From assembly GCA_020974905.1 (NCBI GenBank), contig CP087563.1, positions 372,001 to 436,000 on the forward strand: DNA of 64,000 bases, read 5' to 3'. The notes under the pieces are model-generated. The model was not told the origin of the DNA and did no database searches. It was given only the letters and a program-made list of their open reading frames with translations. Below are positions 1 to 64,000 of the stretch, in pieces (positions within the stretch are counted from its first letter, which is position 1; each line of letters begins with the position of its first letter). Source of the stretch: Planctomycetes bacterium syqfu. GTDB lineage: Bacteria; Planctomycetota; Phycisphaerae; Phycisphaerales; Phycisphaeraceae. The position numbers and the translations under genes were made by a program.

Positions 1-1
1 C

Positions 2-328
2 GCCGAACGCTATCAGCCTGCTGTACGCAATGCGATGGTTCATAATCACCGCAGTCCCGCCAGATCCTCTGAAAATCTGGCAGGTAAACCAGTCGTTTCT
101 TCCATGCAGATGAACCACAATCAGTTTTCTCCAAGTGATCTACTCAGTAAACTCACACGGACTGAAAGACGCGTTCTGGAAATGCTTCGCTCCAATGCGA
201 CGGAAAAAAACATTGCAGACAGCATGCACCGTTCACCGCATACCATCCATGTGCATGTCAAGAACATCTATCGCAAACTCGGCATCGGATCACGCAAGCA
301 ACTGCAGGAAATTTTTGGCAGCGCTTGA
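2..328 (+). CDS. LuxR/GerE-type helix-turn-helix protein, 5' end probably outside the window
   Basis: A C-terminal GerE/LuxR DNA-binding domain is visible: LTRTERRVLEML, then the recognition-helix region SPHTIHVHVKNIYRKLGI. Such domains bind DNA as the output of response regulators or quorum regulators. The reading frame has no stop before the window edge, so the protein may be longer and the ATG at 35 may be internal; starting there gives 97 residues. No receiver or ligand domain is visible, so the signal it answers to is unknown. The stop is at 326-328 and a repeat-bearing intergenic region follows. Confidence 0.75.
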   Translation, partial: AERYQPAVRNAMVHNHRSPARSSENLAGKPVVSSMQMNHNQFSPSDLLSKLTRTERRVLEMLRSNATEKNIADSMHRSPHTIHVHVKNIYRKLGIGSRKQLQEIFGSA

Positions 329-425
329 TTCAGCCTCAATCATCTTTTCATAATGCAGCATCATCACTACTTCATCATTCATGAGGCAGTTTCGATTGCA
401 GTATAAAAATGAATCTCCACTTTCT

Positions 426-508
426 GTCACTCCCGCGCAGGCGGGAGTCCAGTGGAATTTGCAATTTTCTACTGCAGACCACTGAATTCGGGCCTGTGCG
501 GGAATGAC
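426..508. repeat. Palindromic dispersed repeat, copy 1 of 6 (dRS3-like)
   Basis: An ~83-bp inverted repeat beginning GTCACTCCCGCGCAGG and ending GCGGGAATGAC. The outer arms are GC-rich (CCCGCGCAGGCGGG type) and followed by TCCAGTGG; the middle is variable. The right arm is more diverged here than in the other copies. It lies in the 280-bp gap between the HTH gene and the glycosylase gene, which holds no other recognised feature. Confidence 0.85.
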
Positions 509-608
509 GAAATCTTTGACCGCATGGCTATGAATTGGTTGAACTGTTCGATCCTTGAATGGAATCGTCTTGATGTTGTGACGAGATTTGGCGTCAACGA
601 TATGATCT

Positions 609-1496
609 TCACTTACCCAAGCGTTCGATGACAGCTTGCAGGTCGCTCCAGACTTTCTTGCGATTGTCGTGTGTGTAAGATCGCAGCAGATACGCAGGGT
701 GGAAAGTTGGCATCACATCAATCGACGGCCCTTCGGGTTTGAGTGCATCGAACGTATGCCACTGCCCGCGAATGCGCGTGATACCGGTTTGCGTGTTGAG
801 CATTAACTGTGCAGCAGGTCCGCCGAGTGTGACAATGACCTTGGGTTGAATGATGGCAATTTGACGCAACAGATACCCGCCACAGGCCTGTACCTCGGTG
901 AGTTGTGGCGTGCGATTGTTGGGTGGTCGACATTTGACGACGTTGGCAATGTACACATCTTCGCGCTTAAAGCCCATCGCCTGGATCATCTTGTCGAGTA
1001 ACTCCCCTGCACGTCCGACAAATGGTCTGCCCTGCAGGTCTTCGTTTTGTCCGGGGCCTTCACCGATGAACATAAGTTGGGCCGATGCGCTGCCTTCGCC
1101 AAAGACGGTTTGAGTTCTTGCCTTGCATAGATCACATTGACGACAGGTGGACACTTCCATGGTGTTCATCTGGTCGAGTAACTGCTGTTTTTCCTCAACG
1201 GTCAGTGATTCGTTGCCAGCAGCGTTGGGAATGGTGATCCGATTCCATAGGGATTCAATCACACTGGTTGCAGGTGGCGAAGGCTTGGGTGTTGAAGGTT
1301 GATTGGAGAGTTGGAAATTTGAGGGACGCGACGCGCTTGGGGGGGGGCTTTGCTGACGCGTAGGCATGGCCTGTTGCGGACGCTCAGACGGAGCGGGTGC
1401 TTGGGGCAAAATCGACATCGGCACGGTCCCCACGCCCATCAAGTGGTCGGTGAGAATGTGTTGACGCAGGATTCGTTGTTGCCGAAGCTCATCCAT
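609..1496 (-). CDS. Uracil-DNA glycosylase, family 4 (iron-sulfur type)
   Basis: This enzyme removes uracil from DNA and starts base-excision repair. The catalytic core covers about residues 110-295. It has the family motif GEGPGQNEDLQGRPFVG near 145-161, four candidate Fe-S cysteines (C121, C124, C189, C205) and the C-terminal HPAYLLR motif near 266-272. The first ~100 residues are a Pro/Gln/Ser-rich tail with no recognised fold, so at 295 residues it is longer than a minimal family-4 enzyme (~200). It stands alone, divergent from the next operon. Family assignment is firm; the function of the tail is unknown. Confidence 0.92.
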   Translation of the reverse strand: MDELRQQRILRQHILTDHLMGVGTVPMSILPQAPAPSERPQQAMPTRQQSPPPSASRPSNFQLSNQPSTPKPSPPATSVIESLWNRITIPNAAGNESLTVEEKQQLLDQMNTMEVSTCRQCDLCKARTQTVFGEGSASAQLMFIGEGPGQNEDLQGRPFVGRAGELLDKMIQAMGFKREDVYIANVVKCRPPNNRTPQLTEVQACGGYLLRQIAIIQPKVIVTLGGPAAQLMLNTQTGITRIRGQWHTFDALKPEGPSIDVMPTFHPAYLLRSYTHDNRKKVWSDLQAVIERLGK

Positions 1497-1612
1497 GTGA
1501 TCAAACTACCAACAAGTCATCGCCTTGGCAACGTAACGTCCTTCCCAAAGGCTTCATGTCACAGTATTAAAACTCCTTTCTTTTGCTCTCAAAGACTGTT
1601 ACCATTTGTCGC

Positions 1613-1966
1613 ATGACACTCAAGTTAATCCTGCCGATTTTGATTTGCTGTCTGTTGCTTGTTGGATGTAGTTCGAGTGTGCCTGTTTCACAGGGGACGC
1701 TTGACTCGCCCGACCCTGCTTCACGGATGTATGCTATTCGCCGCGCGGGGCAAAATCGTGATCAAAGCAAAGTTGGACAGCTCGTGGAATTACTTGACAG
1801 TGCCGACCCCGCTGAGCGTTTACTGGTGATCCAGTCGTTGGAGATGATCACAGGCACGCGTATGGATTACGATCCCTATGAGACTTCCCAGCAGCGTGAA
1901 ACCAGTATCCGTCGTTGGACGGCTGCGGTTAAGTCCAATCAATTCGTCGCGAGTTCTCAACCATGA
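1613..1966 (+). CDS. Small HEAT-repeat-like lipoprotein
   Basis: A lipoprotein signal (hydrophobic stretch ending LLLVGC) is followed by about 95 residues with one HEAT-like helical pair (DPASRMYAIRRAG, then DSADPAERLLVIQSLEMIT). It is probably anchored to a membrane by lipid on the cysteine. I chose the ATG at 1613 because it gives a normal lipoprotein signal; an in-frame TTG at 1583 would add ten residues. The stop overlaps the start of the RsbW-like gene by 4 bp, so it is the first gene of that operon. The exact role is unknown. Confidence 0.75.
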   Translation: MTLKLILPILICCLLLVGCSSSVPVSQGTLDSPDPASRMYAIRRAGQNRDQSKVGQLVELLDSADPAERLLVIQSLEMITGTRMDYDPYETSQQRETSIRRWTAAVKSNQFVASSQP

Positions 1967-2412
1967 TATTTGATGCCAGTGAATACCACGTGCAATTGCG
2001 CGTGATCAGTCAGCCTCAGTACCTGTGTGTGATTCGTTCTGCCATCAATGTCATTGGTGGGAAATGTGGCTTAAGCAGCACGGAAACCGACCATGTCGTG
2101 CTGGCTGTCGATGAAGCGTTAACCAACGTCATCCGGCATGGCTACAAGGACGCACCGGACAAGTCCATCGACATCAGTATCCGACCACTCAATGAAGCTG
2201 CTGGTCAGGGCATTGAAATCGTACTTGATGATGAATGTGAAAATATCAAAGTCGACCAGATTCAAAAGCGAGATTTAAACGAATTGCGTCCGGGTGGACT
2301 TGGCATTCACATTCTCTACCGTATCATGGATGACGTGCAATATGATCAGCGACCGGACATGCCTGGCATTCGTTTGACCATGCGTAAATTCCACAAGGAA
2401 CCGGCCAGTTGA
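1963..2412 (+). CDS. RsbW/SpoIIAB-like serine kinase (HATPase fold)
   Basis: A 149-residue single-domain GHKL ATPase of the anti-sigma-factor kinase type. The N-box DEALTNVIRHGY lies around residues 50-61 and a late glycine-rich lid GGLGIHIL around 118-125. Such kinases phosphorylate a serine in a partner STAS protein; a STAS gene follows 54 bp downstream. The segment where a D-x-G box is usual reads LDDECENI, so the ATP-site glycine is not obvious. The partner-switch role is inferred from fold and neighbour. The target may be the adjacent lipid transporter rather than a sigma factor. Confidence 0.85.
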   Translation: MIFDASEYHVQLRVISQPQYLCVIRSAINVIGGKCGLSSTETDHVVLAVDEALTNVIRHGYKDAPDKSIDISIRPLNEAAGQGIEIVLDDECENIKVDQIQKRDLNELRPGGLGIHILYRIMDDVQYDQRPDMPGIRLTMRKFHKEPAS

Positions 2413-2466
2413 TTCAGGTCCAAATGCAACGAAGGAAACTGTTCTCAGCCAACAGTATCAAATACT

Positions 2467-2802
2467 ATGAGTCAAACACCTCAAATCTCCGGACTTCCCA
2501 ACGGCGTTCTCGTTGCCATCTCAGGCGACATTGATTACAGCTGTTCGTCGCAATTGCGCACGGTGATCCGGGATGAACTGGATAAAAAACCGCAATTGAT
2601 GATCATCGACCTGGCTGGTGTTCCCTACATGGACTCCTCGGGTGTTGCGGTTCTTGTTGAAGCGTTACAAGCCCAGACCAAAGGCAAACGCAAGTTGGCT
2701 GTCTGTAATCTGCAGGAGAAGGTCAAGGGCATCTTTGAAATCGCACGGCTCGATATGGTCTTTAAAATCTACAACTCGGTGGATGAAGCAAAAGAAGCAT
2801 AA
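2467..2802 (+). CDS. STAS-domain protein (RsbV/SpoIIAA or MlaB-like)
   Basis: A 111-residue single STAS domain. The motif MDSSGVAVLVEA near residues 56-67 contains the serine phosphorylated in SpoIIAA/RsbV proteins. It lies directly after an RsbW-like kinase and 2 bp before an MlaE-type permease gene. Two readings fit: an anti-anti-sigma factor, or a MlaB-like STAS subunit that binds the ABC ATPase of a lipid transporter. The tight spacing to the permease favours at least a functional link to it. Confidence 0.87.
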   Translation: MSQTPQISGLPNGVLVAISGDIDYSCSSQLRTVIRDELDKKPQLMIIDLAGVPYMDSSGVAVLVEALQAQTKGKRKLAVCNLQEKVKGIFEIARLDMVFKIYNSVDEAKEA

Positions 2803-2804
2803 AA

Positions 2805-3665
2805 ATGCCGGACAATCAATCCCCGCAAACAACCCCCTTGCCCCTCAAACCGTTGGACATGCTCGGTCGCGGCGGCATTGGTGTGATCAAGACGGCAAAA
2901 GGTTTCCTGGACTACGTCGGCGGTGTCTGGTTGATGATCATCAACGCGCTGCGCTGGGTCTGGCGAAGCATGGTCAACAAGAAAATCCGATTCGGCCGCC
3001 CTGCTTTGTATGTCCAATTGGTTCGCCTCGGCGTGCGATCCATCGGTGTGATCGTGTTGGTGAGTTTCTGTATCGGTTTGATTCTCGCGCTTCAGATGGC
3101 GCCCCCGCTTGAAGAGTTCGGTCAGGTGGAGACGGTTGCCAACATCATCGCCATTGCTGTGGTGCGTGAACTTGGCCCGCTGATCAGTGCGATTGTTCTG
3201 ACCGGTTTTGCAGGTGCTTCCATTGCTGCCGAGATTGGTTCGATGGCAGTTAACGAAGAGATCGAAGCCCTCGAAGCTCACGCGCTGAATCCCGTACGCT
3301 TCCTCGTCGTCCCCCGACTCATTGCAACGGTGACCGCCCTTGTGATCCTCTCGATCATGGCAGACCTCGTCGCGTTGACCGCTGGTTTTATCATGGGCGT
3401 AACCAAGCTGGAAATTCCCGCAGCGATTTACCTCGACAACACCATCAACCAACTGGACCTTGCGGACTTTGGCACCGGCTTATTCAAAGCAGGTGTCTTC
3501 GGCTTACTTGTCGGCGCCATCTCCTGCTTCAACGGCCTGAAGGTCTCCGGTGGCGCAGCAGGCGTCGGCAAAGCCACCACCAACACCGTGGTGCACTCCA
3601 TCGTCGCCATCATCTTCTGCGACTTGCTCTTTACCGCGATTTTCTATGCACTCGGTTGGACGTGA
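2805..3665 (+). CDS. MlaE/YrbE-family ABC transporter permease
   Basis: A 286-residue integral membrane protein with the MlaE-family core: an EFGQVETVANIIAIAVVRELGPLISAIV stretch in parts around residues 103-130, then GFAGASIAAEIGSMAVNEEIEALEAHALNP. These permeases move phospholipid between outer and inner membranes or, in other lineages, sterols. It starts 2 bp after the STAS stop. No ATPase (MlaF) or MCE-domain (MlaD) gene follows; the next gene is on the other strand, so partners must be encoded elsewhere. Family is confident, substrate is not. Confidence 0.9.
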   Translation: MPDNQSPQTTPLPLKPLDMLGRGGIGVIKTAKGFLDYVGGVWLMIINALRWVWRSMVNKKIRFGRPALYVQLVRLGVRSIGVIVLVSFCIGLILALQMAPPLEEFGQVETVANIIAIAVVRELGPLISAIVLTGFAGASIAAEIGSMAVNEEIEALEAHALNPVRFLVVPRLIATVTALVILSIMADLVALTAGFIMGVTKLEIPAAIYLDNTINQLDLADFGTGLFKAGVFGLLVGAISCFNGLKVSGGAAGVGKATTNTVVHSIVAIIFCDLLFTAIFYALGWT

Positions 3666-3742
3666 TCTCTGGCTGGTTTGAGCCACAACGTTTCAAGACA
3701 AATTAGCCACAGATGCACATAGATGAACACAGATTTTAGTTT

Positions 3743-3825
3743 GTCATTCCCGCGCAGGCGGGAATCCAGTGGCATTGAGTTGACGCTTGCACATATCACT
3801 GGACTCCCGCCTGCGCGGGAGTGAC
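3743..3825. repeat. Palindromic dispersed repeat, copy 2 of 6
   Basis: Near-perfect copy: left arm GTCATTCCCGCGCAGGCGGG then AATCCAGTGG, right arm ACTGGACTCCCGCC then TGCGCGGGAGTGAC. Each arm itself contains a small palindrome of the form ATTCCC-N8-GGGAAT. It lies between the convergent permease and aminotransferase genes and could also fold as a transcript hairpin. Confidence 0.9.
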
Positions 3826-3897
3826 ATCAAAATGTCTTTATCTGTGTGTATCTGTGGTAAAATCTGGCATAAACACAGCTATAAAACACTAAGCCAA

Positions 3898-5106
3898 TCA
3901 CACCTCAACATTGTTATTGAGCACGCGGCTCATCTGGCGGAGTGCCTGGCGGATACGTTGTTCGTTTTCGACCAATGCCATACGCACATAGCCTTCGCCC
4001 AGGGGTCCGAATGCGGCACCGGGGGTCATGGCAACTTCGGCTTCTTCGACCAATGCCATGCACATGGTGTTGGTGGAGCCTTCGTAACGGGCGAGGTGTT
4101 CGGGGTTGACCTTGGCCCAGACGAACATGGTGGCCAGGGGGCCGTTGTCGCCCTCGACTTCCCAACCCAGACGACGTAAGCCGCGGACCATCACGTCACG
4201 ACGTTCCTGGTAAATCTTAGCCTGGGCTTCGACGAACTTATCGCCTTCACGCATGGCCAGGATGGCGGCGATCTGCACAGCCTGGAAAATGCCGTAGTCG
4301 TAGTAACCCTTGATGGTCCCCAACGCCTTGATCATCTGGGCGTTGCCACAGCAGAATCCGATACGCCAGCCTGCCATGTTGTACGGTTTGGAGAGCGTTG
4401 AGAACTCCACGCCCACGTCCTTGGCACCATCGGCCTGAAGGAAGCTTGGAGCCTTGTAATCTTCGAAGCAGGTTTCGCCGTAGGCAAAGTCGTGGAGCAC
4501 AATGACTTCAAATTTCTTGGCCATCGCAACGACCTTGTCGAAAAAGGCAAGGTCAACCGTCATCGTCGTCGGGTTATGCGGATAGTTGAGAATCATCACC
4601 TTCGGGCGCGGCGTCATGGTCGTGAGAACATGTTCGATGCGTTCAAGGAAGGCATCGTCGTTGCCCAAAGGCACACTGATGGTGCTCGCGCCAGCAAGGA
4701 TGACCGCGTAGGTATGAATCTGGAAAGCGGGGTCTGCAACAATGGCCGTATCACCAGGGCCCAGCAGTGCCAGACACATGTGGCTGAAACCTTCCTTGGA
4801 ACCGATGGTGGCAATCACTTCGGTATCCGGGTCCAGATCGATATCCCACTTACGTTTCATCTTCAGCGCAAAGTCACGACGGAGGTTGTAGATGCCTGCA
4901 GAGGCCGAATAGCGACCGTTACGTGGGTCGAGGACGGCTTCGCGGATCTTGTCCACAACGGGATCCGGTGCTGCGTCCTTGGGGTTACCCATGTTCAGGT
5001 CGATCACGTCATAACCGGCTTTGCGGCGTTCGTAGATCAGGTGTTTCAACTGGCCCAGGACATAGGGCGGGAGGCGATCAATACGGGATGCGACTTGGAT
5101 TTTCAT
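3898..5106 (-). CDS. PLP-dependent class I/II aminotransferase (AlaC-like)
   Basis: A 402-residue fold-type I aminotransferase resembling AlaC and related alanine/valine-pyruvate enzymes. It transfers amino groups between an amino acid and a 2-oxo acid with pyridoxal phosphate. Visible motifs: NPKDAAPDP near the N-terminus, NYPHNPT (about 174-180), the HDFAYGE segment, and STLSKPYNMAGWRIGF with the Schiff-base lysine near residue 240. The ATG at 5106 overlaps the stop of the upstream PpiC-type gene by 4 bp (ATGA), which makes it preferable to a start 15 codons upstream. Substrate is not decided by sequence alone. Confidence 0.9.
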   Translation of the reverse strand: MKIQVASRIDRLPPYVLGQLKHLIYERRKAGYDVIDLNMGNPKDAAPDPVVDKIREAVLDPRNGRYSASAGIYNLRRDFALKMKRKWDIDLDPDTEVIATIGSKEGFSHMCLALLGPGDTAIVADPAFQIHTYAVILAGASTISVPLGNDDAFLERIEHVLTTMTPRPKVMILNYPHNPTTMTVDLAFFDKVVAMAKKFEVIVLHDFAYGETCFEDYKAPSFLQADGAKDVGVEFSTLSKPYNMAGWRIGFCCGNAQMIKALGTIKGYYDYGIFQAVQIAAILAMREGDKFVEAQAKIYQERRDVMVRGLRRLGWEVEGDNGPLATMFVWAKVNPEHLARYEGSTNTMCMALVEEAEVAMTPGAAFGPLGEGYVRMALVENEQRIRQALRQMSRVLNNNVEV

Positions 5107-6116
5107 GGCTTTACGCGTTCCAGGGGCAGGTTCTTTCGTTGACGCTGCCAACTCATGTTTAATTCTCGATCCAGAACCACCACATCGGTCTGGCTAAGCA
5201 GGGTCGAAGCAAGCTGTCGCATGAGCATCTGCTCGACATCGCGACGGACTTTTTCGCCCAGGGATGCTTTTACATCGTCTAATGTTACCGACTGTCTTGG
5301 GTTTTTGCTCAGCAGCTTCAAAATGGCGAACCCATTTTCCAATGCGACCACGTCACTGATCTGCCCGACCTGGAGTCTTGCGATGGCTTTATGGAGTGCT
5401 GCGGGGTAGCTGGGGTCCGCGGGTGAGATGGGCTGGAGCATGCCGTTGAAGGCTTTGGACTCTTGATTGAGAGAGAATTCCTGAACCAGCTTGCCGAAGT
5501 CCTCGCCCTGCCGAGCACGGTTGAGAATCTTCACCGCCTGGGTTGGATTGTCGACCATGATGATTTGAATGACGGATGTGGGGCCGAATTTCAGTTCGTA
5601 GGCCTGTTTGATGGCAAACTCGGTCACATTGACTTCGTCCTGCACGAGATATCGCAAAGCAGCCTGGCGAAAGAGGAAGTCCTCAAAGCGGTGTTGCCCC
5701 AGTCCCTCACGTTGGCGGAGTTGGGCCAAGAGTTGTTCAGCAACCTGCGGATTGTCATGCAGTGATTTGACGAAGTAGCTGCGTTCAGCATGGATTTGAT
5801 CCTGGGTAATGAGGGTTTTTCCCAGTTTTTCTTTGAGTTTGAGTGTGAGGACTTTTTCCGCCAGAACCTGCCCGCCGGAGGCTTCGATCATCGCAGGTGT
5901 CAGATCAGCCAGACTTAGCCGCGCATCACCGACCTTGGCCACCGTTTGGATGGGTGAACCCGGCGATGGGTTGTTTGCTGAGGGTGTTACAGCAGGCTGA
6001 TTTACGGTAGACTGTGTGTCTGGGGCGGGCTGCATGATCGAGAGCTTTTGACGATTCGAATTGCAGCCAGCAAGCGTCAAACACAGTAGCAGGCACATGG
6101 GGCAAAGCTGTTTCAT
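5103..6116 (-). CDS. Lipoprotein with PpiC/SurA-type peptidyl-prolyl isomerase domain
   Basis: The signal peptide ends in a lipobox (LTLAGC), so the protein is lipid-anchored outside the cytoplasmic membrane. A SurA-like N-terminal helical region precedes a parvulin-like domain around residues 175-275 (FGPTSVIQIIMVDN through VGQISDVVALENGFAILKL). Such proteins assist folding of exported proteins by proline cis-trans isomerisation. Its stop overlaps the start of the aminotransferase gene, so the two form an operon; a functional link is not obvious. The active-site region is divergent, so it could act mainly as a chaperone. Confidence 0.82.
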   Translation of the reverse strand: MKQLCPMCLLLCLTLAGCNSNRQKLSIMQPAPDTQSTVNQPAVTPSANNPSPGSPIQTVAKVGDARLSLADLTPAMIEASGGQVLAEKVLTLKLKEKLGKTLITQDQIHAERSYFVKSLHDNPQVAEQLLAQLRQREGLGQHRFEDFLFRQAALRYLVQDEVNVTEFAIKQAYELKFGPTSVIQIIMVDNPTQAVKILNRARQGEDFGKLVQEFSLNQESKAFNGMLQPISPADPSYPAALHKAIARLQVGQISDVVALENGFAILKLLSKNPRQSVTLDDVKASLGEKVRRDVEQMLMRQLASTLLSQTDVVVLDRELNMSWQRQRKNLPLERVKP

Positions 6117-6171
6117 GTTGTGAAGCTAAACCGACCATCGCCTGATGTCAACGCGCGGGAACCAAAGCTCT

Positions 6172-7419
6172 ATGAATCAAACGCAATCGTCACATGCTGG
6201 CACCGTCCTGTGTCCCTATTGCGGGCACCTGCAAGCCTCAGGCGCTGAGCGCTGTGAAAAGTGCCAGGGACTCTTTGAACCCCTGTCACGGATGGCAACG
6301 CAAATTGCCATGGGGCCGTGGTTCATTCGTGACGAAAACATGCCCTACGCTCCCGGTTGCAGTTACCAAATCATTAAACGAAAAGCGCAACTGGGCAAAC
6401 TCACCGCCCAATCCATTATCCGTGGCCCCAGTACCCATCAGTTCTGGATGCATGCAGACCAGGTGCCCGGCATAGCAAATCTGATTGGCATCTGTCATGA
6501 CTGTGGCAATCAGGTCAATCCCAACGAACGCATCTGTCCATCCTGTCATGCGACGTTCAATACACCTGACACACGTAATGAACTGGGCCTGCAGTATCCG
6601 ACGGAGGAAGCCACGCATCAGGCGCGGATTCACCTGGAACAACTCAAGAACGGGCAAACGCCAACGCCTGCGCAAACCAGTGATCCACAGACTGCTGAAT
6701 CTGCGGTGACGGCGACTGTTGCATCGTCAGCCGCGGTCTCCAACAGTCCTGCACCCCCTGCACCGTCAGCAGCCCTGCCGCAAGTTAGCCAACCTGAACC
6801 TCCCAAACCGGCTTCACCAACTCCCGCGCCGGATATGCTTGATGCGGTGATGGGGTCGGTGAACCAACCCAAGGTAGACACCACCATCGGCATGGTCAGT
6901 CAGTCAAATGCCGCTGCCCCCATCGCTGACGTTCCTCAATCAACCGACTCACCCGCACCGGCAGCGAAGACCGCTGAGCTCAACAAGCAGGCACAGCATC
7001 TGTCCATGACCGTGATCATCATGATCGTCTGCATCGTGGTCCTGCTCACCTTGATCGTGATGCTTTACGTGGGATCACGTAAGCCCGGCGGCGTCACAGG
7101 CAAGACCCCGATCCCACGCGAATTGGGGACCACCGGCGCTTTGCGTGAAGACACCCTGCCTCAAGTTGATGCGAATCAGCCTGAACCCACGCAGGCTTTA
7201 CCTGACCCGGTTGGTCCCATGAGTTTGCATCAGGTCATCAGTGATGCACGTGAATTGGAACAAAATGGCGAGACCGCCAAAGCGCTGGCCAAACTCCGCG
7301 AGTATGAACAATCTGCTGAGAATGGTAAGCTGGAGTCCGATCTCCAAACCGAGATCCAACGTATTGAAAAGAAAATTGCCCGTGAGAAAGCGACTTCTTT
7401 TTTCGGGACAAGTGAATAA
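6172..7419 (+). CDS. Zinc-ribbon, GYF-like, single-pass membrane protein of unknown function
   Basis: Domain order: a first zinc ribbon (CPYCG, then CEKC), a GYF_2-like module (GPWFIRDENMPYAPG to FWMHADQVPG), a second zinc ribbon (CHDCG, then CPSC), a long Pro/Ala/Ser/Thr-rich linker, one membrane segment (VIIMIVCIVVLLTLIVMLYV) and a helical tail. The zinc ribbons are expected in the cytoplasm and the tail outside. The start at 6172 follows a weak GGGA; an in-frame ATG at 6145 is possible. It is divergent from the PpiC-type gene. Specific function is unknown. Confidence 0.8.
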   Translation: MNQTQSSHAGTVLCPYCGHLQASGAERCEKCQGLFEPLSRMATQIAMGPWFIRDENMPYAPGCSYQIIKRKAQLGKLTAQSIIRGPSTHQFWMHADQVPGIANLIGICHDCGNQVNPNERICPSCHATFNTPDTRNELGLQYPTEEATHQARIHLEQLKNGQTPTPAQTSDPQTAESAVTATVASSAAVSNSPAPPAPSAALPQVSQPEPPKPASPTPAPDMLDAVMGSVNQPKVDTTIGMVSQSNAAAPIADVPQSTDSPAPAAKTAELNKQAQHLSMTVIIMIVCIVVLLTLIVMLYVGSRKPGGVTGKTPIPRELGTTGALREDTLPQVDANQPEPTQALPDPVGPMSLHQVISDARELEQNGETAKALAKLREYEQSAENGKLESDLQTEIQRIEKKIAREKATSFFGTSE

Positions 7420-7429
7420 GTAAGGAGAA

Positions 7430-7595
7430 GCGACTTGGGACTAGCGACTAGGTACCAGGGTTGAAATTCAAGCGTTTGTTAACCAATTTGCCTTACATGG
7501 CAAACACAATTGACCTGCCAAGAGCAACAATATTTATTCCTGCAGCAAACTCTCGATTCACAACCTTGGTACCTAGTCGCTAGTCCCAAGTCCCT
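7430..7595. repeat. Heptad-word inverted repeat element A
   Basis: Left arm 7430-7460 and right arm 7566-7592 are complementary (core GGTACC with CTAGTCGCTAGTCCC) and flank ~105 bp of AT-rich sequence. The arms are built of 7-nt words such as AGCGACT, TGGGACT and AGGTACC. The right arm ends 15-18 nt before the start codon of the cysteine desulfurase gene and would cover its ribosome-binding region. The same words recur in element B at 40774-40875. Confidence 0.8.
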
Positions 7596-7609
7596 GACAT
7601 AAAAAGAAA

Positions 7610-8869
7610 ATGACCAACACCTCATCCAACTTCCAAATCACCGGCCCGCGTTTGTACATGGATAACGCAGCAACCAGCTTCCCCAAGCCCAAGGCTGTGC
7701 ATGAAGCCATGATGCACTTTGCGACCCAACTCGGTGCGTCTCCCGGCCGTGGCGCCTATGCCGAAGCACGTGAAGCCGGACGCCTGATGAACCTGTGTCG
7801 TGAACGTCTCTGCCAACTCATTGGTGCAGACGTCAGCAAACCCGAACAGATGATCTTCACGCTCAATACCACCGACGGCTTGAACATGGCCATCCGTGGC
7901 ATCATCGGTTACGCCATTGCCAACAACATCACCGGCGAAGATAAACCCCACGTCATCACCACATGGATGGATCACAACTCCGTGCTGCGTCCGTTTAATG
8001 CGTTGGCAGCCAACAAGGACATCGAACAAACCCGTATCCAATGTGATCCGCAAACCGGCTTGGTCGATCCTGATGACATCAAGCAGGCCATCCGTCCCAA
8101 CACTGTGCTCATTGCAGTGGTCCACGGCTCCAATGTCACCGGCACGGTTCAGCCCATCGCTCAGATCGGCCAAATTGCCAAAGAAAACGACATCCCGTTC
8201 CTTGTCGATGCTGCTCAAACCATCGGTCACATGCCCGTGGATATCGAACAAGCTAACATCGATCTGCTGGCATTTCCCGGACACAAGGGCTTGCTCGGCC
8301 CGCTGGGTACAGGTGGCCTCTACATCCGTCCCGGGATTGAAAAACGCATGATCACCGCCAAGGAAGGTGGCACCGGCAGCGTCTCCGAACAGGATACCCA
8401 ACCCGCTTTCATGCCAGATCGATTCGAACCCGGCAGTCACAATGCCATCGGCATCATCGGCCTGTCCGAAGGCGTGAAATACATCCTCGACAAAGGCATC
8501 GATCAAATATGGGAACACGAGCAAGGCCTCATCCGCATGATGATCGAAGGTGTCAGTGAACACGTCACCATGCCCGGCATGACTTGGTACGGCCCGCAAT
8601 CCGTCAAGAATCGCTGCGGTGTGTTCTCCTTCCGGGTTGAAGGCTACGACCAACCGCAAACGCTCTCCGACGCACTGGAATCCCGGTATGGCATTCTCAC
8701 GCGATCAGGTGTCCACTGTGCGCCGTTGGCGCACCAGACATTCGGTACGCATGACCTGGGGGGGATGACCCGATTCAGTTTCGGACCGTTCCTCTCCACG
8801 CAGGATGTAAAATACGCAGCCGACGCCCTGGGCCAAGTCTGCCTGGAAACACAGTCTGCGGTGAAGTAA
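7610..8869 (+). CDS. Cysteine desulfurase-family class V aminotransferase
   Basis: A 419-residue fold-type I PLP enzyme of the cysteine desulfurase family (NifS/SufS-like). It abstracts sulfur from cysteine as an enzyme persulfide for Fe-S cluster or thio-cofactor assembly. The N-terminus YMDNAATSFPKPKAV is typical. The PLP lysine is K226 in AFPGHKGLLG and the likely catalytic cysteine is C370 in RSGVHCAPLAH. No SufBCD, IscU or other partner is adjacent. It lies between two heptad-word elements (A upstream, C downstream). Acceptor specificity cannot be read from the sequence. Confidence 0.9.
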   Translation: MTNTSSNFQITGPRLYMDNAATSFPKPKAVHEAMMHFATQLGASPGRGAYAEAREAGRLMNLCRERLCQLIGADVSKPEQMIFTLNTTDGLNMAIRGIIGYAIANNITGEDKPHVITTWMDHNSVLRPFNALAANKDIEQTRIQCDPQTGLVDPDDIKQAIRPNTVLIAVVHGSNVTGTVQPIAQIGQIAKENDIPFLVDAAQTIGHMPVDIEQANIDLLAFPGHKGLLGPLGTGGLYIRPGIEKRMITAKEGGTGSVSEQDTQPAFMPDRFEPGSHNAIGIIGLSEGVKYILDKGIDQIWEHEQGLIRMMIEGVSEHVTMPGMTWYGPQSVKNRCGVFSFRVEGYDQPQTLSDALESRYGILTRSGVHCAPLAHQTFGTHDLGGMTRFSFGPFLSTQDVKYAADALGQVCLETQSAVK

Positions 8870-8877
8870 ACAAAACC

Positions 8878-8965
8878 GGGTGTCGGGTTTAGGGTGTGGG
8901 GTGTCGGGACAAAACAAAATCAGTTTTGCCTTTACCCTATGCCCTAAACCCCAACCCCCATACCC
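8878..8965. repeat. Heptad-phased G-run/C-run inverted element C
   Basis: GGG triplets begin at 8878, 8885, 8892, 8899 and 8906, and CCC triplets at 8935, 8942, 8949, 8956 and 8963. Both series have an exact 7-nt period, in inverted orientation around a 26-bp AT-rich middle. Each arm could form a G-quadruplex (four or more G3 tracts with 4-nt loops) on one strand. The C arm ends 9 nt before the mutL start codon. Confidence 0.85.
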
Positions 8966-8974
8966 TGAATAAAT

Positions 8975-10966
8975 ATGCCCATACGCAAACTCCCCAAATT
9001 GCTCATCAACCAGATCGCTGCAGGCGAGGTGATTGAACGTCCTGCCTCGGTGGTCAAAGAGTTGATTGAAAACAGCCTGGATGCCAATGCATCTCAGATT
9101 GATATTGCCATCGAAGACGGTGGTCGTCAGTTGATTCGCATCGCGGATAATGGAACGGGTATTCCAGAAGACGAACTGCCGTTAGCCATTGAGCAGCATG
9201 CCACCAGTAAACTCACATCTGTCGAGGAACTCTCGCACATCGCAACGATGGGCTTTCGTGGAGAAGCGCTTGCATCCATCAGCAGTGTCAGCCGGACGCG
9301 CATCACCAGTCGTGCGACGGTCGAGGGCATTGTCGCTGAGAGTGGCAACGTCATTGAAACGTCCGGCGCCGAAGTCATGCCGATCGAGCCGACCGCCTGT
9401 GCGCCGGGGACGACCATTGAAATTCGAGATCTGTTTTTCAATACCCCTGCCCGGTTCAAGTTCATGCGTGCTGCTTCGACGGAGTATGGCCACATCTCTG
9501 ATCTGGTCAACCGCATTGCCATCGCACGCCCGGATGTCGGTTTCAAGCTTTCGCATAATGACCGTAAAACGCTCGATGTCCTGGCCACCGAAGATCATGC
9601 CCAACGCTGTGTCGAAGTGCTCGGCAAGCAACTGGCTGACGGCTTGCTGGAGTTTGAATATCACGACACGCCGCGTGAAGGTCAGATTCAGTCCCCTGCC
9701 AGCGTTTGGGGCTTGGCGGGTCTGCCTTCGGTTGCCAAATCGACGACGAAGTTTCAGTACATCTATGTCAATGGTCGAGCGATTCGGGATCGGAATCTCA
9801 GCCATGCGATCAAGGAAGCGTATCGCGGTTTGATCCCGCCGGATAAGCATCCGCTTGCTGTGGTGTGTCTGCAGATTGACCCACATGGCGTGGATGTCAA
9901 CGTGCATCCCACCAAAGCTGAGGTGCGATTCCGTGAAGCGTCGCGCATGCATGGTTTGGTGCTTCATGCCATCCGTCAACGCATTTTGCAAAGTGATCTG
10001 ACACCCAACGCCGAGCTGTCAGGTTCGAGTGTATCGTTTAATCGACCGGATCATGACGAACTTAAAGCACCGACACAAAGTTTCGGTGAAAGTGTCGAAC
10101 GCCCCGCGTTTGGTGGGTTTAAACCGTCATTCCCACAACCTGGGCAAGATGCTGATGCATCACAATCGGGGCAAGCTCCAGCACCGCCGACCACCAGTGA
10201 TTTTGTGAACTACTTCAAGAAGATGCAGCCGGAGCAAAAGGGCTTTGTCTACGACGAAGTCTCCAAGGCCATGCAGGATGATGACGAGCAGGCATTGCTC
10301 AAACAATCATCACTTGATGCATGGGAACAGGCTCAGCGGAACAGTCCCAAAGGTGCTCCCGCTTCGCGCGTCCTCCAGGAGTTTGGCGTTCTGCAAGTTC
10401 ACAAGAGTTATCTGATCACGCAGGACGACCAGGGCATTGTCATCATCGATCAACATGCGCTTCATGAACGCGTGATGTTCGAGGAACTGCGTGAGCGCAT
10501 TCTCAGTAAGACCCTGGAAAGTCAACGCCTGTTAACCCCTGCCACATTTGAAGCATCCGCATTACGTATTGATCTGCTGGAACAGATTCAACCCCTGCTT
10601 GAGAAGATTGGCATTGAAGCTTCTGCGATGGGGCCGGATACCATTGCGGTACATGCTTATCCGACATTGCTTTTTGATCGCAAGGTGGATCCTGTCCCAT
10701 TCATGAATGAATTGCTCGATCAGGCTGAGGACGAGAAACTGGATTTAACCAACCCCAACGTGGATGAAGCAGTGTTGCATGAAGTGCTGGACATGATGAG
10801 TTGCAAAGCTGCTGTCAAAGCCGGTGATCATCTCACGCAGGAAGAACTCGCTGCCCTGCTCAAACGCCGCGACGAAATCGAGCGTTCAAGCAACTGCCCA
10901 CACGGTCGGCCCACGAGTATCCGCCTGACACTCTCACAGCTTGAGAAGCAGTTCATGCGGTCTTAG
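8975..10966 (+). CDS. mutL: DNA mismatch repair protein MutL (endonuclease type)
   Basis: A 663-residue MutL. The N-terminal GHKL ATPase has INQIAAGEVIERPASVVKEL, DNGTGI and GFRGEALASI. The C-terminal half carries the metal-dependent endonuclease motif DQHA-x2-E-x4-E starting at D492, with a supporting SCKAAVKAGDH segment and CPHGRP at about 641-646. Endonuclease MutLs nick the daughter strand in organisms without MutH. A low-complexity linker at about 340-400 separates the halves. mutS is not in the window. Confidence 0.96.
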   Translation: MPIRKLPKLLINQIAAGEVIERPASVVKELIENSLDANASQIDIAIEDGGRQLIRIADNGTGIPEDELPLAIEQHATSKLTSVEELSHIATMGFRGEALASISSVSRTRITSRATVEGIVAESGNVIETSGAEVMPIEPTACAPGTTIEIRDLFFNTPARFKFMRAASTEYGHISDLVNRIAIARPDVGFKLSHNDRKTLDVLATEDHAQRCVEVLGKQLADGLLEFEYHDTPREGQIQSPASVWGLAGLPSVAKSTTKFQYIYVNGRAIRDRNLSHAIKEAYRGLIPPDKHPLAVVCLQIDPHGVDVNVHPTKAEVRFREASRMHGLVLHAIRQRILQSDLTPNAELSGSSVSFNRPDHDELKAPTQSFGESVERPAFGGFKPSFPQPGQDADASQSGQAPAPPTTSDFVNYFKKMQPEQKGFVYDEVSKAMQDDDEQALLKQSSLDAWEQAQRNSPKGAPASRVLQEFGVLQVHKSYLITQDDQGIVIIDQHALHERVMFEELRERILSKTLESQRLLTPATFEASALRIDLLEQIQPLLEKIGIEASAMGPDTIAVHAYPTLLFDRKVDPVPFMNELLDQAEDEKLDLTNPNVDEAVLHEVLDMMSCKAAVKAGDHLTQEELAALLKRRDEIERSSNCPHGRPTSIRLTLSQLEKQFMRS

Positions 10967-11009
10967 AAAGCTCTGTAATTCATAATTTTTACTTGCCATT
11001 CGGGGACTC

Positions 11010-11396
11010 ATGGAAAAAAGTAAAGTACGCATGAAATGGATAGGCTGTTGCTGGCTCATCAGCATAGTGCCATTTTACCTGTGTTCATCAATGCACATCT
11101 GTATGGCTGGCCATATGCAGCACCCTCCGTATTCGATCATGGACTGGGGCATTGATTTATTATGGATGACCAGCATGTGTATCTGTCTGGTCCTTTCATG
11201 GCGAACAAGAGCGCGTTACATATACTCTGTTCGTTTCGGGAGTTTCTTCTGTATTTTTATCCGTATCCCCCTTCAAGATGGTGGTGGCTTGGGTACGTTA
11301 CTTTCGATCCCAATTTGTATATGGCTATTTTTCATCGCACTGAAATATTTATTCGAAACTCAGAAACATTTAGCGCCCACGTATCAAACATCTTGA
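11010..11396 (+). CDS. Small hypothetical membrane protein
   Basis: A 128-residue protein with about four hydrophobic segments, beginning MKWIGCCWLISIVPFYLC and ending with IPICIWLFFIALKYLF. Not recognised. It has no strong Shine-Dalgarno sequence but starts after CGGGGACTC, and the next gene starts after the similar CGGGAACTC, so the two may share a leader type. An overlapping frame at 11162-11416 is also open, but its sequence is less membrane-like and it is not called. Confidence 0.5.
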   Translation: MEKSKVRMKWIGCCWLISIVPFYLCSSMHICMAGHMQHPPYSIMDWGIDLLWMTSMCICLVLSWRTRARYIYSVRFGSFFCIFIRIPLQDGGGLGTLLSIPICIWLFFIALKYLFETQKHLAPTYQTS

Positions 11397-11454
11397 GAAT
11401 ATGTTCGAAGATGTAGTTTATTGACAAAATCACTAAGATTGTTTTCGGGAACTC

Positions 11455-12423
11455 ATGAAGCAGGCTAGCAAAGACAAACTGATTTCTGCGATTCTCGCGA
11501 TCTTGATGACCGCTGCGATCTGCCTGATTTTTTCAGCGATCTCTGTTTTTGAGTTACAGACCTATCGTGCGGGTGTGTTCTTTATCTCACCGATGGTATG
11601 TGGTGCAATTAGTGTCATTTTGTACAACCGCAAACAATGGCGGAGTTTCGCAAGCTCCATGTCCGTTGCGTTGATCAGTTGCCTATTTGCCTTGACGGTG
11701 TTTTTGCTCACTGGTTTTGAAGGGATGATATGTCTGATCATGGCATTGCCGGTGTTCCTGCCGATGTTCCTGATTGGCGGGGTGTTGGGTTACTTGATGC
11801 ATCGTGTGATTGGCAAACCCCAACGCGTGAACACTGCTGTGATTTTGATGGTCGTGCTGACGCCATTGATGCTGGGGATCGAATCGAAAATACCCGCATC
11901 CAAGAGCATTCGTGAAGTCAAAACGGCTGTCGTGATTGATGGGCAGGTTGATGATGTCTGGCAGGAAGTCATCGCGTTCAGCACCATTCCTGAGCCTGAA
12001 GAATTGATCTTTAAAATGGGCATTGCTTATCCCATTGATGCAAAGATTGAAGGTCAAGGTGTCGGTGCGATCCGATATTGCAATTTTTCGACGGGTTCAT
12101 TTGTCGAACCCATCACCATCTGGCGGGAAAATGACCTGCTGGCATTTGATGTCACCGCGCAACCTTTGCCAATGACAGAGATGTCCCCCTATGTGCATAT
12201 TCACCCACCCCATCTGGATTGGGCTTTTATCTCACACAAAGGTCAATTCAAATTAAACCAACTTGAAAATGGGAAAATTCAACTCGTTGGCACGACATGG
12301 TTTCATACTGAGATTGGGCCGGAGTTTTACTGGGGACGGCTATGTGAAGAACTCATTCACATCATTCACCTGCGCGTGCTTAACCATATCAAGCACTCGG
12401 TTGAAACAAAACAATCTGATTGA
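11455..12423 (+). CDS. Membrane protein with C-terminal SRPBCC-like domain
   Basis: A 322-residue protein. The first ~145 residues hold about four membrane helices (for example ILAILMTAAICLIFSAISVF and LIMALPVFLPMFLIGGVLG). The rest looks like a SRPBCC/polyketide-cyclase-type hydrophobic-ligand domain: VIDGQVDDVWQEVIAFSTIPEPEE, GVGAIRYCNFSTG, and a late GTTWFHTEIGPEFYW. The ligand and function are unknown. The stop is followed by the terminator shared with feoB. Confidence 0.68.
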   Translation: MKQASKDKLISAILAILMTAAICLIFSAISVFELQTYRAGVFFISPMVCGAISVILYNRKQWRSFASSMSVALISCLFALTVFLLTGFEGMICLIMALPVFLPMFLIGGVLGYLMHRVIGKPQRVNTAVILMVVLTPLMLGIESKIPASKSIREVKTAVVIDGQVDDVWQEVIAFSTIPEPEELIFKMGIAYPIDAKIEGQGVGAIRYCNFSTGSFVEPITIWRENDLLAFDVTAQPLPMTEMSPYVHIHPPHLDWAFISHKGQFKLNQLENGKIQLVGTTWFHTEIGPEFYWGRLCEELIHIIHLRVLNHIKHSVETKQSD

Positions 12424-12474
12424 TGAGCAGCCCGACGGTCTGATCGGGTTGACACAACCCAGCTCGACAGAGAT

Positions 12475-12512
12475 GCAAAAAACGAGCATCGACCAATAAG
12501 CCGATGCTCGTT
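12475..12512 (-). terminator. Intrinsic terminator of feoB
   Basis: A perfect 11-bp stem (AACGAGCATCG at 12481-12491 with its complement at 12502-12512) has a 10-nt loop. Read on the minus strand the hairpin is followed by TTTTTT, as expected for the end of feoAB. On the plus strand the downstream T-run is weak, so it may also act on the convergent membrane-protein gene, but less efficiently. Confidence 0.85.
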
Positions 12513-12540
12513 CTAATTTGTGTATCGTTTCTTGAATCCG

Positions 12541-14592
12541 CTATGCCGTGATCCAGCTGACGATGTTGTAGGTCAGGAAGGAAGCGGAGTAGGCCAGCAC
12601 GGTCATGTAGCCCAGTTGGAACAAAGCCCACTTCCATGAGCCGGTTTCGCGGCGGGTGACGGCCTGAGTTGGCAGACACTGCATGGCCAGGACATAGAAC
12701 ACCAGCAGACTGAAACACGTTGCTGTGGAGAAAAGCAATTCACCGTTGGGCTTACGGGCTTCCCGCAAACGGTCTATGAACGCATCCGGGTTTTCCTCTG
12801 CTACATCTTCACCGACACCATAGACGACAGCAAGCGTGGAGACGATGACTTCGCGGGCTGCGAAGCTGCTGACCACGCCGACACCGATTTGCCAATCAAA
12901 TCCGAGTGGGCGGACGACGGGTTCAATGACTTTACCTGCCATGCCAGCGAACGAATGTTCCAGTGCATATTCACCTTCACGGACATTGGCTTTGTATTCC
13001 AGAGCATCAGCTTCTTCGGTGTTGCCAGCTTGCTGGAGTTGGACGATCTGCTGACGCATGTCAACGACATCCTGTGGCGGATCAACAGTTGGGAAGGTTG
13101 CCAGCACCCAGAGGATCAACGAGATAAGCAGAATGATCGTGCCTGCTTTTTTGACGAAGACCATGGCACGGTCATAGGTGATGAGCAAAGCGGTCCGCAA
13201 GGACGGGATTTTATAGCTTGGCAATTCCATCACCAACGGCTTGGATTGGCCGGGGAGAATCGTTTTCTTGAAGACGAACGCACAGACGAGGACTGCAAAA
13301 ATCCCCAGTGAATAAGCGCCAGTGAAGAGCAAGGCAGCTTTGACTGGTTCATCACCAAAGAGTAAGGCGGTGATCATGGCATAGACCGGCAGGCGTGCTG
13401 AGCAGGTCAGAAGCGGCAGAGTCAGAATCGTCACCAGTCGGTCACGTTTGTCTTCAATACCACGCGTTGCCATCAGGCCGGGGATGGCGCAGGCATGGGC
13501 CGATAGCATGGGGATAAACGCCTTGCCTGGCAGTCCGACGTGGCGCATGAGTCGGTCCATGACAAAGACGGCACGCGAGAGATAGCCGGTGTCTTCAAGC
13601 AGAGACAAGCAGAAAAACAGGATGCAGATCTGGGGCAGGAAAATGATCACGCCCCCAATCCCGCCGATGACGCCGTCAACGATGAGACTGTGAATATGGC
13701 CTTCGGGAATGTAGTTGCCAACAAAACTCTGGGCCCAGGCAAACCCGGCATCGACCAAGTCCATCGGCACGGATGCCAGTGAGAAAATCAGATAGAACAC
13801 ACCCACCATGATGGCAAAGAAACCAAAGATGCCAGCGACGGGATGCGTGAGAATGCGGTCAATGCGATCAGTCTTTCGCCCCACCGCAACACGTGAGGAT
13901 TCCAGGCAGGTCTCGGTGACTTTTTCCGCCCAGTCATAGCGTCCTTTGTAGGGACATGAACAACCTGCACAGGTGTCATGGAGCAGATGCGGGATGGCCT
14001 GATCGGTTTCCTTTTGATGCATTGCCAGGTGAAGGACTTGCTTGAGTTGTTCAATCCCTTCACCACTGCGAGCCGAGACCGGCACGACCGGGCAACCCAG
14101 TTCCGCAGTGAGTTTGTCCGCATCGATATTCAAACCATCACGACGGGCAAGGTCGATCATGTTGAGCACCGCAATGGTCGGGACTTTTAACTCAATGACC
14201 TGGCTGATCAGAAACAGGTTGCGTTCGAGGTTGGTGGCATCAAGCACCACGATGACCGCTGCCGGTTTAGCCAAACCGGGCGCTTGACCGAGAATCACAT
14301 CGCGGCTGATGCGCTCTTCGTCGGTGGCGCCAGCAATGCTGTAAAGTCCGGGCAGGTCGACAATGTTCACACGGTGACCGTCGAGCAGGTCCATCGAGCC
14401 TTCGGTTTTCTCGATGGTGATGCCGGGGAAGTTACCCGTCTTGGCGCGAAGTCCGGTGAGACGGTTAAAGAGTGTGGTTTTGCCAGCATTGGGATTGCCG
14501 ATCAATGCCACGACATTTTCCTTGCGGACCGGTTGGAGGACCTGCAGGGAAACGTCTTTGTCATTCTGGGGTGGGGTCATCGTTTGCGACAT
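12541..14592 (-). CDS. feoB: Ferrous iron transport protein B
   Basis: A 683-residue FeoB: an N-terminal G domain (GNPNAGKT at 32-39, DLPG for G3, LNMID for G4) fused to a polytopic permease with two Gate-type regions. It imports Fe2+ across the cytoplasmic membrane under GTPase control. A cysteine-rich segment CAGCSCPYKGRYDW lies between G domain and membrane part. feoA begins 3 bp upstream, so they are cotranscribed. Length and motif order match full-length FeoB. Confidence 0.96.
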   Translation of the reverse strand: MSQTMTPPQNDKDVSLQVLQPVRKENVVALIGNPNAGKTTLFNRLTGLRAKTGNFPGITIEKTEGSMDLLDGHRVNIVDLPGLYSIAGATDEERISRDVILGQAPGLAKPAAVIVVLDATNLERNLFLISQVIELKVPTIAVLNMIDLARRDGLNIDADKLTAELGCPVVPVSARSGEGIEQLKQVLHLAMHQKETDQAIPHLLHDTCAGCSCPYKGRYDWAEKVTETCLESSRVAVGRKTDRIDRILTHPVAGIFGFFAIMVGVFYLIFSLASVPMDLVDAGFAWAQSFVGNYIPEGHIHSLIVDGVIGGIGGVIIFLPQICILFFCLSLLEDTGYLSRAVFVMDRLMRHVGLPGKAFIPMLSAHACAIPGLMATRGIEDKRDRLVTILTLPLLTCSARLPVYAMITALLFGDEPVKAALLFTGAYSLGIFAVLVCAFVFKKTILPGQSKPLVMELPSYKIPSLRTALLITYDRAMVFVKKAGTIILLISLILWVLATFPTVDPPQDVVDMRQQIVQLQQAGNTEEADALEYKANVREGEYALEHSFAGMAGKVIEPVVRPLGFDWQIGVGVVSSFAAREVIVSTLAVVYGVGEDVAEENPDAFIDRLREARKPNGELLFSTATCFSLLVFYVLAMQCLPTQAVTRRETGSWKWALFQLGYMTVLAYSASFLTYNIVSWITA

Positions 14593-14595
14593 TAC

Positions 14596-14913
14596 TTACT
14601 CACAACAGTTGGTTTGGTGGCAGGCGTCCACGGTAATGCGTTTGGCCAGGCGGTGCGCCAGACCCAGACGTGATCCCAGCACACGCAGGATCATGGGATT
14701 CCCCGATTTGAGAAGCTCAATCCGTCGGCCGACACACAGTCCAAGTGCTTTGAGACGATCAGCCTGTTCCTGGTCCGGTTCATTCATCTCGACAATCAAG
14801 CCAACCTGTCCCATTTTCAGTTGATCCAAGGTGATCTTTTCGCCGGTGGGAACCAGTTGGTTCAGGGAAATATTGGGACTGGAATTGGTTTGAGTCATCA
14901 TTTGCTTCCTCAC
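14596..14913 (-). CDS. feoA: Ferrous iron transport protein A
   Basis: A 105-residue FeoA with an SH3-like core: LGLCVGRRIELLKSGNPMILRVLGSRLGLAHRLAKRI. It is a cytoplasmic partner of FeoB. An N-terminal extension of about 20 residues (Thr/Asn/Ser-rich) precedes the core. It is the first gene of the feoAB pair and probably holds the promoter and iron control; a Fur-box-like sequence lies ~80-95 bp upstream. Confidence 0.92.
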   Translation of the reverse strand: MRKQMMTQTNSSPNISLNQLVPTGEKITLDQLKMGQVGLIVEMNEPDQEQADRLKALGLCVGRRIELLKSGNPMILRVLGSRLGLAHRLAKRITVDACHQTNCCE

Positions 14914-14957
14914 AGAGACCTGTAATAAGACAAAAGCCTCTAATTTTTATTGCGACA

Positions 14958-14992
14958 CAGTATCAATAACATACCAGAGCTTGTTGATACTG
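14958..14992. promoter_or_regulatory. Inverted repeat upstream of feoA (possible operator)
   Basis: Nine-bp arms CAGTATCAA (14958-14966) and TTGATACTG (14984-14992) with a 17-bp spacer, 45-80 bp upstream of feoA. The spacing would suit a dimeric regulator binding two helical turns apart. No known family was assigned. Confidence 0.4.
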
Positions 14993-15009
14993 CAAGTCAT
15001 TCTTATTGG
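14992..15009 (-). promoter_or_regulatory. Possible Fur box upstream of feoAB
   Basis: On the minus strand the sequence AATAAGAATGACTTGC matches the common Fur-site form AATGAGAATGATTTGC at 14 of 16 positions. Its place before an iron-uptake operon supports Fur control, but this is pattern matching only and the regulator is not in the window. Confidence 0.45.
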
Positions 15010-15133
15010 ATTTGTGAGCAATTTTTATTCCAAAAGACAAAACAGTCTTCAAATGACGTTTTTTTATGCATCTCATGCGGTGTTGCAGGCAAAAGTAATG
15101 GACTGCTGCCTGTTGGGTAGGCAGATCGGGTCA

Positions 15134-15165
15134 TAAAAAAAGCCCGAGTCGGTGACATCGGGCTT
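15134..15165 (-). terminator. Intrinsic terminator of the exported TPR-protein gene
   Basis: Stem AAGCCCGA (15140-15147) with TCGGGCTT (15158-15165). On the minus strand it is followed by a run of seven T. It lies 25-55 bp after the stop of the gene at 15190-17484. Confidence 0.88.
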
Positions 15166-15189
15166 CGGGGTGATTTTGGGGATGGTCGA

Positions 15190-17484
15190 TCAGGGCATCT
15201 GCAAGGCTTTGGCGAAAGCACTGACACGCGGATCGCTGTGAGTAGCGGCGGACACGACGGCAGCAGGATCGTCCTTGCCATGTGTTGCCAGGTACGCCAG
15301 ACGGACGGTGACGTTGTTGGACTGGGCTGCCCCGTTACAGACATTGGGGAACAGGGCTTTACCTGTCGGGCCAGTCGGTGTGAACAAGGCCATCCAAGCC
15401 TGCCCCAGCGAGCCCAGGTTGCCAAACTGATCATTGACTGCGGTGGCGATCTGGGTGGCACGCCCCTGCATCTCCGGCAAGGCGTTAAGCGATGCTGAGA
15501 GTGAACAGAGACTGGCGATGAGTTTCATGTGACTGACCGCATCTTTGGGGGCTTTGAAATCCGTCAGCCAGGCGTCAATGTTTGCTGGGGTCGGACGCAG
15601 TGCATAACGGTTGACCATCCTGACCATGTCCACGCTGCCTAACGGACCAGTGGTCAATGCGCCTTGCGGGGTCTGACGTGGGTCGAGAATGGCGGTGGCG
15701 GTAAAGCTGAATGCCGTTGCAGGATTGTTGGCAAAGACCATCCCCAAAGCACCACGATCCAAACGAACCGGCACGGTCAATGTCTGGCGCGGTTGGATGC
15801 AGATCGTGCGACCGATGTCCACGCGGACTGGTGGTACCCCCTTGATCTGATCACCGCTGCGACGCAAGTCAAAGTACACGGCCAATGTCGAAGGCAAGGT
15901 GCTTGTCGGGCCGATGGTCAAGGCATAGTCAGAACTGTTGCGTAAGGTGACCTGTGCCACGATGGGATCGAGATAACCGTAGGATGATGGTTCAACCGAA
16001 ACGCCAAGCGTGGTCCATGTGGTGGCATTACCTGCCTGGACCGGCATGGCGATACTCACCGGCAAATCGTCCAAAGCATCCATGACTTTCTGCGCTGCTG
16101 GACTCACGGCAATTTGCTGATTCAGTGCCTGGAGATCCTGCACCGCCATGACAGCGACCGGGCTGGTGGCTGACATGCGGATGACTTTTTGAAGGTAGCC
16201 ACTGTACAACTCGCTGTTGGTGTGCTGTGTGCATTTAGCCAACCCGTACACCGCCCACGGATCGGTTTCCGCCAGGACATGCAGGGCATCTGCTGCCTGA
16301 TCCATACGCCCCATGCGGTAATGCACCCAACCGAGAATACGCTGAATCAAGGCGTTATCCGGATTGGCTTTGGCGTAGGCCATGACGGCCTGTTCGAAGT
16401 TGGAAGAGATGGTCGTGCCGAAGGCCGCGTTCCACCATGCCAGTTGCAATGCTGCCTGCACATCCCCCATGTCCACGCGTTTTTGAAGACGGTTGCGGAT
16501 GTCGGTAAACGTCTGGGCTGCTTCATCACTGCGACCAAGCTGTGAGAGGATTACCAGTTTCAATGTCTGCACATCAACCGGCACGGCATCGGGATCGGCC
16601 TGGCCAGCGGTAAAGCCCATCGTGTCGATCATGTCCAGCACAACCTGGCTTTGACCAGTTGCTGCTTTACTCACCAGCCAATTGGTGAGGAACTGATCGC
16701 CACCGGTGCTCACACCCAGGGTGCTGGCGATGACGTATTGTTTTTCAGCTTCGTTATAGGCGCCCATGTTGGCAAGCAAATCCGCAAGCAGGTGTCGGGG
16801 CATGTCGTCCATGGGGGAGGACTTGATCATGTTCACGAGCATCATGCCGATGGCATAGTTCGAGCCACCCCGAGCGACCGCCAACTCATACATCAAGCGT
16901 GCCGCGTCACTGTTGGATTCGTCAAGGTCCGAAGCGACTTTCAGCCACTTGCCGAACTTGTCGTTGTCGCCCATGTTCTGATACAGCGATGCCAGGTAAC
17001 TTGCCACGCGACTGCGCAGCGCATCGGACATGGCTTTGTCACTGGCCTGGGCGAGTAGCTGTTCCAATGCCTGAGCCTTGGCAGCGGTCGAAGGCTTGGA
17101 AGCCAGACCTGCAAGAACCATCTGAAAACCGGCAGCATCATCTGACGGCACCAGTCGACAGTATTTTACCAACGCATCGGCAGCGGCATCACTGTCCCCT
17201 GCCAGTTGCGCCAGTGTCTTGCGCAATAGCCATGCGTCGCTGTCATTTGGGTTGGCCTGAATCGCCATGTCCACCATCATTCCCGCACGAATCAATTGGC
17301 TGGAACTTGGCTGAGCCTGTTCACGGAGTATTTTGTCCGCGAGGCGCATCCACTGGTCTGCCATGAGACTTTGCGGTGAGACAGCTTCCTGAGCCCGTAG
17401 TGATTGGGCAGGCAGGCAAGCCATGGTGATTAAAAGTAATGTCAGGAAAAAAGTACGACCCCACGTGTGCACATTCCGTTGCAA
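15190..17484 (-). CDS. Large exported TPR-like repeat protein
   Basis: A 764-residue protein with a signal peptide (LTLLLITMACLPAQSLRAQ) and a long array of TPR-like helix pairs over about residues 40-470, for example LADLLANMGAYNEAEKQYVIAS and VHYRMGRMDQAADALHVLAE. A beta-rich region follows (about 480-600). The start is a TTG preceded by GGAGG with 7-nt spacing, which is strong support for an unusual start codon. It is probably a periplasmic scaffold; partners are unknown. A small membrane-protein gene lies 43 bp upstream on the same strand. Confidence 0.8.
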   Translation of the reverse strand: MQRNVHTWGRTFFLTLLLITMACLPAQSLRAQEAVSPQSLMADQWMRLADKILREQAQPSSSQLIRAGMMVDMAIQANPNDSDAWLLRKTLAQLAGDSDAAADALVKYCRLVPSDDAAGFQMVLAGLASKPSTAAKAQALEQLLAQASDKAMSDALRSRVASYLASLYQNMGDNDKFGKWLKVASDLDESNSDAARLMYELAVARGGSNYAIGMMLVNMIKSSPMDDMPRHLLADLLANMGAYNEAEKQYVIASTLGVSTGGDQFLTNWLVSKAATGQSQVVLDMIDTMGFTAGQADPDAVPVDVQTLKLVILSQLGRSDEAAQTFTDIRNRLQKRVDMGDVQAALQLAWWNAAFGTTISSNFEQAVMAYAKANPDNALIQRILGWVHYRMGRMDQAADALHVLAETDPWAVYGLAKCTQHTNSELYSGYLQKVIRMSATSPVAVMAVQDLQALNQQIAVSPAAQKVMDALDDLPVSIAMPVQAGNATTWTTLGVSVEPSSYGYLDPIVAQVTLRNSSDYALTIGPTSTLPSTLAVYFDLRRSGDQIKGVPPVRVDIGRTICIQPRQTLTVPVRLDRGALGMVFANNPATAFSFTATAILDPRQTPQGALTTGPLGSVDMVRMVNRYALRPTPANIDAWLTDFKAPKDAVSHMKLIASLCSLSASLNALPEMQGRATQIATAVNDQFGNLGSLGQAWMALFTPTGPTGKALFPNVCNGAAQSNNVTVRLAYLATHGKDDPAAVVSAATHSDPRVSAFAKALQMP

Positions 17485-17491
17485 AACACGT

Positions 17492-17496
17492 CCTCC
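17492..17496 (-). promoter_or_regulatory. Shine-Dalgarno GGAGG deciding a TTG start
   Basis: GGAGG on the minus strand, 7 nt before the TTG at 17484. No ATG in a better position precedes the signal peptide, so this site fixes the start of the exported TPR protein. Confidence 0.75.
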
Positions 17497-17526
17497 TATT
17501 TGCGTCCATGCTCAAGAGGTCGATCA

Positions 17527-17832
17527 TCAAACCAGCAGTTGACTGGCAAGAAAGACCCCGTATCCAAGTGCGAGCCATTGAATGGTGCCTACGAACACCT
17601 TCAATAAACCTATATTGGCTATCGGCTTTTTACGGCTCATCGCATCAACAACGACGACCAGGAAGACAAAGATACCCGAGGCAATGCCCCAGATACCAGC
17701 ACAACGGAGTAATTGACTCACCCGAACCGGATCATCAACCACACTCGGGACAGGTTGAAGCAATAGCGCCACACCTATCAGGCAGAGAATCGCAGTCCAG
17801 ATCGTACCAAGGCTGATGCGCATTTGATGCAT
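17527..17832 (-). CDS. Small three-helix membrane protein, unknown function
   Basis: About 101 residues with three hydrophobic segments (TIWTAILCLIGVALLL; AGIWGIASGIFVFLVVVV; GTIQWLALGYGVFLASQLLV). Not recognised. The ATG at 17832 follows GGAAG; a TTG at 17862 would add ten polar residues. It precedes the exported TPR gene and may be cotranscribed with it. Confidence 0.65.
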   Translation of the reverse strand: MHQMRISLGTIWTAILCLIGVALLLQPVPSVVDDPVRVSQLLRCAGIWGIASGIFVFLVVVVDAMSRKKPIANIGLLKVFVGTIQWLALGYGVFLASQLLV

Positions 17833-17942
17833 CTTCCAGCCCTTTCGCTGGCCTTGGCTCAATCACCCTTCCCTTGCAACACGATCCGTCGCGTTGCCTT
17901 ATCCCTTCAGGTTGTCAACGTCTCTCTTCCCTTTGCACAAGT

Positions 17943-18773
17943 TCATTGGGAAGCTTCACAACCTTCCGGGGCCCTGGTCAAGCCTCGTGCCAAATCACTC
18001 ATAAAAGCATGTGTCGCCTGGACCACTGCGTCCGACCCACGCTCACGAGCCTCGGATATACGCCGAACAATCGCCGATCCCACGATCGCCGCATCGGCGA
18101 CGGATACCACTTGTCTAACATGATTATCGGTCGAAACCCCGAATCCAACTGTAATAGGAAGCTCAGAAATTTCGCGTAATTTTTCAACACGGGGCGCCAA
18201 ATCGGGTGGCAAGTCGCTTTTTTCTCCGGTAATTCCTGCCCTGGCAAGCAGATAGATAAAACCGCTGCTGGCCTTGGCGATCTCAATCGCACGGGCCTCC
18301 GGGGTGGTCGGCGCAATGAGAAAACTCAAAATACCGCCGTTTTCGAGGATCAACTCGCGGACTTTAGCCGATTCCTCATACGCCAAATCCGGGATAATGA
18401 ACCCATCAATCCCCGCGTCGATGGCATCCTTGATGAAACTGCCATCACCGATTTTGTGCACGATCGAATAGCTGACCATCGCCACCAATCCGACATCCAG
18501 CTTGCTGCGGTTCTCAGCCACCATCTGCAAAATGTCCTTGGCCTTGATGCCATGCTCCAGCGCCCAGGTCATCGATGCCTGAATCGTCGGGCCGTCCGCA
18601 ACGGGATCGGAGAACGGGAAACCCAGCTCGCAGATGCTCGCGCCGGCCTCCTGGGCAGCATGGATCAATCGGGCTGAGGTCTGAATATCAGGATCGCCCA
18701 TGGTCAGATAAGGCATCAACGCCTTGGTACCATTTTGGGCATGATTTGCGAATATTTGGTCAATGCGGTTCAT
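17943..18773 (-). CDS. trpA: Tryptophan synthase alpha chain
   Basis: A 276-residue TrpA. It cleaves indole-3-glycerol phosphate to indole and glyceraldehyde 3-phosphate, for use by TrpB. The catalytic residues fall at the canonical numbers: E49 in CELGFPFSDP and D60 in PVADGPTIQ. The C-terminal phosphate-binding part GFGVSTDNHVRQVVSVADAAIVGSAIVRRI is intact. The ATG at 18773 gives the standard N-terminus; a start 12 codons upstream would add a hydrophobic tail. No other trp gene is adjacent, so the pathway genes are scattered. Confidence 0.95.
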   Translation of the reverse strand: MNRIDQIFANHAQNGTKALMPYLTMGDPDIQTSARLIHAAQEAGASICELGFPFSDPVADGPTIQASMTWALEHGIKAKDILQMVAENRSKLDVGLVAMVSYSIVHKIGDGSFIKDAIDAGIDGFIIPDLAYEESAKVRELILENGGILSFLIAPTTPEARAIEIAKASSGFIYLLARAGITGEKSDLPPDLAPRVEKLREISELPITVGFGVSTDNHVRQVVSVADAAIVGSAIVRRISEARERGSDAVVQATHAFMSDLARGLTRAPEGCEASQ

Positions 18774-18868
18774 TATGTACAAGATACAGACAGTTCTGAA
18801 TATGAACAAGCGTCATCCTTTGTTTCCTTCCAATAAAACACCCCCACAGTCTTGTCTTTATCAAACAT
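18773..18868 (-). CDS. Possible 31-codon upstream ORF coupled to trpA
   Basis: An ATG at 18868 opens a 31-codon frame whose TAA overlaps the trpA ATG (TAATG). It starts 6 nt after a TATTGT box, so its mRNA could be leaderless. It has one Trp codon only and no following terminator, so it does not look like a Trp attenuator. It could couple translation to trpA, or be chance. Confidence 0.25.
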   Translation of the reverse strand: MFDKDKTVGVFYWKETKDDACSYSELSVSCT

Positions 18869-18874
18869 AGTGTT

Positions 18875-18904
18875 ACAATAGCGAATATTTACGCAAAGTG
18901 TAAA
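18875..18904 (-). promoter_or_regulatory. Candidate sigma-70 promoter of trpA
   Basis: On the minus strand, TTTACA (18899-18904) and TATTGT (18875-18880) are separated by 18 nt. The expected start site falls at or next to the ATG of the short upstream ORF. Assigned by consensus only. Confidence 0.4.
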
Positions 18905-18920
18905 CTTAAAAGGGTGCCAA

Positions 18921-19946
18921 ATGACCAATCTTCACATTGCTTTCATCATGGGAATGCTCATGGCAAGTCTCACCTGTCTTAATCAAGTCGCCCATGCTCA
19001 GGACCAACCCGGACAGACCACCATCGCCCGTTGGCAGGACAATCACACCGCTGCCTTCATGCTCCTCTACGATGACAGTTGGCCCAGTCATTTTCAGGTT
19101 GCTATCCCCGCACTCATCGAACGCAACATGATCGGCACGTTCTACATCAACCCCGGTAAAGGTGAATACAAAGCCCATCGCGCCAAATGGGAAGAAGAAC
19201 TCTGGAAGACCGGCATGGTCTACGGCAATCACACCATGACCCACCGAGGCGTCAAAGACTTCGAAGATGCCCAACGTGAAATCGGTGATTGCAACCAGCG
19301 CATCCTCGACACCATCCCAGGCAAAAAGCCCCGTCTCATCTCATGGGCCAAACCCGGTGTCGGCAAAGGCAAATGGAATATCAACCGCGATGAACTCGAA
19401 CAAATTCTCAAGGAAAACAATCTCATCACCCGTCCCCCCTTCCGCGATCACGGTGCTGTCTACCACCTCAAGAAACTCGAACACTACACCCGCATCGTCG
19501 ACACAGCTATCGACAAACAAGACGCTGGCTACGTCATCATCCACGGCCTTGAACGCCGCGCCCCCATGATCACCAAGTGGCAGGACTTCTGGCCCATGAA
19601 TCAGGACCTCTACTACCAACTCCTCGACCACATGGCCTCCAAACGCGACGCTGGCCAACTCTGGATCACCGACCACATCTCAATCCACCAATACGAAACC
19701 CAGCGCCAAACCGCCAAGGTCCAGACGGTCAATCAGAATGACAAAAGCATCACACTCAAACTCACCTGCGATGCTGACCCACAGTTTTATGATCTTCCCA
19801 TGACGCTCAACACCCGCATCCCATCAAGTTGGCAGAACGTCAAAGTCACACAAGGTGACGAAACCATCAACGCCACCCTCCGCGACAGCATCGCCACGTA
19901 TTACGCCCTACCCAATGGCAAGACAATCCAGATTCAACGCGAGTGA
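18921..19946 (+). CDS. Exported polysaccharide deacetylase-like protein
   Basis: A 341-residue protein with a signal peptide (MGMLMASLTCLNQVAHAQ) and a NodB/CE4-type domain at about 40-250. The metal-binding aspartates are in LLYDDSW, the position of the usual TFDDG, and the histidine pair is in GNHTMTH. A C-terminal beta-rich region follows (about 260-341). It probably removes acetyl or other N/O-acyl groups from a polysaccharide outside the cell membrane. The motif 1 change (YDDSW) is unusual for the family. It is divergent from trpA. Confidence 0.85.
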   Translation: MTNLHIAFIMGMLMASLTCLNQVAHAQDQPGQTTIARWQDNHTAAFMLLYDDSWPSHFQVAIPALIERNMIGTFYINPGKGEYKAHRAKWEEELWKTGMVYGNHTMTHRGVKDFEDAQREIGDCNQRILDTIPGKKPRLISWAKPGVGKGKWNINRDELEQILKENNLITRPPFRDHGAVYHLKKLEHYTRIVDTAIDKQDAGYVIIHGLERRAPMITKWQDFWPMNQDLYYQLLDHMASKRDAGQLWITDHISIHQYETQRQTAKVQTVNQNDKSITLKLTCDADPQFYDLPMTLNTRIPSSWQNVKVTQGDETINATLRDSIATYYALPNGKTIQIQRE

Positions 19947-20062
19947 GATCTATTTGAAACATGTCTATGTGAGCCAGCTCGAGTCGAGTCGATCAGATAG
20001 ATTCTTTCGTTACATTGCGCATGTCTTGCATCTGTTATTGATTTGATACACCCCAATCGCAC

Positions 20063-20117
20063 CGAGTCAAGATGACTCGGCTATATATCAAACATAGCCC
20101 GGTCATCTTGACCGGGT
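20063..20117. repeat. Pair of covarying small hairpins in inverted orientation
   Basis: Hairpin 1: CCGAGTCA-AGA-TGACTCGG (20063-20081). Hairpin 2: CCCGGTCA-TCT-TGACCGGG (20099-20117), whose reverse complement is hairpin 1 with two compensated stem changes. The rest of the 686-bp gap 19947-20633 holds one palindromic repeat (20401-20483) and no gene I can support. Confidence 0.65.
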
Positions 20118-20400
20118 CTTAATGTAATTACGCCATTACCTGTATTGCTCAACCATCAACATCCAACAACACATTAAAGCCTATGGTTTGAATCCCAACG
20201 GCCTCTGTGAACTGGATCGTACATGATGATGACGAACACCCCATCAGCATTTAACCGTAGACATTCTCTGAGACTGGCTATAAATCGACGAACTCTGGGT
20301 GGACAAAGCGCACTGCAACGTAGGCTCCGCAACACCCCTGATTTACACCAGAGATGCAGAATTCAGTTGATGTCAATAATATCCATACCGTCCTATTTTC

Positions 20401-20483
20401 GTCATTCCCGCGAAGGCGGGAATCCAGCGGCATGCTGTGTACACTTGCAAGTTCCACTGGACTCCCGCCTTCGCGGGAGTGAC
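20401..20483. repeat. Palindromic dispersed repeat, copy 3 of 6
   Basis: Arms GTCATTCCCGCGAAGGCGGG and its near complement ending CGCGGGAGTGAC, with TCCAGCGG / CCACTGGA inner boxes. A short open frame across this copy (20223-20492) translates the repeat and is not a gene. Confidence 0.9.
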
Positions 20484-20633
20484 GGAAAGTGAAGCTTAAT
20501 TATTTGTTGTATTCTATGCTGTTGAACATCACTTGACCGGTCTCTGGCTCTGGTCTCAAGCTGGCAAGCTACCAAGTGTAGAAACGAGTATAGAAATGTG
20601 ATCTGTCCTGCTCCGTAGAAAATACTCGTCATC

Positions 20634-20834
20634 TCACTCACCAGCAATTATAAACCCTAAAACAAACACTAGGACTGAGACAAAAGAACATAACCAATAT
20701 ATGTTTGTTTTGTCACTTTTATTGTTTTCATTAGAAAAATATCTATTAGATTTTTCAATCATAAATAATATTAGAAATACAAAGAACGAGCACCCGCCAG
20801 CAAAGCATATTATCTGTCCTAATAAAACTGGCAT
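20634..20834 (-). CDS. Small AT-rich two-helix membrane protein
   Basis: A 66-residue frame with two hydrophobic segments (ICFAGGCSFFVFLILFMI and WLCSFVSVLVFVLGFIIAG) around a polar Asn/Lys loop. AGGA lies 8 nt before its ATG. The stretch 20590-20870 is clearly richer in A+T than its surroundings, which suggests recent acquisition. Not recognised; it could be chance coding in AT-rich DNA. Confidence 0.4.
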   Translation of the reverse strand: MPVLLGQIICFAGGCSFFVFLILFMIEKSNRYFSNENNKSDKTNIYWLCSFVSVLVFVLGFIIAGE

Positions 20835-20914
20835 ATTTATTTTCCTGTAATATTCTCTAATGCCGTCAACATCCAGGGGCAGAAAAGGAAGGTCAGAAAA
20901 GGGGGCATTCTACT

Positions 20915-22057
20915 TTATTGAAATCTTTCCGGATTCTCGCCCTGCTGCGTGATCCATTCACGATACGCAATCGGACTGATTTCGGAGGGTTTGATTTCGC
21001 TGCGGCCGCCCCAGAAGACGTTGGTGTAGCTGACGGGGATGCCGGCTTCTTGGAGGTGGGCGTCGATGGCGGCTTTGTGTTCGAGCAGGAGGTCTTTGTC
21101 CAGGCCGTGAGCGACGCCCATGATGTTGACGTTGTTGAACTCGGGGCCACCTTCACGCCAGTAGGCATGGGTCATGCACATGTGGCGGCCGACTTCTTTG
21201 CCTGCCTGCATCTCCATGCCTTGCGGGACTGCCCAATGGAACAGTGCGTTGTAGCGGGTGACGGTTGAGCCGTCCTTGTGTTTCTTGACGTGTTCGAGGA
21301 ACGTGGAGAAGCGGCCGATGACGCCAAGCTCGTTGAGACGTTTACCGGCTGCACAAAAGTCCTCAACCGAAAGTCCGGCTTCGGCGGCACGGGCTTCCCA
21401 TGGGTTGGCAACGATCTCATCGACGGAAAACTCACGCTTCATGGCCATGAGGACTTTCCAGTCATCTTCGGTCAGGTCGATGACGGTGGTGTCCTGCACG
21501 GTGGCAGGAGCGTCAATGCGGTCACCGGGCGAAAGTTCACGACGACGAACATGCCCCACGCCAAGCACAAAGAGTTTGTGGGCAGGCATCATGCGATACC
21601 GCGTTGCGCCGGTCTTGGCACATAGCCATTGGCAGTGTTTATCCAGTGAAAACGGCTTGGGAACTTTGAGCGTGGTCCACAGGCGATAGGTCGAACCCGC
21701 GGTGCCTGTGTCACAGGTGCGGATAACGACATGGCCGGAGAACGGATCTTCTTTGAACATGTAATCAAACGCATCGTTGAGATGTTCGTTATCAATTTCC
21801 CATGCAACCAAAGCGCCGGGCGACAAGCTGGTGGAAAGCAAGGTCTGACGGATACGGCGAATGGTCCCTGCCTGCACCATGGCACGCAGTCGCGTAAGCA
21901 CGACATCCAGGTCGAGCCCTGCTTGCTGAGCAATCGCTTCAAACGGGCGAGAAACAAAGCCCTGGATTTTGTCTTCGGAGACCGAGAGGATCTGCTTGTT
22001 GATCGGATCATCCACGGTAAACGGTGTGTCGGAATGAGGTGTAGTTGAGGTGGTCAT
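20915..22057 (-). CDS. Fused AhbA/AhbB-like siroheme decarboxylase (Lrp/AsnC fold)
   Basis: A 380-residue protein made of two Lrp/AsnC-like halves, each a winged-helix plus ferredoxin-like fold (first half about 15-180, second about 195-370). The second half has RYNALFHWAVPQ and HMCMTHAYWREGGPEFNN, then a MGVAHG segment, resembling siroheme decarboxylase subunits. AhbA and AhbB decarboxylate siroheme to didecarbosiroheme in the alternative heme route; they are normally two proteins of ~150-170 residues. Annotation as an Lrp regulator is the alternative. No ahbC or ahbD is adjacent. Confidence 0.72.
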   Translation of the reverse strand: MTTSTTPHSDTPFTVDDPINKQILSVSEDKIQGFVSRPFEAIAQQAGLDLDVVLTRLRAMVQAGTIRRIRQTLLSTSLSPGALVAWEIDNEHLNDAFDYMFKEDPFSGHVVIRTCDTGTAGSTYRLWTTLKVPKPFSLDKHCQWLCAKTGATRYRMMPAHKLFVLGVGHVRRRELSPGDRIDAPATVQDTTVIDLTEDDWKVLMAMKREFSVDEIVANPWEARAAEAGLSVEDFCAAGKRLNELGVIGRFSTFLEHVKKHKDGSTVTRYNALFHWAVPQGMEMQAGKEVGRHMCMTHAYWREGGPEFNNVNIMGVAHGLDKDLLLEHKAAIDAHLQEAGIPVSYTNVFWGGRSEIKPSEISPIAYREWITQQGENPERFQ

Positions 22058-22114
22058 GAATCAAATTGTAGCGGAAATGTCGAAAAGTGGGACGTGATCT
22101 TTGGATCGCATTTC

Positions 22115-22203
22115 GTCACTCCCGCGCCCCGGAAGGCAGGAGTCCAGTGAGAACTGTAAGCGTCAACTGCATGCCACTGGGTTCCCGCCTGCGCGGGAAT
22201 GAC
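22115..22203. repeat. Palindromic dispersed repeat, copy 4 of 6
   Basis: Arms GTCACTCCCGCGCCCC and TGCGCGGGAATGAC. The left arm has a small insertion and substitutions (GCCCCGGAAGG), which weakens its inner palindrome. It lies between two genes on the minus strand. Confidence 0.85.
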
Positions 22204-22252
22204 GGGAATGTATTTCAACGTGGCAAGAAATCTTGCTGTTGAAAGTCGCAAC

Positions 22253-22765
22253 TCAATACTTAAATCCATCTTCTCGCAGGTGGACCCAGGGTTCGCCTTG
22301 GAGGAATTTGCCACCGCGGATCGTGCCGACGAACAAGTCGTGATCACCTTCGACGTCGACGTGGCAGGTGACTTCGCATTCGATGTAGCTCATCACGTGT
22401 GCGAGGATCGGCGAATGAGTGGCGGTGTCGTGAATCATTTCAAAACCCAGGAACGGGTCTTCATTGGGATCGATGCCAGCTGCGAATTTACGGGTGATGA
22501 TTTTTTCACCTTGAGGCAGTTGGCAAAGTCCGAACTGGCGTGACTCGGAAATCAAAGGCATGATCGGACGCCCTTTGGCGACGGCCACGCTGATCATCGG
22601 CGGATCAAACGAAACCTGCTGAACCCAACTGGCAAGCATCCCCAGGCGACGGTCTTCATGATGTGCGGTGAGAATGAAAACCCCTGCTGGGATTCGGCCG
22701 ATGGCTTTACCGACTTGTGCTTTGACACTGTCTTCCAAGATATTTTTTTCTGATCGTCTGGACAT
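22253..22765 (-). CDS. Flavin reductase-like FMN-binding protein
   Basis: A 170-residue split-barrel flavin-binding domain of the flavin reductase family: AIGRIPAGVFILTAHHEDRRLGMLASWVQQVSFDPPMISVAV at the N-terminus in parts, then FGLCQLPQ. Proteins of this type reduce FMN with NAD(P)H or bind flavin for a partner. The ATG follows AAAGGGG. Neighbours give no clue to the partner. Confidence 0.87.
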   Translation of the reverse strand: MSRRSEKNILEDSVKAQVGKAIGRIPAGVFILTAHHEDRRLGMLASWVQQVSFDPPMISVAVAKGRPIMPLISESRQFGLCQLPQGEKIITRKFAAGIDPNEDPFLGFEMIHDTATHSPILAHVMSYIECEVTCHVDVEGDHDLFVGTIRGGKFLQGEPWVHLREDGFKY

Positions 22766-22968
22766 AAAACCCCTTTAGTGTTGTAGTGCCCCCCACTGTC
22801 GCGTGCCGACAGGTGTTGAAAGTCTAAACCTTACTTCGTTGTGATGCAAAGAGAATCTCTGTTTTAAACAGGCGCGATGTCAAACTGTCGCAGAGACTCA
22901 TCAAAAAACAAAACGGTCCGGCAAATGGTGGATTGGTAATTTCAGTTTGATCCGTTATAAACATTGCC

Positions 22969-23613
22969 ATGAAGTACAAAGCAGTCATGTTCGATTTGGA
23001 TGGCACGTTGGCGGACACACTTGGTGATATCGCAGCCGCAGCCAATCATGCGTTTACGCAAATGGGTCAACCCACGCAGACCCTTGAGCGCTTCCGGTAT
23101 CTGGCCGGTCAGGGTTTGGCAAGACTCTTTACCGACGCCCTGCCGCCTGCCGAGTGTGAACGTGTTGAAGCATACATGAAGCACTTCAAGGCTTACTACG
23201 CAGAACATAACATGGACACCAGCAAGCTGTACCCCGGAATTGCGGACCTGCTTGATGCGATCAAAGCCAACGGCATGAAGATGGCGATTCTCACCAACAA
23301 GCCGGACCCGGCAGCCCATGAACTTCAGCAGAAACTCATGAGCCAATGGGATTGGGATTATGTGCTGGGACACCGCAAACCCTACCCCGTCAAGCCGGAC
23401 CCCACATCGGCGCTGGCGATCTGTGATGAACTTGGCATCGCGCCTTCAGAGTGGTTGTATGTCGGTGATACACGCGTGGACATGGAGACCGCCAAGAACG
23501 CGGGAATGTTTGCGATTGGCGTGCTGTGGGGCTTTCGTGATGAACCGGAACTGCGTGCGTCCGGTGCGGATCTGATTGTCAGTGATGTTGGGCCGATTAT
23601 TGATCTGCTGTGA
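22969..23613 (+). CDS. gph: Phosphoglycolate phosphatase-like HAD hydrolase
   Basis: A 214-residue HAD-superfamily phosphatase: nucleophile motif FDLDGTLADT (Asp10), motif II AILTNKPD, motif III lysine in RKPYPVKPDP, and motif IV YVGDTRVDMETAKNAG. The cap is the helical type of Gph/PGP enzymes. It probably hydrolyses 2-phosphoglycolate from DNA repair or related phosphoesters. Specificity within this family is hard to read, so the symbol is tentative. Confidence 0.85.
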   Translation: MKYKAVMFDLDGTLADTLGDIAAAANHAFTQMGQPTQTLERFRYLAGQGLARLFTDALPPAECERVEAYMKHFKAYYAEHNMDTSKLYPGIADLLDAIKANGMKMAILTNKPDPAAHELQQKLMSQWDWDYVLGHRKPYPVKPDPTSALAICDELGIAPSEWLYVGDTRVDMETAKNAGMFAIGVLWGFRDEPELRASGADLIVSDVGPIIDLL

Positions 23614-23710
23614 TTGATGTCATATTGACGTCGTTAGGAAAGCCTTGTCGCTTCTGAGGTGCGGGTGGTCTCGGGCAATTCAAAAAGACAACCAAGGCAT
23701 CAAAGGCAAC

Positions 23711-23732
23711 CCGTGACTCGGGAGAGTCACGG
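23711..23732. repeat. Short perfect hairpin, family CCGTGNCNC
   Basis: CCGTGACTC, loop GGGA, GAGTCACGG. Followed by CTTT, so it may terminate transcription from gph. The same motif recurs at 30647-30668 and 33288-33309 with compensating stem changes. Confidence 0.7.
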
Positions 23733-23778
23733 CTTTGGGGTGATGCGCATTTTGATATGCGCATTTTGCGTTGATCAA

Positions 23779-24597
23779 TTAGTGTGATTTGGTGATTGCA
23801 CCGGGTTTGTCTTTGATATGTAGGTTGCGCCATACGGAGATGTTGTCGTAGTAGGCGTAGACATCTTTGTACTTGCCGTTCTCGTCTTTGGGCGCCCATT
23901 GAGGACTGTGCCCGCCGTGGAAGGTACTGAACATGAATTGGCTGATGAGGGTTGAGGGATCATCGGAGCCGCGGAATTCGATGCCGTTGTGTTCGATGAT
24001 GAGCTTGCCGTCTATGTAGATGTGAGCAAAGCCGTTGTCTTTACCCAGGTCATTGACCCGGACGTGATAGCTGATGGCATAGTATCGATCATTGACAAAT
24101 TTGAAGTCGTGATTTTTTCTTGTGATCCCGTATTGGTTTGTTTTGTTCTGGCAGTAGATGTAGGTTTGGATTTCATTATCACGGTGGAACATCATGCGGG
24201 CGCTCCAACCTGTGGGTTTCATTTTGTTGCCACCGGTGATGGGACGATCTGGGCCGAGTCCGTGGAGTTTACCGCCTTTGACGAATTGGAAATCCTTATC
24301 GAATTTCACATCCATGCACAGTGTGTATTCCATGCCACGTTCCCCCAGCGGGTATCGGACGACGATGCGTTCAGAACCACGTTCGGATGATTTGTAATGG
24401 GCTTTGAGAGCGGGTGATTGATCAGTGCCGACGGCTTGTTCAATGCTCAGATAGCGATGACTTTTGAGTTTGTCGTACAGGCCTTGGTTCGTTGGCGTGT
24501 CGAAGGTTTCCTCAAAGAGCATCTGGGCATTGAGTGTTGTTGGTGATTGTAGGATGACTGCTGTGAGAAACAGTGTGAACAAAGCGGAATATTTCAC
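23779..24597 (-). CDS. Exported polysaccharide lyase family 14-like protein
   Basis: A 272-residue protein with a signal peptide (LFLTAVILQSPTTLNAQ) and one concanavalin-like domain. Motifs resemble PL14 alginate/glucuronan lyases: FVKGGKLHGLGPDRP, GWSARMMFHRDN and FMFSTFHGGHSPQWAP followed by VYAYYDNISVWR. It probably cleaves a uronic-acid polysaccharide outside the cytoplasm. Its ATG overlaps the stop of the YihY-like gene by 4 bp (ATGA), an odd pairing of enzyme and membrane protein. Substrate is not known. Confidence 0.77.
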   Translation of the reverse strand: MKYSALFTLFLTAVILQSPTTLNAQMLFEETFDTPTNQGLYDKLKSHRYLSIEQAVGTDQSPALKAHYKSSERGSERIVVRYPLGERGMEYTLCMDVKFDKDFQFVKGGKLHGLGPDRPITGGNKMKPTGWSARMMFHRDNEIQTYIYCQNKTNQYGITRKNHDFKFVNDRYYAISYHVRVNDLGKDNGFAHIYIDGKLIIEHNGIEFRGSDDPSTLISQFMFSTFHGGHSPQWAPKDENGKYKDVYAYYDNISVWRNLHIKDKPGAITKSH

Positions 24598-26075
24598 TGC
24601 GATTCCTTTTGTTTTTCATTTGGAGCATGGGTGATGACATCATGGAGCGTTTGCGTTCCCACCAGATCGAGTTGGGCTTGGGAGAGTGTTTTGAGGTAAT
24701 GGTTAATGCCGGGAGTGCGTTGTTGCTGATCCTGTGGCGTGGTGCCCATGTCGTTGGTGAGTTTGATGATTTCCGCCAGGTAAATGGAGGTCGGGGGCTT
24801 GGCGAGACTGTAACCGGTCAGGCCATCTTCATGTCCCTGGACTTTGTGAATCCAACGCGCATTTTCGAGTTCCTGAATGAACTGACGACATAGGCGTGGG
24901 GAGACGTTGAGTTGTTCAACGAGTTGTTCACTGCGGACGGATTGCCCATTTTCAAAGGCTTGGCCGATCATCGCGAGCATGCTCATGAGCGTGTTGGCAT
25001 GGACGACTTCGAGTTGGCGCGATTGCGTGAATTCACGTTGGAATTTCTGACTTTTCATGGCCTGGAGGACGTATGAAACTTCAAGTCCAAAGAGCACGAT
25101 CAGCCATGTGAGGTAGACCCACATCAGGAATAAAGGCACCAATGCCAGGGCGCCATACAAACTCGTCGCACCGGTCTTGGTGGCATAGATGGCGAAGAGT
25201 TCCTTGGAGCCGACCCAGAATAGCGCAGCAACAAAACTGCCAATGGCAGCGGCACGAAATTGCACCTTGGCGTGAGGCAAGAGCAGGAACATCACCAACA
25301 GGACAATCCATGTGGTCATGATCGGAGCAAGCACCAGGGACGGGCCAGCCAGCCAATTGGTCCAGGCACCTTCCTCGATGACACTCATCAAGCGTTGTTG
25401 AAGGACCTGGCCGATGATGATGAAAATCGGCCCGAGGATGATCATGGTCAGGTAGTAGGACAGGCGTTGATACCACGGCCTGCCCTGTTCGACATTGAAG
25501 ACGGCATTAAAACTCTTTTCAGCGGTTTCGAGTAACGTGGTCGCAGCATAGATAAAGACGAGTAAACCGACCCATCCGATCTTACCGAAGTCAACATTTT
25601 CGAGGGTATCAAGTAGTTGTTCAATGCTGTCACCCAGCAGCGCGCGTGCTTCTGCCATGGACTGTTGATTGGATTCGCCTGTAGCTGCGTCCTGTGCAAG
25701 GATCTGTTCATCGGTGAGTGGGCCGACGAATTCGGAGTGAGTGACTATTTCACCGGTGGTGGTATCACGATTTAAAAGTTCTTCAGGCAGCAGGAACGTG
25801 ATGACACTTTGCTTAAACCGGGCCTGATAGTTTTCCAGACCACGGAAAGCCTGGAGAATCACCAATGCCAACACGAGCATGGGCAGCAGGCTGAACATAG
25901 TGCGGTACGTCAGGGCCGCTGCCATTTGCGTGGCATTGTCACGTTTGAGTTCACGCGTGCAAAACCACGTGAACATCGCCCAGAAGCGCATGTAGCGGTA
26001 CGTTCGTTTGGACTCCTGTGCCGGCTGCATGATGAATGAGCGGACGCGCGTGGATAATTGGCTGACAATTCGCAT
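24594..26075 (-). CDS. YihY/BrkB-family membrane protein with C-terminal winged helix
   Basis: About 493 residues. The first ~330 form the YihY/UPF0761 membrane domain (RDNATQMAAALTYRTMFSLLPMLVLAL; later FLMWVYLTWLIVLFGLEVSYVLQ). The rest looks like a winged-helix region (SEQLVEQLNVSPRLCRQFIQELENARWI). YihY proteins were once called RNase BN but are membrane proteins of unclear function. The ATG at 26075 is preferred over 26105 because it gives a normal N-terminus. It overlaps the PL14-like gene downstream. Confidence 0.85.
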   Translation of the reverse strand: MRIVSQLSTRVRSFIMQPAQESKRTYRYMRFWAMFTWFCTRELKRDNATQMAAALTYRTMFSLLPMLVLALVILQAFRGLENYQARFKQSVITFLLPEELLNRDTTTGEIVTHSEFVGPLTDEQILAQDAATGESNQQSMAEARALLGDSIEQLLDTLENVDFGKIGWVGLLVFIYAATTLLETAEKSFNAVFNVEQGRPWYQRLSYYLTMIILGPIFIIIGQVLQQRLMSVIEEGAWTNWLAGPSLVLAPIMTTWIVLLVMFLLLPHAKVQFRAAAIGSFVAALFWVGSKELFAIYATKTGATSLYGALALVPLFLMWVYLTWLIVLFGLEVSYVLQAMKSQKFQREFTQSRQLEVVHANTLMSMLAMIGQAFENGQSVRSEQLVEQLNVSPRLCRQFIQELENARWIHKVQGHEDGLTGYSLAKPPTSIYLAEIIKLTNDMGTTPQDQQQRTPGINHYLKTLSQAQLDLVGTQTLHDVITHAPNEKQKESQ

Positions 26076-26120
26076 GGGGGTATTATCGGTTATTCCCGTC
26101 AGCAAGCCAACACCTTAAGG

Positions 26121-26126
26121 TATAAT
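26121..26126 (+). promoter_or_regulatory. Consensus -10 box TATAAT, 6 nt before an ATG
   Basis: A perfect TATAAT is followed by CTGACT and then the ATG at 26133. Transcription would start at or next to the ATG, giving a leaderless mRNA. No clear -35 box is seen. Confidence 0.5.
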
Positions 26127-26132
26127 CTGACT

Positions 26133-26309
26133 ATGTTCACCCGCCTGATTCAGTTTATTCGATCCAAATTCGGACGTAAGAAGCCCACCAAGCGTAACCC
26201 GCTGTACAACGCGCAGGACCCGCGTGAATTGGCACGTCGGCGGAGTAATCGGGTGTACCTGAAAAATATCAAGGCGCATCAGAAAGCTGAAAAACGCAAG
26301 TACGATTGA
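26133..26309 (+). CDS. Small basic protein, 58 residues
   Basis: About a third of the residues are Lys or Arg (KFGRKKPTKRNP; ELARRRSNRVYLKN; HQKAEKRKYD). It could be a ribosome- or nucleic-acid-associated protein, but I do not recognise a family and it is not L34 or another known small ribosomal protein. The start at 26133 is set by the TATAAT just before it; an upstream in-frame start at 26058 would overlap the divergent YihY-like gene. It converges on the TMTC-like gene with a 1-bp gap. Confidence 0.6.
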   Translation: MFTRLIQFIRSKFGRKKPTKRNPLYNAQDPRELARRRSNRVYLKNIKAHQKAEKRKYD

Positions 26310-26310
26310 G

Positions 26311-27870
26311 TCATTTTGATTCAGCCTGTAACTGCTCAAGTCGCTGCCTGACGGTAGGATCGTACATGATCTCCAGGGCGCGTTGGTAATGCTTGATGGC
26401 TTTGTCAGGATGTCCCAACAGTTTCTGGACCAAGGCCATATTCAAATGCGCCCGGTAAAAATTCTCACGCGATGCCAGGGCTTTGGCGAAGTATGATTCA
26501 GCTTCGTCCAGCCGCTTGTTGACCAAGGCAATCGCGCCCATGTTGGCCAGAGCCTCAGCATAATCCGGTTTGATGTACAACGCTTTTTCAAAGCTGTCGA
26601 TGGCTGCGGATTCGTTACCTTCATTGATGTAGATCACCCCGAGATTGGTATGCGCCATCCAGGCATCGGGGTTCTTTTTGATGGTATCGAGCCAGAGTGT
26701 TTTAGCATCTTTGTAGGCACCGATCTGCATGATGGTCAGGACACAAAAAAACACAATGACCGGCAGGCCAATCACCGGATAACGGGCTAACACAAAGGCA
26801 AGCAAGGTGAGAATGCCGATGCTTGCCAGGTATTGGAAGTGATCGGCCACGTAGGAGTAGGTGAACGGGAAGACGTCAAAAAAGCCCAATGCAGGAAACA
26901 GTGTTCCCGCGAAAAAAAGCAGGGCAAAGGTCCGCCCGCGCTTACCAGTTTGGATGGAGCGGGCAACTTCCAGGCCCAACACCAACAGGATAACCAACGT
27001 GCTCGCCCATTGCAGAATGCTCGACGCGTCGATGGTCCATTTGGGGTAGGTGAAGATCAACGGGTGAGGCCAAAGCAGTGACCAGGCATAAAAGCCTAAC
27101 ACCCGCCCCGCCAGCAGGAATCGCTCGATGGCATTGAGTTCCCATTCACCGCCGGAAGCACCGACATGTGTCTTCTCCATATACACGGTGAATAAGCCCA
27201 TGACAATGCCAATCACCCAAAACGGCAATGTGGGCGTGATGTCCTTGAGCGTGATTTTGCCCTGCTTAAACCAGATGTACAGAAGGATCGCAGCGGGCAA
27301 TGTGCAGGCGACGGTTTTACTGAGTAAAGCAAGCACAAACAGCAGTAACGCCCCCGCCCACATCCGCCAATCACGCTTGCTGATGAAGGTCAGGTAACAT
27401 GACGCAGCTGCCAGGTAACACATCCCACTAAGCACATTCTTGCGTTCGGTGATCCATGCAACGGACTCCACGTGTACGGGATGGATTGCAAAAAGCATTG
27501 CAGCAAAGAGACTCACCCAACGCGAGATACCGATTTTCTGCAGCAGACCATAAAGCAGGACCACGGAGATCGCGTGGATGAGGATGTTGGTGAAGTGGTA
27601 CCCCCCTGCCCAGAATCCCCAGAGTTGATGCTCCACCCAGAAGCTCGAAAAGACCAGCGGGTAATACTGTGGCGTACTGCCGGGCTTAAGCCATGCGTCC
27701 GCCAGGCCGGTGATGCCGTTGGTGAGTACGGGGTTATTGGTGACGTAAAAATCGTCATCCCAGATGTAGCCACATGTCAGCGTCCGCGAGTAGACCAACA
27801 GCGTCAGCAGCATCAGTCCCCCAACCACCCATCGCTTGTGTTTTTCCAATATGATGTCACATTGCTGCAT
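26311..27870 (-). CDS. TMTC-like membrane protein with C-terminal TPRs
   Basis: About 519 residues. The N-terminal ~380 form a polytopic membrane domain like protein O-mannosyltransferases of the TMTC/DUF1736 type: YIWDDDFYVTNNPVL near the start, YYPLVFSSFWVEHQLWG, then HPVHVESVAWITERKNVLSG. The last ~130 hold three TPR repeats (GNESAAIDSFEKALYIKPDYAEAL and following). Such proteins may glycosylate exported proteins. The acidic WDDD motif is at the expected catalytic site. ATG at 27870 preferred over GTG at 27885. The donor is not known. Confidence 0.85.
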   Translation of the reverse strand: MQQCDIILEKHKRWVVGGLMLLTLLVYSRTLTCGYIWDDDFYVTNNPVLTNGITGLADAWLKPGSTPQYYPLVFSSFWVEHQLWGFWAGGYHFTNILIHAISVVLLYGLLQKIGISRWVSLFAAMLFAIHPVHVESVAWITERKNVLSGMCYLAAASCYLTFISKRDWRMWAGALLLFVLALLSKTVACTLPAAILLYIWFKQGKITLKDITPTLPFWVIGIVMGLFTVYMEKTHVGASGGEWELNAIERFLLAGRVLGFYAWSLLWPHPLIFTYPKWTIDASSILQWASTLVILLVLGLEVARSIQTGKRGRTFALLFFAGTLFPALGFFDVFPFTYSYVADHFQYLASIGILTLLAFVLARYPVIGLPVIVFFCVLTIMQIGAYKDAKTLWLDTIKKNPDAWMAHTNLGVIYINEGNESAAIDSFEKALYIKPDYAEALANMGAIALVNKRLDEAESYFAKALASRENFYRAHLNMALVQKLLGHPDKAIKHYQRALEIMYDPTVRQRLEQLQAESK

Positions 27871-27927
27871 GTGCGTATGGTACACACATTGGCAAGACTT
27901 GGGAGTCGATCACCAACAGATTCAAGC

Positions 27928-28311
27928 ATGAAACGGTTCGCATTCACCCACGCCCAACGCCTGCATGGCAAACTGGCTTTCGCTGCGGTCTTCGACGCTG
28001 GCAAGCGATACTATGCAGGCCCCCTGGTGCTGATCGGGATTCCCAATGATGTCGGCTTTTGTCGCATGGGGTTAAGCGTCTCCCGAAAGGTCGGCAATGC
28101 GGTCAAGCGGCATCGGATCAAACGCCTGCTGCGCGAGTCCTTCCGCTTATCTCAGGCGGAGCATCCCGGCGGGTATGACATCGTCATCGTCGTCCGCAAA
28201 CATGACCTGTTACGTCAGGCTGAGTATCAAACACTGCTACTCAAAGCCATGAACAAGCTCGACAGCAAATGGCAGAAACAGTCCGACAGCGAAACGCCAA
28301 GCATGCTGTAA
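27928..28311 (+). CDS. rnpA: Ribonuclease P protein component
   Basis: A 127-residue RnpA, the protein subunit that helps RNase P RNA mature tRNA 5' ends. The signature helix is GNAVKRHRIKRLLRESFRL; the canonical RNR motif reads RHR here. The N-terminus MKRFAFTHAQRLHGKLAFAAVF is typical. The reading frame extends far upstream, but the ATG at 27928 is the right start. Usually rpmH (L34) precedes rnpA; here the upstream neighbour is a divergent glycosyltransferase-like gene and no rpmH is visible, so the usual cluster is broken. Confidence 0.93.
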   Translation: MKRFAFTHAQRLHGKLAFAAVFDAGKRYYAGPLVLIGIPNDVGFCRMGLSVSRKVGNAVKRHRIKRLLRESFRLSQAEHPGGYDIVIVVRKHDLLRQAEYQTLLLKAMNKLDSKWQKQSDSETPSML

Positions 28312-28506
28312 ACTCAGGCGAGCCGCGTTGTGTCAACGCGGGACTGCGTGAAACGCAATATGAAATTATCGCATTGCCAAGAGCGATCTGAGTGACTTGT
28401 CCTAACCCTGTCGTGAGACTTGGCCTTTTGCCTGCCCCCGTCGTGTCCGGGGCAATCAAGCCACGCATTTCCCCTTTGTCACCGTCTTATGTAGACTAGC
28501 CCGTTT

Positions 28507-29826
28507 ATGGAAGACGGAAAACGTACACAATTAGCAGTTGAATCCGAGCCAGCGATCCTGGCTGGCGTGTTGTTTCCCAATGGCGATTATGACCCCCATG
28601 ATCCGTTGGGTGAGTTGCGATCCCTTGCAGATACCGCAGGCGCGGTGGTCTGTGATGAACTGATCCAGCAACGCCAGAAACCCGTAGCAAGCACGTTCAT
28701 GGGCACCGGCAAGGTCGAGGAACTCGCAGGCCTGGTCAAAGCCCACGATGCCAAGGTCGTCCTGTTTGAGAACGATCTGTCCCCATCCCAGATTGGCAAA
28801 ATCGAGGAAGTCGTCCAGGTTAAAGTGCTTGACCGCAGTGAACTGATTCTCGACATCTTTGCTGCACGCGCCCAAACCTACGAATCCCGACTTCAGGTCG
28901 AATTGGCGCAACTCGAATACACCTATCCGCGACTTCGCGCCATGTGGACGCACCTTGAGCGTATCGCAGGCGGTGCCCCCGCAGGCATCGGCACGCGTGG
29001 TCCGGGTGAACAGCAGTTGGAAATCGACCGCCGTATCGTCCAACGCCGCAAGAGTGAACTCAAGCGCGAAATTGCCATGGTGCAAAGCCGCAAAACCCGT
29101 GAGGTGGCTCAGCGTAATCGCGACAATTACACCGTCGGACTCGTTGGTTATACCAATGCAGGCAAGAGCACACTCTTTAACACGTTGACCGGTACGGGGA
29201 CGTATGCAGACGATAAACTCTTTGCAACGCTCTCTACGCTGACCCGTAAACTCGACCTGGGTGGCGGTGACTCGGCCATGCTTTCAGACACCGTCGGATT
29301 TGTGCGTGACCTGCCTCACCATTTGGTTGCCAGCTTCAAATCCACCCTGGAAGAAGCGGTCAATGCGGATATGCTGCTTGTCGTGCTTGATGCATCACAC
29401 CCACGGGCTCATAACCAATTGCACACCGTCATGGAAGTCCTTGACGACATCGGTGCGACTTCCCCCAAGCGACAACTGCTGCTCAATAAAACCGACCTGC
29501 TTGAACACAACGCCGATCTGCTGGTGTTTGAGAAGGAACACCCTGACGCCATTGCCATCAGCGCCAAGACTGGCGTGGGGCTCGATAAAGTCATTGATCG
29601 CATCCGTGATGGTGTCCATGGCATGTCTCGGACCTTGACGTTGCAATTGCCGTTATCCGATGGCAAGTCGATGACCTTCATTGAAAATCGCACCACGGTG
29701 ATCAACCGGGAATATGTCGACCAACATGTGCGTTATACCGTTAACATCGGTAACCGCCAGATGGACCAGTTACGGTCTGCTGGTGCACGGTTTGAGATCA
29801 TCGACGAGCCGGTTGCAAACGAATAA
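28507..29826 (+). CDS. hflX: GTPase HflX
   Basis: A 439-residue ribosome-associated GTPase. An N-terminal HflX domain (VVCDELIQQRQKPVASTFMGTGKVEEL and so on, about 45-150) is followed by a coiled segment (about 160-200), then the G domain: G1 GYTNAGKS, G3 DTVGF and G4 NKTD. HflX splits stalled 70S ribosomes under stress. It is monocistronic, with a 195-bp gap after rnpA that holds no clear element. Confidence 0.95.
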   Translation: MEDGKRTQLAVESEPAILAGVLFPNGDYDPHDPLGELRSLADTAGAVVCDELIQQRQKPVASTFMGTGKVEELAGLVKAHDAKVVLFENDLSPSQIGKIEEVVQVKVLDRSELILDIFAARAQTYESRLQVELAQLEYTYPRLRAMWTHLERIAGGAPAGIGTRGPGEQQLEIDRRIVQRRKSELKREIAMVQSRKTREVAQRNRDNYTVGLVGYTNAGKSTLFNTLTGTGTYADDKLFATLSTLTRKLDLGGGDSAMLSDTVGFVRDLPHHLVASFKSTLEEAVNADMLLVVLDASHPRAHNQLHTVMEVLDDIGATSPKRQLLLNKTDLLEHNADLLVFEKEHPDAIAISAKTGVGLDKVIDRIRDGVHGMSRTLTLQLPLSDGKSMTFIENRTTVINREYVDQHVRYTVNIGNRQMDQLRSAGARFEIIDEPVANE

Positions 29827-29868
29827 CATTGGGTTCAACCAACCTATCTCACAAAGGGGTATCTGCTG

Positions 29869-30627
29869 ATGAATCGCATCAACATCCGCCTGTTGACGCT
29901 GTGTCTGCTGAGTATTTCTGTTCTTGCAGGCTGTAAGACCACGCCGACATCTGATACCTCCCAAAAGGCTGCAACACCCGTTGCCCAGCAGCCGCAGATC
30001 ATTCAAAAGATCATCGCTGCCAGTGGGATGGATGACATCAGCCATGTCATCGAGATTCGCTTTACGTTTAATGTCCAACGTAAAAATGGCAATGTTGCCC
30101 GCAAGTGGTCCTGGCGTCCCCGCGAAGACAAGGTCACTTTGTCTTATCCCGGTCCAACCGGTGAGATGGTTTCGCTGAGTTACATCCGAAGTGAGATTGC
30201 AGGCAAAGCTGACGTGCCCGCCAACATCAGCATGGCGGACCGCTGGTTTATCAATGACTCCTTCTGGCTGATGATGCCCCTGCATTTAAGTTGGCAGGAT
30301 ACTGCGAAGCTGGGTGTTCAAGATCATGGCATGACCGACTTACCCATCGGTAGCGGCCAAGCCAAACAGGTCACCATCACCTTCCCCGGTTCCGACGCTG
30401 GTGGCGGTGGCTATACCCCCGGCGATGTCTATGACCTGTATCTCGATGATGACGATCTCATCAAACAATGGTCCTTCCGCAAAGGCGGACGCGACACGCC
30501 CAATCTCACCAACACGTTTGAAGCCTATGCCACCATCGGTGATATGAAGCTGGCCATGAACCACACCAATCCCAATGGATTCAGGTTGTGGTTTAATGAT
30601 GTGACCGTGGTGACGGATAATCAGTGA
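29869..30627 (+). CDS. Hypothetical lipoprotein
   Basis: A 252-residue protein with a lipoprotein signal (LLTLCLLSISVLAGC). The mature part is beta-rich: IEIRFTFNVQRKNGN, KVTLSYPGPTG, VYDLYLDDDDLIKQWSFRKGG. It resembles outer-membrane lipoprotein-carrier-like or DUF-type folds, but no family is certain. The gene follows hflX by 42 bp and could be cotranscribed. Confidence 0.75.
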   Translation: MNRINIRLLTLCLLSISVLAGCKTTPTSDTSQKAATPVAQQPQIIQKIIAASGMDDISHVIEIRFTFNVQRKNGNVARKWSWRPREDKVTLSYPGPTGEMVSLSYIRSEIAGKADVPANISMADRWFINDSFWLMMPLHLSWQDTAKLGVQDHGMTDLPIGSGQAKQVTITFPGSDAGGGGYTPGDVYDLYLDDDDLIKQWSFRKGGRDTPNLTNTFEAYATIGDMKLAMNHTNPNGFRLWFNDVTVVTDNQ

Positions 30628-30646
30628 ATTGAAAATTGAAACAAAG

Positions 30647-30668
30647 CCGTGTCCCTCCCGGGACACGG
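30647..30668. repeat. Short hairpin, family CCGTGNCNC, opposite orientation
   Basis: CCGTGTCCC, loop TCCC, GGGACACGG. It is the inverse-orientation form of the hairpin at 23711, with stem bases changed in pairs and the loop complementary (TCCC to GGGA). Confidence 0.7.
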
Positions 30669-30715
30669 GTGTTAGAGCAGTTCCAGTCATTCATCTCCAT
30701 GCCGTCATAGATTTC

Positions 30716-30798
30716 GTCATTCCCGCGAAGGCGGGAATCCAGTGGTATTCTGTAGACACTTGCATATATCACTGGACTCCCGCCTGCGCGGGAGTGAC
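30716..30798. repeat. Palindromic dispersed repeat, copy 5 of 6
   Basis: Arms GTCATTCCCGCGAAGGCGGG and CGCCTGCGCGGGAGTGAC, with AATCCAGTGG and CACTGGACTC inner boxes. It ends 16 bp before the left end of the IS630 element. Confidence 0.9.
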
Positions 30799-30886
30799 GG
30801 AAGATAGAGACTAGAGCATTTTTCATTCAGGTCTAGCGCCACGGGTATGTTTGCTATACCCTATCCTCCAGCAAGGAGGCTACTGG

Positions 30887-31273
30887 ATGAAAGCTTATTC
30901 GATTGATTTGCGCAAGCGTGTGCTATCGATGTGCGATCAAGGCCATGGCACGACCGAAGTGGCACGGGTGTTTGCAGTCAGTCCGGCGTGGGTCAGGCGA
31001 CTCAAACAACGCCGACGTGAAGACGGGCAGATCGCTGCGCAACCCGGTGGCGGAGCACGTTACTGCCGATTGACCGACCAGGGACGCAAGCAGTTGCGTC
31101 GCCTCATTGAGCAACGCCCCGACAGCACACTGGCTCAACTTCAGGAACAACTCATCAAGCAAGGCCACGTGCGTTGTGGCCTGACGACGATTTATCGCGC
31201 GTTGAGCAACATGGGATGGTCTTTTAAAAAAGACGCTTCGAGCCAGCGAACAGGATCGACCGGACATCGTTGA
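30887..31273 (+). CDS. IS630 transposase, first frame (N-terminal part)
   Basis: About 128 residues: a helix-turn-helix DNA-binding region (AYSIDLRKRVLSMCDQGHG and SPAWVRRLKQRRREDG) typical of IS630 transposases. SD AAGGAGG lies 7 nt before the ATG. The frame runs into an A6 tract at 31226-31231 and ends 45 nt later; the downstream frame continues the homologous sequence from the same tract, so production of the full protein probably needs a +1 shift or loss of one A in the transcript. Confidence 0.85.
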   Translation: MKAYSIDLRKRVLSMCDQGHGTTEVARVFAVSPAWVRRLKQRRREDGQIAAQPGGGARYCRLTDQGRKQLRRLIEQRPDSTLAQLQEQLIKQGHVRCGLTTIYRALSNMGWSFKKDASSQRTGSTGHR

Positions 31274-31280
31274 GCGTCGA

Positions 31281-31841
31281 ATGAATTTTCGCATCGCTCG
31301 ACAATTCGTCGATGCTAAACAATTCGTTTTTCTCGATGAATCCGGTGCACAAACCAACATGACGCGCCGTTATGGCTGGGCACTTTCTGCGCAACGATGT
31401 CACGATGCGGCACCGCATGGCCACTGGAAAACCAGCACGCTCATCAGTGCCATCGGCTATCAAGGCGTGTTGCCGTCTGCCACCTTGCTGTTGGACGGGA
31501 CGATAAACGCTGCGACGTTTGACGGCTATGTTCGGCGTTGTTTGTGTCCAGCATTGCGTCCCGGTCAAATCGTTGTGATGGACAACCTGGCAGCTCACAA
31601 GGTCACAGGCATTCGACAGGCCATTGAATCTGCAGGTTGTGATCTATGGTACTTGCCGGCCTATTCGCCGGACCTCAATCCCATTGAAAAGATGTGGTCA
31701 AAGATCAAAGCATGGCTGCGTCGAGCGGCCGCCCGATCCATTGAGCAACTCCACCAAGCGGTCGCAGAAGCATTTGGCCGTGTCACAGTGGATGAATGCC
31801 ATGCCTACTTCAAAAGCTGTGGATACGCTACACTTGAATGA
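31281..31841 (+). CDS. IS630 transposase, second frame (catalytic part)
   Basis: The DDE catalytic half: FLDESGAQTN (first Asp), VVMDNLAAHK (second Asp) and LPAYSPDLNPIEKMWSKIK (Glu). The homologous frame starts before this ATG at the A6 tract, giving a fused product of about 318 residues, the normal length for the family. The stop lies 9 bp before the right end of the element. Confidence 0.85.
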   Translation: MNFRIARQFVDAKQFVFLDESGAQTNMTRRYGWALSAQRCHDAAPHGHWKTSTLISAIGYQGVLPSATLLLDGTINAATFDGYVRRCLCPALRPGQIVVMDNLAAHKVTGIRQAIESAGCDLWYLPAYSPDLNPIEKMWSKIKAWLRRAAARSIEQLHQAVAEAFGRVTVDECHAYFKSCGYATLE

Positions 31842-31853
31842 AAAATGCTCTAG

Positions 31854-33242
31854 TACTACAGTTGCGCATCTACAATTGCCGATATCATCAGTCGTTTGAT
31901 ATGACTGGAGGGATGGGCATGGATGCTGCAACGGTGAGTCATTGGGCCAATGACTTTTCAGAGATGTGGGAGCAGATCGGCGATTGTTTTGCTCGCAAGG
32001 ATTTGCGATTTCGGGCGGCGACTTATGTGCAGGGCCTGCTCGGTGATGTTCATCGCAAGAACAGTTGGCAACTGGCTGAACAAGTCGGACTTCAAACGCC
32101 CCACGCTTTTCAACGGTTGTTGGGTCGGGCATCGTGGGATGCTCATCAACTGCGCGACCAGGTGCGAAGCTATGCAGTGGATCATTTACTTGGGGATGCG
32201 GCCGGCGGGGTGTTGATCGTCGATGAGACGGGCTTTCTGAAAAAGGGCGACAAGTCGGTTGGCGTGCAACGTCAGTACTCGGGCACGGCGGGTCGAATTG
32301 AGAATTGCCAGGTGGGTGTGTTTCTGGCGATGGCTTCGTCGCGTGGTCGGGCGTTGATTGATCGGGCGTTGTACCTGCCCAAGGATTGGTGCGAGGATCA
32401 GGCACGTCGATCCGAAGCAGGCGTTCCCCGGAAGTGAAGTTCGCCACCAAGCCTCAACTGGCGGTGACGATGTTGCGTCGAGCCGCTGGATGCGGGCCTT
32501 GAACCGCGTTGGGTATTGGCGGATGAAGTGTACGGTTCAGACAGTAAAACAAGGCGTTTTTGGAAGATCATGGTCAAGCGTATGTCATGGCGGTGACCTC
32601 GCAACAGCAGCTTGTGGGTGAACTTCCAACGGCAACGTGTCGATGCGATCATTGATGATGTGCCTGACGAGCAATGGCAGACGCACAGCATCGGCGAAGG
32701 TGCCAAGGGGTCGCGTGTGTATCAATGGGCCGGCGGCAAGTTCGGCGATCCGATCGAACACGAGCGCGGTGATCTGCAAAACTGGTTACTTGTTCGACGC
32801 AATGTGGAGCAACCGACTCAACGAGCTTACTATTTTTGTGCTGCTCCGTTGGACGCGACGTTGCAGGACTTGGCGATGGCCGCCGGCCAGCGTTGGGCGA
32901 TTGAAACATGCTTCCAGACGGCCAAGCAGGAAGTCGGACTCGATGCGTATGAAGTGCGCTCGTGGACGGGTTGGCATCGCCATGTCACGTTGTCGATGTT
33001 GGCGTTGGCGTTCTTGAGCGTCGTGCGATCCCAAGTGCACCAGCCCACGGAAAAAGGGGCGTTGATCTGGTCCCGGTAACCGAGCCGGAGATTCGGCGGT
33101 TGATGCTGGCAATCGTCTGGCCCCGGTTCAACGACGTAGAACGCGCGTTAGCCTGGTCGGCTTGGCGAAGACACCACCAAGCCGTCGCAAAGTATTACCA
33201 CTACAGGGCGAGAGAACCAGATCATAATGCGCAACTGTAGTA
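31854..33242. mobile_element. IS701-like insertion sequence, degraded
   Basis: Inverted ends TACTACAGTTGCGCAT at 31854-31869 and its exact complement at 33227-33242. Flanks are CTAG (31850-31853) and CTAA (33243-33246), a 4-bp YTAR target duplication with one change. The left CTAG includes the last base of the IS630 element, so the two insertions share a junction. The transposase gene is broken. Confidence 0.82.
31901..33240 (+). pseudogene. IS701-like transposase, frameshifted
   Basis: Homology is split over at least five frames. An N-terminal part (to about 32437) has the first catalytic Asp in VLIVDETGFLKKG. A short piece around 32515-32560 has LADEVYGSDSKTRR. A C-terminal part (32612-33079) has RWAIETCFQTAKQEVGLDAYEVRSWTGWHRH in pieces, and a tail at about 33040-33240 has EPEIRRLML and WSAWRRHHQ. 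The number of shifts makes it inactive. Confidence 0.85.
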
Positions 33243-33287
33243 CTAATTCGTTGAACTGCGCTAACGGACGATTGGCACTCAACCAAC

Positions 33288-33309
33288 CCGTGACTCAGGA
33301 GAGTCAAGG
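33288..33309. repeat. Short hairpin, family CCGTGNCNC, third copy
   Basis: CCGTGACTC, loop AGGA, GAGTCAAGG, followed by CTTTTT. One stem pair is mismatched. It lies just outside the IS701-like element. Confidence 0.6.
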
Positions 33310-33349
33310 CTTTTTAAATCACATCAAACATTTGAGTTGTAAAACAAAA

Positions 33350-33388
33350 AAAGCCGTGCTGCGATAGGCAACACGGCTTTGTTTTTGT
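33350..33388. terminator. Bidirectional intrinsic terminator after moxR
   Basis: Stem AAAGCCGTG (33350-33358) with CACGGCTTT (33372-33380), with A-runs upstream and T-runs downstream on both strands. It ends the MoxR gene on the minus strand and would block read-through from the insertion sequences on the plus strand. Confidence 0.88.
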
Positions 33389-33405
33389 ATTGGGTTGGAT
33401 GTCGA

Positions 33406-34338
33406 TTAAACCGGCGAAGGCACGGTTTCGAGCACCTGCTGCATGACACGAGCGGTGGCAACACCGTCTGCATCGTGCATGTACGTCTTGGAGATCACGC
33501 GGTGAGCAAACACCGGGATGACGTTGGAAACGATATCGTCAGGCACGACGTAGTCACGCTTGTGCATCAGAGCCGTCGCACGGGCAGCACGAACCAATGC
33601 CAGCGAACCACGCGGGGAAACGCCGATCTGCAACTGTTCGTTGTTACGTGTCGCGTTGGAGATCTGAATGATGTAGTCAATCAGTGACGGGTCGATCTGC
33701 ACTTTGTTAACCATGTCCTGCAAGGTGACCAACTCATCAGCAGTCATCACCGGTTCCAGATCGGAAAGCGATGTGCGTGACGGGTCAAGGTCAAGGATGC
33801 GCGACTCATCTTCCGGGGACGGGTAGCCAAGGTGGATACGCATCAGGAAGCGGTCAAGCTGACTTTCCGGCAGGAAGTACGTGCCTTCAAACTCAAAGGG
33901 GTTCTGTGTTGCGATGACCATGAAGGGCTGAATGAGTTTGCGGGTCTGTCCATCAATGGAGACCTGCGATTCGTTCATGGCTTCAAGCAAGGCCGACTGC
34001 GTACGCGGGGTGGTACGGTTGATTTCGTCTGCCAACAGGACGTTGGAGAAAATGGGGCCCGGCTTGAAAATGAAGTCACCCTTCTGCTGATTCCAGATGG
34101 TCACACCCAGAATGTCGCCCGGCAAAAGGTCAGGGGTCATCTGCACACGGCTGATGGTGCAATCAAGACTTTTGGATAGTGCAGTGGCAAGAATCGTCTT
34201 ACCCACACCCGGCACGTCTTCGATCAGGACGTGGTTCCGAGCCAAGAGGCAGACAATGATCTTGTCCACTGCTGCTTGGTTACCCAGAAAGACTTTTTGA
34301 ACGTTCTTCTTCAGTAGATCCAGTTTTTGTACCGGCAT
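33406..34338 (-). CDS. MoxR-family AAA+ ATPase
   Basis: A 310-residue MoxR chaperone-like AAA+ ATPase: Walker A DVPGVGKT around 41-48, Walker B VLLADEINRT, sensor region ATQNPFEFEGTYFLPESQLDRFLMR and a C-terminal lid (RDYVVPDDIVSNVIPVFAHR). MoxR proteins usually act with a DUF58/von Willebrand-domain partner coded nearby, but no such gene is present here. It is monocistronic and followed by a terminator. Confidence 0.92.
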   Translation of the reverse strand: MPVQKLDLLKKNVQKVFLGNQAAVDKIIVCLLARNHVLIEDVPGVGKTILATALSKSLDCTISRVQMTPDLLPGDILGVTIWNQQKGDFIFKPGPIFSNVLLADEINRTTPRTQSALLEAMNESQVSIDGQTRKLIQPFMVIATQNPFEFEGTYFLPESQLDRFLMRIHLGYPSPEDESRILDLDPSRTSLSDLEPVMTADELVTLQDMVNKVQIDPSLIDYIIQISNATRNNEQLQIGVSPRGSLALVRAARATALMHKRDYVVPDDIVSNVIPVFAHRVISKTYMHDADGVATARVMQQVLETVPSPV

Positions 34339-34531
34339 GCATCAAGCTCCGTCTCAAGAGAGTCACGACAGTATAACAGTTTATAGGCAAGTTGGCACAC
34401 GTTGTCAGCATCTTCAAAGCATTTTGTCGTCAAACGGACATTTGTGCCGATACAAATCTCTGACGATTGATTGTATCATGGTGTTATACAACGGGATGGC
34501 CCAACTTCCTTGACGATCTGACGGCTGATTT

Positions 34532-35401
34532 ATGGATCTGTTCGAACGCCTGAATTTACTGCTGATGAGACTGGCTGGTTATCTGCATAACGAGCCGTTG
34601 GTTGTGTTGGTGGAACTGGCATTATTCTGGGCGATCACCTACATGGTGTTCAAATTCCTGCGTGGGACACGTGGCGCCCGAGCCATTAAGGGTGCGGTGT
34701 TGGTGCTGATTGTCGCCACCTTGATTATCAAAATTTTAGGCAGTGGCTCGGCTTTTGAGCGCCTGAACTTCATTTACAACAACTTCCTGGGCTATGCCTC
34801 GCTGGCCATGGTCATCGTCTTCCAACCCGAACTCCGTCGCGCGTTTGTTCGGTTGGGTGAAGCACGCCTGTTCAGGTCCGCCACAGGTCTCCGTCGAGCA
34901 CAGGTGATTGAAGAATTGATCAATTCGGTGTCCTATCTGAGTAAAAACAAGATTGGCGCCCTGGTCGTTCTCGAACGTGATGTCGGCCTGGAAGGTGTCG
35001 TGCAGGCCGGGACGCAGCTTGATGCCCATGTCTCCAACGAACTGCTTAACACCATCTTCTGGCCCGGCAGTGCCCTGCATGACATGGCGGTGGTGATCCG
35101 CGGTGAACGTATCGTCGCAGCGGGTGTCCAGCTTCCCCTTGCCGAAGCCGAGCAGTACAGCCAGGAACTCGGCTCGCGTCACCGTGCAGCCTACGGACTT
35201 TCGCTGGAGTGTGATGCCCTGGTTGTCGTCGTCAGTGAAGAGACCGGCACGATCAGTCTGGCAGAACGTGGCCGCCTGGTCCGTAACCTGTCTCCCGATG
35301 GCCTGCGTACCGCGTTGGTCCGTGGGATGGGCGAAATGAAAAGTGTGGATAGTGAAGACCTGGCTGCCAGTGTCAAAATGAAGGCCAAGAAATCGGCATA
35401 A
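34532..35401 (+). CDS. dacA: Diadenylate cyclase CdaA/DacA, with a variant DGA motif
   Basis: A 289-residue membrane-bound c-di-AMP synthase: three N-terminal membrane helices (about 21-100) and a DAC domain (about 110-260). The catalytic RHR motif is intact at 216-218 (LGSRHRAAYG). The usual LHDGA motif reads LHDMA at about 183-186: the catalytic Asp is kept, but the glycine is Met. A ybbR gene follows 16 bp downstream, the normal pairing of cyclase and its membrane regulator. Activity is likely but not certain because of the substitution. Confidence 0.9.
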   Translation: MDLFERLNLLLMRLAGYLHNEPLVVLVELALFWAITYMVFKFLRGTRGARAIKGAVLVLIVATLIIKILGSGSAFERLNFIYNNFLGYASLAMVIVFQPELRRAFVRLGEARLFRSATGLRRAQVIEELINSVSYLSKNKIGALVVLERDVGLEGVVQAGTQLDAHVSNELLNTIFWPGSALHDMAVVIRGERIVAAGVQLPLAEAEQYSQELGSRHRAAYGLSLECDALVVVVSEETGTISLAERGRLVRNLSPDGLRTALVRGMGEMKSVDSEDLAASVKMKAKKSA

Positions 35402-35417
35402 CGGAGTTTAAACCAGC

Positions 35418-36434
35418 GTGAAATTTCTTTCCTCTGCACATATTCAAGAATACATCACCGTCACCCTCGTGGCTGTGTTGGTCTGGCTGTATGCTGAAGG
35501 TGAGAACATCAAAACCTACGAGATGGATATCCCCATCCAGTTCGTCGCTGCAACCGGTCAGGACCTGCTCATCAAGCCCACGCGCCTGGAAGACAACCCG
35601 CGTGTAACTTTCCAATGCTCCTCTGCCCAGTATGTTCAACTCGATCAACTCTTTGATGGCAAGGCGATTCCCATCCCCCTGTCCGAAGACCCCAATGCCC
35701 CGGATGGTAATCAGCAACTGCTGCTCAAACAGGTGTTCACCTCCCTGCCGATTTTTGCCAATCTCAGTGTGAATATCACTGAGGTCAAACCGGCACAGGT
35801 CGTCGTCAACGTCAAGAAACTCCAGGCAGTGGAACTGAAAATCGCCCAGAGTACCGAAGGCGATTCACTGATTCAGGATGTGGTCATCGAACCGGCCACC
35901 GCAACATTGCATCTGCCCAAGGATCTGTTGAACAATCTCACGGAAAGTGACACCATCACCGCGAGACTCAACAAGCAGGTGCTTGATCGCCTGACACTGA
36001 ATCAGTCGCACACCATCGACGGTGTCCAACTGCTGGCCCCGGCAGGTGTCCGTAGTGAGGATGTTCGCATTGACCCGCCTTCAGCCAAGGTGACGTTCAC
36101 GCTGACCCGCCAGACGAAAAATGCAACGATCTCCAGTATTGCAGTCCGACTGGTCATGCCCGTTGCCTCCATGAGTCAGTATGACGTGAGTCTGGTCAAT
36201 GATCAGGACAAGCTCATTCGCTCGGTCAAGCTTACCGGCCCCAACGATCTGATTGATGACATCGCATCCCGCAAAATCAAAATCTGGGCGGACCTCAAAC
36301 TTGAAGCAGACGATCTTGCAAAAGGGGTTGGCAAAGAGTCCATCGCCATCGTCCCCCTGATCCAAAAACCCGAAAGCGTCAAACTCGTCGAAGCCCCGGG
36401 TGCGATCAATCTCAAAATCACCGCCAGACAATGA
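35418..36434 (+). CDS. YbbR/CdaR-like protein
   Basis: A 338-residue protein with one N-terminal membrane anchor (EYITVTLVAVLVWLYAEGE) and a string of YbbR-type beta domains outside the membrane, for example IPIQFVAATGQDLLI and LKIAQSTEGDSLIQDV. CdaR regulates CdaA from the outer face of the membrane. The start is GTG. It is coupled to the cyclase gene; glmM, the usual third gene, is absent and proA follows instead. Confidence 0.88.
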   Translation: MKFLSSAHIQEYITVTLVAVLVWLYAEGENIKTYEMDIPIQFVAATGQDLLIKPTRLEDNPRVTFQCSSAQYVQLDQLFDGKAIPIPLSEDPNAPDGNQQLLLKQVFTSLPIFANLSVNITEVKPAQVVVNVKKLQAVELKIAQSTEGDSLIQDVVIEPATATLHLPKDLLNNLTESDTITARLNKQVLDRLTLNQSHTIDGVQLLAPAGVRSEDVRIDPPSAKVTFTLTRQTKNATISSIAVRLVMPVASMSQYDVSLVNDQDKLIRSVKLTGPNDLIDDIASRKIKIWADLKLEADDLAKGVGKESIAIVPLIQKPESVKLVEAPGAINLKITARQ

Positions 36435-36567
36435 CCCTGCCTATTCGTATGGCATTTAGCAGCATTACTTGTGATGTGCGTTCCAATCACAATCGCATCA
36501 ATCTCCGACACCTGCTAAAATGCCTGTCTTGATACTTTTTGAAACAAACAAGACAGGAGTCAGTGCG

Positions 36568-37857
36568 ATGTCCAGCACCATGACGCAAAGCGATATCAGC
36601 GATACCCAGGCTTACTGTGAGCAGTTGGCTGACAAAGCCTATGCCGCCAGCCGGTCACTTTCCAGCGTGCAGAGTAAGCAGCGGATTGCTGCCCTTAACG
36701 CCATTGCAGACCGCATTGAAGCTTCCGCTGAGTTACTCAAAACCGAGAATGCCAAGGACCTTGCTGCGGGTCAGGAAAACGGCTTGTCTGCTGCGATGCT
36801 TGATCGTCTGAAAATTGATGACGCACGCATCGCATCCATCGCACAATCCGTTCGTGAGATCGCTTCACAGTCTGACCCGCTGGGTGAGATCATTGAAGGT
36901 CGCGTGCTTCCCAATGGCTTGAAACTGTCCAAGGTGCGTGTGCCTTTGGGCGTGGTGTTGATCATTTTTGAGTCCCGTCCCAACGTCACCTCCGACGCCG
37001 CTGCCCTGTGTATCAAGAGTGGTAACGCCACGATCCTGCGTGGAGGCAAGGAAGCCATTCACTCCAACGCAGCATTAGCGGAATGTGTCCGTGGCGGGTT
37101 GGAAGATGCGGGACTCAATCCCGATGTCGTCCAGTTGGTTCAGACCACGGATCGCGCTGCCGTCGGAAGCTTGCTGAAGATGGATGACCGGATCGACCTT
37201 GCGATTCCCCGTGGTGGCAAGTCTCTGATCAAAGCTGTCGTCGAACAGGCACACATTCCCGTGATCAAGCATTACACCGGCAACTGTCACGTCTACGTCG
37301 ACTCCCAGGCCCAGCAGCAAATGGCTATCGACATCTGCATCAATGCCAAGACGCAGCGTACCGGCGTGTGCAATGCCACCGAGACCATGCTCCTGCACAA
37401 GGACGTGATTGCATCGGGATTGGGCAAGAAGATTGTCGATGCCCTGCTTGCCAAGGGCGTTGAAATCCGTGGTGATGAGTCGATTCAGAAACTCAACGAC
37501 CAAGTCAAAGCTGCAACAGATGGCGATTGGGATGAGGAATACTTGGACATGATCGTTGCCATGAAGTCGGTGGGATCGATTGCAGAGGCAACTGCCCATA
37601 TCAACAAGCATGGCTCACGTCACACCGATGCCATCGTCACCGACAACATCGCTCACGCTGAGGAATTCGTGCAGTCCGTCGATACAGCCAACGCTTTCGT
37701 CAACTGCTCCACACGATTCAGTGACGGCGGTGAATACGGTCTTGGTGCGGAAATCGGTATCAGCACCGACAAACTCCACGCACGCGGCCCCATGGGGGCT
37801 GCTGACCTGACCACCTACAAGTGGGTCATGTACGGCAACGGGCAAGTTCGTGGGTAA
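36568..37857 (+). CDS. proA: Glutamate-5-semialdehyde dehydrogenase
   Basis: A 429-residue ProA, which reduces gamma-glutamyl phosphate to glutamate semialdehyde with NADPH in proline synthesis. The catalytic Cys is C268 in RTGVCNATETML. Further signs are VRVPLGVVLIIFESRPNVT and the C-terminal GLGAEIGISTDKLHARGPMG. AGGAG lies 9 nt before this ATG, so it is preferred over the ATG at 36520. proB is not nearby. Confidence 0.95.
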   Translation: MSSTMTQSDISDTQAYCEQLADKAYAASRSLSSVQSKQRIAALNAIADRIEASAELLKTENAKDLAAGQENGLSAAMLDRLKIDDARIASIAQSVREIASQSDPLGEIIEGRVLPNGLKLSKVRVPLGVVLIIFESRPNVTSDAAALCIKSGNATILRGGKEAIHSNAALAECVRGGLEDAGLNPDVVQLVQTTDRAAVGSLLKMDDRIDLAIPRGGKSLIKAVVEQAHIPVIKHYTGNCHVYVDSQAQQQMAIDICINAKTQRTGVCNATETMLLHKDVIASGLGKKIVDALLAKGVEIRGDESIQKLNDQVKAATDGDWDEEYLDMIVAMKSVGSIAEATAHINKHGSRHTDAIVTDNIAHAEEFVQSVDTANAFVNCSTRFSDGGEYGLGAEIGISTDKLHARGPMGAADLTTYKWVMYGNGQVRG

Positions 37858-37969
37858 TCAAACATTGATGGATGAACCACAGAGACACAGAGTTCAAACA
37901 AAGACAAGACTTTTTCTCTTTTCGACTTCTATGACTCTGTATTGAAGACTTAAACGAGACGTACTCGCC

Positions 37970-38599
37970 ATGACTCAAAGCAACCCACTCATCATCTTCG
38001 ACCTCGGCCGCGTCATGGTGGATATCTGCAACAACTGGCAGGAAGCTGCCTCGCGTGCAGGTGTCGAGCTTGATGCATCGGACTACCACAAAGCTCACGA
38101 CCAGATCAATGGCCCCTTACTCACTGCCATGGAGACCGGGCAGATTGATATCGATGAGTTCTCTGACGCGGTTAGCCAACTGGTCAATAAACCGGCTGCG
38201 GACATCAAGGCAACTTTTCTGATGTGGCTCAAAGACCCGATGCCAGGCATGATTGATTTAGTCAAGCAACTCAAAGCTGACGGCTACAAAACAGCTTGTC
38301 TTTCCAACACCAGTCACATGCACTGGGACATGATGCTCGATCCGACATCCGAGCATTTCCTGGCGTTGGACGAGATATTTGATTACCCCATGGCAAGTCA
38401 TCTCATCGGTATCATGAAACCGGATGACGCAATTTATGAACACGCTCAAAAGCACACCGGCTTTGATGCCTCACAAATCGTCTTCTTTGATGACAATCAT
38501 GCCAACATTGAAAAAGCCAATTCAATCGGGTGGAACGCAACACTCATCACACAGGACAAACCTGTCATCGATCAAGTCAAAGCTGCATTGAAGATGTGA
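37970..38599 (+). CDS. HAD-superfamily phosphatase (YihX-like)
   Basis: A 209-residue HAD hydrolase of the type IA helical-cap group. Motif I is IIFDLGRVMVDI, with an Asp nucleophile and a Gly at +2 where many family members have a second Asp; YihX-type enzymes also have DLGxVxVD. Motif II is CLSNTSHMH, motif III IGIMKPDDAIY and motif IV FFDDNHANIEKA. It may dephosphorylate a sugar phosphate such as glucose 1-phosphate. Substrate is inferred only. Confidence 0.8.
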   Translation: MTQSNPLIIFDLGRVMVDICNNWQEAASRAGVELDASDYHKAHDQINGPLLTAMETGQIDIDEFSDAVSQLVNKPAADIKATFLMWLKDPMPGMIDLVKQLKADGYKTACLSNTSHMHWDMMLDPTSEHFLALDEIFDYPMASHLIGIMKPDDAIYEHAQKHTGFDASQIVFFDDNHANIEKANSIGWNATLITQDKPVIDQVKAALKM

Positions 38600-38709
38600 T
38601 GTTGATTCGTTGTTCAAATGAGTTTGCTTTGACGTTCAACATAATGTGACACAGCAATAGCTGCACCACTGCGTGATGCTGAAACGTCGAAGACGTTTAT
38701 CAAAACGAA

Positions 38710-40758
38710 TCACACCAACGGTTGTCCCGGCAGCAACGGTGGCACAGGGCAATCCAGGGAATCCACAATCGCGCGGAACAACTCCGCTTCACGCACGGTC
38801 ACCTGCCCGTCACTGCTGATCGCGTTGGCCAATGCATGGACGACTTTTCGCTTGGGACCGGGTTTGAGTTTAGCCAGTTCGTCCAATGCCTCACCCACCG
38901 CTTTGAGACTGCATGCTTTGACATCCAGCAGTTCAATCCCACGCAGGTGAGTGCCCAATGCGGATCGCGCACTTTCAAATGCTTTGGTAACTTCATCCGG
39001 GTCCGATGTGCCGACGTAAGCTAACGTCGAAAGTACTGCGTTGATCTGGCGGAGGACCGGGTGTAACTGCCCATGAACCGCTTTGACCTCCGTCGGTTGG
39101 TTACCGAATGCAGGTTCCAGATGATGCATCAGGATTCGTTGCAGTGTCCATTCCCAGAGACTGATTTTTTCATCCGCACTGATCAGCGCAATGACGTTTT
39201 TCTTGAACGTTTCATATTGCTTGGGTGACAACTCACGCAGTGATGCGATGGCAATATCAATCAAGGCTAACGGTGCAGCTTCATCAAGCACCGTCACCAT
39301 CGGTTCCAAACGCAGTGTATCGCGATAGACCTGATCGTCAGCATGTTGCTCAAGCTGTTTGATCTGTTTTTCACGGATGTTTCTGTCATCATCGATGAGT
39401 AAGGCATAGACCAGGGCACGGGCGCCATAGGACTCACGGGCAGCACGGATCACCGGGTCGGGCATCTTGTTCATGAGTTGGTTGGCATAGTTGATATGTG
39501 CTTTGGAGACATGGCCGATCTGGTTGATGCCTCTGTCTTTGGCAACAGGTTCAAGCTCGATGGACTCTACGGGCGGTGGCGGAGTTTGTGCTGCTGCAGC
39601 CATCATGCCCATGGCCGCCATTCCCGCGAGATTGCCCCGTGAACGCTCCGTTTGTGATTGGGATGATTCATGTTTAACGGGTTTGAGTTTGATATTCTTG
39701 AGATTGCCATCAAAGCTCGGATCGATTCGTTTGATGCGCAATTCCAATGGGGGGTGCGTTGCCATGGACGAACCGAGCCAATGGGCGACACCTTCACCAA
39801 AGAACATGTGACTGGCTTCCTCGGCACTCGGAGCATCAATATGCGAACCGGCGGACTTGCTGGATTCAAACCCACGACTGGCGACGGCAATGCGCTTCAG
39901 CGCACCGGAGATGCCATCGGGATTACGCGTGAACTGCACGGCCGAGGCGTCAGCCAGAAATTCGCGTTGGCGTGAGACCGCTGCCTTGATGAGGTTGGCA
40001 AAGAACACACCGGCATAACCAATGACCAGCAACACGGCCCCGAGAATCAAAAACGGGATCGGGTTGTTCTTGTCGTTACTTCGACGTGAAGCGCCGCTGT
40101 ACATCGCCATGCGAATGATGATCATGCCGATCAAACCAATGAGCAGGATGCCATGGATCACCCCCATAAGTCGGATGTTTAATCGCATATCACCGTTGAG
40201 AATGTGGGAAAATTCGTGTGCCATGACGCCTTGGAGTTCATCACGGGATAGTTCCTCCACGCAGCCACGCGTCACACCAATGACAGCATCACTGGGCGAG
40301 AAACCCGCAGCAAAGGCATTGATGCCCTTCTCGTTATCCATCATGTAGACAGGTGGCACGGGAACGCCTGAAGCGATCGCCATCTCTTCGACAACGTTGA
40401 GCACTTTGCGTTCAGTCAGGTCACCGGTGGCATTATTCAGTAACCGCCCGCCCAGTGATTCGGCAATGACTTTGCCCCCGGCCCGCAGTTGGCCGAGCTT
40501 GTACAGTGAGCCCAGGACGACCACGCCGATGACAATACCGCCGACAATCAGCAGCAGTTGTGGATTCCAGATGGCGATCTCAACGGGACCACCCTGCGCC
40601 TGTTTGGACTGTTGATACATGGCTGCGCCGACGACCAGCACACTGACCGCAACATAGGTGAGCACGATGATCGCGATCACCGCTGCAAAAAACATCCAGA
40701 CCAGATAGCCGGTCTTCTGGCGGGCTTTATCCTGATGGGCGAAAAAGTCCATAGCCAT
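38710..40758 (-). CDS. M48-family membrane metalloprotease with C-terminal extension
   Basis: A 682-residue protein. Two N-terminal helices precede an M48 (HtpX-like) domain with the zinc motif HEFSH at 181-185 and two later helices (IHGILLIGLIGMIIIRMA; LILGAVLLVIGYAGVFFANL). The last ~340 residues form a helical region with no recognised catalytic motif. HtpX-type proteases remove damaged membrane proteins. lemA follows 125 bp upstream on the same strand, a common M48/LemA pairing, but a heptad-word element lies between. Confidence 0.88.
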   Translation of the reverse strand: MAMDFFAHQDKARQKTGYLVWMFFAAVIAIIVLTYVAVSVLVVGAAMYQQSKQAQGGPVEIAIWNPQLLLIVGGIVIGVVVLGSLYKLGQLRAGGKVIAESLGGRLLNNATGDLTERKVLNVVEEMAIASGVPVPPVYMMDNEKGINAFAAGFSPSDAVIGVTRGCVEELSRDELQGVMAHEFSHILNGDMRLNIRLMGVIHGILLIGLIGMIIIRMAMYSGASRRSNDKNNPIPFLILGAVLLVIGYAGVFFANLIKAAVSRQREFLADASAVQFTRNPDGISGALKRIAVASRGFESSKSAGSHIDAPSAEEASHMFFGEGVAHWLGSSMATHPPLELRIKRIDPSFDGNLKNIKLKPVKHESSQSQTERSRGNLAGMAAMGMMAAAAQTPPPPVESIELEPVAKDRGINQIGHVSKAHINYANQLMNKMPDPVIRAARESYGARALVYALLIDDDRNIREKQIKQLEQHADDQVYRDTLRLEPMVTVLDEAAPLALIDIAIASLRELSPKQYETFKKNVIALISADEKISLWEWTLQRILMHHLEPAFGNQPTEVKAVHGQLHPVLRQINAVLSTLAYVGTSDPDEVTKAFESARSALGTHLRGIELLDVKACSLKAVGEALDELAKLKPGPKRKVVHALANAISSDGQVTVREAELFRAIVDSLDCPVPPLLPGQPLV

Positions 40759-40773
40759 AAGGAAACCTTGATA

Positions 40774-40875
40774 AGGGACTAGCGACTTGGGACTAGGGAC
40801 TAGTAAGAAAAACTACGATACGGGTAGGACGTCATTGGTTTGGGGCTAGTCCCTAGTCGCTAGTCCCAAGTCCCT
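40774..40875. repeat. Heptad-word inverted repeat element B
   Basis: Left arm 40774-40804 and right arm 40845-40875. With words a = AGGGACT, b = AGCGACT, c = TGGGACT, the left arm reads a-b-c-a and the complement of the right arm reads a-c-b-a: the same four words with the middle two swapped. The left arm begins 15 bp upstream of the M48 start codon, and the right arm ends 8 bp from the lemA stop codon. Confidence 0.8.
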
Positions 40876-40882
40876 GATTTCC

Positions 40883-41494
40883 TCAGAACTGAACCTTCAC
40901 CGCTTCGCGTTCTTCTTCGACTTTGACTTCAAAGAGCTGAGCTTCGTTGAAGTTGAATGTGCCTGCGATGAGATTGCTGGGGAAGACTTCGCGTTGCGTG
41001 TTGTAGGTGGTCACAGCATCATTGTATGCCTGGCGTGCAAAGGCGATTTTGTTTTCCGTGCTGGTCAGTTCCTCCATGACCTGGGACATCTGCGTGTCTG
41101 CTTTGAGATCAGGATAGGCTTCCATGACAGCAAAGAGTCGGCCCATGGCACCGGTTAATGCGCCTTCAGCACCCATGAGTTGCTGGATGGCCTGGGCGTT
41201 GGCAGGATTGGCTGCAGCATCGCCGGAGATTTGCACCGCTTGATTACGGGCACTGATGACCGCATCGAGTGTTTCGCGTTCGTGCTTCATGTAGCCCTTG
41301 GCTGTTTCGACGAGATTCGGGATCAGGTCGTAACGGCGTTTAAGCTGGACATCGATTTGCGCAAAGGCATTTTTGAAACGGTTACGAAGTTTCACCAGGC
41401 CGTTGTAGACGCCCATGACCCAGAGGAAAAGAATAAGTCCAAGGAGTACGAGTCCGCCGATGACGCAGAGAAGAATGATGGTGCCGGTACCCAT
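40883..41494 (-). CDS. lemA: LemA family protein
   Basis: A 203-residue LemA protein: one N-terminal membrane helix (IILLCVIGGLVLLGLILFLWVM), then a long helical bundle with YNGLVKLRNRFKNAFAQIDVQLKRRYDLIPNLVE and ARQAYNDAVTTYNTQREVFPSNLIA. The fold is a scaffold, often coded beside M48 proteases. The promoter region upstream carries no strong consensus. Confidence 0.92.
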   Translation of the reverse strand: MGTGTIILLCVIGGLVLLGLILFLWVMGVYNGLVKLRNRFKNAFAQIDVQLKRRYDLIPNLVETAKGYMKHERETLDAVISARNQAVQISGDAAANPANAQAIQQLMGAEGALTGAMGRLFAVMEAYPDLKADTQMSQVMEELTSTENKIAFARQAYNDAVTTYNTQREVFPSNLIAGTFNFNEAQLFEVKVEEEREAVKVQF

Positions 41495-41605
41495 GAGTTG
41501 ATTACCTTTTTGTTGGTGTAGTGCAATTCGACAGCTATAGGATACATGATCTGCGACTTGCGTTGGTGGGAAACGCAGCCGACTCCGTCACATTTCTGGT
41601 GATGG

Positions 41606-41683
41606 TTAATGCATCATCCAATTTTTCAACGTCCCCAATGCTGCCATAAGAAACATGCCCAATGCGATCAGGCCGAAGATCAT
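41606..41683 (-). CDS. Possible 25-residue membrane peptide
   Basis: MIFGLIALGMFLMAALGTLKNW begins this 25-codon frame, closed by TAA at 41606-41608. AAAGGAG lies 6 nt before the ATG (41690-41696), a strong ribosome-binding site. The peptide would be a single hydrophobic helix with a basic end, like small membrane proteins such as the Kdp or stress-response type. Not recognised. Confidence 0.45.
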   Translation of the reverse strand: MIFGLIALGMFLMAALGTLKNWMMH

Positions 41684-41828
41684 CTGACACTCCTTTCGTG
41701 TTGTTGTGTCAGAGATGATTATCGTCGGTTGGTGTGTTGCAAAGGCGGGAAAAGGGACGGGTGGAGTTGCATGTTTCTGATATCTTCATGAGATTGAAAT
41801 ATGTACACAGAAGCACATGAACACTTCC

Positions 41829-41911
41829 GTCACTGCTGCGTAGGCGGGAGTCCAGTGGTAGGTGCAAGTGTTTACAGAATGCCACTGGATTTCCGCCTGC
41901 GCGGGAATGAC
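41829..41911. repeat. Palindromic dispersed repeat, copy 6 of 6
   Basis: Arms GTCACTGCTGCGTAGGCGGG and CGCCTGCGCGGGAATGAC. The left arm is somewhat diverged. It lies between the small peptide gene and the rho terminator. Confidence 0.88.
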
Positions 41912-41950
41912 GAATTGTTGAAATTCAAATTTTAAGTTTGATATACGATT

Positions 41951-41972
41951 TCATCTGGCGGCTTGTGTTTAG
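41951..41972. repeat. Fragment of the 90-bp box repeat
   Basis: TCATCTGGCGGCTTGTGTTT matches the core of the longer boxes at 48290-48378 and 49244-49333. The rest of the box is absent here. Confidence 0.6.
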
Positions 41973-41979
41973 CGCAATA

Positions 41980-42014
41980 AAAAAACGCTGACAACCGTGG
42001 TGATTGTCAGCGTT
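41980..42014 (-). terminator. Intrinsic terminator of rho
   Basis: Stem AACGCTGACAA (41984-41994) with its complement at 42004-42014 and a run of T on the minus strand after it. It lies 60 bp after the rho stop. Confidence 0.88.
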
Positions 42015-42074
42015 GAATTTGTAAACCATTTCCGTTGTTTCAAAAGAAACTTCCGGGGGCGGGACTTCCGGGGG

Positions 42075-43940
42075 TTAGTCGAGGTTCATGGTCAAGAGGA
42101 ACTCGGCATTGGTCTTGACGCGTTCCAGGCGGTTCTTGAGCAGTTCCATGGCTTCGACTACGTTCATGTCGGCTAAGACCTTGCGGAGTCGGTATGTGAG
42201 TTCCAGTTCCTTGGGGTCCATGAGCAGTTCTTCACGACGCGTGCCCGAAGCTGCGATGTCGATGGCAGGATAGGTACGCTTTTCGACCAGGCGACGGTCA
42301 AGGTGCAATTCCATGTTACCGGTGCCCTTGAACTCTTCGAAAATGATGTCGTCCATTTTTGAGCCGGTGTCGACGAGTGCGGTGGCGATGATGGTCAGTG
42401 AGCCACCGTTTTCAATGGCACGAGCTGAACCGAGGAACTTACGCGGACGCTGTAATGCATTGGCATCCAGACCGCCGGTGAGGATCTTGCCTGAGTGCGG
42501 CATTTCCTGGTTGTAGGCACGGGCCATACGGGTCAGCGAGTCCATGAGGATGACCACGTGTTCGCCGAATTCGACTGCACGACGGGCCTTTTCGATGACC
42601 ATTTCACAGACCTGCACGTGACGCGAGGTTTGCTCGTCGAAGGTCGATGCAATGATCTCAACTTCGGGCGGGGTGTTGTGACGGAAGTCGGTGACTTCTT
42701 CAGGACGTTCGTCGATCAGAAGCACGATGACCTTACAGTCGGGATAGTTGGTGATCACCGAGTTAGCCAGCGACTGCATCATGACCGTCTTACCGGTACG
42801 CGGCGGAGCCACGATCAGACCACGTTGACCACGACCGATCGGAGTGACCAGGTCGACGACACGCATGGACAGATCACGCTTGGAACCATCGCCCTGTTCG
42901 AGGATGAAACGCTGATACGGGTGTAACGGTGTGAGGTCTTCGAAGTTGCGGATGTCGTTAAGGTGATCTGGCGGTTGGCCGTTGACTGCATCAACTCGCA
43001 GCAAGGCGAAGTATTTTTCCGATTCCTTGGGAGGGCGGATTGTGCCTTGGACGATGTGACCGGGCTTAAGACCGAAGCGACGAATCTGCGACGGTGAGAC
43101 GTAGATGTCATCAGGGCATGCCAGGTAAGAATATTCCGGTGAACGCAGGAAACCAAAGCCGTCGGGCAGGATTTCGAGCACACCTTCGCCGTACATCAGA
43201 CCCTGGTTTTTGATGCGGGCCTTGAGGATATGGAAGATGAGTTCCTGCTTCTTGAGACCTGCATGGTTTTCGACGTTTTCGGCCTTGGCCAGTTCGACCA
43301 GTTCGTCGATTTCCATTTTCTGGAGGTCGCGAATGGAGACGTCGGACTGCTTGGCCTGATCGTACTTTGCCTGTGTTTCGGCATCGAGTTTGGCGTCGGA
43401 CTCATTGGGGCGTTCGCGGTGTTGGCCACCGGTATAGGTCCCCCCCCCGGAGTTGCCCCCGGAGTTCCCCCCGTAGTTACCGCTGTTATTTCCGCCCTGC
43501 TGGTTGTAATTCTGACCACCGCTGCGGTTGTTGAACTTGTTGTTGTTCCCACGACGGCTGCGGTAGGTGCGGTTATTGTTGTTGAACTTGTTTTGCTGAC
43601 GAGAGCGATTGTCATTGTCCTGGCGGGGATGTTGACGTTGCTGATCGTTGTCGCGTGAGGGTTGGTTCTGTCCCTTGTCCTGATTTTCAGAAGCTTGTGC
43701 CTTGGGCTCTTCCTGCTTGGCGGGCGCATCTGATTCGTTGGACTCAGACTTGGGTGCGGGCGCTTCGTCGGCGGATTCCTTGGCTGCGGGGGCAGAGGTG
43801 GGTTCATCATCAGCACTGAATGCTTCTTCGGCTTGGGGCTTTTCCTGGAAAAGTTCTTCGCTTGCTTCTGCAGCTGCCTTGGCCTTTTTGGTCGTAGCTT
43901 TCTTCTTGCTGACTTTCTTTTTCTTGGTGGTCTTGGCCAT
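42075..43940 (-). CDS. rho: Transcription termination factor Rho with large low-complexity insert
   Basis: A 621-residue Rho. The first ~190 residues are disordered: Lys/Ala-rich, then acidic, then Gln/Asn/Arg/Gly-rich ([27 protein letters not shown]). The Rho N-terminal and RNA-binding domains ([40 protein letters not shown]) and the ATPase (Walker [19 protein letters not shown]) follow. E. coli Rho is 419 residues. An ATG at 43940 follows GGAGAG at a better distance than the TTG at 43946. The insert may promote condensate formation or RNA contacts. Confidence 0.94.
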
Positions 43941-44221
43941 TGCCAATGACTCTCCTATAAACAGAGTTTTTCAGTTGTGGCGGGAGATCCATGAGGAAAG
44001 AGGCAAATGTTGCTTCTCCATAAGCTCAACCCAATGGGTCGCCCTGTTGCTTCCGTGCGTGTAAAACAGTTTTCAGGGTGCAAACCCCAAACAATGTAAC
44101 TTGTACTGCTTCGTGGGACTGGAAACCTTCAACGAAGGAATCCCCAATCCCGGAAAAGCGATAGCTTTCCAACTACTCCGATGATCTGAACTGTTTTTTC
44201 GGTAAAACGCGTCAGGCGGTA

Positions 44222-44872
44222 TCAGGTACTGATCTGCGACTTAGGGTCAGGTGATTGGAGAATACTGGAAAGAACAATGCGGATTTGATCGAAACAATCT
44301 TTCTCCCCGTCATTGTTGTTAACTACATAATCGGCACAATTTGCCTTGGTGTCAAGTTCCATTTGATTTTTCTGGCGACGGGCCAATTCCTCGGCACTCC
44401 AGCCCCGAGATTCTCGGACACGCTGGCGTCGAATTTCTTCCGTGGAGGCGACAAAGATAGTGACATCCACCTCAGAGTCAAGTCCGGCTTCAAATAAAAG
44501 TGGACAATCTTCCACAATCGCGACCACGGTGTCATCTGCCAAGAGACGCTGACGCATGGCCTGGCGTTGGTGATGCACATAAGGATGAACGATCGATTCA
44601 AGCTTTTTCAGGGCCAGGGGATCGGAAAAGACCACCTGAGCCAGAGCCTTGCGGTCCAGATTACCCAAATCATCAAAAACAGCCGGGCCCCATTTCTCAA
44701 GGACCTGTTCAATGATGCCTTGATCGGACATGGCCTGTCGGGAAAGTGCATCCGCATCAATGATGCCACAGCCTTGTTGTGCCATAAGGTTGGCAACAAA
44801 GCTTTTGCCCGAGCCGATCCCGCCGGAGAGTCCGATGACCGGTTTATTGCCGAATTTCCAGGTTTGCTTCAT
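44222..44872 (-). CDS. coaE: Dephospho-CoA kinase
   Basis: A 216-residue CoaE, the last step of coenzyme A synthesis. P-loop GLSGGIGSGKS near residues 14-24, then DADALSRQAM and LLFEAGLDSEVDVTIFV. The lid region has RRQRVRESRGWSAEELARRQ. It precedes rho with a 281-bp gap that contains no recognised riboswitch or gene; the two may share a transcript. Confidence 0.95.
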   Translation of the reverse strand: MKQTWKFGNKPVIGLSGGIGSGKSFVANLMAQQGCGIIDADALSRQAMSDQGIIEQVLEKWGPAVFDDLGNLDRKALAQVVFSDPLALKKLESIVHPYVHHQRQAMRQRLLADDTVVAIVEDCPLLFEAGLDSEVDVTIFVASTEEIRRQRVRESRGWSAEELARRQKNQMELDTKANCADYVVNNNDGEKDCFDQIRIVLSSILQSPDPKSQIST

Positions 44873-45006
44873 TGATTTTTAATATGAGGTCAGGTCATTG
44901 TTCCGTTACAGGTCACAGCATAATTCACCTGTCACGATGATGCACACACCGGCCCTACGATCAAGCCGGTGATGGCTGTAATGATTGAACCTTTCAGCCC
45001 CCCCAA

Positions 45007-45714
45007 TTATTCCGCGGGAATTTCCGGGTGAGCCGGGTCCCAGTGTTCCATGAGTTGCAGGAAGCTTACCAGAGCATCCCGTAAATGCTGCTGAGCATGT
45101 GTCAGTTGCTGGCCCCGTGCAATGTGATCCAGGCCTAAGAGGATTTCCTGCGAGCGTTGGACGTAAAGTTTATGGACTTGATCGATCATTTTCTGGACTT
45201 GCTGACCGTAAACAACTGCCAGTTCATCCATGGCTTTGCGGAAGACGGTTTCGTCAACCTGCCCGTTTTCTCCCTTGGGCATGCTTGCGTAGGCTTCATC
45301 CAACGCCATCGTCACCTGCTTATGCAACTCCGCTTCAAGGTCCGGCAAGGCGTTGGCGACAATCTGCTGGATGCTGCTTCGCAGTTGGAGCGTCAGTTCC
45401 TCGGGTGCCTTGCGGATCAGGGCTTCGAGTTGGTCGGTGGCCTGCGGGGCATAGGCAATGAGTTGACGTGTGAGTTCGGGACGTGATGCGTCGATCTGCT
45501 GACGCGTGTAACTTTCAAGGCTCAGGATCACCGTCCGGGCATCGAATTCAGCAACTTTGAAGTAGGCGATCATCAGGTAAAAGGACAAGGCAATCAAGGC
45601 AACGACCATGATGACCAGTGAGTTGGATTTGCGTCGACCTGCTGAGTGTAATGCGTCATCCAGGGCGCCCTGGAGTCGGATCATGCGTTCTTCGAGTATT
45701 TTGGTATCGCTCAT
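45007..45714 (-). CDS. Membrane-anchored helical protein, paralogue of its neighbour
   Basis: A 235-residue protein with one N-terminal membrane segment (SLVIMVVALIALSFYLMIAYF), preceded by a short cytoplasmic coil, and then a long helical exterior part (LTRQLIAYAPQATDQLEALIRKAPEELTLQLRSSIQQIV). Architecture and spacing match the next gene (46508-45771), so the two probably arose by duplication. Function is unknown; they may form a hetero-oligomer. Confidence 0.75.
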   Translation of the reverse strand: MSDTKILEERMIRLQGALDDALHSAGRRKSNSLVIMVVALIALSFYLMIAYFKVAEFDARTVILSLESYTRQQIDASRPELTRQLIAYAPQATDQLEALIRKAPEELTLQLRSSIQQIVANALPDLEAELHKQVTMALDEAYASMPKGENGQVDETVFRKAMDELAVVYGQQVQKMIDQVHKLYVQRSQEILLGLDHIARGQQLTHAQQHLRDALVSFLQLMEHWDPAHPEIPAE

Positions 45715-45770
45715 GATGGATGTCTTTCAATGCGAGATTCAGGTGAAAAAGTAAGTAACCAGGCAACGGG

Positions 45771-46508
45771 TTATTCAGATGTTTTCTCTGCCATGAGTTG
45801 GCTGTCGAGATACATCAGCAGGTGGTGAATCAATTCACGTTCAACCTGCTCCTGAGTCTGCTTGTCCACAGGTGGGACATCGATTTTTTCGAGAATGTTG
45901 TAGACCTTGTGCAATTCGTTGGTGAACAGGACATCGGCCTTGGCGGTGACGGTTTTGGACTCGCGGTCCAATGCATCGGTGAGATGCTCCATGATGCCAT
46001 GGGCACGGTCATCGCTGAGATAGGGAAATTGTTTTTCCGTTTGTTTCTGAATGGATTGAGCGACCCGTGTCACGGATGCATTGATCTGGGTTAACACATC
46101 ATCATGAATCTGGCCAGGCAGTTCCTTGAGCATGACATCTGCATCATCACGCAGTGTCGGGGCAATTTTGACCAGCCGGTCTTTGATTTCTTTTGCATAG
46201 ACCGGAGCAACCTCATGCAGAACCGGGTTGATTTTCTGAGCCACATCCTGCCCGAGTATCGGCAGGCGTTCGGTGAGTTGCTGTTGAACCAGTGAACGGT
46301 TGAAGTTTTCCGTAACCCGCCAGTAAATCCTGGCACCGAAGATCAACATGACCGCTACGAGTGCAGCGATGAGCAGCATCAACTGGACGCGCGATGCACG
46401 CTGGATGTCATAGAGCTTGCTCAGTTTTTTGTGTGCATCAGCCAGTGAATGCTCAATGGCATTGAGTGTCCCCTGGCTTTCAGGTGTGCCCGGTGATGGT
46501 TCTGTCAT
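45771..46508 (-). CDS. Membrane-anchored helical protein, paralogue of its neighbour
   Basis: About 245 residues: acidic N-terminus, coil, one membrane segment (VQLMLLIAALVAVMLIFGARIYW), then a helical exterior (LTERLPILGQDVAQKINPVLHEVAPVYAKEIKDRL). AGGAG lies 9 nt before the ATG at 46508. It precedes the gene at 45007-45714 by 56 bp and is probably cotranscribed. I do not recognise a family. The 383 bp from 46509 to 46891 on the other side show no gene or repeat that I can support. Confidence 0.77.
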   Translation of the reverse strand: MTEPSPGTPESQGTLNAIEHSLADAHKKLSKLYDIQRASRVQLMLLIAALVAVMLIFGARIYWRVTENFNRSLVQQQLTERLPILGQDVAQKINPVLHEVAPVYAKEIKDRLVKIAPTLRDDADVMLKELPGQIHDDVLTQINASVTRVAQSIQKQTEKQFPYLSDDRAHGIMEHLTDALDRESKTVTAKADVLFTNELHKVYNILEKIDVPPVDKQTQEQVERELIHHLLMYLDSQLMAEKTSE

Positions 46509-46891
46509 GATACTGGTCTCCTGTGGACATGATGTGATAACAACGCTGATAAGACACCGGTGTGACGCGGTGAATAATGACAGATTCAATGATACCGCTG
46601 TGCCACGACACAGCGCATCCCCACCGGAAATTCTGGAACGTTTTAACGCATTTGAGAAATGGCAAAGGCTCTTCTCTTCCCTTGCAAATCATCATTGCGT
46701 GACAGGCGGTTGAACAAAGAATGGTGCTTAAGAACAAGCAGATACGCCCGTGACCCGCAATACGTACAGGTACATGGTAACTGTCGGTTATCTGATGTCA
46801 ATGACTTTAGTTGTACCCTGATCACAGGCGCAGGGTGACCGACATGCGAGCCGTGCATGATTGTGTGAAGGGATGTGTGCGATGGGTTGGT

Positions 46892-48157
46892 TTAAGCGTT
46901 GCCGCGAATGGTCAGCGGGGTGACTTTCTCGACATTGCCTGCAGCGATTTTGTCAAAGCCGCTGCCCAGTTCGCCGATGGGGTCCGGCGGTGCGATCTCA
47001 ACGACCTTCTCACCGAGCTTGGCTTCACCGGCCTGGACCTTGGCTTCGAACTTCTTGCACTCGGCAAGCAGCGTCTCCATGATCTCTTCCTCGGGGACGT
47101 TGGCGACTTTCTGCCCCTGGACATAAATGATCCCACGGCGGTCACCGGCAAAAATCGCGACGTCGGCCCCCTCGGCTTCACCCGGACCATTGACGATGCA
47201 GCCCATCACAGCGACCTTGATCGGCAGCTTGATCTCACTCTTGAGTTGCTTGCGGACATCCTGCACCAAAGTGAACAAATCCACCTGAATACGCCCACAG
47301 GTCGGGCAGGCAATCAGGTCCACGCCCTTGCGCTCACGCAACCCAAGACAGTAAAGCATCTCAAAGGCGTCTTCGACTTCATACACCGACGAAGAGGCAT
47401 AGCTGATACGCACGGTGTCACCAATGCCGTTGGCAAGCAACGTACCCAACGGGACACACGAACGGATCATCGCTGTCTCACGCGGGCCGGCATGGGTCAC
47501 ACCCAAATGCAGCGGGTGGTCAAAACGCTTGGAGATTTCCGTGTAAGCATCAATGACCAACGTGGGGTCCGTGCTCTTGGCGGAGATGGTGATGTCGTAA
47601 AAGTCGTTGTCGTAGAAGATGTCCAGATACTCTTCGAGCTTGGTGATCATGATGGCAAGGAAATGCCCATGCTTGTTGTCACCAAAGACGCCGCCGAGTT
47701 CCTTGAGACGTTTTTGCTTGTCGCGACGTTCGACGATGGAGCCTTCGTTCACGCCGATGCGAATGGGCACCTTGTGTTCCTTGCAGGCAGCGATGACGGT
47801 TTCGACTTGTTTGCGATCCTGAATATTGCCGGGGTTTAAGCGAATCTTGTGAACCCCCGCTTCGATGGCTTCCAGGGCACGCTTGAAGTGAAAGTGCACG
47901 TCAGCGACGATCGGAACCTGCACCTGGGGCATGATGTGCTTGAGTGCTTCGGTGTCCTTGGGTTCAGGGACAGCCACGCGGACCAGTTCGGCGCCGGCGG
48001 CAGCGAGTTTGTTGATCTCGGCAACACAGGCATCCACATCATGGGTGTAGCCTTCAGTCATGGTCTGAACCACCACGGGGGCATCACCACCGATGGCAAC
48101 TTTGCCAACGCGGTCATCACCAACGATCACTTGACGGGTTTTTCGACGCTGCTGCAT
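46892..48157 (-). CDS. ispG: 4-hydroxy-3-methylbut-2-en-1-yl diphosphate synthase
   Basis: A 421-residue IspG (GcpE), which makes HMBPP in the MEP isoprenoid pathway with a [4Fe-4S] cluster. Cluster cysteines lie in LIACPTCGRIQVD and VMGCIVNGPGEAEGADV. The N-terminal barrel has VVVQTMTEGYTHDVDACV and IVADVHFHFKRALEAI. ATG at 48157 gives the typical RRKTRQVIVGD start; upstream in-frame starts would overlap the repeat element. It stands alone. Confidence 0.95.
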   Translation of the reverse strand: MQQRRKTRQVIVGDDRVGKVAIGGDAPVVVQTMTEGYTHDVDACVAEINKLAAAGAELVRVAVPEPKDTEALKHIMPQVQVPIVADVHFHFKRALEAIEAGVHKIRLNPGNIQDRKQVETVIAACKEHKVPIRIGVNEGSIVERRDKQKRLKELGGVFGDNKHGHFLAIMITKLEEYLDIFYDNDFYDITISAKSTDPTLVIDAYTEISKRFDHPLHLGVTHAGPRETAMIRSCVPLGTLLANGIGDTVRISYASSSVYEVEDAFEMLYCLGLRERKGVDLIACPTCGRIQVDLFTLVQDVRKQLKSEIKLPIKVAVMGCIVNGPGEAEGADVAIFAGDRRGIIYVQGQKVANVPEEEIMETLLAECKKFEAKVQAGEAKLGEKVVEIAPPDPIGELGSGFDKIAAGNVEKVTPLTIRGNA

Positions 48158-48229
48158 GTATCTGAAACCTTGCGGGTTGAGTGTAGTCTTTTGATTGAGA
48201 AAGGCATTATACATAAACAGGCAGTAGTG

Positions 48230-48390
48230 AATAGGGAGCAGGGAGTAGAAAAGGCAGAAGACCCAAGGCACAGTGCGAGCACAAGGTTGTCCGTACCCGT
48301 CAGATTCGACCTGCGGTCTCAGCTGGCGGCTTGTGTTTGGCAGCAGAGACTTTCATACCACCTACCCAACATAATCTGACCTACTCCCTA
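48230..48390. repeat. Heptad/box repeat element D upstream of ispG
   Basis: Left end AATAGGGAGCAGGGAGTAG (48230-48248), with GGG every 7 nt, and right end CTACTCCCTA (48381-48390) are partly complementary. Between them lies the 90-bp box (48290-48378) shared with 49244-49333. The whole unit lies between ispG and the HU terminator. Confidence 0.75.
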
Positions 48391-48429
48391 AAAAAACAGC
48401 CCCTTGGTCATCGGAGCAGACCAAGGGGC
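48390..48429 (-). terminator. Intrinsic terminator of the HU gene
   Basis: Stem GCCCCTTGGTC (48399-48409) with its complement at 48419-48429, followed on the minus strand by TGTTTTTTT. It lies about 110 bp after the HU stop codon and overlaps the edge of element D. Confidence 0.88.
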
Positions 48430-48537
48430 GTGTGATTGTCACGGTGATGCGTTTAGATCAAGGCAGTGAACTTGCTTAGGTTTCTCCCCATTTCGTTTGG
48501 GGTTGCCTCAGTCAAGTTATGAACTTGGGGCTGTAAT

Positions 48538-48885
48538 TTACAGCATGTCCTTGAGGGCCTTGAGCGGACGGATTTTGACCGTCTTGCTGGCAGGCTTGGC
48601 TTTGAAGATGATTTCTTCGCCGGTGAAGGGGCTGATCCCCTTGCGTGCCTTGGTGGCCGGCTTCTTCTTGACAACGAACTTGGCCAGGCCCGGCAGGCTG
48701 AACTGCTGGGGACCGCGGGGGCCGAGGTTTTTCTTGATGATGCCCGAGAGTGAGTCGAAGACTTCGCCGACCTGCTTCTTGGTCAGACCGGTTTCTTCAG
48801 CAATGGTGCTGTAGATTTCGCTCTTGGTCGGGGCTTTCTTGACTGGGGTTGCTTTCTTGGTCGAGGCAGCTTTCTTTTTAGCCAT
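48538..48885 (-). CDS. HU-family DNA-binding protein with Lys/Ala-rich N-terminal tail
   Basis: A 115-residue HU/IHF-type protein. Residues 1-22 (AKKKAASTKKATPVKKAPTK) form a basic tail like those of eukaryotic H1 or of some planctomycete and actinobacterial HUs. The HU core follows: EIYSTIAEETGLTKKQVGEVFDSL, and the DNA-binding arm FVVKKKPATKARKGISPFTGEE. It bends and packs DNA. The tail is longer than in E. coli HU (90 residues) and may compact DNA further. Confidence 0.92.
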   Translation of the reverse strand: MAKKKAASTKKATPVKKAPTKSEIYSTIAEETGLTKKQVGEVFDSLSGIIKKNLGPRGPQQFSLPGLAKFVVKKKPATKARKGISPFTGEEIIFKAKPASKTVKIRPLKALKDML

Positions 48886-49243
48886 GTTTATGCTCTCCTT
48901 GCATGGTTGGCTTTCGATTGGATATCAATCCGTGACTTATCGAATTTTATTGAATATTCGATCTCCGTGATGCCCAATATCGCTGTTTTTATAGGATTTT
49001 CTTCATTTTTTTTGCTCAAACCCCCTGAAAATGGGTAAAAATCCCGTTTTTGGGTGTCAATGTGGATAACTTTTTCGCGGGTTGTGCGCATTTGGGCCTT
49101 GTATAGCAGTCTGAAATGAAGCTCAAAGATGTGCTTTGAGATGACGTTTCGTTGCCATCATTCTGCTGAAATAATCGGCTGCCAGTCGTGATCAACGACA
49201 CGTCGTGCAATGTCATTCGGGAGTGAAGTGAATCATACGGTGA

Positions 49244-49333
49244 TCCGTGCCCGTCAGATTCGACCTGCGGTCTCATCTGGCGGCTTGTGTTTGGTAGCAG
49301 AGACTTTCCATACAACCAACCCAACGTAATCTG
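49244..49333. repeat. 90-bp box repeat directly before the CCCTAAT array
   Basis: Second copy of the box at 48290-48378, about 90% identical. It contains GTCTCATCTGGC and a near-complement GTAGCAGAGAC, able to form a hairpin. Its 3' end runs straight into the heptamer array. Region 48886-49635 (about 750 bp) has no gene; it holds this box, the array and the dnaK leader. Confidence 0.85.
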
Positions 49334-49334
49334 T

Positions 49335-49446
49335 CCCTAATCCCTAATCCCTAATCCCTAATCCCTAATCCCTAATCCCTAATCCCTAATCCCTAATCCC
49401 TAATCCCTAATCCCTAATCCCTAATCCCTAATCCCTAATCCCTAAT
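49335..49446. repeat. Perfect tandem array, 16 units of CCCTAAT
   Basis: 112 bp of uninterrupted heptamer (16 x 7), followed by CCC. It resembles telomere-like C-rich repeats and the heptanucleotide STRR repeats of cyanobacteria. The G-rich strand could form stacked G-quadruplexes (GGG every 7 nt). It ends 189 bp before the dnaK start. Confidence 0.97.
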
Positions 49447-49635
49447 CCCATCCAATGTCAATATGGCAGGGAGATTTGCCAAATGGGGTGTCTTGGCAGG
49501 TAGATTGTCCCAAAATCGCCTGAAAATTGTGTTTACAGCGTGTTTTTTCTGGCATCGGGTTTGCCATTGGGTATAGCGACTGCCAGGAAAAGGCTGGCGG
49601 GATGAACTTAAAGACTCAAACTGGAGGTTAGCACA

Positions 49636-51546
49636 ATGTCAAAGACCATCGGCATTGACTTAGGAACAACGAACTCGGTAGTCGCCATCATGGAAGCTGG
49701 CCAGCCGAAAGTACTCATTAACGCACAGGGCGCTCGTACCACCCCGTCCATCGTCGGTTTCACTGACAAGGGGGATCGCCTTGTGGGTCAGCCTGCCAAG
49801 CATCAGCAGGTGACCAACCCCACCAATACCGTGTACTCCATCAAGCGATTCATGGGCCGTCGTCACTCCGAAGTGGCCAGTGAAGAAAAGATGGTTCCCT
49901 ATAAGGTTACCGGTGGCAGTGACGAACTGGTGAAGGTCGAAGTCCGTGACAAGACCTACACCCCGCAGGAAGTCTCGGCCATGGTGCTTCAGGCACTCAA
50001 GAAGACGGCTGAAGACTATCTTGGTGAGAAGGTGGAAAACGCAGTCATTACCGTGCCTGCCTACTTCAACGACTCTCAACGTACAGCCACCAAGGAAGCC
50101 GGTCAGATCGCAGGCCTTAACGTCCAGCGTATCATCAATGAACCGACCGCTGCGGCTTTGGCATACGGTCTGGACAAGAAAGCCAACGAAAAGATCGCTG
50201 TCTTTGACCTGGGTGGTGGTACCTTCGATATCTCCATCCTTGATATCGGTGATGGCGTCTTTGAAGTGCTCTCAACCAACGGCGATACCCACCTGGGTGG
50301 TGACGACTGGGACGAAGCCCTGATCAACTACCTGGCTGATGAATTCAAGAAGACTGAAGACATCGACCTGCGTGATGATGCCATGGCATTGCAGCGTCTG
50401 AAGGAAGCTGCTGAAAAGGCCAAGTGCGAACTGTCGACCACGACGGAAACCACGGTCAACCTGCCGTTCATCACCGCCACGCAGTCCGGTCCCAAGCACC
50501 TTCAGATTTCCATCAGCCGTTCGAAGTTTGAGCAGATTTGTGGTGATCTCTTTGACCGTATCCGCACCCCGGTGCTCAAGGCCATTGAAGATGCCGGTCT
50601 TGCCAAGTCCGAGATTGACGAAGTCGTTCTCGTCGGTGGCTCGACCCGTATTCCCAAGGTCCAGGAAATCTGTAAGGAAATCTTTGGCAAGGAACCCAAC
50701 AAGTCCATCAACCCTGACGAAGTGGTCGCCATCGGTGCTGCCATTCAGGGTGGTGTGCTCCAGGGTGACGTCAAGGACGTGTTGTTGCTGGACGTGACCC
50801 CCCTGTCTCTTGGTATCGAAACCATGGGCAGCGTGATGACCAAGCTCATCGAAAAGAACACCACGATCCCGACCTCCAAGAAGGAAGTCTTCTCCACGGC
50901 TGCTGACAACCAGACATCGGTGACGATCCACGTCCTTCAGGGTGAACGCGAAGTGGCTTCGGGTAACCGCACGCTTGGCCGTTTTGACCTGACCGACATC
51001 CCGCCTGCACCGCGTGGCATGCCGCAGATCGAAGTCGAGTTCGCCATTGATGCCAACGGTATCCTCAAGGTCTCGGCAACCGACAAGGGCACCGGCAAGA
51101 CCCAGAACATCGAAATCAAGGGTTCCTCTGGTCTCTCAGAAGAAGAGATCGAAAAGATGCAGAAGGATGCTGAAGCACACGCTGACGAAGACAAGAAGCA
51201 GCGTGAACTCATCGATGCTCGCAACCAGGGTGAGCATCTTGTTTACGAAACCCGTAAGCAACTCAAGGAACATGAAGACAAGGTCAGCGAAGACATCAAG
51301 AAGCAGATCGAAGACGCTGCAGCTGATCTGGAAGAAAAGGTCAAGGGTGAAGACGCCCAGGCCATCAAGGATGCCATCACCAAGCTCGGTGAAGTCTCCC
51401 AGGAACTCGGTAAGGCCGTCTACGAAAAGATGGCTGCTGAGCAACAGGCTGCCGGCGGCGGAGCAGGTGGCGCAGCTGATGCCGGTGCTCAAGCCGGTGG
51501 TAAGGATGACGATGTCATCGACGCCGAATACGAAGTCAAGGAATAA
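49636..51546 (+). CDS. dnaK: Chaperone protein DnaK
   Basis: A 636-residue Hsp70. The ATPase domain has [13 protein letters not shown] at the N-terminus and [14 protein letters not shown] at about 195-208, and the substrate domain follows the [18 protein letters not shown] stretch. The lid ends in [18 protein letters not shown] lies 9 nt before the ATG. I see no CIRCE operator (TTAGCACTC-N9-GAGTGCTAA) upstream, so regulation may not involve HrcA. grpE and dnaJ are not adjacent. Confidence 0.97.
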
Positions 51547-51574
51547 ACCTTGCCTGACAATTAAACCTGATACC

Positions 51575-51608
51575 AACCCCGTGTTTCATCTGAAGCACGG
51601 GGTTTTTT
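51575..51608 (+). terminator. Intrinsic terminator of dnaK
   Basis: Stem AACCCCGTG (51575-51583) with CACGGGGTT (51596-51604) and a run of T after it on the plus strand, 29 bp after the dnaK stop. Confidence 0.9.
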
Positions 51609-51695
51609 ATTGATTTGCAGGATTCAATGCTCACCTGCATAATAAACTTACCTGACCTTATGAACCCATAATCTCTGCAAGAAACACCGCCTGTT

Positions 51696-52511
51696 TTGCG
51701 AAGAACCATCATCAAATTCATTGACCGGTTGTTACACATCCGAATGCAACTGCCGCGTTTTGATGTGCAACCCAATGATGCCTTTATCTGCTCCTGGCCT
51801 CGATCAGGCAACACGTGGCTCCGTTGCGTGATGTACTACGCGCTGCATCCGGATGCTTCTGAGCAAGTGCCAGATCTGGATCAGTGGATGCCGATGATGG
51901 ATGAGAGTTTCAATCGGCGTACAACCCTCAAACGGTTTGAAGGTCAGTCACATCGACTGCTTAAATCACATGATGGTTACCTGCCCTACATGCTCAAAGG
52001 CAAAGTCGTTTACATCATTCGAGATGGACGTGATGCAACCGTATCGCTTTACAACTATCGAATGCAGATGAAGCACGTCGACCTGCCCTTTTCTGACTTT
52101 TTGAAAAATGTCATCTCCGAGAAATATCGCTTCGGTTCATGGCACAAACATGTCGCCAGTTGGCTGCCCCATTTGGATCATCCCAACGTGTTGGAGATTC
52201 GATATGAACAGATGCTCCAGGACATGCATGTGACGACCAAACGTGTCTTTGAGCACATCGGCATGACAGTGTCGGATCAACAGATCAACCATGGCATCGA
52301 ACGCGCCAATTACGCCAACATGAACAAGCTCTTCCAGGTCGGTGCCAATCGTCGTGGCAGAACATTCCAAAAAGCAGTCGGCGGACGTTCAGGCGGGTGG
52401 CGGAAATATTTCACACAAGACGATCTGGACCTGTTCATGCACTATGCATCCCAGACCATGAATGATGTTGGCTATGACATCACGCTGAAAGTCACAGATC
52501 CGTCGGAGTAA
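51696..52511 (+). CDS. PAPS-dependent sulfotransferase
   Basis: A 271-residue sulfotransferase that transfers sulfate from PAPS to a glycan or small alcohol. The 5'-phosphosulfate loop is CSWPRSGNTWLR (about 31-42), the 3'-phosphate site YIIRDGRDATVSLYNYR, and the C-terminal GGRSGGWRKYFT. The start is TTG at 51696; ATG at 51744 is the alternative. It opens the glycan cluster, so the acceptor is probably a polysaccharide. Confidence 0.87.
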   Translation: MRRTIIKFIDRLLHIRMQLPRFDVQPNDAFICSWPRSGNTWLRCVMYYALHPDASEQVPDLDQWMPMMDESFNRRTTLKRFEGQSHRLLKSHDGYLPYMLKGKVVYIIRDGRDATVSLYNYRMQMKHVDLPFSDFLKNVISEKYRFGSWHKHVASWLPHLDHPNVLEIRYEQMLQDMHVTTKRVFEHIGMTVSDQQINHGIERANYANMNKLFQVGANRRGRTFQKAVGGRSGGWRKYFTQDDLDLFMHYASQTMNDVGYDITLKVTDPSE

Positions 52512-52552
52512 CGAACCTGTGTCTACAACCACAGTGCGAGATTCAGTGAATG

Positions 52553-53581
52553 TTACTTGAGTAACTGCTGCCAGAACGCAGCCAGATCTTTGGCCAACTG
52601 CTGTCTGTCATGATGTTTTTTGACGTATTCAATCCCCGCCTGCCCCATGGCAGTCCGACGTTGACGATTAGTTGCCAGTGTCAGGATGGCATCAAGCCAT
52701 TGCTCGGTCGATGTCGCGCATAACCCCGTTGGTGAAACATCCGGATCACCGGCGGAAGTGATATTCTCCCCAACACCATCCCCCACCCACGGCATGCCAT
52801 GCGCCATGTACTGAATGACTTTAAATGGACATTTGCCACGTGTCCACGTGGTGTCGGGCATGGGACATAAACCGATATGACATTCACGCAACGCCTTATA
52901 TTGCTCCAATTCAGACCAACTGCGAAAATCGACAGGCAGATCGCCAAACGACATCGGAGTATGGGCAACCAACCGGAGTTTGATTGACGGGTGTTTTTGA
53001 CACAATGTCTCCCAAACGGGTCGAATGCGTTCCAGGTAAATCTGGGTACTACTCGAACCAAGCCACAGCAGTTCGATTTCACCCGTGTCCGGGCGTGACG
53101 GCGAGATGTCCATCGGCATGTCAATGGCCATCGGCAGCAACTGTGACCGATCGCAAAACGGATCAGCCAAGGCCTGAAGATACCGACTGGCGGGGAGCGT
53201 TGCGTCGCATTGCTTAAGCAATTTGGAAAAGCGGTACTGTCTGGATTGCGAGTTGGAGCCAGAATTCTTTGAGGAGTAGAAAACCGGATCGTCAAAGTCG
53301 AATACCAACGTCTTGGCCTTCTTCCGGAGACGGCCAAGATGCGGGAAGGTAATCAAGTGACGATGCCACCAGATCCCGTCGAAATCTTTGAGTTCATTGA
53401 GTAATCGATACTGTCGGATATAGCCTTTGGGCAGTGTGATGGGAATGACCTCAATGCCCATTTGTTTGAGGATTGGCAGATAACCCAGCACCCGCTGTCT
53501 ATAGCTGGCAGAGTCGGGTTTTCGTGTGACGGCAGCTATTTTCAACTGCGGCTTGATCTCAACTGTGTTGGTCAGATCCAT
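52553..53581 (-). CDS. Glycosyltransferase, GT4/GT-B type
   Basis: About 342 residues. The N-terminal half has LKIAAVTRKPDSASYRQRVLGYL and FDGIWWHRHLITFPHLGRLRKK; the C-terminal half has ELLWLGSSSTQIYLERI and the donor-site region KCPFKVIQYMAHGMPWVGDGVGENI. It probably adds a sugar from a nucleotide donor to a growing glycan. ATG at 53581 is preferred because 53677 would overlap the divergent methyltransferase gene. Donor and acceptor are unknown. Confidence 0.82.
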   Translation of the reverse strand: MDLTNTVEIKPQLKIAAVTRKPDSASYRQRVLGYLPILKQMGIEVIPITLPKGYIRQYRLLNELKDFDGIWWHRHLITFPHLGRLRKKAKTLVFDFDDPVFYSSKNSGSNSQSRQYRFSKLLKQCDATLPASRYLQALADPFCDRSQLLPMAIDMPMDISPSRPDTGEIELLWLGSSSTQIYLERIRPVWETLCQKHPSIKLRLVAHTPMSFGDLPVDFRSWSELEQYKALRECHIGLCPMPDTTWTRGKCPFKVIQYMAHGMPWVGDGVGENITSAGDPDVSPTGLCATSTEQWLDAILTLATNRQRRTAMGQAGIEYVKKHHDRQQLAKDLAAFWQQLLK

Positions 53582-53669
53582 TGCATGGTAGTATACTTCC
53601 AAACGATTCGATGTGACGCAAAGTCCATAACACCCCATGAGTTTAAGCCAATAAACAAGAGTCGAATTG

Positions 53670-54410
53670 ATGGCCAAATTGTTCCGTGAATTTCTCCGTC
53701 ACACGCTTTACCGTGGCAAAGGCAACCTTTACACCTTGGATGACCCCTACCGGACCATTTCCAAGGTACTCGATACTCAGTCCATTACAGGTATCATTGA
53801 TGCCGGGGCCAGTGATGGGCGTGTCAGTGAACGTTTTGCCAGGCGATTCCCACAGGCCAGATTCTATCAATTTGAACCCAATCCGATTTACCGTGAGGCA
53901 TTGGAACAGCAGTCTCAACAAGATTCGCGGTATCATCCCTACCATGTTGCTTTATCCAATGAACCAGGAGAATTGGAACTGCAGAACACGCAGTCTCCGG
54001 GGAATGTTTCGTTTTTCAAACCCAATGACATGATGCTGCGACGTTATGCAGAGGGTTCGAAAATTCAGAACACCATCAAGGTCCCAGTGACGACTTTGGA
54101 TCAATGGTGGCAGGAGAATGGCAAGCCCGATGTCCAATTGATGAAGTTCGATATTCAAGGCAGCGAAGCCCGCGCTTTGGCTGGCGCAACTCAATTACTC
54201 GACAGCGGTGTGCTGGCAATTTACAGTGAAGTCTATTTCAATGCGATGTATGAAGGCGGTGCCTTGTTTGGGGATATTGACAAAGTTTTGAGAGATCGCG
54301 GATTCGTACTCTACAATTTTTATTCTGCCAGACATGATCCAACGGGCTCAGGCATGTTACTCTGGGGCCATGGTCTATTTGTCCATGCACAACGTTTAAA
54401 TATCCATTGA
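53670..54410 (+). CDS. FkbM-family methyltransferase
   Basis: A 246-residue class I SAM methyltransferase of the FkbM type. The SAM motif is IIDAGASDGRVSERFARRFP, followed by FYQFEPNPI and, at the C-terminal side, QLMKFDIQGSEARALAGA. FkbM enzymes O-methylate sugars or polyketides. It lies in the glycan cluster and is probably responsible for O-methyl decoration. ATG at 53670 follows a TTG in frame at 53667. Confidence 0.87.
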   Translation: MAKLFREFLRHTLYRGKGNLYTLDDPYRTISKVLDTQSITGIIDAGASDGRVSERFARRFPQARFYQFEPNPIYREALEQQSQQDSRYHPYHVALSNEPGELELQNTQSPGNVSFFKPNDMMLRRYAEGSKIQNTIKVPVTTLDQWWQENGKPDVQLMKFDIQGSEARALAGATQLLDSGVLAIYSEVYFNAMYEGGALFGDIDKVLRDRGFVLYNFYSARHDPTGSGMLLWGHGLFVHAQRLNIH

Positions 54411-54479
54411 GTACAAGAACGCTAAACCATAAGCTCGCAGGTTTGCATGTAACCTGATTAGCAGACGGGTATCCAAGTC

Positions 54480-55253
54480 ATGAAGATTGTCATACTGGCA
54501 GGTGGATTGGGAACAAGACTCGGTGACATTACCGAAGTCCGCCCTAAACCCATGGTCGAGATCGGCCGACATCCCATCATCTGGCATATCATGAAACACT
54601 GTGCAAGCTATGGTTTCAATGAGTTCTATGTCGCATTGGGATACAAGGGAGATGTCATCAAACGATATTTCATGGATTACTATGCCATGAACTCCGATGT
54701 GGTGGTGGATCTCAAACAAGGTGATCTGCAGATTCTCCAGAGGCATCGTGAAGACTGGCGTGTCCATTTGATCGACACCGGCTTGCAGACACTCACAGGC
54801 GGTCGTCTCAAACGCATGCTCCCGCATTTGGGTGATGAGACATTCATGCTCACCTATGGTGATGGGGTCTGCAATGTGAACCTGCATGATTTGCTGACAT
54901 GTCATCAGCAAAAGCAAGCTTTGGCGACAGTGACCGCGGTACGTCCTTCAGCACGGTTTGGCAATCTCGTACTGGACAATGATCGCGTCACCCGTTTCAC
55001 GGAAAAGAATCAGATCGGTGCAGGCTGGATCAATGGTGGGTTCATCATGATGCAACCTCAGATTGATCAGTACCTGCCAGACGAGGATGTATCACTGGAA
55101 CAACACACACTTGAAGCGCTTGCTTCTGATGGTAAACTGGCCGCCTTTTGCCATGAAGGTTTCTGGCAATGTATGGATACCAAACGTGAGGTTGATCTGC
55201 TTAACCGACTTTGGGAGCAACCGGATTGTCCCTGGAGGAACTGGCGTGAGTGA
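54480..55253 (+). CDS. rfbF: Glucose-1-phosphate cytidylyltransferase
   Basis: A 257-residue nucleotidyltransferase that makes CDP-glucose from CTP and glucose 1-phosphate. The signature is [26 protein letters not shown], then [20 protein letters not shown] and [14 protein letters not shown]. The end overlaps the start of rfbG by 8 bp. It gives the CDP-sugar committed step of the cluster. Confidence 0.95.
55234..55238 (+). promoter_or_regulatory. Shine-Dalgarno GGAGG deciding the GTG start of rfbG
   Basis: GGAGG lies 7 nt before the GTG at 55246, inside the end of rfbF. The frame stays open 61 codons upstream, so this site fixes the start. Confidence 0.8.
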
Positions 55254-56241
55254 TGCAAAAGCATTCTGGCTTGATCAACCTGTTCTGGTCACCGGCGCGA
55301 CAGGTGTTCTAGGCGGTTGGGTCGTCCGACGATTGCTCGATCACGGGGCACAGGTTACCTGCCTTGTCCGTGATCATGTTCCCCGCAGCATGCTGCTGGA
55401 TGAATCATTCACCCAACGCGTCAATCTGGTTTATGGTGATATCACCGACCAGCTTTTACTCGAGCGTGCTTTGGGGGAATATGAGATAAAAACCGTTATG
55501 CATCTGGCAGCCCAGACCATTGTCGGTGTTGCCAATCGCAATCCAGTTTCCACGTTCGAGTCGAATATCAAAGGCACATGGACCCTACTCGAAGCTGCAA
55601 GGCGTTCCCCGAAAATCAAAGCCGTCGTGTTGGCATCGTCTGACAAAGCTTACGGTGAGCAGCCTGAATTGCCCTACGCCGAAGATATGCCTTTGCAGGG
55701 CAAGCATCCTTATGATGTCTCCAAAAGTTGCAGTGACCTGATCGGACAGGCTTATGCAGCGACATACGACCTGCCAGTGGCGATGACGCGATGTGGGAAT
55801 TTTTATGGTGGTGGTGATCTGAATTTCAACCGTGTTATCCCAGGTACAATCCGTTCAGTCATCCGTGGCCAGCGTCCCGAGATCCGAAGTGATGGTTCAC
55901 CGATTCGCGATTATCTGTATGTCGAGGATGGTGCAGCAGCGTATATGGATTTGGCGATGCACCTTGCTCAAAGGCCGGAGTTACATGGCAAGGCGTTTAA
56001 CTTTTCAACTGAACATCCAATGTCGGTTCATCAGATTGTTCAGCAAGTCCTCAGGGTGATGGACAGTGATCTTGAACCTGTCATCCTCAATCAAGCGCAT
56101 CATGAAATTCAAGCTCAGTACCTTGATGCGACACTGGCTAAAACCCAACTGAGGTGGCAACCGCGGTTCAGCCTGGATCAGGGATTGGCACAAACGGTTG
56201 CCTGGTATCAGCATTATTTTCTGAGTCCCAATCATGAGTGA
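55246..56241 (+). CDS. rfbG: CDP-glucose 4,6-dehydratase
   Basis: A 331-residue short-chain dehydrogenase that converts CDP-glucose to CDP-4-keto-6-deoxyglucose. NAD site [19 protein letters not shown], catalytic region SSDKAYGEQ and [10 protein letters not shown]. The GTG start is supported by GGAGG; the first eight bases overlap rfbF. It overlaps the methyltransferase gene downstream by 8 bp, a very compact operon. Confidence 0.93.
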
Positions 56242-57460
56242 TACTTCGCACTGCTGCCGAATTTGCGGCAAATCCGACACGTTACCTGTTTTGCATCTTG
56301 GTCAAACACCCCTTGCCAATGCGTTGTTGGACCCGTCGCAACTCAATGAGCCAGAACCACGCTATGATTTGAACCTGGTGTTCTGCCCGCATTGCACGTT
56401 GGTTCAGATTGATCTGACGGTCCCACCTGAAGCATTGTTTTCGGATTACCCGTATTTTTCCTCGTTCAGCGACACCATGGTTGATCATGCCCGTCAATTG
56501 GCGAAGTCGATGATTCAAAAGAAAAAACTCGATGCCAATGCCTTGGTGATCGAACCGGCTTCCAATGATGGGTATCTGTTACAGCATTACCAGCAGGCGG
56601 GTGTCAGCGTTCTTGGGATTGAGCCTGCTGCCAATATTGCCAAGGTTGCCAACGAAAAAAACATCAACACGCGTAATGATTTTTTCTCACGCGAACTGGC
56701 CACTGAACTGGCGAGCCAAGGCACGAAAGCAGATGTCATCCACGCCCACAATGTCCTGGCACATGTCGCTGACCTCAATGGTTTTGTTGAAGGCGTGGCA
56801 ACGCTGCTTAAACCCGATGGCACATTCATACTTGAAGCGCCATATGTCCGGGACATGATTGAGCATGTCGAATTCGACACCATTTATCATGAGCACCTTT
56901 GTTATTTCTCACTCACCGCCCTGAAGGCGCTGTTTAACAAGCATGGCCTGCATATCATTCATGTCGAACAGGTCCCCATTCACGGCGGTACGTTGCAGGT
57001 TCATACCTCACATCAGAACACACCGGATCAAACGGTGGCACAGATGTTGGCGGATGAAAAAGCCTATGGCATGGACACGATTGCGTACTACAGTGCCTTT
57101 GCAGACAAAGTGCAAAACCTCAAGGAAGAACTCATCAAGACATTGGAAAAGTACAAATCTCAAGGGGCGCGTCTTGCAGCATATGGCGCCTCAGCGAAAG
57201 GTTCGACGCTTCTGAACTATACCCAGGTCGGCAAGCAGTATCTTGATTTCGTCGTCGATCGGTCTACGCATAAGCAAGGCAAATACACACCGGGTACGCA
57301 CTTGCCGATCCTCCCCCCCGAGGCCCTTATGGAACGCAAGCCCGATTACGTGTTGCTGTTGACGTGGAACTTTGCGGAAGAAATACTGGCTCAGCAAAAG
57401 GCGTATTGTGATCAGGGGGGCCAATTCATCGTGCCGGTCCCAACACCACATCTTGCCTGA
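56234..57460 (+). CDS. Sugar C-methyltransferase (NovU/TylC3-like)
   Basis: A 408-residue enzyme with an N-terminal zinc-binding domain ([30 protein letters not shown]), a SAM methyltransferase core ([15 protein letters not shown]) and a C-terminal domain ([20 protein letters not shown]-type: [19 protein letters not shown]). These enzymes add a methyl group to C3 or C5 of a 4-keto-6-deoxy sugar. It overlaps rfbG by 8 bp. The exact carbon is not decided. Confidence 0.87.
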
Positions 57461-57488
57461 TATTCGTGTTTAACCAGTAGGGAGTCTC

Positions 57489-58397
57489 ATGCAGCGACTG
57501 CTCATAACCGGTGCTTCAGGTTTCATTGGCAAGCATGTGCTGGATCAACTGCTCGATCACCCTTGCGAGATTCATGCGGTCAGTCGCTATCCGTGCAATG
57601 CACCTGTAAATGTTAACTGGCATCTCAGTGATCTGCTGGTCGATGATCCGGGCAAACTCATCCATGACATCCAACCCACCCACCTGTTGCACATGGCGTG
57701 GGATGTCACACACGGAGCCTGTTGGCAATCGGACGCCAATGAAGCCTGGTATCAGGCCAGTCTTCGATTACTGGATGCTTTCATAGAACACGGTGGTCAG
57801 CGTGCCGTAGTCTGTGGGACCTGTGCGGAATACGATTGGCAGGATGGCCTTTGCAACGAAGAGACAACTCCCCTCTCTGATGACACAGCCTATGCTCGGT
57901 ACAAATGCAAGCTTCTTGATGAACTGAAAAATAGGCCAGTTTCATGGGGATGGGCAAGACCGTTCTGGGTGTATGGCCCCGGTGAACCGGCAGAAAAAAT
58001 CGTCAGTTCGACGGTCATCAACTTAATCAATGATCAACCTGCAATCTGCAAGCAACCACATCTTCAACGCGACATGGTTTACGTAGCCGATGTGGCAAAA
58101 GGTCTGATCATATTGTTGGATCAGATGGAAAACGGCATCGTCAACCTGGGCACAGGGCAGGCAGTTCCCCTGCTTAAAATCATGCAGGAAGTCGGCCGAC
58201 AACTCAATCGTCCGGATTTGATTCTGTCATCACAAGCACCTGATTTACATCAATCCCCGCAGGTTGTGGCGGATCCCCAAAAATCAGAAAACTGGCTTGG
58301 ATGGACATGTAACGTGAACCTGCAAGACGGTATCATGCGTACAATTCATTCCATTGTGAAATCGTCACGGGATCATCAGACAGCAATGGACGAGTGA
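57489..58397 (+). CDS. NAD-dependent epimerase/4-ketoreductase
   Basis: A 302-residue extended short-chain dehydrogenase: LLITGASGFIGKHVLDQLL at the N-terminus, and a catalytic Tyr-x3-Lys in AYARYKCKLLDEL. It could reduce the 4-keto group of the C-methylated CDP-sugar, completing the pathway. Family is firm; the reaction is inferred from neighbours. GGGAG lies before its ATG. Confidence 0.85.
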   Translation: MQRLLITGASGFIGKHVLDQLLDHPCEIHAVSRYPCNAPVNVNWHLSDLLVDDPGKLIHDIQPTHLLHMAWDVTHGACWQSDANEAWYQASLRLLDAFIEHGGQRAVVCGTCAEYDWQDGLCNEETTPLSDDTAYARYKCKLLDELKNRPVSWGWARPFWVYGPGEPAEKIVSSTVINLINDQPAICKQPHLQRDMVYVADVAKGLIILLDQMENGIVNLGTGQAVPLLKIMQEVGRQLNRPDLILSSQAPDLHQSPQVVADPQKSENWLGWTCNVNLQDGIMRTIHSIVKSSRDHQTAMDE

Positions 58398-58439
58398 TTG
58401 GTGGTGCCAGAAAACAGTGTTTGTAAACGGATGTGCTTA

Positions 58440-59621
58440 ATGAGTCAGTCGGAGCCAAAATTTTCGCTGTTAATCCCAACGCGTAATCGCGCGCATATGC
58501 TCAAGCATGCGATTGCTTCTGCTTTATCACAGACCTGTGGCGATTTTGAAGTGGTCGTCTCCAACAACGACTCCACCGACGAAACCGAGCAACTGCTTCA
58601 ATCCATTGACGATCCGAGATTCCGCTATGTGAACACCGACCAAACGTTGGCTGCCCCCTATCACTGGGAATGGGCCGTCAAGCATGTCAAAGGTGAATAC
58701 GTCACCTTGCTTTGTGATGATGATGCCTTGTCGCCGCATGCATGTGAGCGTGCACTCAAAGCCTTTGAGCAGTCCAATGCCCAGATGATTCTCTGGCATC
58801 GGACATCCTACATCTATCCCTCTTGGCAGGGAAAAGAAGTCGGCAACACCATTCGTGTGCATCAATACACTGGCAAACTTGAGGAAAAACCAGCTAAAGA
58901 AAATCTCAAAGCGTGGTTTGAATCATGCAGTTACCTCAAGCATTCCCCGATGCTCTTTAATTGTTTCTGCAAGCGTTCGTTGATTCAAAGCGTGTCGGAC
59001 GAAGGGCGCGTGTTCTTCATGCCTCCCGCTCCGGACGTCGGCGCGTCACTGTGTATGCTCGATCGTTTGGAGACCTTTCATTATCTGGATAGCCCGATGT
59101 CTTTGGCTGGTGTCAGTCCCGACAGCATCGGTGCCACGTTTTCGACAACGCGAGGCGATGCTGCCAAAAAGTTCGAGAAGGAATTCAAGAAACCGGTCAA
59201 TGAACTGACGCCCTGCAAGATCACCACACTGGTGAATCTGGTGGCTGAAACCCTGCTCTGGAGCCAGAAGCACCAGCCGGAGTTCTTTGCTCAATATGAG
59301 TTGAACTGGACCAACTATTGGACCGGGTGTCTCTTTGACATGGAACACTACCAACTCAATGGTATGGATGTTCGCGAAGACCTTGCTTCCATCAACCAGT
59401 TGATCGATCAGCTTGATCCTGCCATGCAACAGGACATCCGTAAGCAGGTTAAAACACGCATCGCCAAGATTAAACGCCATGATCGAAAAACCTGGTTGCG
59501 TCGGAAATTTCTGGGGGGGCTGGGATCACGGTCCAAAACCATTCATGGCAACAAGTCTGGTTTTAGCAACATCTATGAATGTGCCATGAAACTCGATCAA
59601 ATCACTGGTTTTAATGCCTGA
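58440..59621 (+). CDS. Glycosyltransferase family 2
   Basis: About 393 residues. A GT-A domain (FSLLIPTRNRAHMLKHAIASAL, VVVSNNDSTDETEQLL, metal-binding LLCDDDALSPHA) occupies the first ~240. A helical tail with many Lys/Arg follows. It probably transfers a sugar to the glycan, perhaps the sugar made by the four genes before it. ATG at 58440 is chosen over ATG at 58431 and TTG at 58398; none has a clear ribosome-binding site. Confidence 0.83.
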   Translation: MSQSEPKFSLLIPTRNRAHMLKHAIASALSQTCGDFEVVVSNNDSTDETEQLLQSIDDPRFRYVNTDQTLAAPYHWEWAVKHVKGEYVTLLCDDDALSPHACERALKAFEQSNAQMILWHRTSYIYPSWQGKEVGNTIRVHQYTGKLEEKPAKENLKAWFESCSYLKHSPMLFNCFCKRSLIQSVSDEGRVFFMPPAPDVGASLCMLDRLETFHYLDSPMSLAGVSPDSIGATFSTTRGDAAKKFEKEFKKPVNELTPCKITTLVNLVAETLLWSQKHQPEFFAQYELNWTNYWTGCLFDMEHYQLNGMDVREDLASINQLIDQLDPAMQQDIRKQVKTRIAKIKRHDRKTWLRRKFLGGLGSRSKTIHGNKSGFSNIYECAMKLDQITGFNA

Positions 59622-59643
59622 AATTCATTATGGATTCAGGTGT

Positions 59644-60969
59644 TTACTTGAGCTCGAATATTTTCAAATCACGGTATTTTGCTTGCATCCAGCGCATCTG
59701 CCGTAAGCCGATTTTCCCACCGCCATGAATTGGACCATAGGCTTTACCATCGTCGATGAAGTCGAGAATCGTCTTGCCATCGACATTGATCACGATATGC
59801 CCTCCATCTTTCATCATCATGACCTGATGCGGATCAGTACTGCCGGGAGTGATACCCGGAGCACCATTAGAGACCAGGTAAAAGCCGGAGTTTTTCCGGA
59901 GATTGGTGGTGATACGGCCTGGGTTAAACGGCGTGTTGGCATAGTAGGAGAAGTGATAGCAATTGATATCACTTTGAATGTACTGTTTGAAAACACCATC
60001 ACGCTTCTTGATGCTTGGATCGAAAATGTCTTTGCCGTTGACACCTTTGGCTGCAAAGAACGTGATACAAAGACCTGCTTCGGAGATGGGTTGCATGGTC
60101 CATTGTGCAACGAAATTCTCAGGTAAATCATGAGGCATCCAATAGACGATATGCCCATTGATCTCGGAATCATCGTTGGCAGCGGTGGAGACCATGGTCA
60201 TGCCGTTTTCGTCATAGCTGACTTTGCCTGGTCCTTCCATGATCCAGCCTTGGGTATCTGCGGGTTGGGTCATGGCGAAGCTGTAAAGCTCATGGCCCTT
60301 GCGGCTGGCAATGTCGACGGTGGGCTTGAATTTGCCGCCCAGATTCTCAGCCATGTTGCTGCGGTATTTTTCGGGAAGCTCTTTGAGCAGTTCTTCAGCG
60401 GATTCACATTCGGTCGAGTTAAAGATATCTGCGTAAGCCAGTGGGGACTGATGAAGTGTCAATTGCCTTGCATAACCCATTCGCCACGGATCGAGTTTGG
60501 TTCCCTCCAGTCGCAGGGGGGTACCGTTGAGATAACCGGTAAAGATGCCGTTTGTAGCATCCCAGCGATAGGCCACGTGATACCAGGCAGGTCCGGGCAG
60601 GCTTGGTATCTGAATATTGAGGTTGTCGACGCCTTTGACATTTTTATCCCACTGCCAGATGAGCATGACGCGACCGTTGGCAGCCTGCATGCGGATTTCA
60701 TACAGTCCTTCGACCGAGATGATGGGGATTCTGACGTTGGGAAAATCGGATGATCCCCCGTACGTTTTGTCGGTCTTGATCCAGAATGCAACCGAACCAG
60801 TATTACGTGTTTCGACTTTCATTTCCTTATCTTCGTCGGTGAGTATATAGCCTTGCATGCCATTGACCGGGCCATCGACAAAGGTTGTCTTGCTGGAAGC
60901 AGACTGGTTTAAAGACATCAACAAAATCAGACATAAAGTGAGTGTTAAACTCATTGAGCGCATAATCAT
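59644..60969 (-). CDS. Exported protein with LamG-like and DUF1961 (YesU-like) domains
   Basis: A 441-residue protein with a signal peptide (LTLCLILLMSLNQSASS). A LamG/concanavalin-like domain (about 45-200, with GSVAFWIKTDKT and WYHVAYRWDATNGIFTGYLNG) is followed by a DUF1961 domain (about 225-440: HIVYWMPHDLPENFVAQW; CYHFSYYANTPFNPGRITTNLRKNSGFYLVSNG). YesU-like proteins occur in pectin-degradation loci. It is convergent with the glycan cluster. Exact activity unknown. Confidence 0.85.
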   Translation of the reverse strand: MIMRSMSLTLTLCLILLMSLNQSASSKTTFVDGPVNGMQGYILTDEDKEMKVETRNTGSVAFWIKTDKTYGGSSDFPNVRIPIISVEGLYEIRMQAANGRVMLIWQWDKNVKGVDNLNIQIPSLPGPAWYHVAYRWDATNGIFTGYLNGTPLRLEGTKLDPWRMGYARQLTLHQSPLAYADIFNSTECESAEELLKELPEKYRSNMAENLGGKFKPTVDIASRKGHELYSFAMTQPADTQGWIMEGPGKVSYDENGMTMVSTAANDDSEINGHIVYWMPHDLPENFVAQWTMQPISEAGLCITFFAAKGVNGKDIFDPSIKKRDGVFKQYIQSDINCYHFSYYANTPFNPGRITTNLRKNSGFYLVSNGAPGITPGSTDPHQVMMMKDGGHIVINVDGKTILDFIDDGKAYGPIHGGGKIGLRQMRWMQAKYRDLKIFELK

Positions 60970-61027
60970 TCTCCACGATGCTGCGATAGCAAACGTCTGC
61001 GAAAAGGGAATGTTCAGTGTACCGTGA

Positions 61028-62632
61028 TTAGACGGTTTCCATCAAATGGTAGGTCAAAGCAGACGTGATGGCTTCCCATGAAGCGTCCACGATATTTTCG
61101 TTAACGCCGATGGTGTTGATCATGCGACGCTTGCCATTGACTTCCGTACGGAAGGTGATAATGACGCGCACCTTGGCAGCGGACTCGGCGGTGGGGTTGA
61201 CCACGCGGACTTTGTAGTCATCCAGGTGGACATTCTTGATCTGCGGGTAATGCGGGACAAGGCTCTTTCGCAGTGCACCGTCCAAGGCATTGACCGGGCC
61301 GTCACCTTCAGCCACATGATGTTCGACCTGGCCGTTAACCGTCATCTTGACGATGCCTTCGGTGGTGGTCGGTTCGTGATCTCGCTTGAGTATGACGCAG
61401 CGATAGTGGTCCATTTCCCAGAAGGACTTTTTCGTGCCCATGACTTCATGAAGCAGTAACTCGAAGCTGGCTTCTGCTGCTTCAAACTGGTAACCCTGAT
61501 GTTCGAGGTCCTGGATTTTTTCCAACACCTTGCGTTGCATCTCACGGTTATCCGCGATGTTGAATTTCTCACCGAGTGTCGCAGCGATGTTGCTGGCACC
61601 AGAGAGTTCGCTGACCAGGATGCGACGGGTGTTGCCCACCGATTCGGGACTCACGTGTTCGTAACTGTGTGCCACGCGCTGGACAGCATGAACATGCATG
61701 CCCCCCTTGTGAGCAAAGGCACCGGTACCGACATAGGGTTGGCCGGACTGCGGGCTGAGGTTGGCCAGTTCATACACATACCGACTGGTTTCGGTGAGTT
61801 TGGGCAGGGCGTTTTCAGCAAGACAGGTAAAGCGATCGCCCATCTTCAAACGGAGGTTGGCAGCAACGGTGATCAGGTCTGCATTGCCGGTGCGTTCGCC
61901 GATGCCGTTGATGGTGCCTTGAACCTGCAGACACCCGCCTTCGACCGCAGCCAACGAGTTGGCGGTTGCCAGACCACCATCATTATGCGTATGGATACCA
62001 AGTTTGACTTCGGTTGGCAGGTCCAGTTGTTCCTGGATTTTTCGGACGGTCAGCATGATCCAGCTGGGCAGCGAACCGCCGTTGGTATCACAGAAGATCA
62101 ATCGCGTCGCCCCGCCTTCGATGGCAGCCTGCAGGGTTTGCAGCGCATATTCCGGGTTGGCTTTAAAGCCATCGAAAAAGTGCTCAGCATCGTAAAAGAC
62201 TTCGGCACCGGAGGACTTGCAGAAAGACACGGAGTCTTTGATCATCTCCAGGTTTTCTTCACGGCTGACGCGCAGGACTTCATCGACATGCAGATCCCAT
62301 GTCTTGCCCACGATGGTGATGACAGGCGCCTTAGAGTTGACGAGGGCCTGCATGCCAACATCTTCGGAAGCTTTGATGCCACGACGACGCGTCATGCCGA
62401 ACGCACAGACCTTGGCATGTTTGAGATTCAGTTCCTGAACCTGTTCAAAGTAGGCCACGTCCTTGGGATTGGAAAGCGGGTATCCGCCTTCAATGTAGTC
62501 CACACCGATGCCGTCGAGGTGTTCGGTAATCTTGAGCTTGTCGACCAGGGACAAATTGACGCCCTGGCCCTGCGTACCATCGCGGAGGGTCGTATCGTAG
62601 ATTTCGACATAAGAAGGTTGTGCATCGGTCAT
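61028..62632 (-). CDS. cimA: Citramalate synthase
   Basis: A 534-residue CimA, which condenses pyruvate and acetyl-CoA to (R)-citramalate, the first step of the threonine-independent isoleucine route. The HMGL-like barrel has YDTTLRDGTQGQGVN, IFCDTNGGSLP and GIHTHNDGGLATANSLAA; the C-terminal LeuA-type regulatory domain begins near residue 390. The start at 62632 follows GGAAC. An Ile-rich leader peptide and terminator hairpin lie upstream, which fits isoleucine control. Confidence 0.93.
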   Translation of the reverse strand: MTDAQPSYVEIYDTTLRDGTQGQGVNLSLVDKLKITEHLDGIGVDYIEGGYPLSNPKDVAYFEQVQELNLKHAKVCAFGMTRRRGIKASEDVGMQALVNSKAPVITIVGKTWDLHVDEVLRVSREENLEMIKDSVSFCKSSGAEVFYDAEHFFDGFKANPEYALQTLQAAIEGGATRLIFCDTNGGSLPSWIMLTVRKIQEQLDLPTEVKLGIHTHNDGGLATANSLAAVEGGCLQVQGTINGIGERTGNADLITVAANLRLKMGDRFTCLAENALPKLTETSRYVYELANLSPQSGQPYVGTGAFAHKGGMHVHAVQRVAHSYEHVSPESVGNTRRILVSELSGASNIAATLGEKFNIADNREMQRKVLEKIQDLEHQGYQFEAAEASFELLLHEVMGTKKSFWEMDHYRCVILKRDHEPTTTEGIVKMTVNGQVEHHVAEGDGPVNALDGALRKSLVPHYPQIKNVHLDDYKVRVVNPTAESAAKVRVIITFRTEVNGKRRMINTIGVNENIVDASWEAITSALTYHLMETV

Positions 62633-62671
62633 TTTCAAAGTTCCATCTTGGTTTTGCGGACGGATAAGGTA

Positions 62672-62701
62672 ACAAAAAAACCCTGCTTTGCAGCAGGGTT
62701 G
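62672..62701 (-). terminator. Attenuator terminator in the cimA leader
   Basis: Perfect 9-bp stem AACCCTGCT/AGCAGGGTT with a 4-nt loop, followed on the minus strand by TTTTTTT. It lies between the leader peptide and cimA with no gene of its own to end, so it probably works as an attenuator. Confidence 0.8.
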
Positions 62702-62738
62702 TGAGTTCTGTTTTGATTTCAGAATTGCAGCACAGGCC

Positions 62739-62801
62739 CTACCGCGGTTGCGGAGTGCTAATAATCATGCTGGCAATAATGATGGTTTGTGATTGATTCA
62801 T
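62739..62801 (-). CDS. cimA leader peptide, Ile-rich (20 codons)
   Basis: ATG at 62801 opens a 20-codon frame containing TIIIASMII: five Ile codons in runs of three and two. The stop TAG is at 62739-62741, 37 nt before the terminator hairpin. This is the layout of ilv/leu-type attenuator leaders. A -10-like TACAAT lies 8 nt before the ATG. Confidence 0.75.
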   Translation of the reverse strand: MNQSQTIIIASMIISTPQPR

Positions 62802-62809
62802 CGTGGCAA

Positions 62810-62837
62810 ATTGTAGCACTTTTAAACTTCGGAGCAA
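62810..62837 (-). promoter_or_regulatory. Candidate promoter of the cimA leader
   Basis: On the minus strand TTGCTC (62832-62837) and TACAAT (62810-62815) are 16 nt apart. The start site would fall 1-3 nt before the leader ATG. AGTGCTA overlapping the -10 box is repeated inverted at 62754-62760. Confidence 0.45.
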
Positions 62838-63010
62838 GTCGGTCTTTTTGGTATATCGCCCTGCTACCTGACCTTGCATTAAAAATGTCGTTTTCAGTCT
62901 ATCTTATTTGATTTGTGTCTTTTGTTGGTAAATGGTTCAATACCGCATATCATGCTGAAGTTAATGTCTGCATGCATGGACGCTTAAAGACTTTAAGACA
63001 AATTTACCTC

Positions 63011-64000
63011 ATGAACGACACGCAAAAATCCAATCCTACGTCTCATACTCACGCGATGCCTGTGTATCGCCCGATGCTCTATGGTTTTGCCATGCTAAGT
63101 GTCATTGCCGTTCTGGGCTTATTGGCATTGGGTGGCACGGTGACCAGTAAAACCGCAGGGATGGCGGTCCCCGATTGGCCGCAGACCTTTGATTACAACA
63201 TGTTCCTTTTCCCCATCTCGATGTGGAAAGGTGGCGTCTTCTGGGAACACACCCATCGCCTCTGGGCCAGTGGTGTCGGATTCCTGGCGATCATCTTATG
63301 TGTCTGGTTATGGATCACTGAGAAGAACCGACGTTGGATGGCGTGGCTTGGAACCGGTCTTTTGATCATGGTCATCATCCAGGGCATCCTCGGTGGGGTT
63401 CGCGTCACTGAAATCGACTGGCGTTTCGGCATTGTTCACGGGATTCTCGGGCAGTTATATTTCTGCTTTGTGATTCTGGCATGTGCGGCATTGGGCAAAC
63501 GCTGGTTGGATAAGCCCCCTGCGGATGTCGATGCAGGCAAACTCGCCAAGCCGATCCGTATGGGTTGGATTCTGCTTGGCGTGTTGTTGGTACAACTGTC
63601 ACTGGGCGCTGCGATGCGACACAGTGGCGCTGGACTGAGCGTGCCGGACTTCCCCACGTTTTATGGCAGTTTCGTGCCCCCGACTTCTCAAGAGCAACTT
63701 GACGATGCCATCATCGAACATGAAGTCGATGTGCAGCACGACAAAAACGGTGAAGTGGTCCACTTCAAGCTTTGGCATGTTTACCTGCATACGGCTCATC
63801 GTCTCTGGGCAATTGCTGTGATTGTGCATGTGTTGCTGTTGGTCAAGGCATTGAAAGATTCAATCTCAAGTCTGCCGAATCTCTCCAAGCCGGTGATAGC
63901 GATGCTGGGCTTGCTGTTGGTCCAACTGACGCTGGGCATGCTGGTGATCTGGACGGGGAAACATCCTGAGATTTCCACTGCACACCAATTTGTCGGTGCC
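63011..64000 (+). CDS. ctaA: Heme A synthase (CtaA/COX15), 3' end outside the window
   Basis: The frame is open from ATG 63011 to the window edge, 330 codons. Membrane helices alternate with the conserved histidine motifs EHTHRLWA, GIVHGILGQ, LHTAHRLW and TAHQFVG, which ligate heme in the two four-helix bundles. Heme A synthase oxidises heme O to heme A for cytochrome oxidase. An insert of ~40 residues with many acidic residues lies before the third His. The protein implies an aa3-type oxidase and aerobic respiration. Confidence 0.93.
   Translation, partial: MNDTQKSNPTSHTHAMPVYRPMLYGFAMLSVIAVLGLLALGGTVTSKTAGMAVPDWPQTFDYNMFLFPISMWKGGVFWEHTHRLWASGVGFLAIILCVWLWITEKNRRWMAWLGTGLLIMVIIQGILGGVRVTEIDWRFGIVHGILGQLYFCFVILACAALGKRWLDKPPADVDAGKLAKPIRMGWILLGVLLVQLSLGAAMRHSGAGLSVPDFPTFYGSFVPPTSQEQLDDAIIEHEVDVQHDKNGEVVHFKLWHVYLHTAHRLWAIAVIVHVLLLVKALKDSISSLPNLSKPVIAMLGLLLVQLTLGMLVIWTGKHPEISTAHQFVGA

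Follow-up and report, generated by a model that had tools for sequence, protein, structure and literature searches.

The classic leader-peptide attenuators are those of E. coli trp, his, leu and ilvGMEDA, together with that of the synthetase genes pheST. Before the Firmicutes case of Naville and Gautheret, by their own account, leader-peptide systems were known only from Proteobacteria and Actinobacteria (PMC2965389). The leader mRNA of S. meliloti trpL begins directly with the leader ATG (PMC7298713), and actinobacterial ileS is under the control of a translational T-box (PMC1262725). Our analysis of the window (the whole 64,000-nucleotide stretch of planctomycete DNA presented above) indicates that the leader of its cimA gene is very probably a ribosome-mediated (leader-peptide) transcription attenuator, which would sense charged tRNA-Ile and control cimA. 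Its parts, in the order of transcription, are as follows.

62832..62837, minus strand: -35-like TTGCTC; CTTGC(T/C) is seen about 16-18 nt 5' of the -10 box in many relatives
62810..62815, minus strand: -10 box TACAAT, 8 nt 5' of the leader ATG, its position conserved in relatives
62739..62801, minus strand: leader peptide ORF of 20 codons, MNQSQTIIIASMIISTPQPR and stop, with Ile clusters conserved in relatives
62767..62782, minus strand: segment 1, the leader strand (Ile codons included) of a leader/post-stop helix predicted by co-transcriptional folding
62737..62745, minus strand: antiterminator 5' strand GCGGTAGGG across the TAG stop, pairing with 62698-62690
62719..62733, minus strand: post-stop partner of segment 1, also from co-transcriptional folding
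62690..62698, minus strand: shared arm CCCTGCTGC, which is the antiterminator 3' strand and also the terminator 5' arm with part of the loop (pairing tests)
62674..62700, minus strand: intrinsic terminator AACCCTGCT-GCAA-AGCAGGGTT with T-run, a 9-bp hairpin (folding and covariation)
61028..62632, minus strand: cimA, (R)-citramalate synthase (TIGR00977 at 649.6 bits against a cut-off of 450; PF00682 and PF08502)

The cimA gene starts with the ATG at 62632 (minus strand), and its product, in which a LeuA-type allosteric domain is present, catalyses the committing step of isoleucine synthesis by way of citramalate. The domain through which biosynthetic threonine deaminase is regulated, PF00585, was not found in the window genome (a deaminase without PF00585 could escape this search) and is present in only 2 of the 46 genomes searched, E. 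coli and the other controls being positive; its scarcity is consistent with CimA being the main isoleucine route. A COX15/CtaA protein gene (ctaA) lies on the other side of the leader in divergent orientation, so the terminator cannot serve as the end of an upstream gene on the minus strand. The gene 3' of cimA (window 59644-60969, minus strand), which encodes a DUF1961 domain and a laminin-G-like domain, is unrelated to the attenuator.

The spacer between TTGCTC and TACAAT is 16 nt. A sigma-70 promoter scan called no promoter at the cimA leader, because the -35 element is weak and falls below the threshold of the scanner. Among 62 cimA and ileS leaders there are 50 matches to TANNNT ending 6-10 nt 5' of the leader start, against a background of about one match per distance elsewhere in the same 62 leaders, and only 9 of the 62 have an SD-like motif. 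Given this -10 spacing and the few SD-like motifs, transcription is expected to start at or next to the leader AUG, and the cimA leader mRNA is thus probably leaderless. The S. meliloti trpL attenuator is a precedent for such an mRNA start at the leader ATG, although it differs from the cimA leader in its Trp codons, its target trpE(G) and its alphaproteobacterial host.

The leader ORF extends from the ATG at 62801 to the TAG stop at 62741-62739, and its Ile codons are ATC ATT ATT and, later, ATT ATT. The comparison set consisted of the upstream regions (500 bases at most) of 119 distinct cimA genes. Short ORFs with 4 or more Ile within 9 residues are present in 49 of these 119 upstream regions, where 2.3 are expected from dinucleotide shuffles; among the tabulated amino acids Ile is the most strongly enriched, and Val is clearly enriched too, more weakly. 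The combination of an Ile-cluster ORF with a terminator downstream of it is present in 55 of the 119, in none of 20 shuffled sets and nowhere on the reverse strand, and for the window upstream region alone this arrangement arises in 1 of 2000 dinucleotide shuffles. At most loci 5-8 codons separate the last Ile codon from the stop, and the residues of the leader peptide beyond the Ile run are not conserved in an alignment of 31 sequences (A1). Leader Ile codons are ATT (99), ATC (73) and ATA (3), and the corresponding counts for cimA coding sequences from the same group are ATT (61), ATC (523) and ATA (17); that is, AUU is preferred in the leaders and avoided by the cimA coding sequences. ATT and ATC are normally decoded by one tRNA, ATT through wobble, and the AUU bias of the leaders fits codon choice for slow decoding. 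A few family members (L023, L025, L030, L113, L116, L119 and L120) do not have the element. At the cimA of G035 (L112) the promoter and GGTAGGC are kept, no terminator was found and the degenerate leader is free of Ile codons; this locus looks like a decayed attenuator.

The terminator hairpin folds at -15.4 kcal/mol (z -4.6; 0 of 200 shuffles equally stable) and the antiterminator hairpin alone at -21 kcal/mol (z -3.1). In the predicted antiterminator GCGGUAGGG (62745-62737) pairs with CCCUGCUGC (62698-62690) and so extends into the terminator loop. The most conserved leader segment, GGTAGGGC, imitates the terminator 3' arm and is able to pair with the terminator 5' arm, and the TAG stop is inside this segment in nearly all of the 31 sequences of A1. 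With kinship ignored, the terminator and antiterminator, which have one arm in common, both covary in 31 Phycisphaerales cimA leaders: the covariation score is 0.241 against 0.177 for the terminator and 0.145 against 0.086 for the antiterminator (0 of 500 shuffles as high in each case), and the antiterminator has 18 double-changed cells against 9.2 when shuffled. Pre-stop bases also track terminator-loop bases that are unconstrained by the terminator itself (42 of 68 paired against 26.8 permuted, p 5e-5, kinship ignored), and the Phycisphaerales leaders' own antiterminator duplexes are better than permuted ones (p 2e-4, n=37, kinship ignored). The stop is mostly 30-46 nt 5' of the terminator in Phycisphaerales. 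The leader/post-stop helix is predicted more tentatively than these two helices, since it is only moderately better than shuffles: similar helices are predicted in many relatives, with a mean z of -1.1 over 31 leaders from folding scores.

The initial annotation had placed a -10-like box, a 20-codon ORF with five Ile codons, a 9-bp terminator with a T-run and then cimA on the minus strand, and we find all of these. Its reading of them as an isoleucine attenuator is borne out by the relatives, in which Ile codons, hairpin and spacing are kept, base pairs covary and the switch is also present at ileS; relatives lacking Ile codons in the leader had been named as the result that would count against it, and the Ile clusters proved to be conserved. 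As to competing structures, it saw the terminator but missed the antiterminator strand that overlaps the stop codon. An inverted AGTGCTA/TAGCACT pair that it had pointed out is literally present, with its first half in the promoter, but is not conserved, being absent from the same-genus loci L004 and L005; a role for it as operator or switch was rejected and we regard it as incidental. The TAGCACT half can pair with post-stop GTGCT within the predicted leader/post-stop helix.

Leader, terminator, antiterminator, covariation, spacing, AUU bias and recurrence at ileS are read directly from the sequences, and from them we infer the following transcript start, leader translation, ribosome stalling and direction of response. 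Transcription would start at or a few bases from the leader AUG, and a ribosome would load onto the leaderless end. With ample Ile-tRNA the ribosome would get to the UAG stop and cover GCGGUAGGG (a ribosome footprint extends up to 12 nt beyond the stop codon; PMC4833913), the terminator would form and transcription would stop before cimA. With scarce Ile-tRNA it would stall at the Ile codons, 5-8 codons before reaching the stop, and open the leader/post-stop helix, and GCGGUAGGG, left free, would capture CCCUGCUGC, no terminator would form and cimA would be transcribed. The geometry of the leader agrees with this, in that GCGGUAGGG should be free when a ribosome is on the Ile codons and masked when one is at the stop. 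If there were no translation at all, the leader/post-stop helix would hide GCGGUAGGG and termination would be the default.

The leader ORF is short and rich in codons for the end product of the pathway, an intrinsic terminator lies between it and the structural gene, and covariation and permutation tests point to an antiterminator that competes with the terminator, its masking by the ribosome being suggested by geometry. These core sequence features of attenuators are present in the cimA leader, a protector helix favouring termination in untranslated leaders is predicted, and the function of the leader as an attenuator is strongly suggested. No Rfam family reached threshold for the cimA leader, which is expected if the element is undescribed and gives no positive support, and a search of 60900-64000 for an Rfam T-box with E values up to 1 gave no match. 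Rfam Trp_leader (RF00513) scored 24.5 bits, below its gathering cut-off of 41; identity with that family was rejected, and we take the match to reflect a shared layout only.

Only cimA leaders went into an RNA model (R1), whose source sequences therefore match by construction; it matches at 40 bits or more in 41 of 51 family genomes. R1 also matches upstream of the isoleucyl-tRNA synthetase gene (ileS) in many relatives, the genes being located by TIGR00392 positions and tblastn. Ile leader, terminator and antiterminator occur together in 27 ileS rows, which represent 25 distinct loci, and the rows' own pairs are better than permuted ones (p 2e-4, kinship ignored); most of these loci were found through R1, so the layout is partly a matter of selection, and what is independent of it is the gene context. 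An attenuator was expected at the window genome's own ileS (L169) and this was rejected, none being present there or at ileS in the same-genus genomes examined. Upstream of leuA in the window genome (L122), and also in relatives, there is a Leu leader laid out like that of cimA and ending in LLGLLLLSVRG before its stop, with an GCGGATAGG-type strand and a terminator, so that the control amino acid follows the pathway. This Leu-rich leader, MKQQTTYSNIHSDSKDLLGLLLLSVRG and stop (G000:C1:6948900-6949900, 5' of the leuA-like gene G000:C1:6949818), is conserved in L201, L202, L206 and L209-L212. The initial annotation's "lone cimA" thus stands as a planctomycete cimA with an attenuator but not as an isolated one, since ileS of relatives (Ile) and leuA (Leu) have putative ones too.

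Other short ORFs were noticed. A Val-rich one, MCNKANNLVLNVVTLPLVVSAVAVVVS and stop, is 5' of ilvB (L219, G000:C1:3955149-3956861; also L220 and L223), with a -10-like box 9 nt 5' of its ATG and no intrinsic terminator seen. Upstream of trpE in G037 (L232), from another family of the order, is a short ORF with a WWWRW run, and the window genome's trpE has no short ORF of this type. R1 matches of 31-37 bits that are not beside cimA, ileS or leuA are at G050:C12:32557-32668 (L194), G009:C21:58524-58638 (L191) and G025:C4:8473-8592 (L193); matches below about 40 bits were assigned to genes only in part.

In the whole phylum R1 finds matches in only 10 of 392 genomes, because it is specific to the Phycisphaerales arms. 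The cimA leaders of Gimesia, Thalassoglobus, Pirellulales and Gemmataceae follow the same logic with arms of unrelated sequence; arms in other planctomycetes include CTTGAGG/CCTCAGG and CTTCGGGGT/ACCCCGAAG. In the non-Phycisphaerales planctomycetes alone the leaders' own antiterminator pairs are again better than permuted ones (p 2e-4, n=18, kinship ignored). A further set, nearly all from one other planctomycete family (mostly f32, not close Gemmata relatives), has an Ile leader and terminator in 19 of 23 cimA upstream regions. We think it likely that leader-peptide attenuators occur throughout the Planctomycetota, mostly leaderless in Phycisphaerales, with Ile leaders at cimA and ileS, Leu leaders at leuA, and perhaps Val at ilvB and Trp at trpE. 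In Gemmataceae and relatives (cimA of L069, L072, L076 and L092) there are leaders with Val, Ile and Thr codons (ending in AIIGVVVVITTG and stop) with a terminator and antiterminator, which possibly represent multivalent control. The argument that transcription and translation are segregated has drawn on the Gemmataceae, such segregation having been reported for Gemmata (Gottshall 2014, in the passages of PMC5394234 and PMC5287468 that cite it). Conserved attenuators, if they work as proposed here, speak against a strict separation, at least where these transcripts are concerned. This type of attenuation needs a translating ribosome close behind RNA polymerase, and so the cimA leader offers a concrete and cheap test of disputed planctomycete cell biology.

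Could the arrangement be explained otherwise? That a meaningless short ORF happens to lie beside an ordinary terminator has next to no probability: shuffled sequences do give about 0.5 terminator-like matches per 500 bases, but ORF and terminator occur together in 55 of 119 upstream regions, in no shuffled set and nowhere on the reverse strand, both helices covary, the same element is found at ileS, and with ctaA divergent there is no upstream gene on the minus strand for the terminator to end. The comparative data have already refuted this reading. It is also quite improbable that the conservation reflects a leader peptide or short terminated RNA that acts in trans, and not attenuation, since conservation is seen in the Ile codons, stop spacing and pairing but not in the rest of the peptide. 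The peTrpL peptide and rnTrpL RNA of S. meliloti do work in trans (PMC7298713), and a trans role in addition to attenuation could exist here.

Regulated termination that involves no coupled ribosome stalling (for example, by a leader-binding protein or by direct, T-box-like binding of tRNA-Ile) would suit the facts that transcription-translation coupling is unproven in planctomycetes and that spatial separation has been proposed for Gemmata. It is nevertheless very improbable in view of the open-frame Ile codons at a conserved 5-8 codons from a stop in or beside the antiterminator strand, the switch of the leuA leader codons to Leu, the AUU bias, and the lack of a T-box or other Rfam match at threshold. 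Short-distance leader genes are enriched in Planctomycetes, and reinitiation has been proposed for leader genes near structural genes (PMC4833913), but some 100 nt, which include the terminator, separate the leader stop from the start of cimA, and reinitiation needs neither the Ile codons nor the terminator nor the antiterminator; that the leader ORF mainly boosts cimA translation in this way is extremely improbable.

Leader-peptide attenuation at cimA, by comparison, would turn the gene on only under isoleucine shortage, and it predicts regulation of isoleucine synthesis in organisms seemingly without a regulated threonine deaminase. Models of the R1 type should be useful for annotating leader ORFs overlooked by gene callers. 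Such attenuation is known in kind, and we found no earlier report of it in the phylum Planctomycetota or with cimA and ileS as targets; nothing in the open-access literature searched links citramalate synthase or ileS attenuation to Planctomycetota, and priority is not certain.

The E. coli attenuators are like the cimA leader in having a leader ORF with control codons, a stop placed so that the terminating ribosome would mask the antiterminator strand, and competing terminator and antiterminator; their protector helix, which forms when there is no translation, has a predicted counterpart at cimA. The cimA leader differs from them in its phylum, its targets (cimA and ileS), its probably leaderless mRNA, its lack of an Rfam sequence family and the position of its UAG stop inside the antiterminator strand. 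The ilvB attenuators of C. glutamicum and other actinobacteria share a branched-chain leader peptide, terminator and antiterminator with it (PMC11857589, PMC1262725), but their target is ilvBNC. For ileS, the bacillal hisS/hisZ leaders of Naville and Gautheret (2010) are similar in being leader-peptide attenuators 5' of an aminoacyl-tRNA synthetase gene, but have His codons and belong to Firmicutes (PMC2965389). The Caulobacter CDS CCNA_03934 is, like the ileS leaders, a short CDS upstream of ileS; in the relevant passage of PMC4117421 it is mentioned as a control only, with attenuation and Ile content not stated there. In Firmicutes and Actinobacteria ileS is a T-box target, and the attenuators described here would extend leader-peptide attenuation to the Planctomycetota and add ileS, together with cimA, to its targets.
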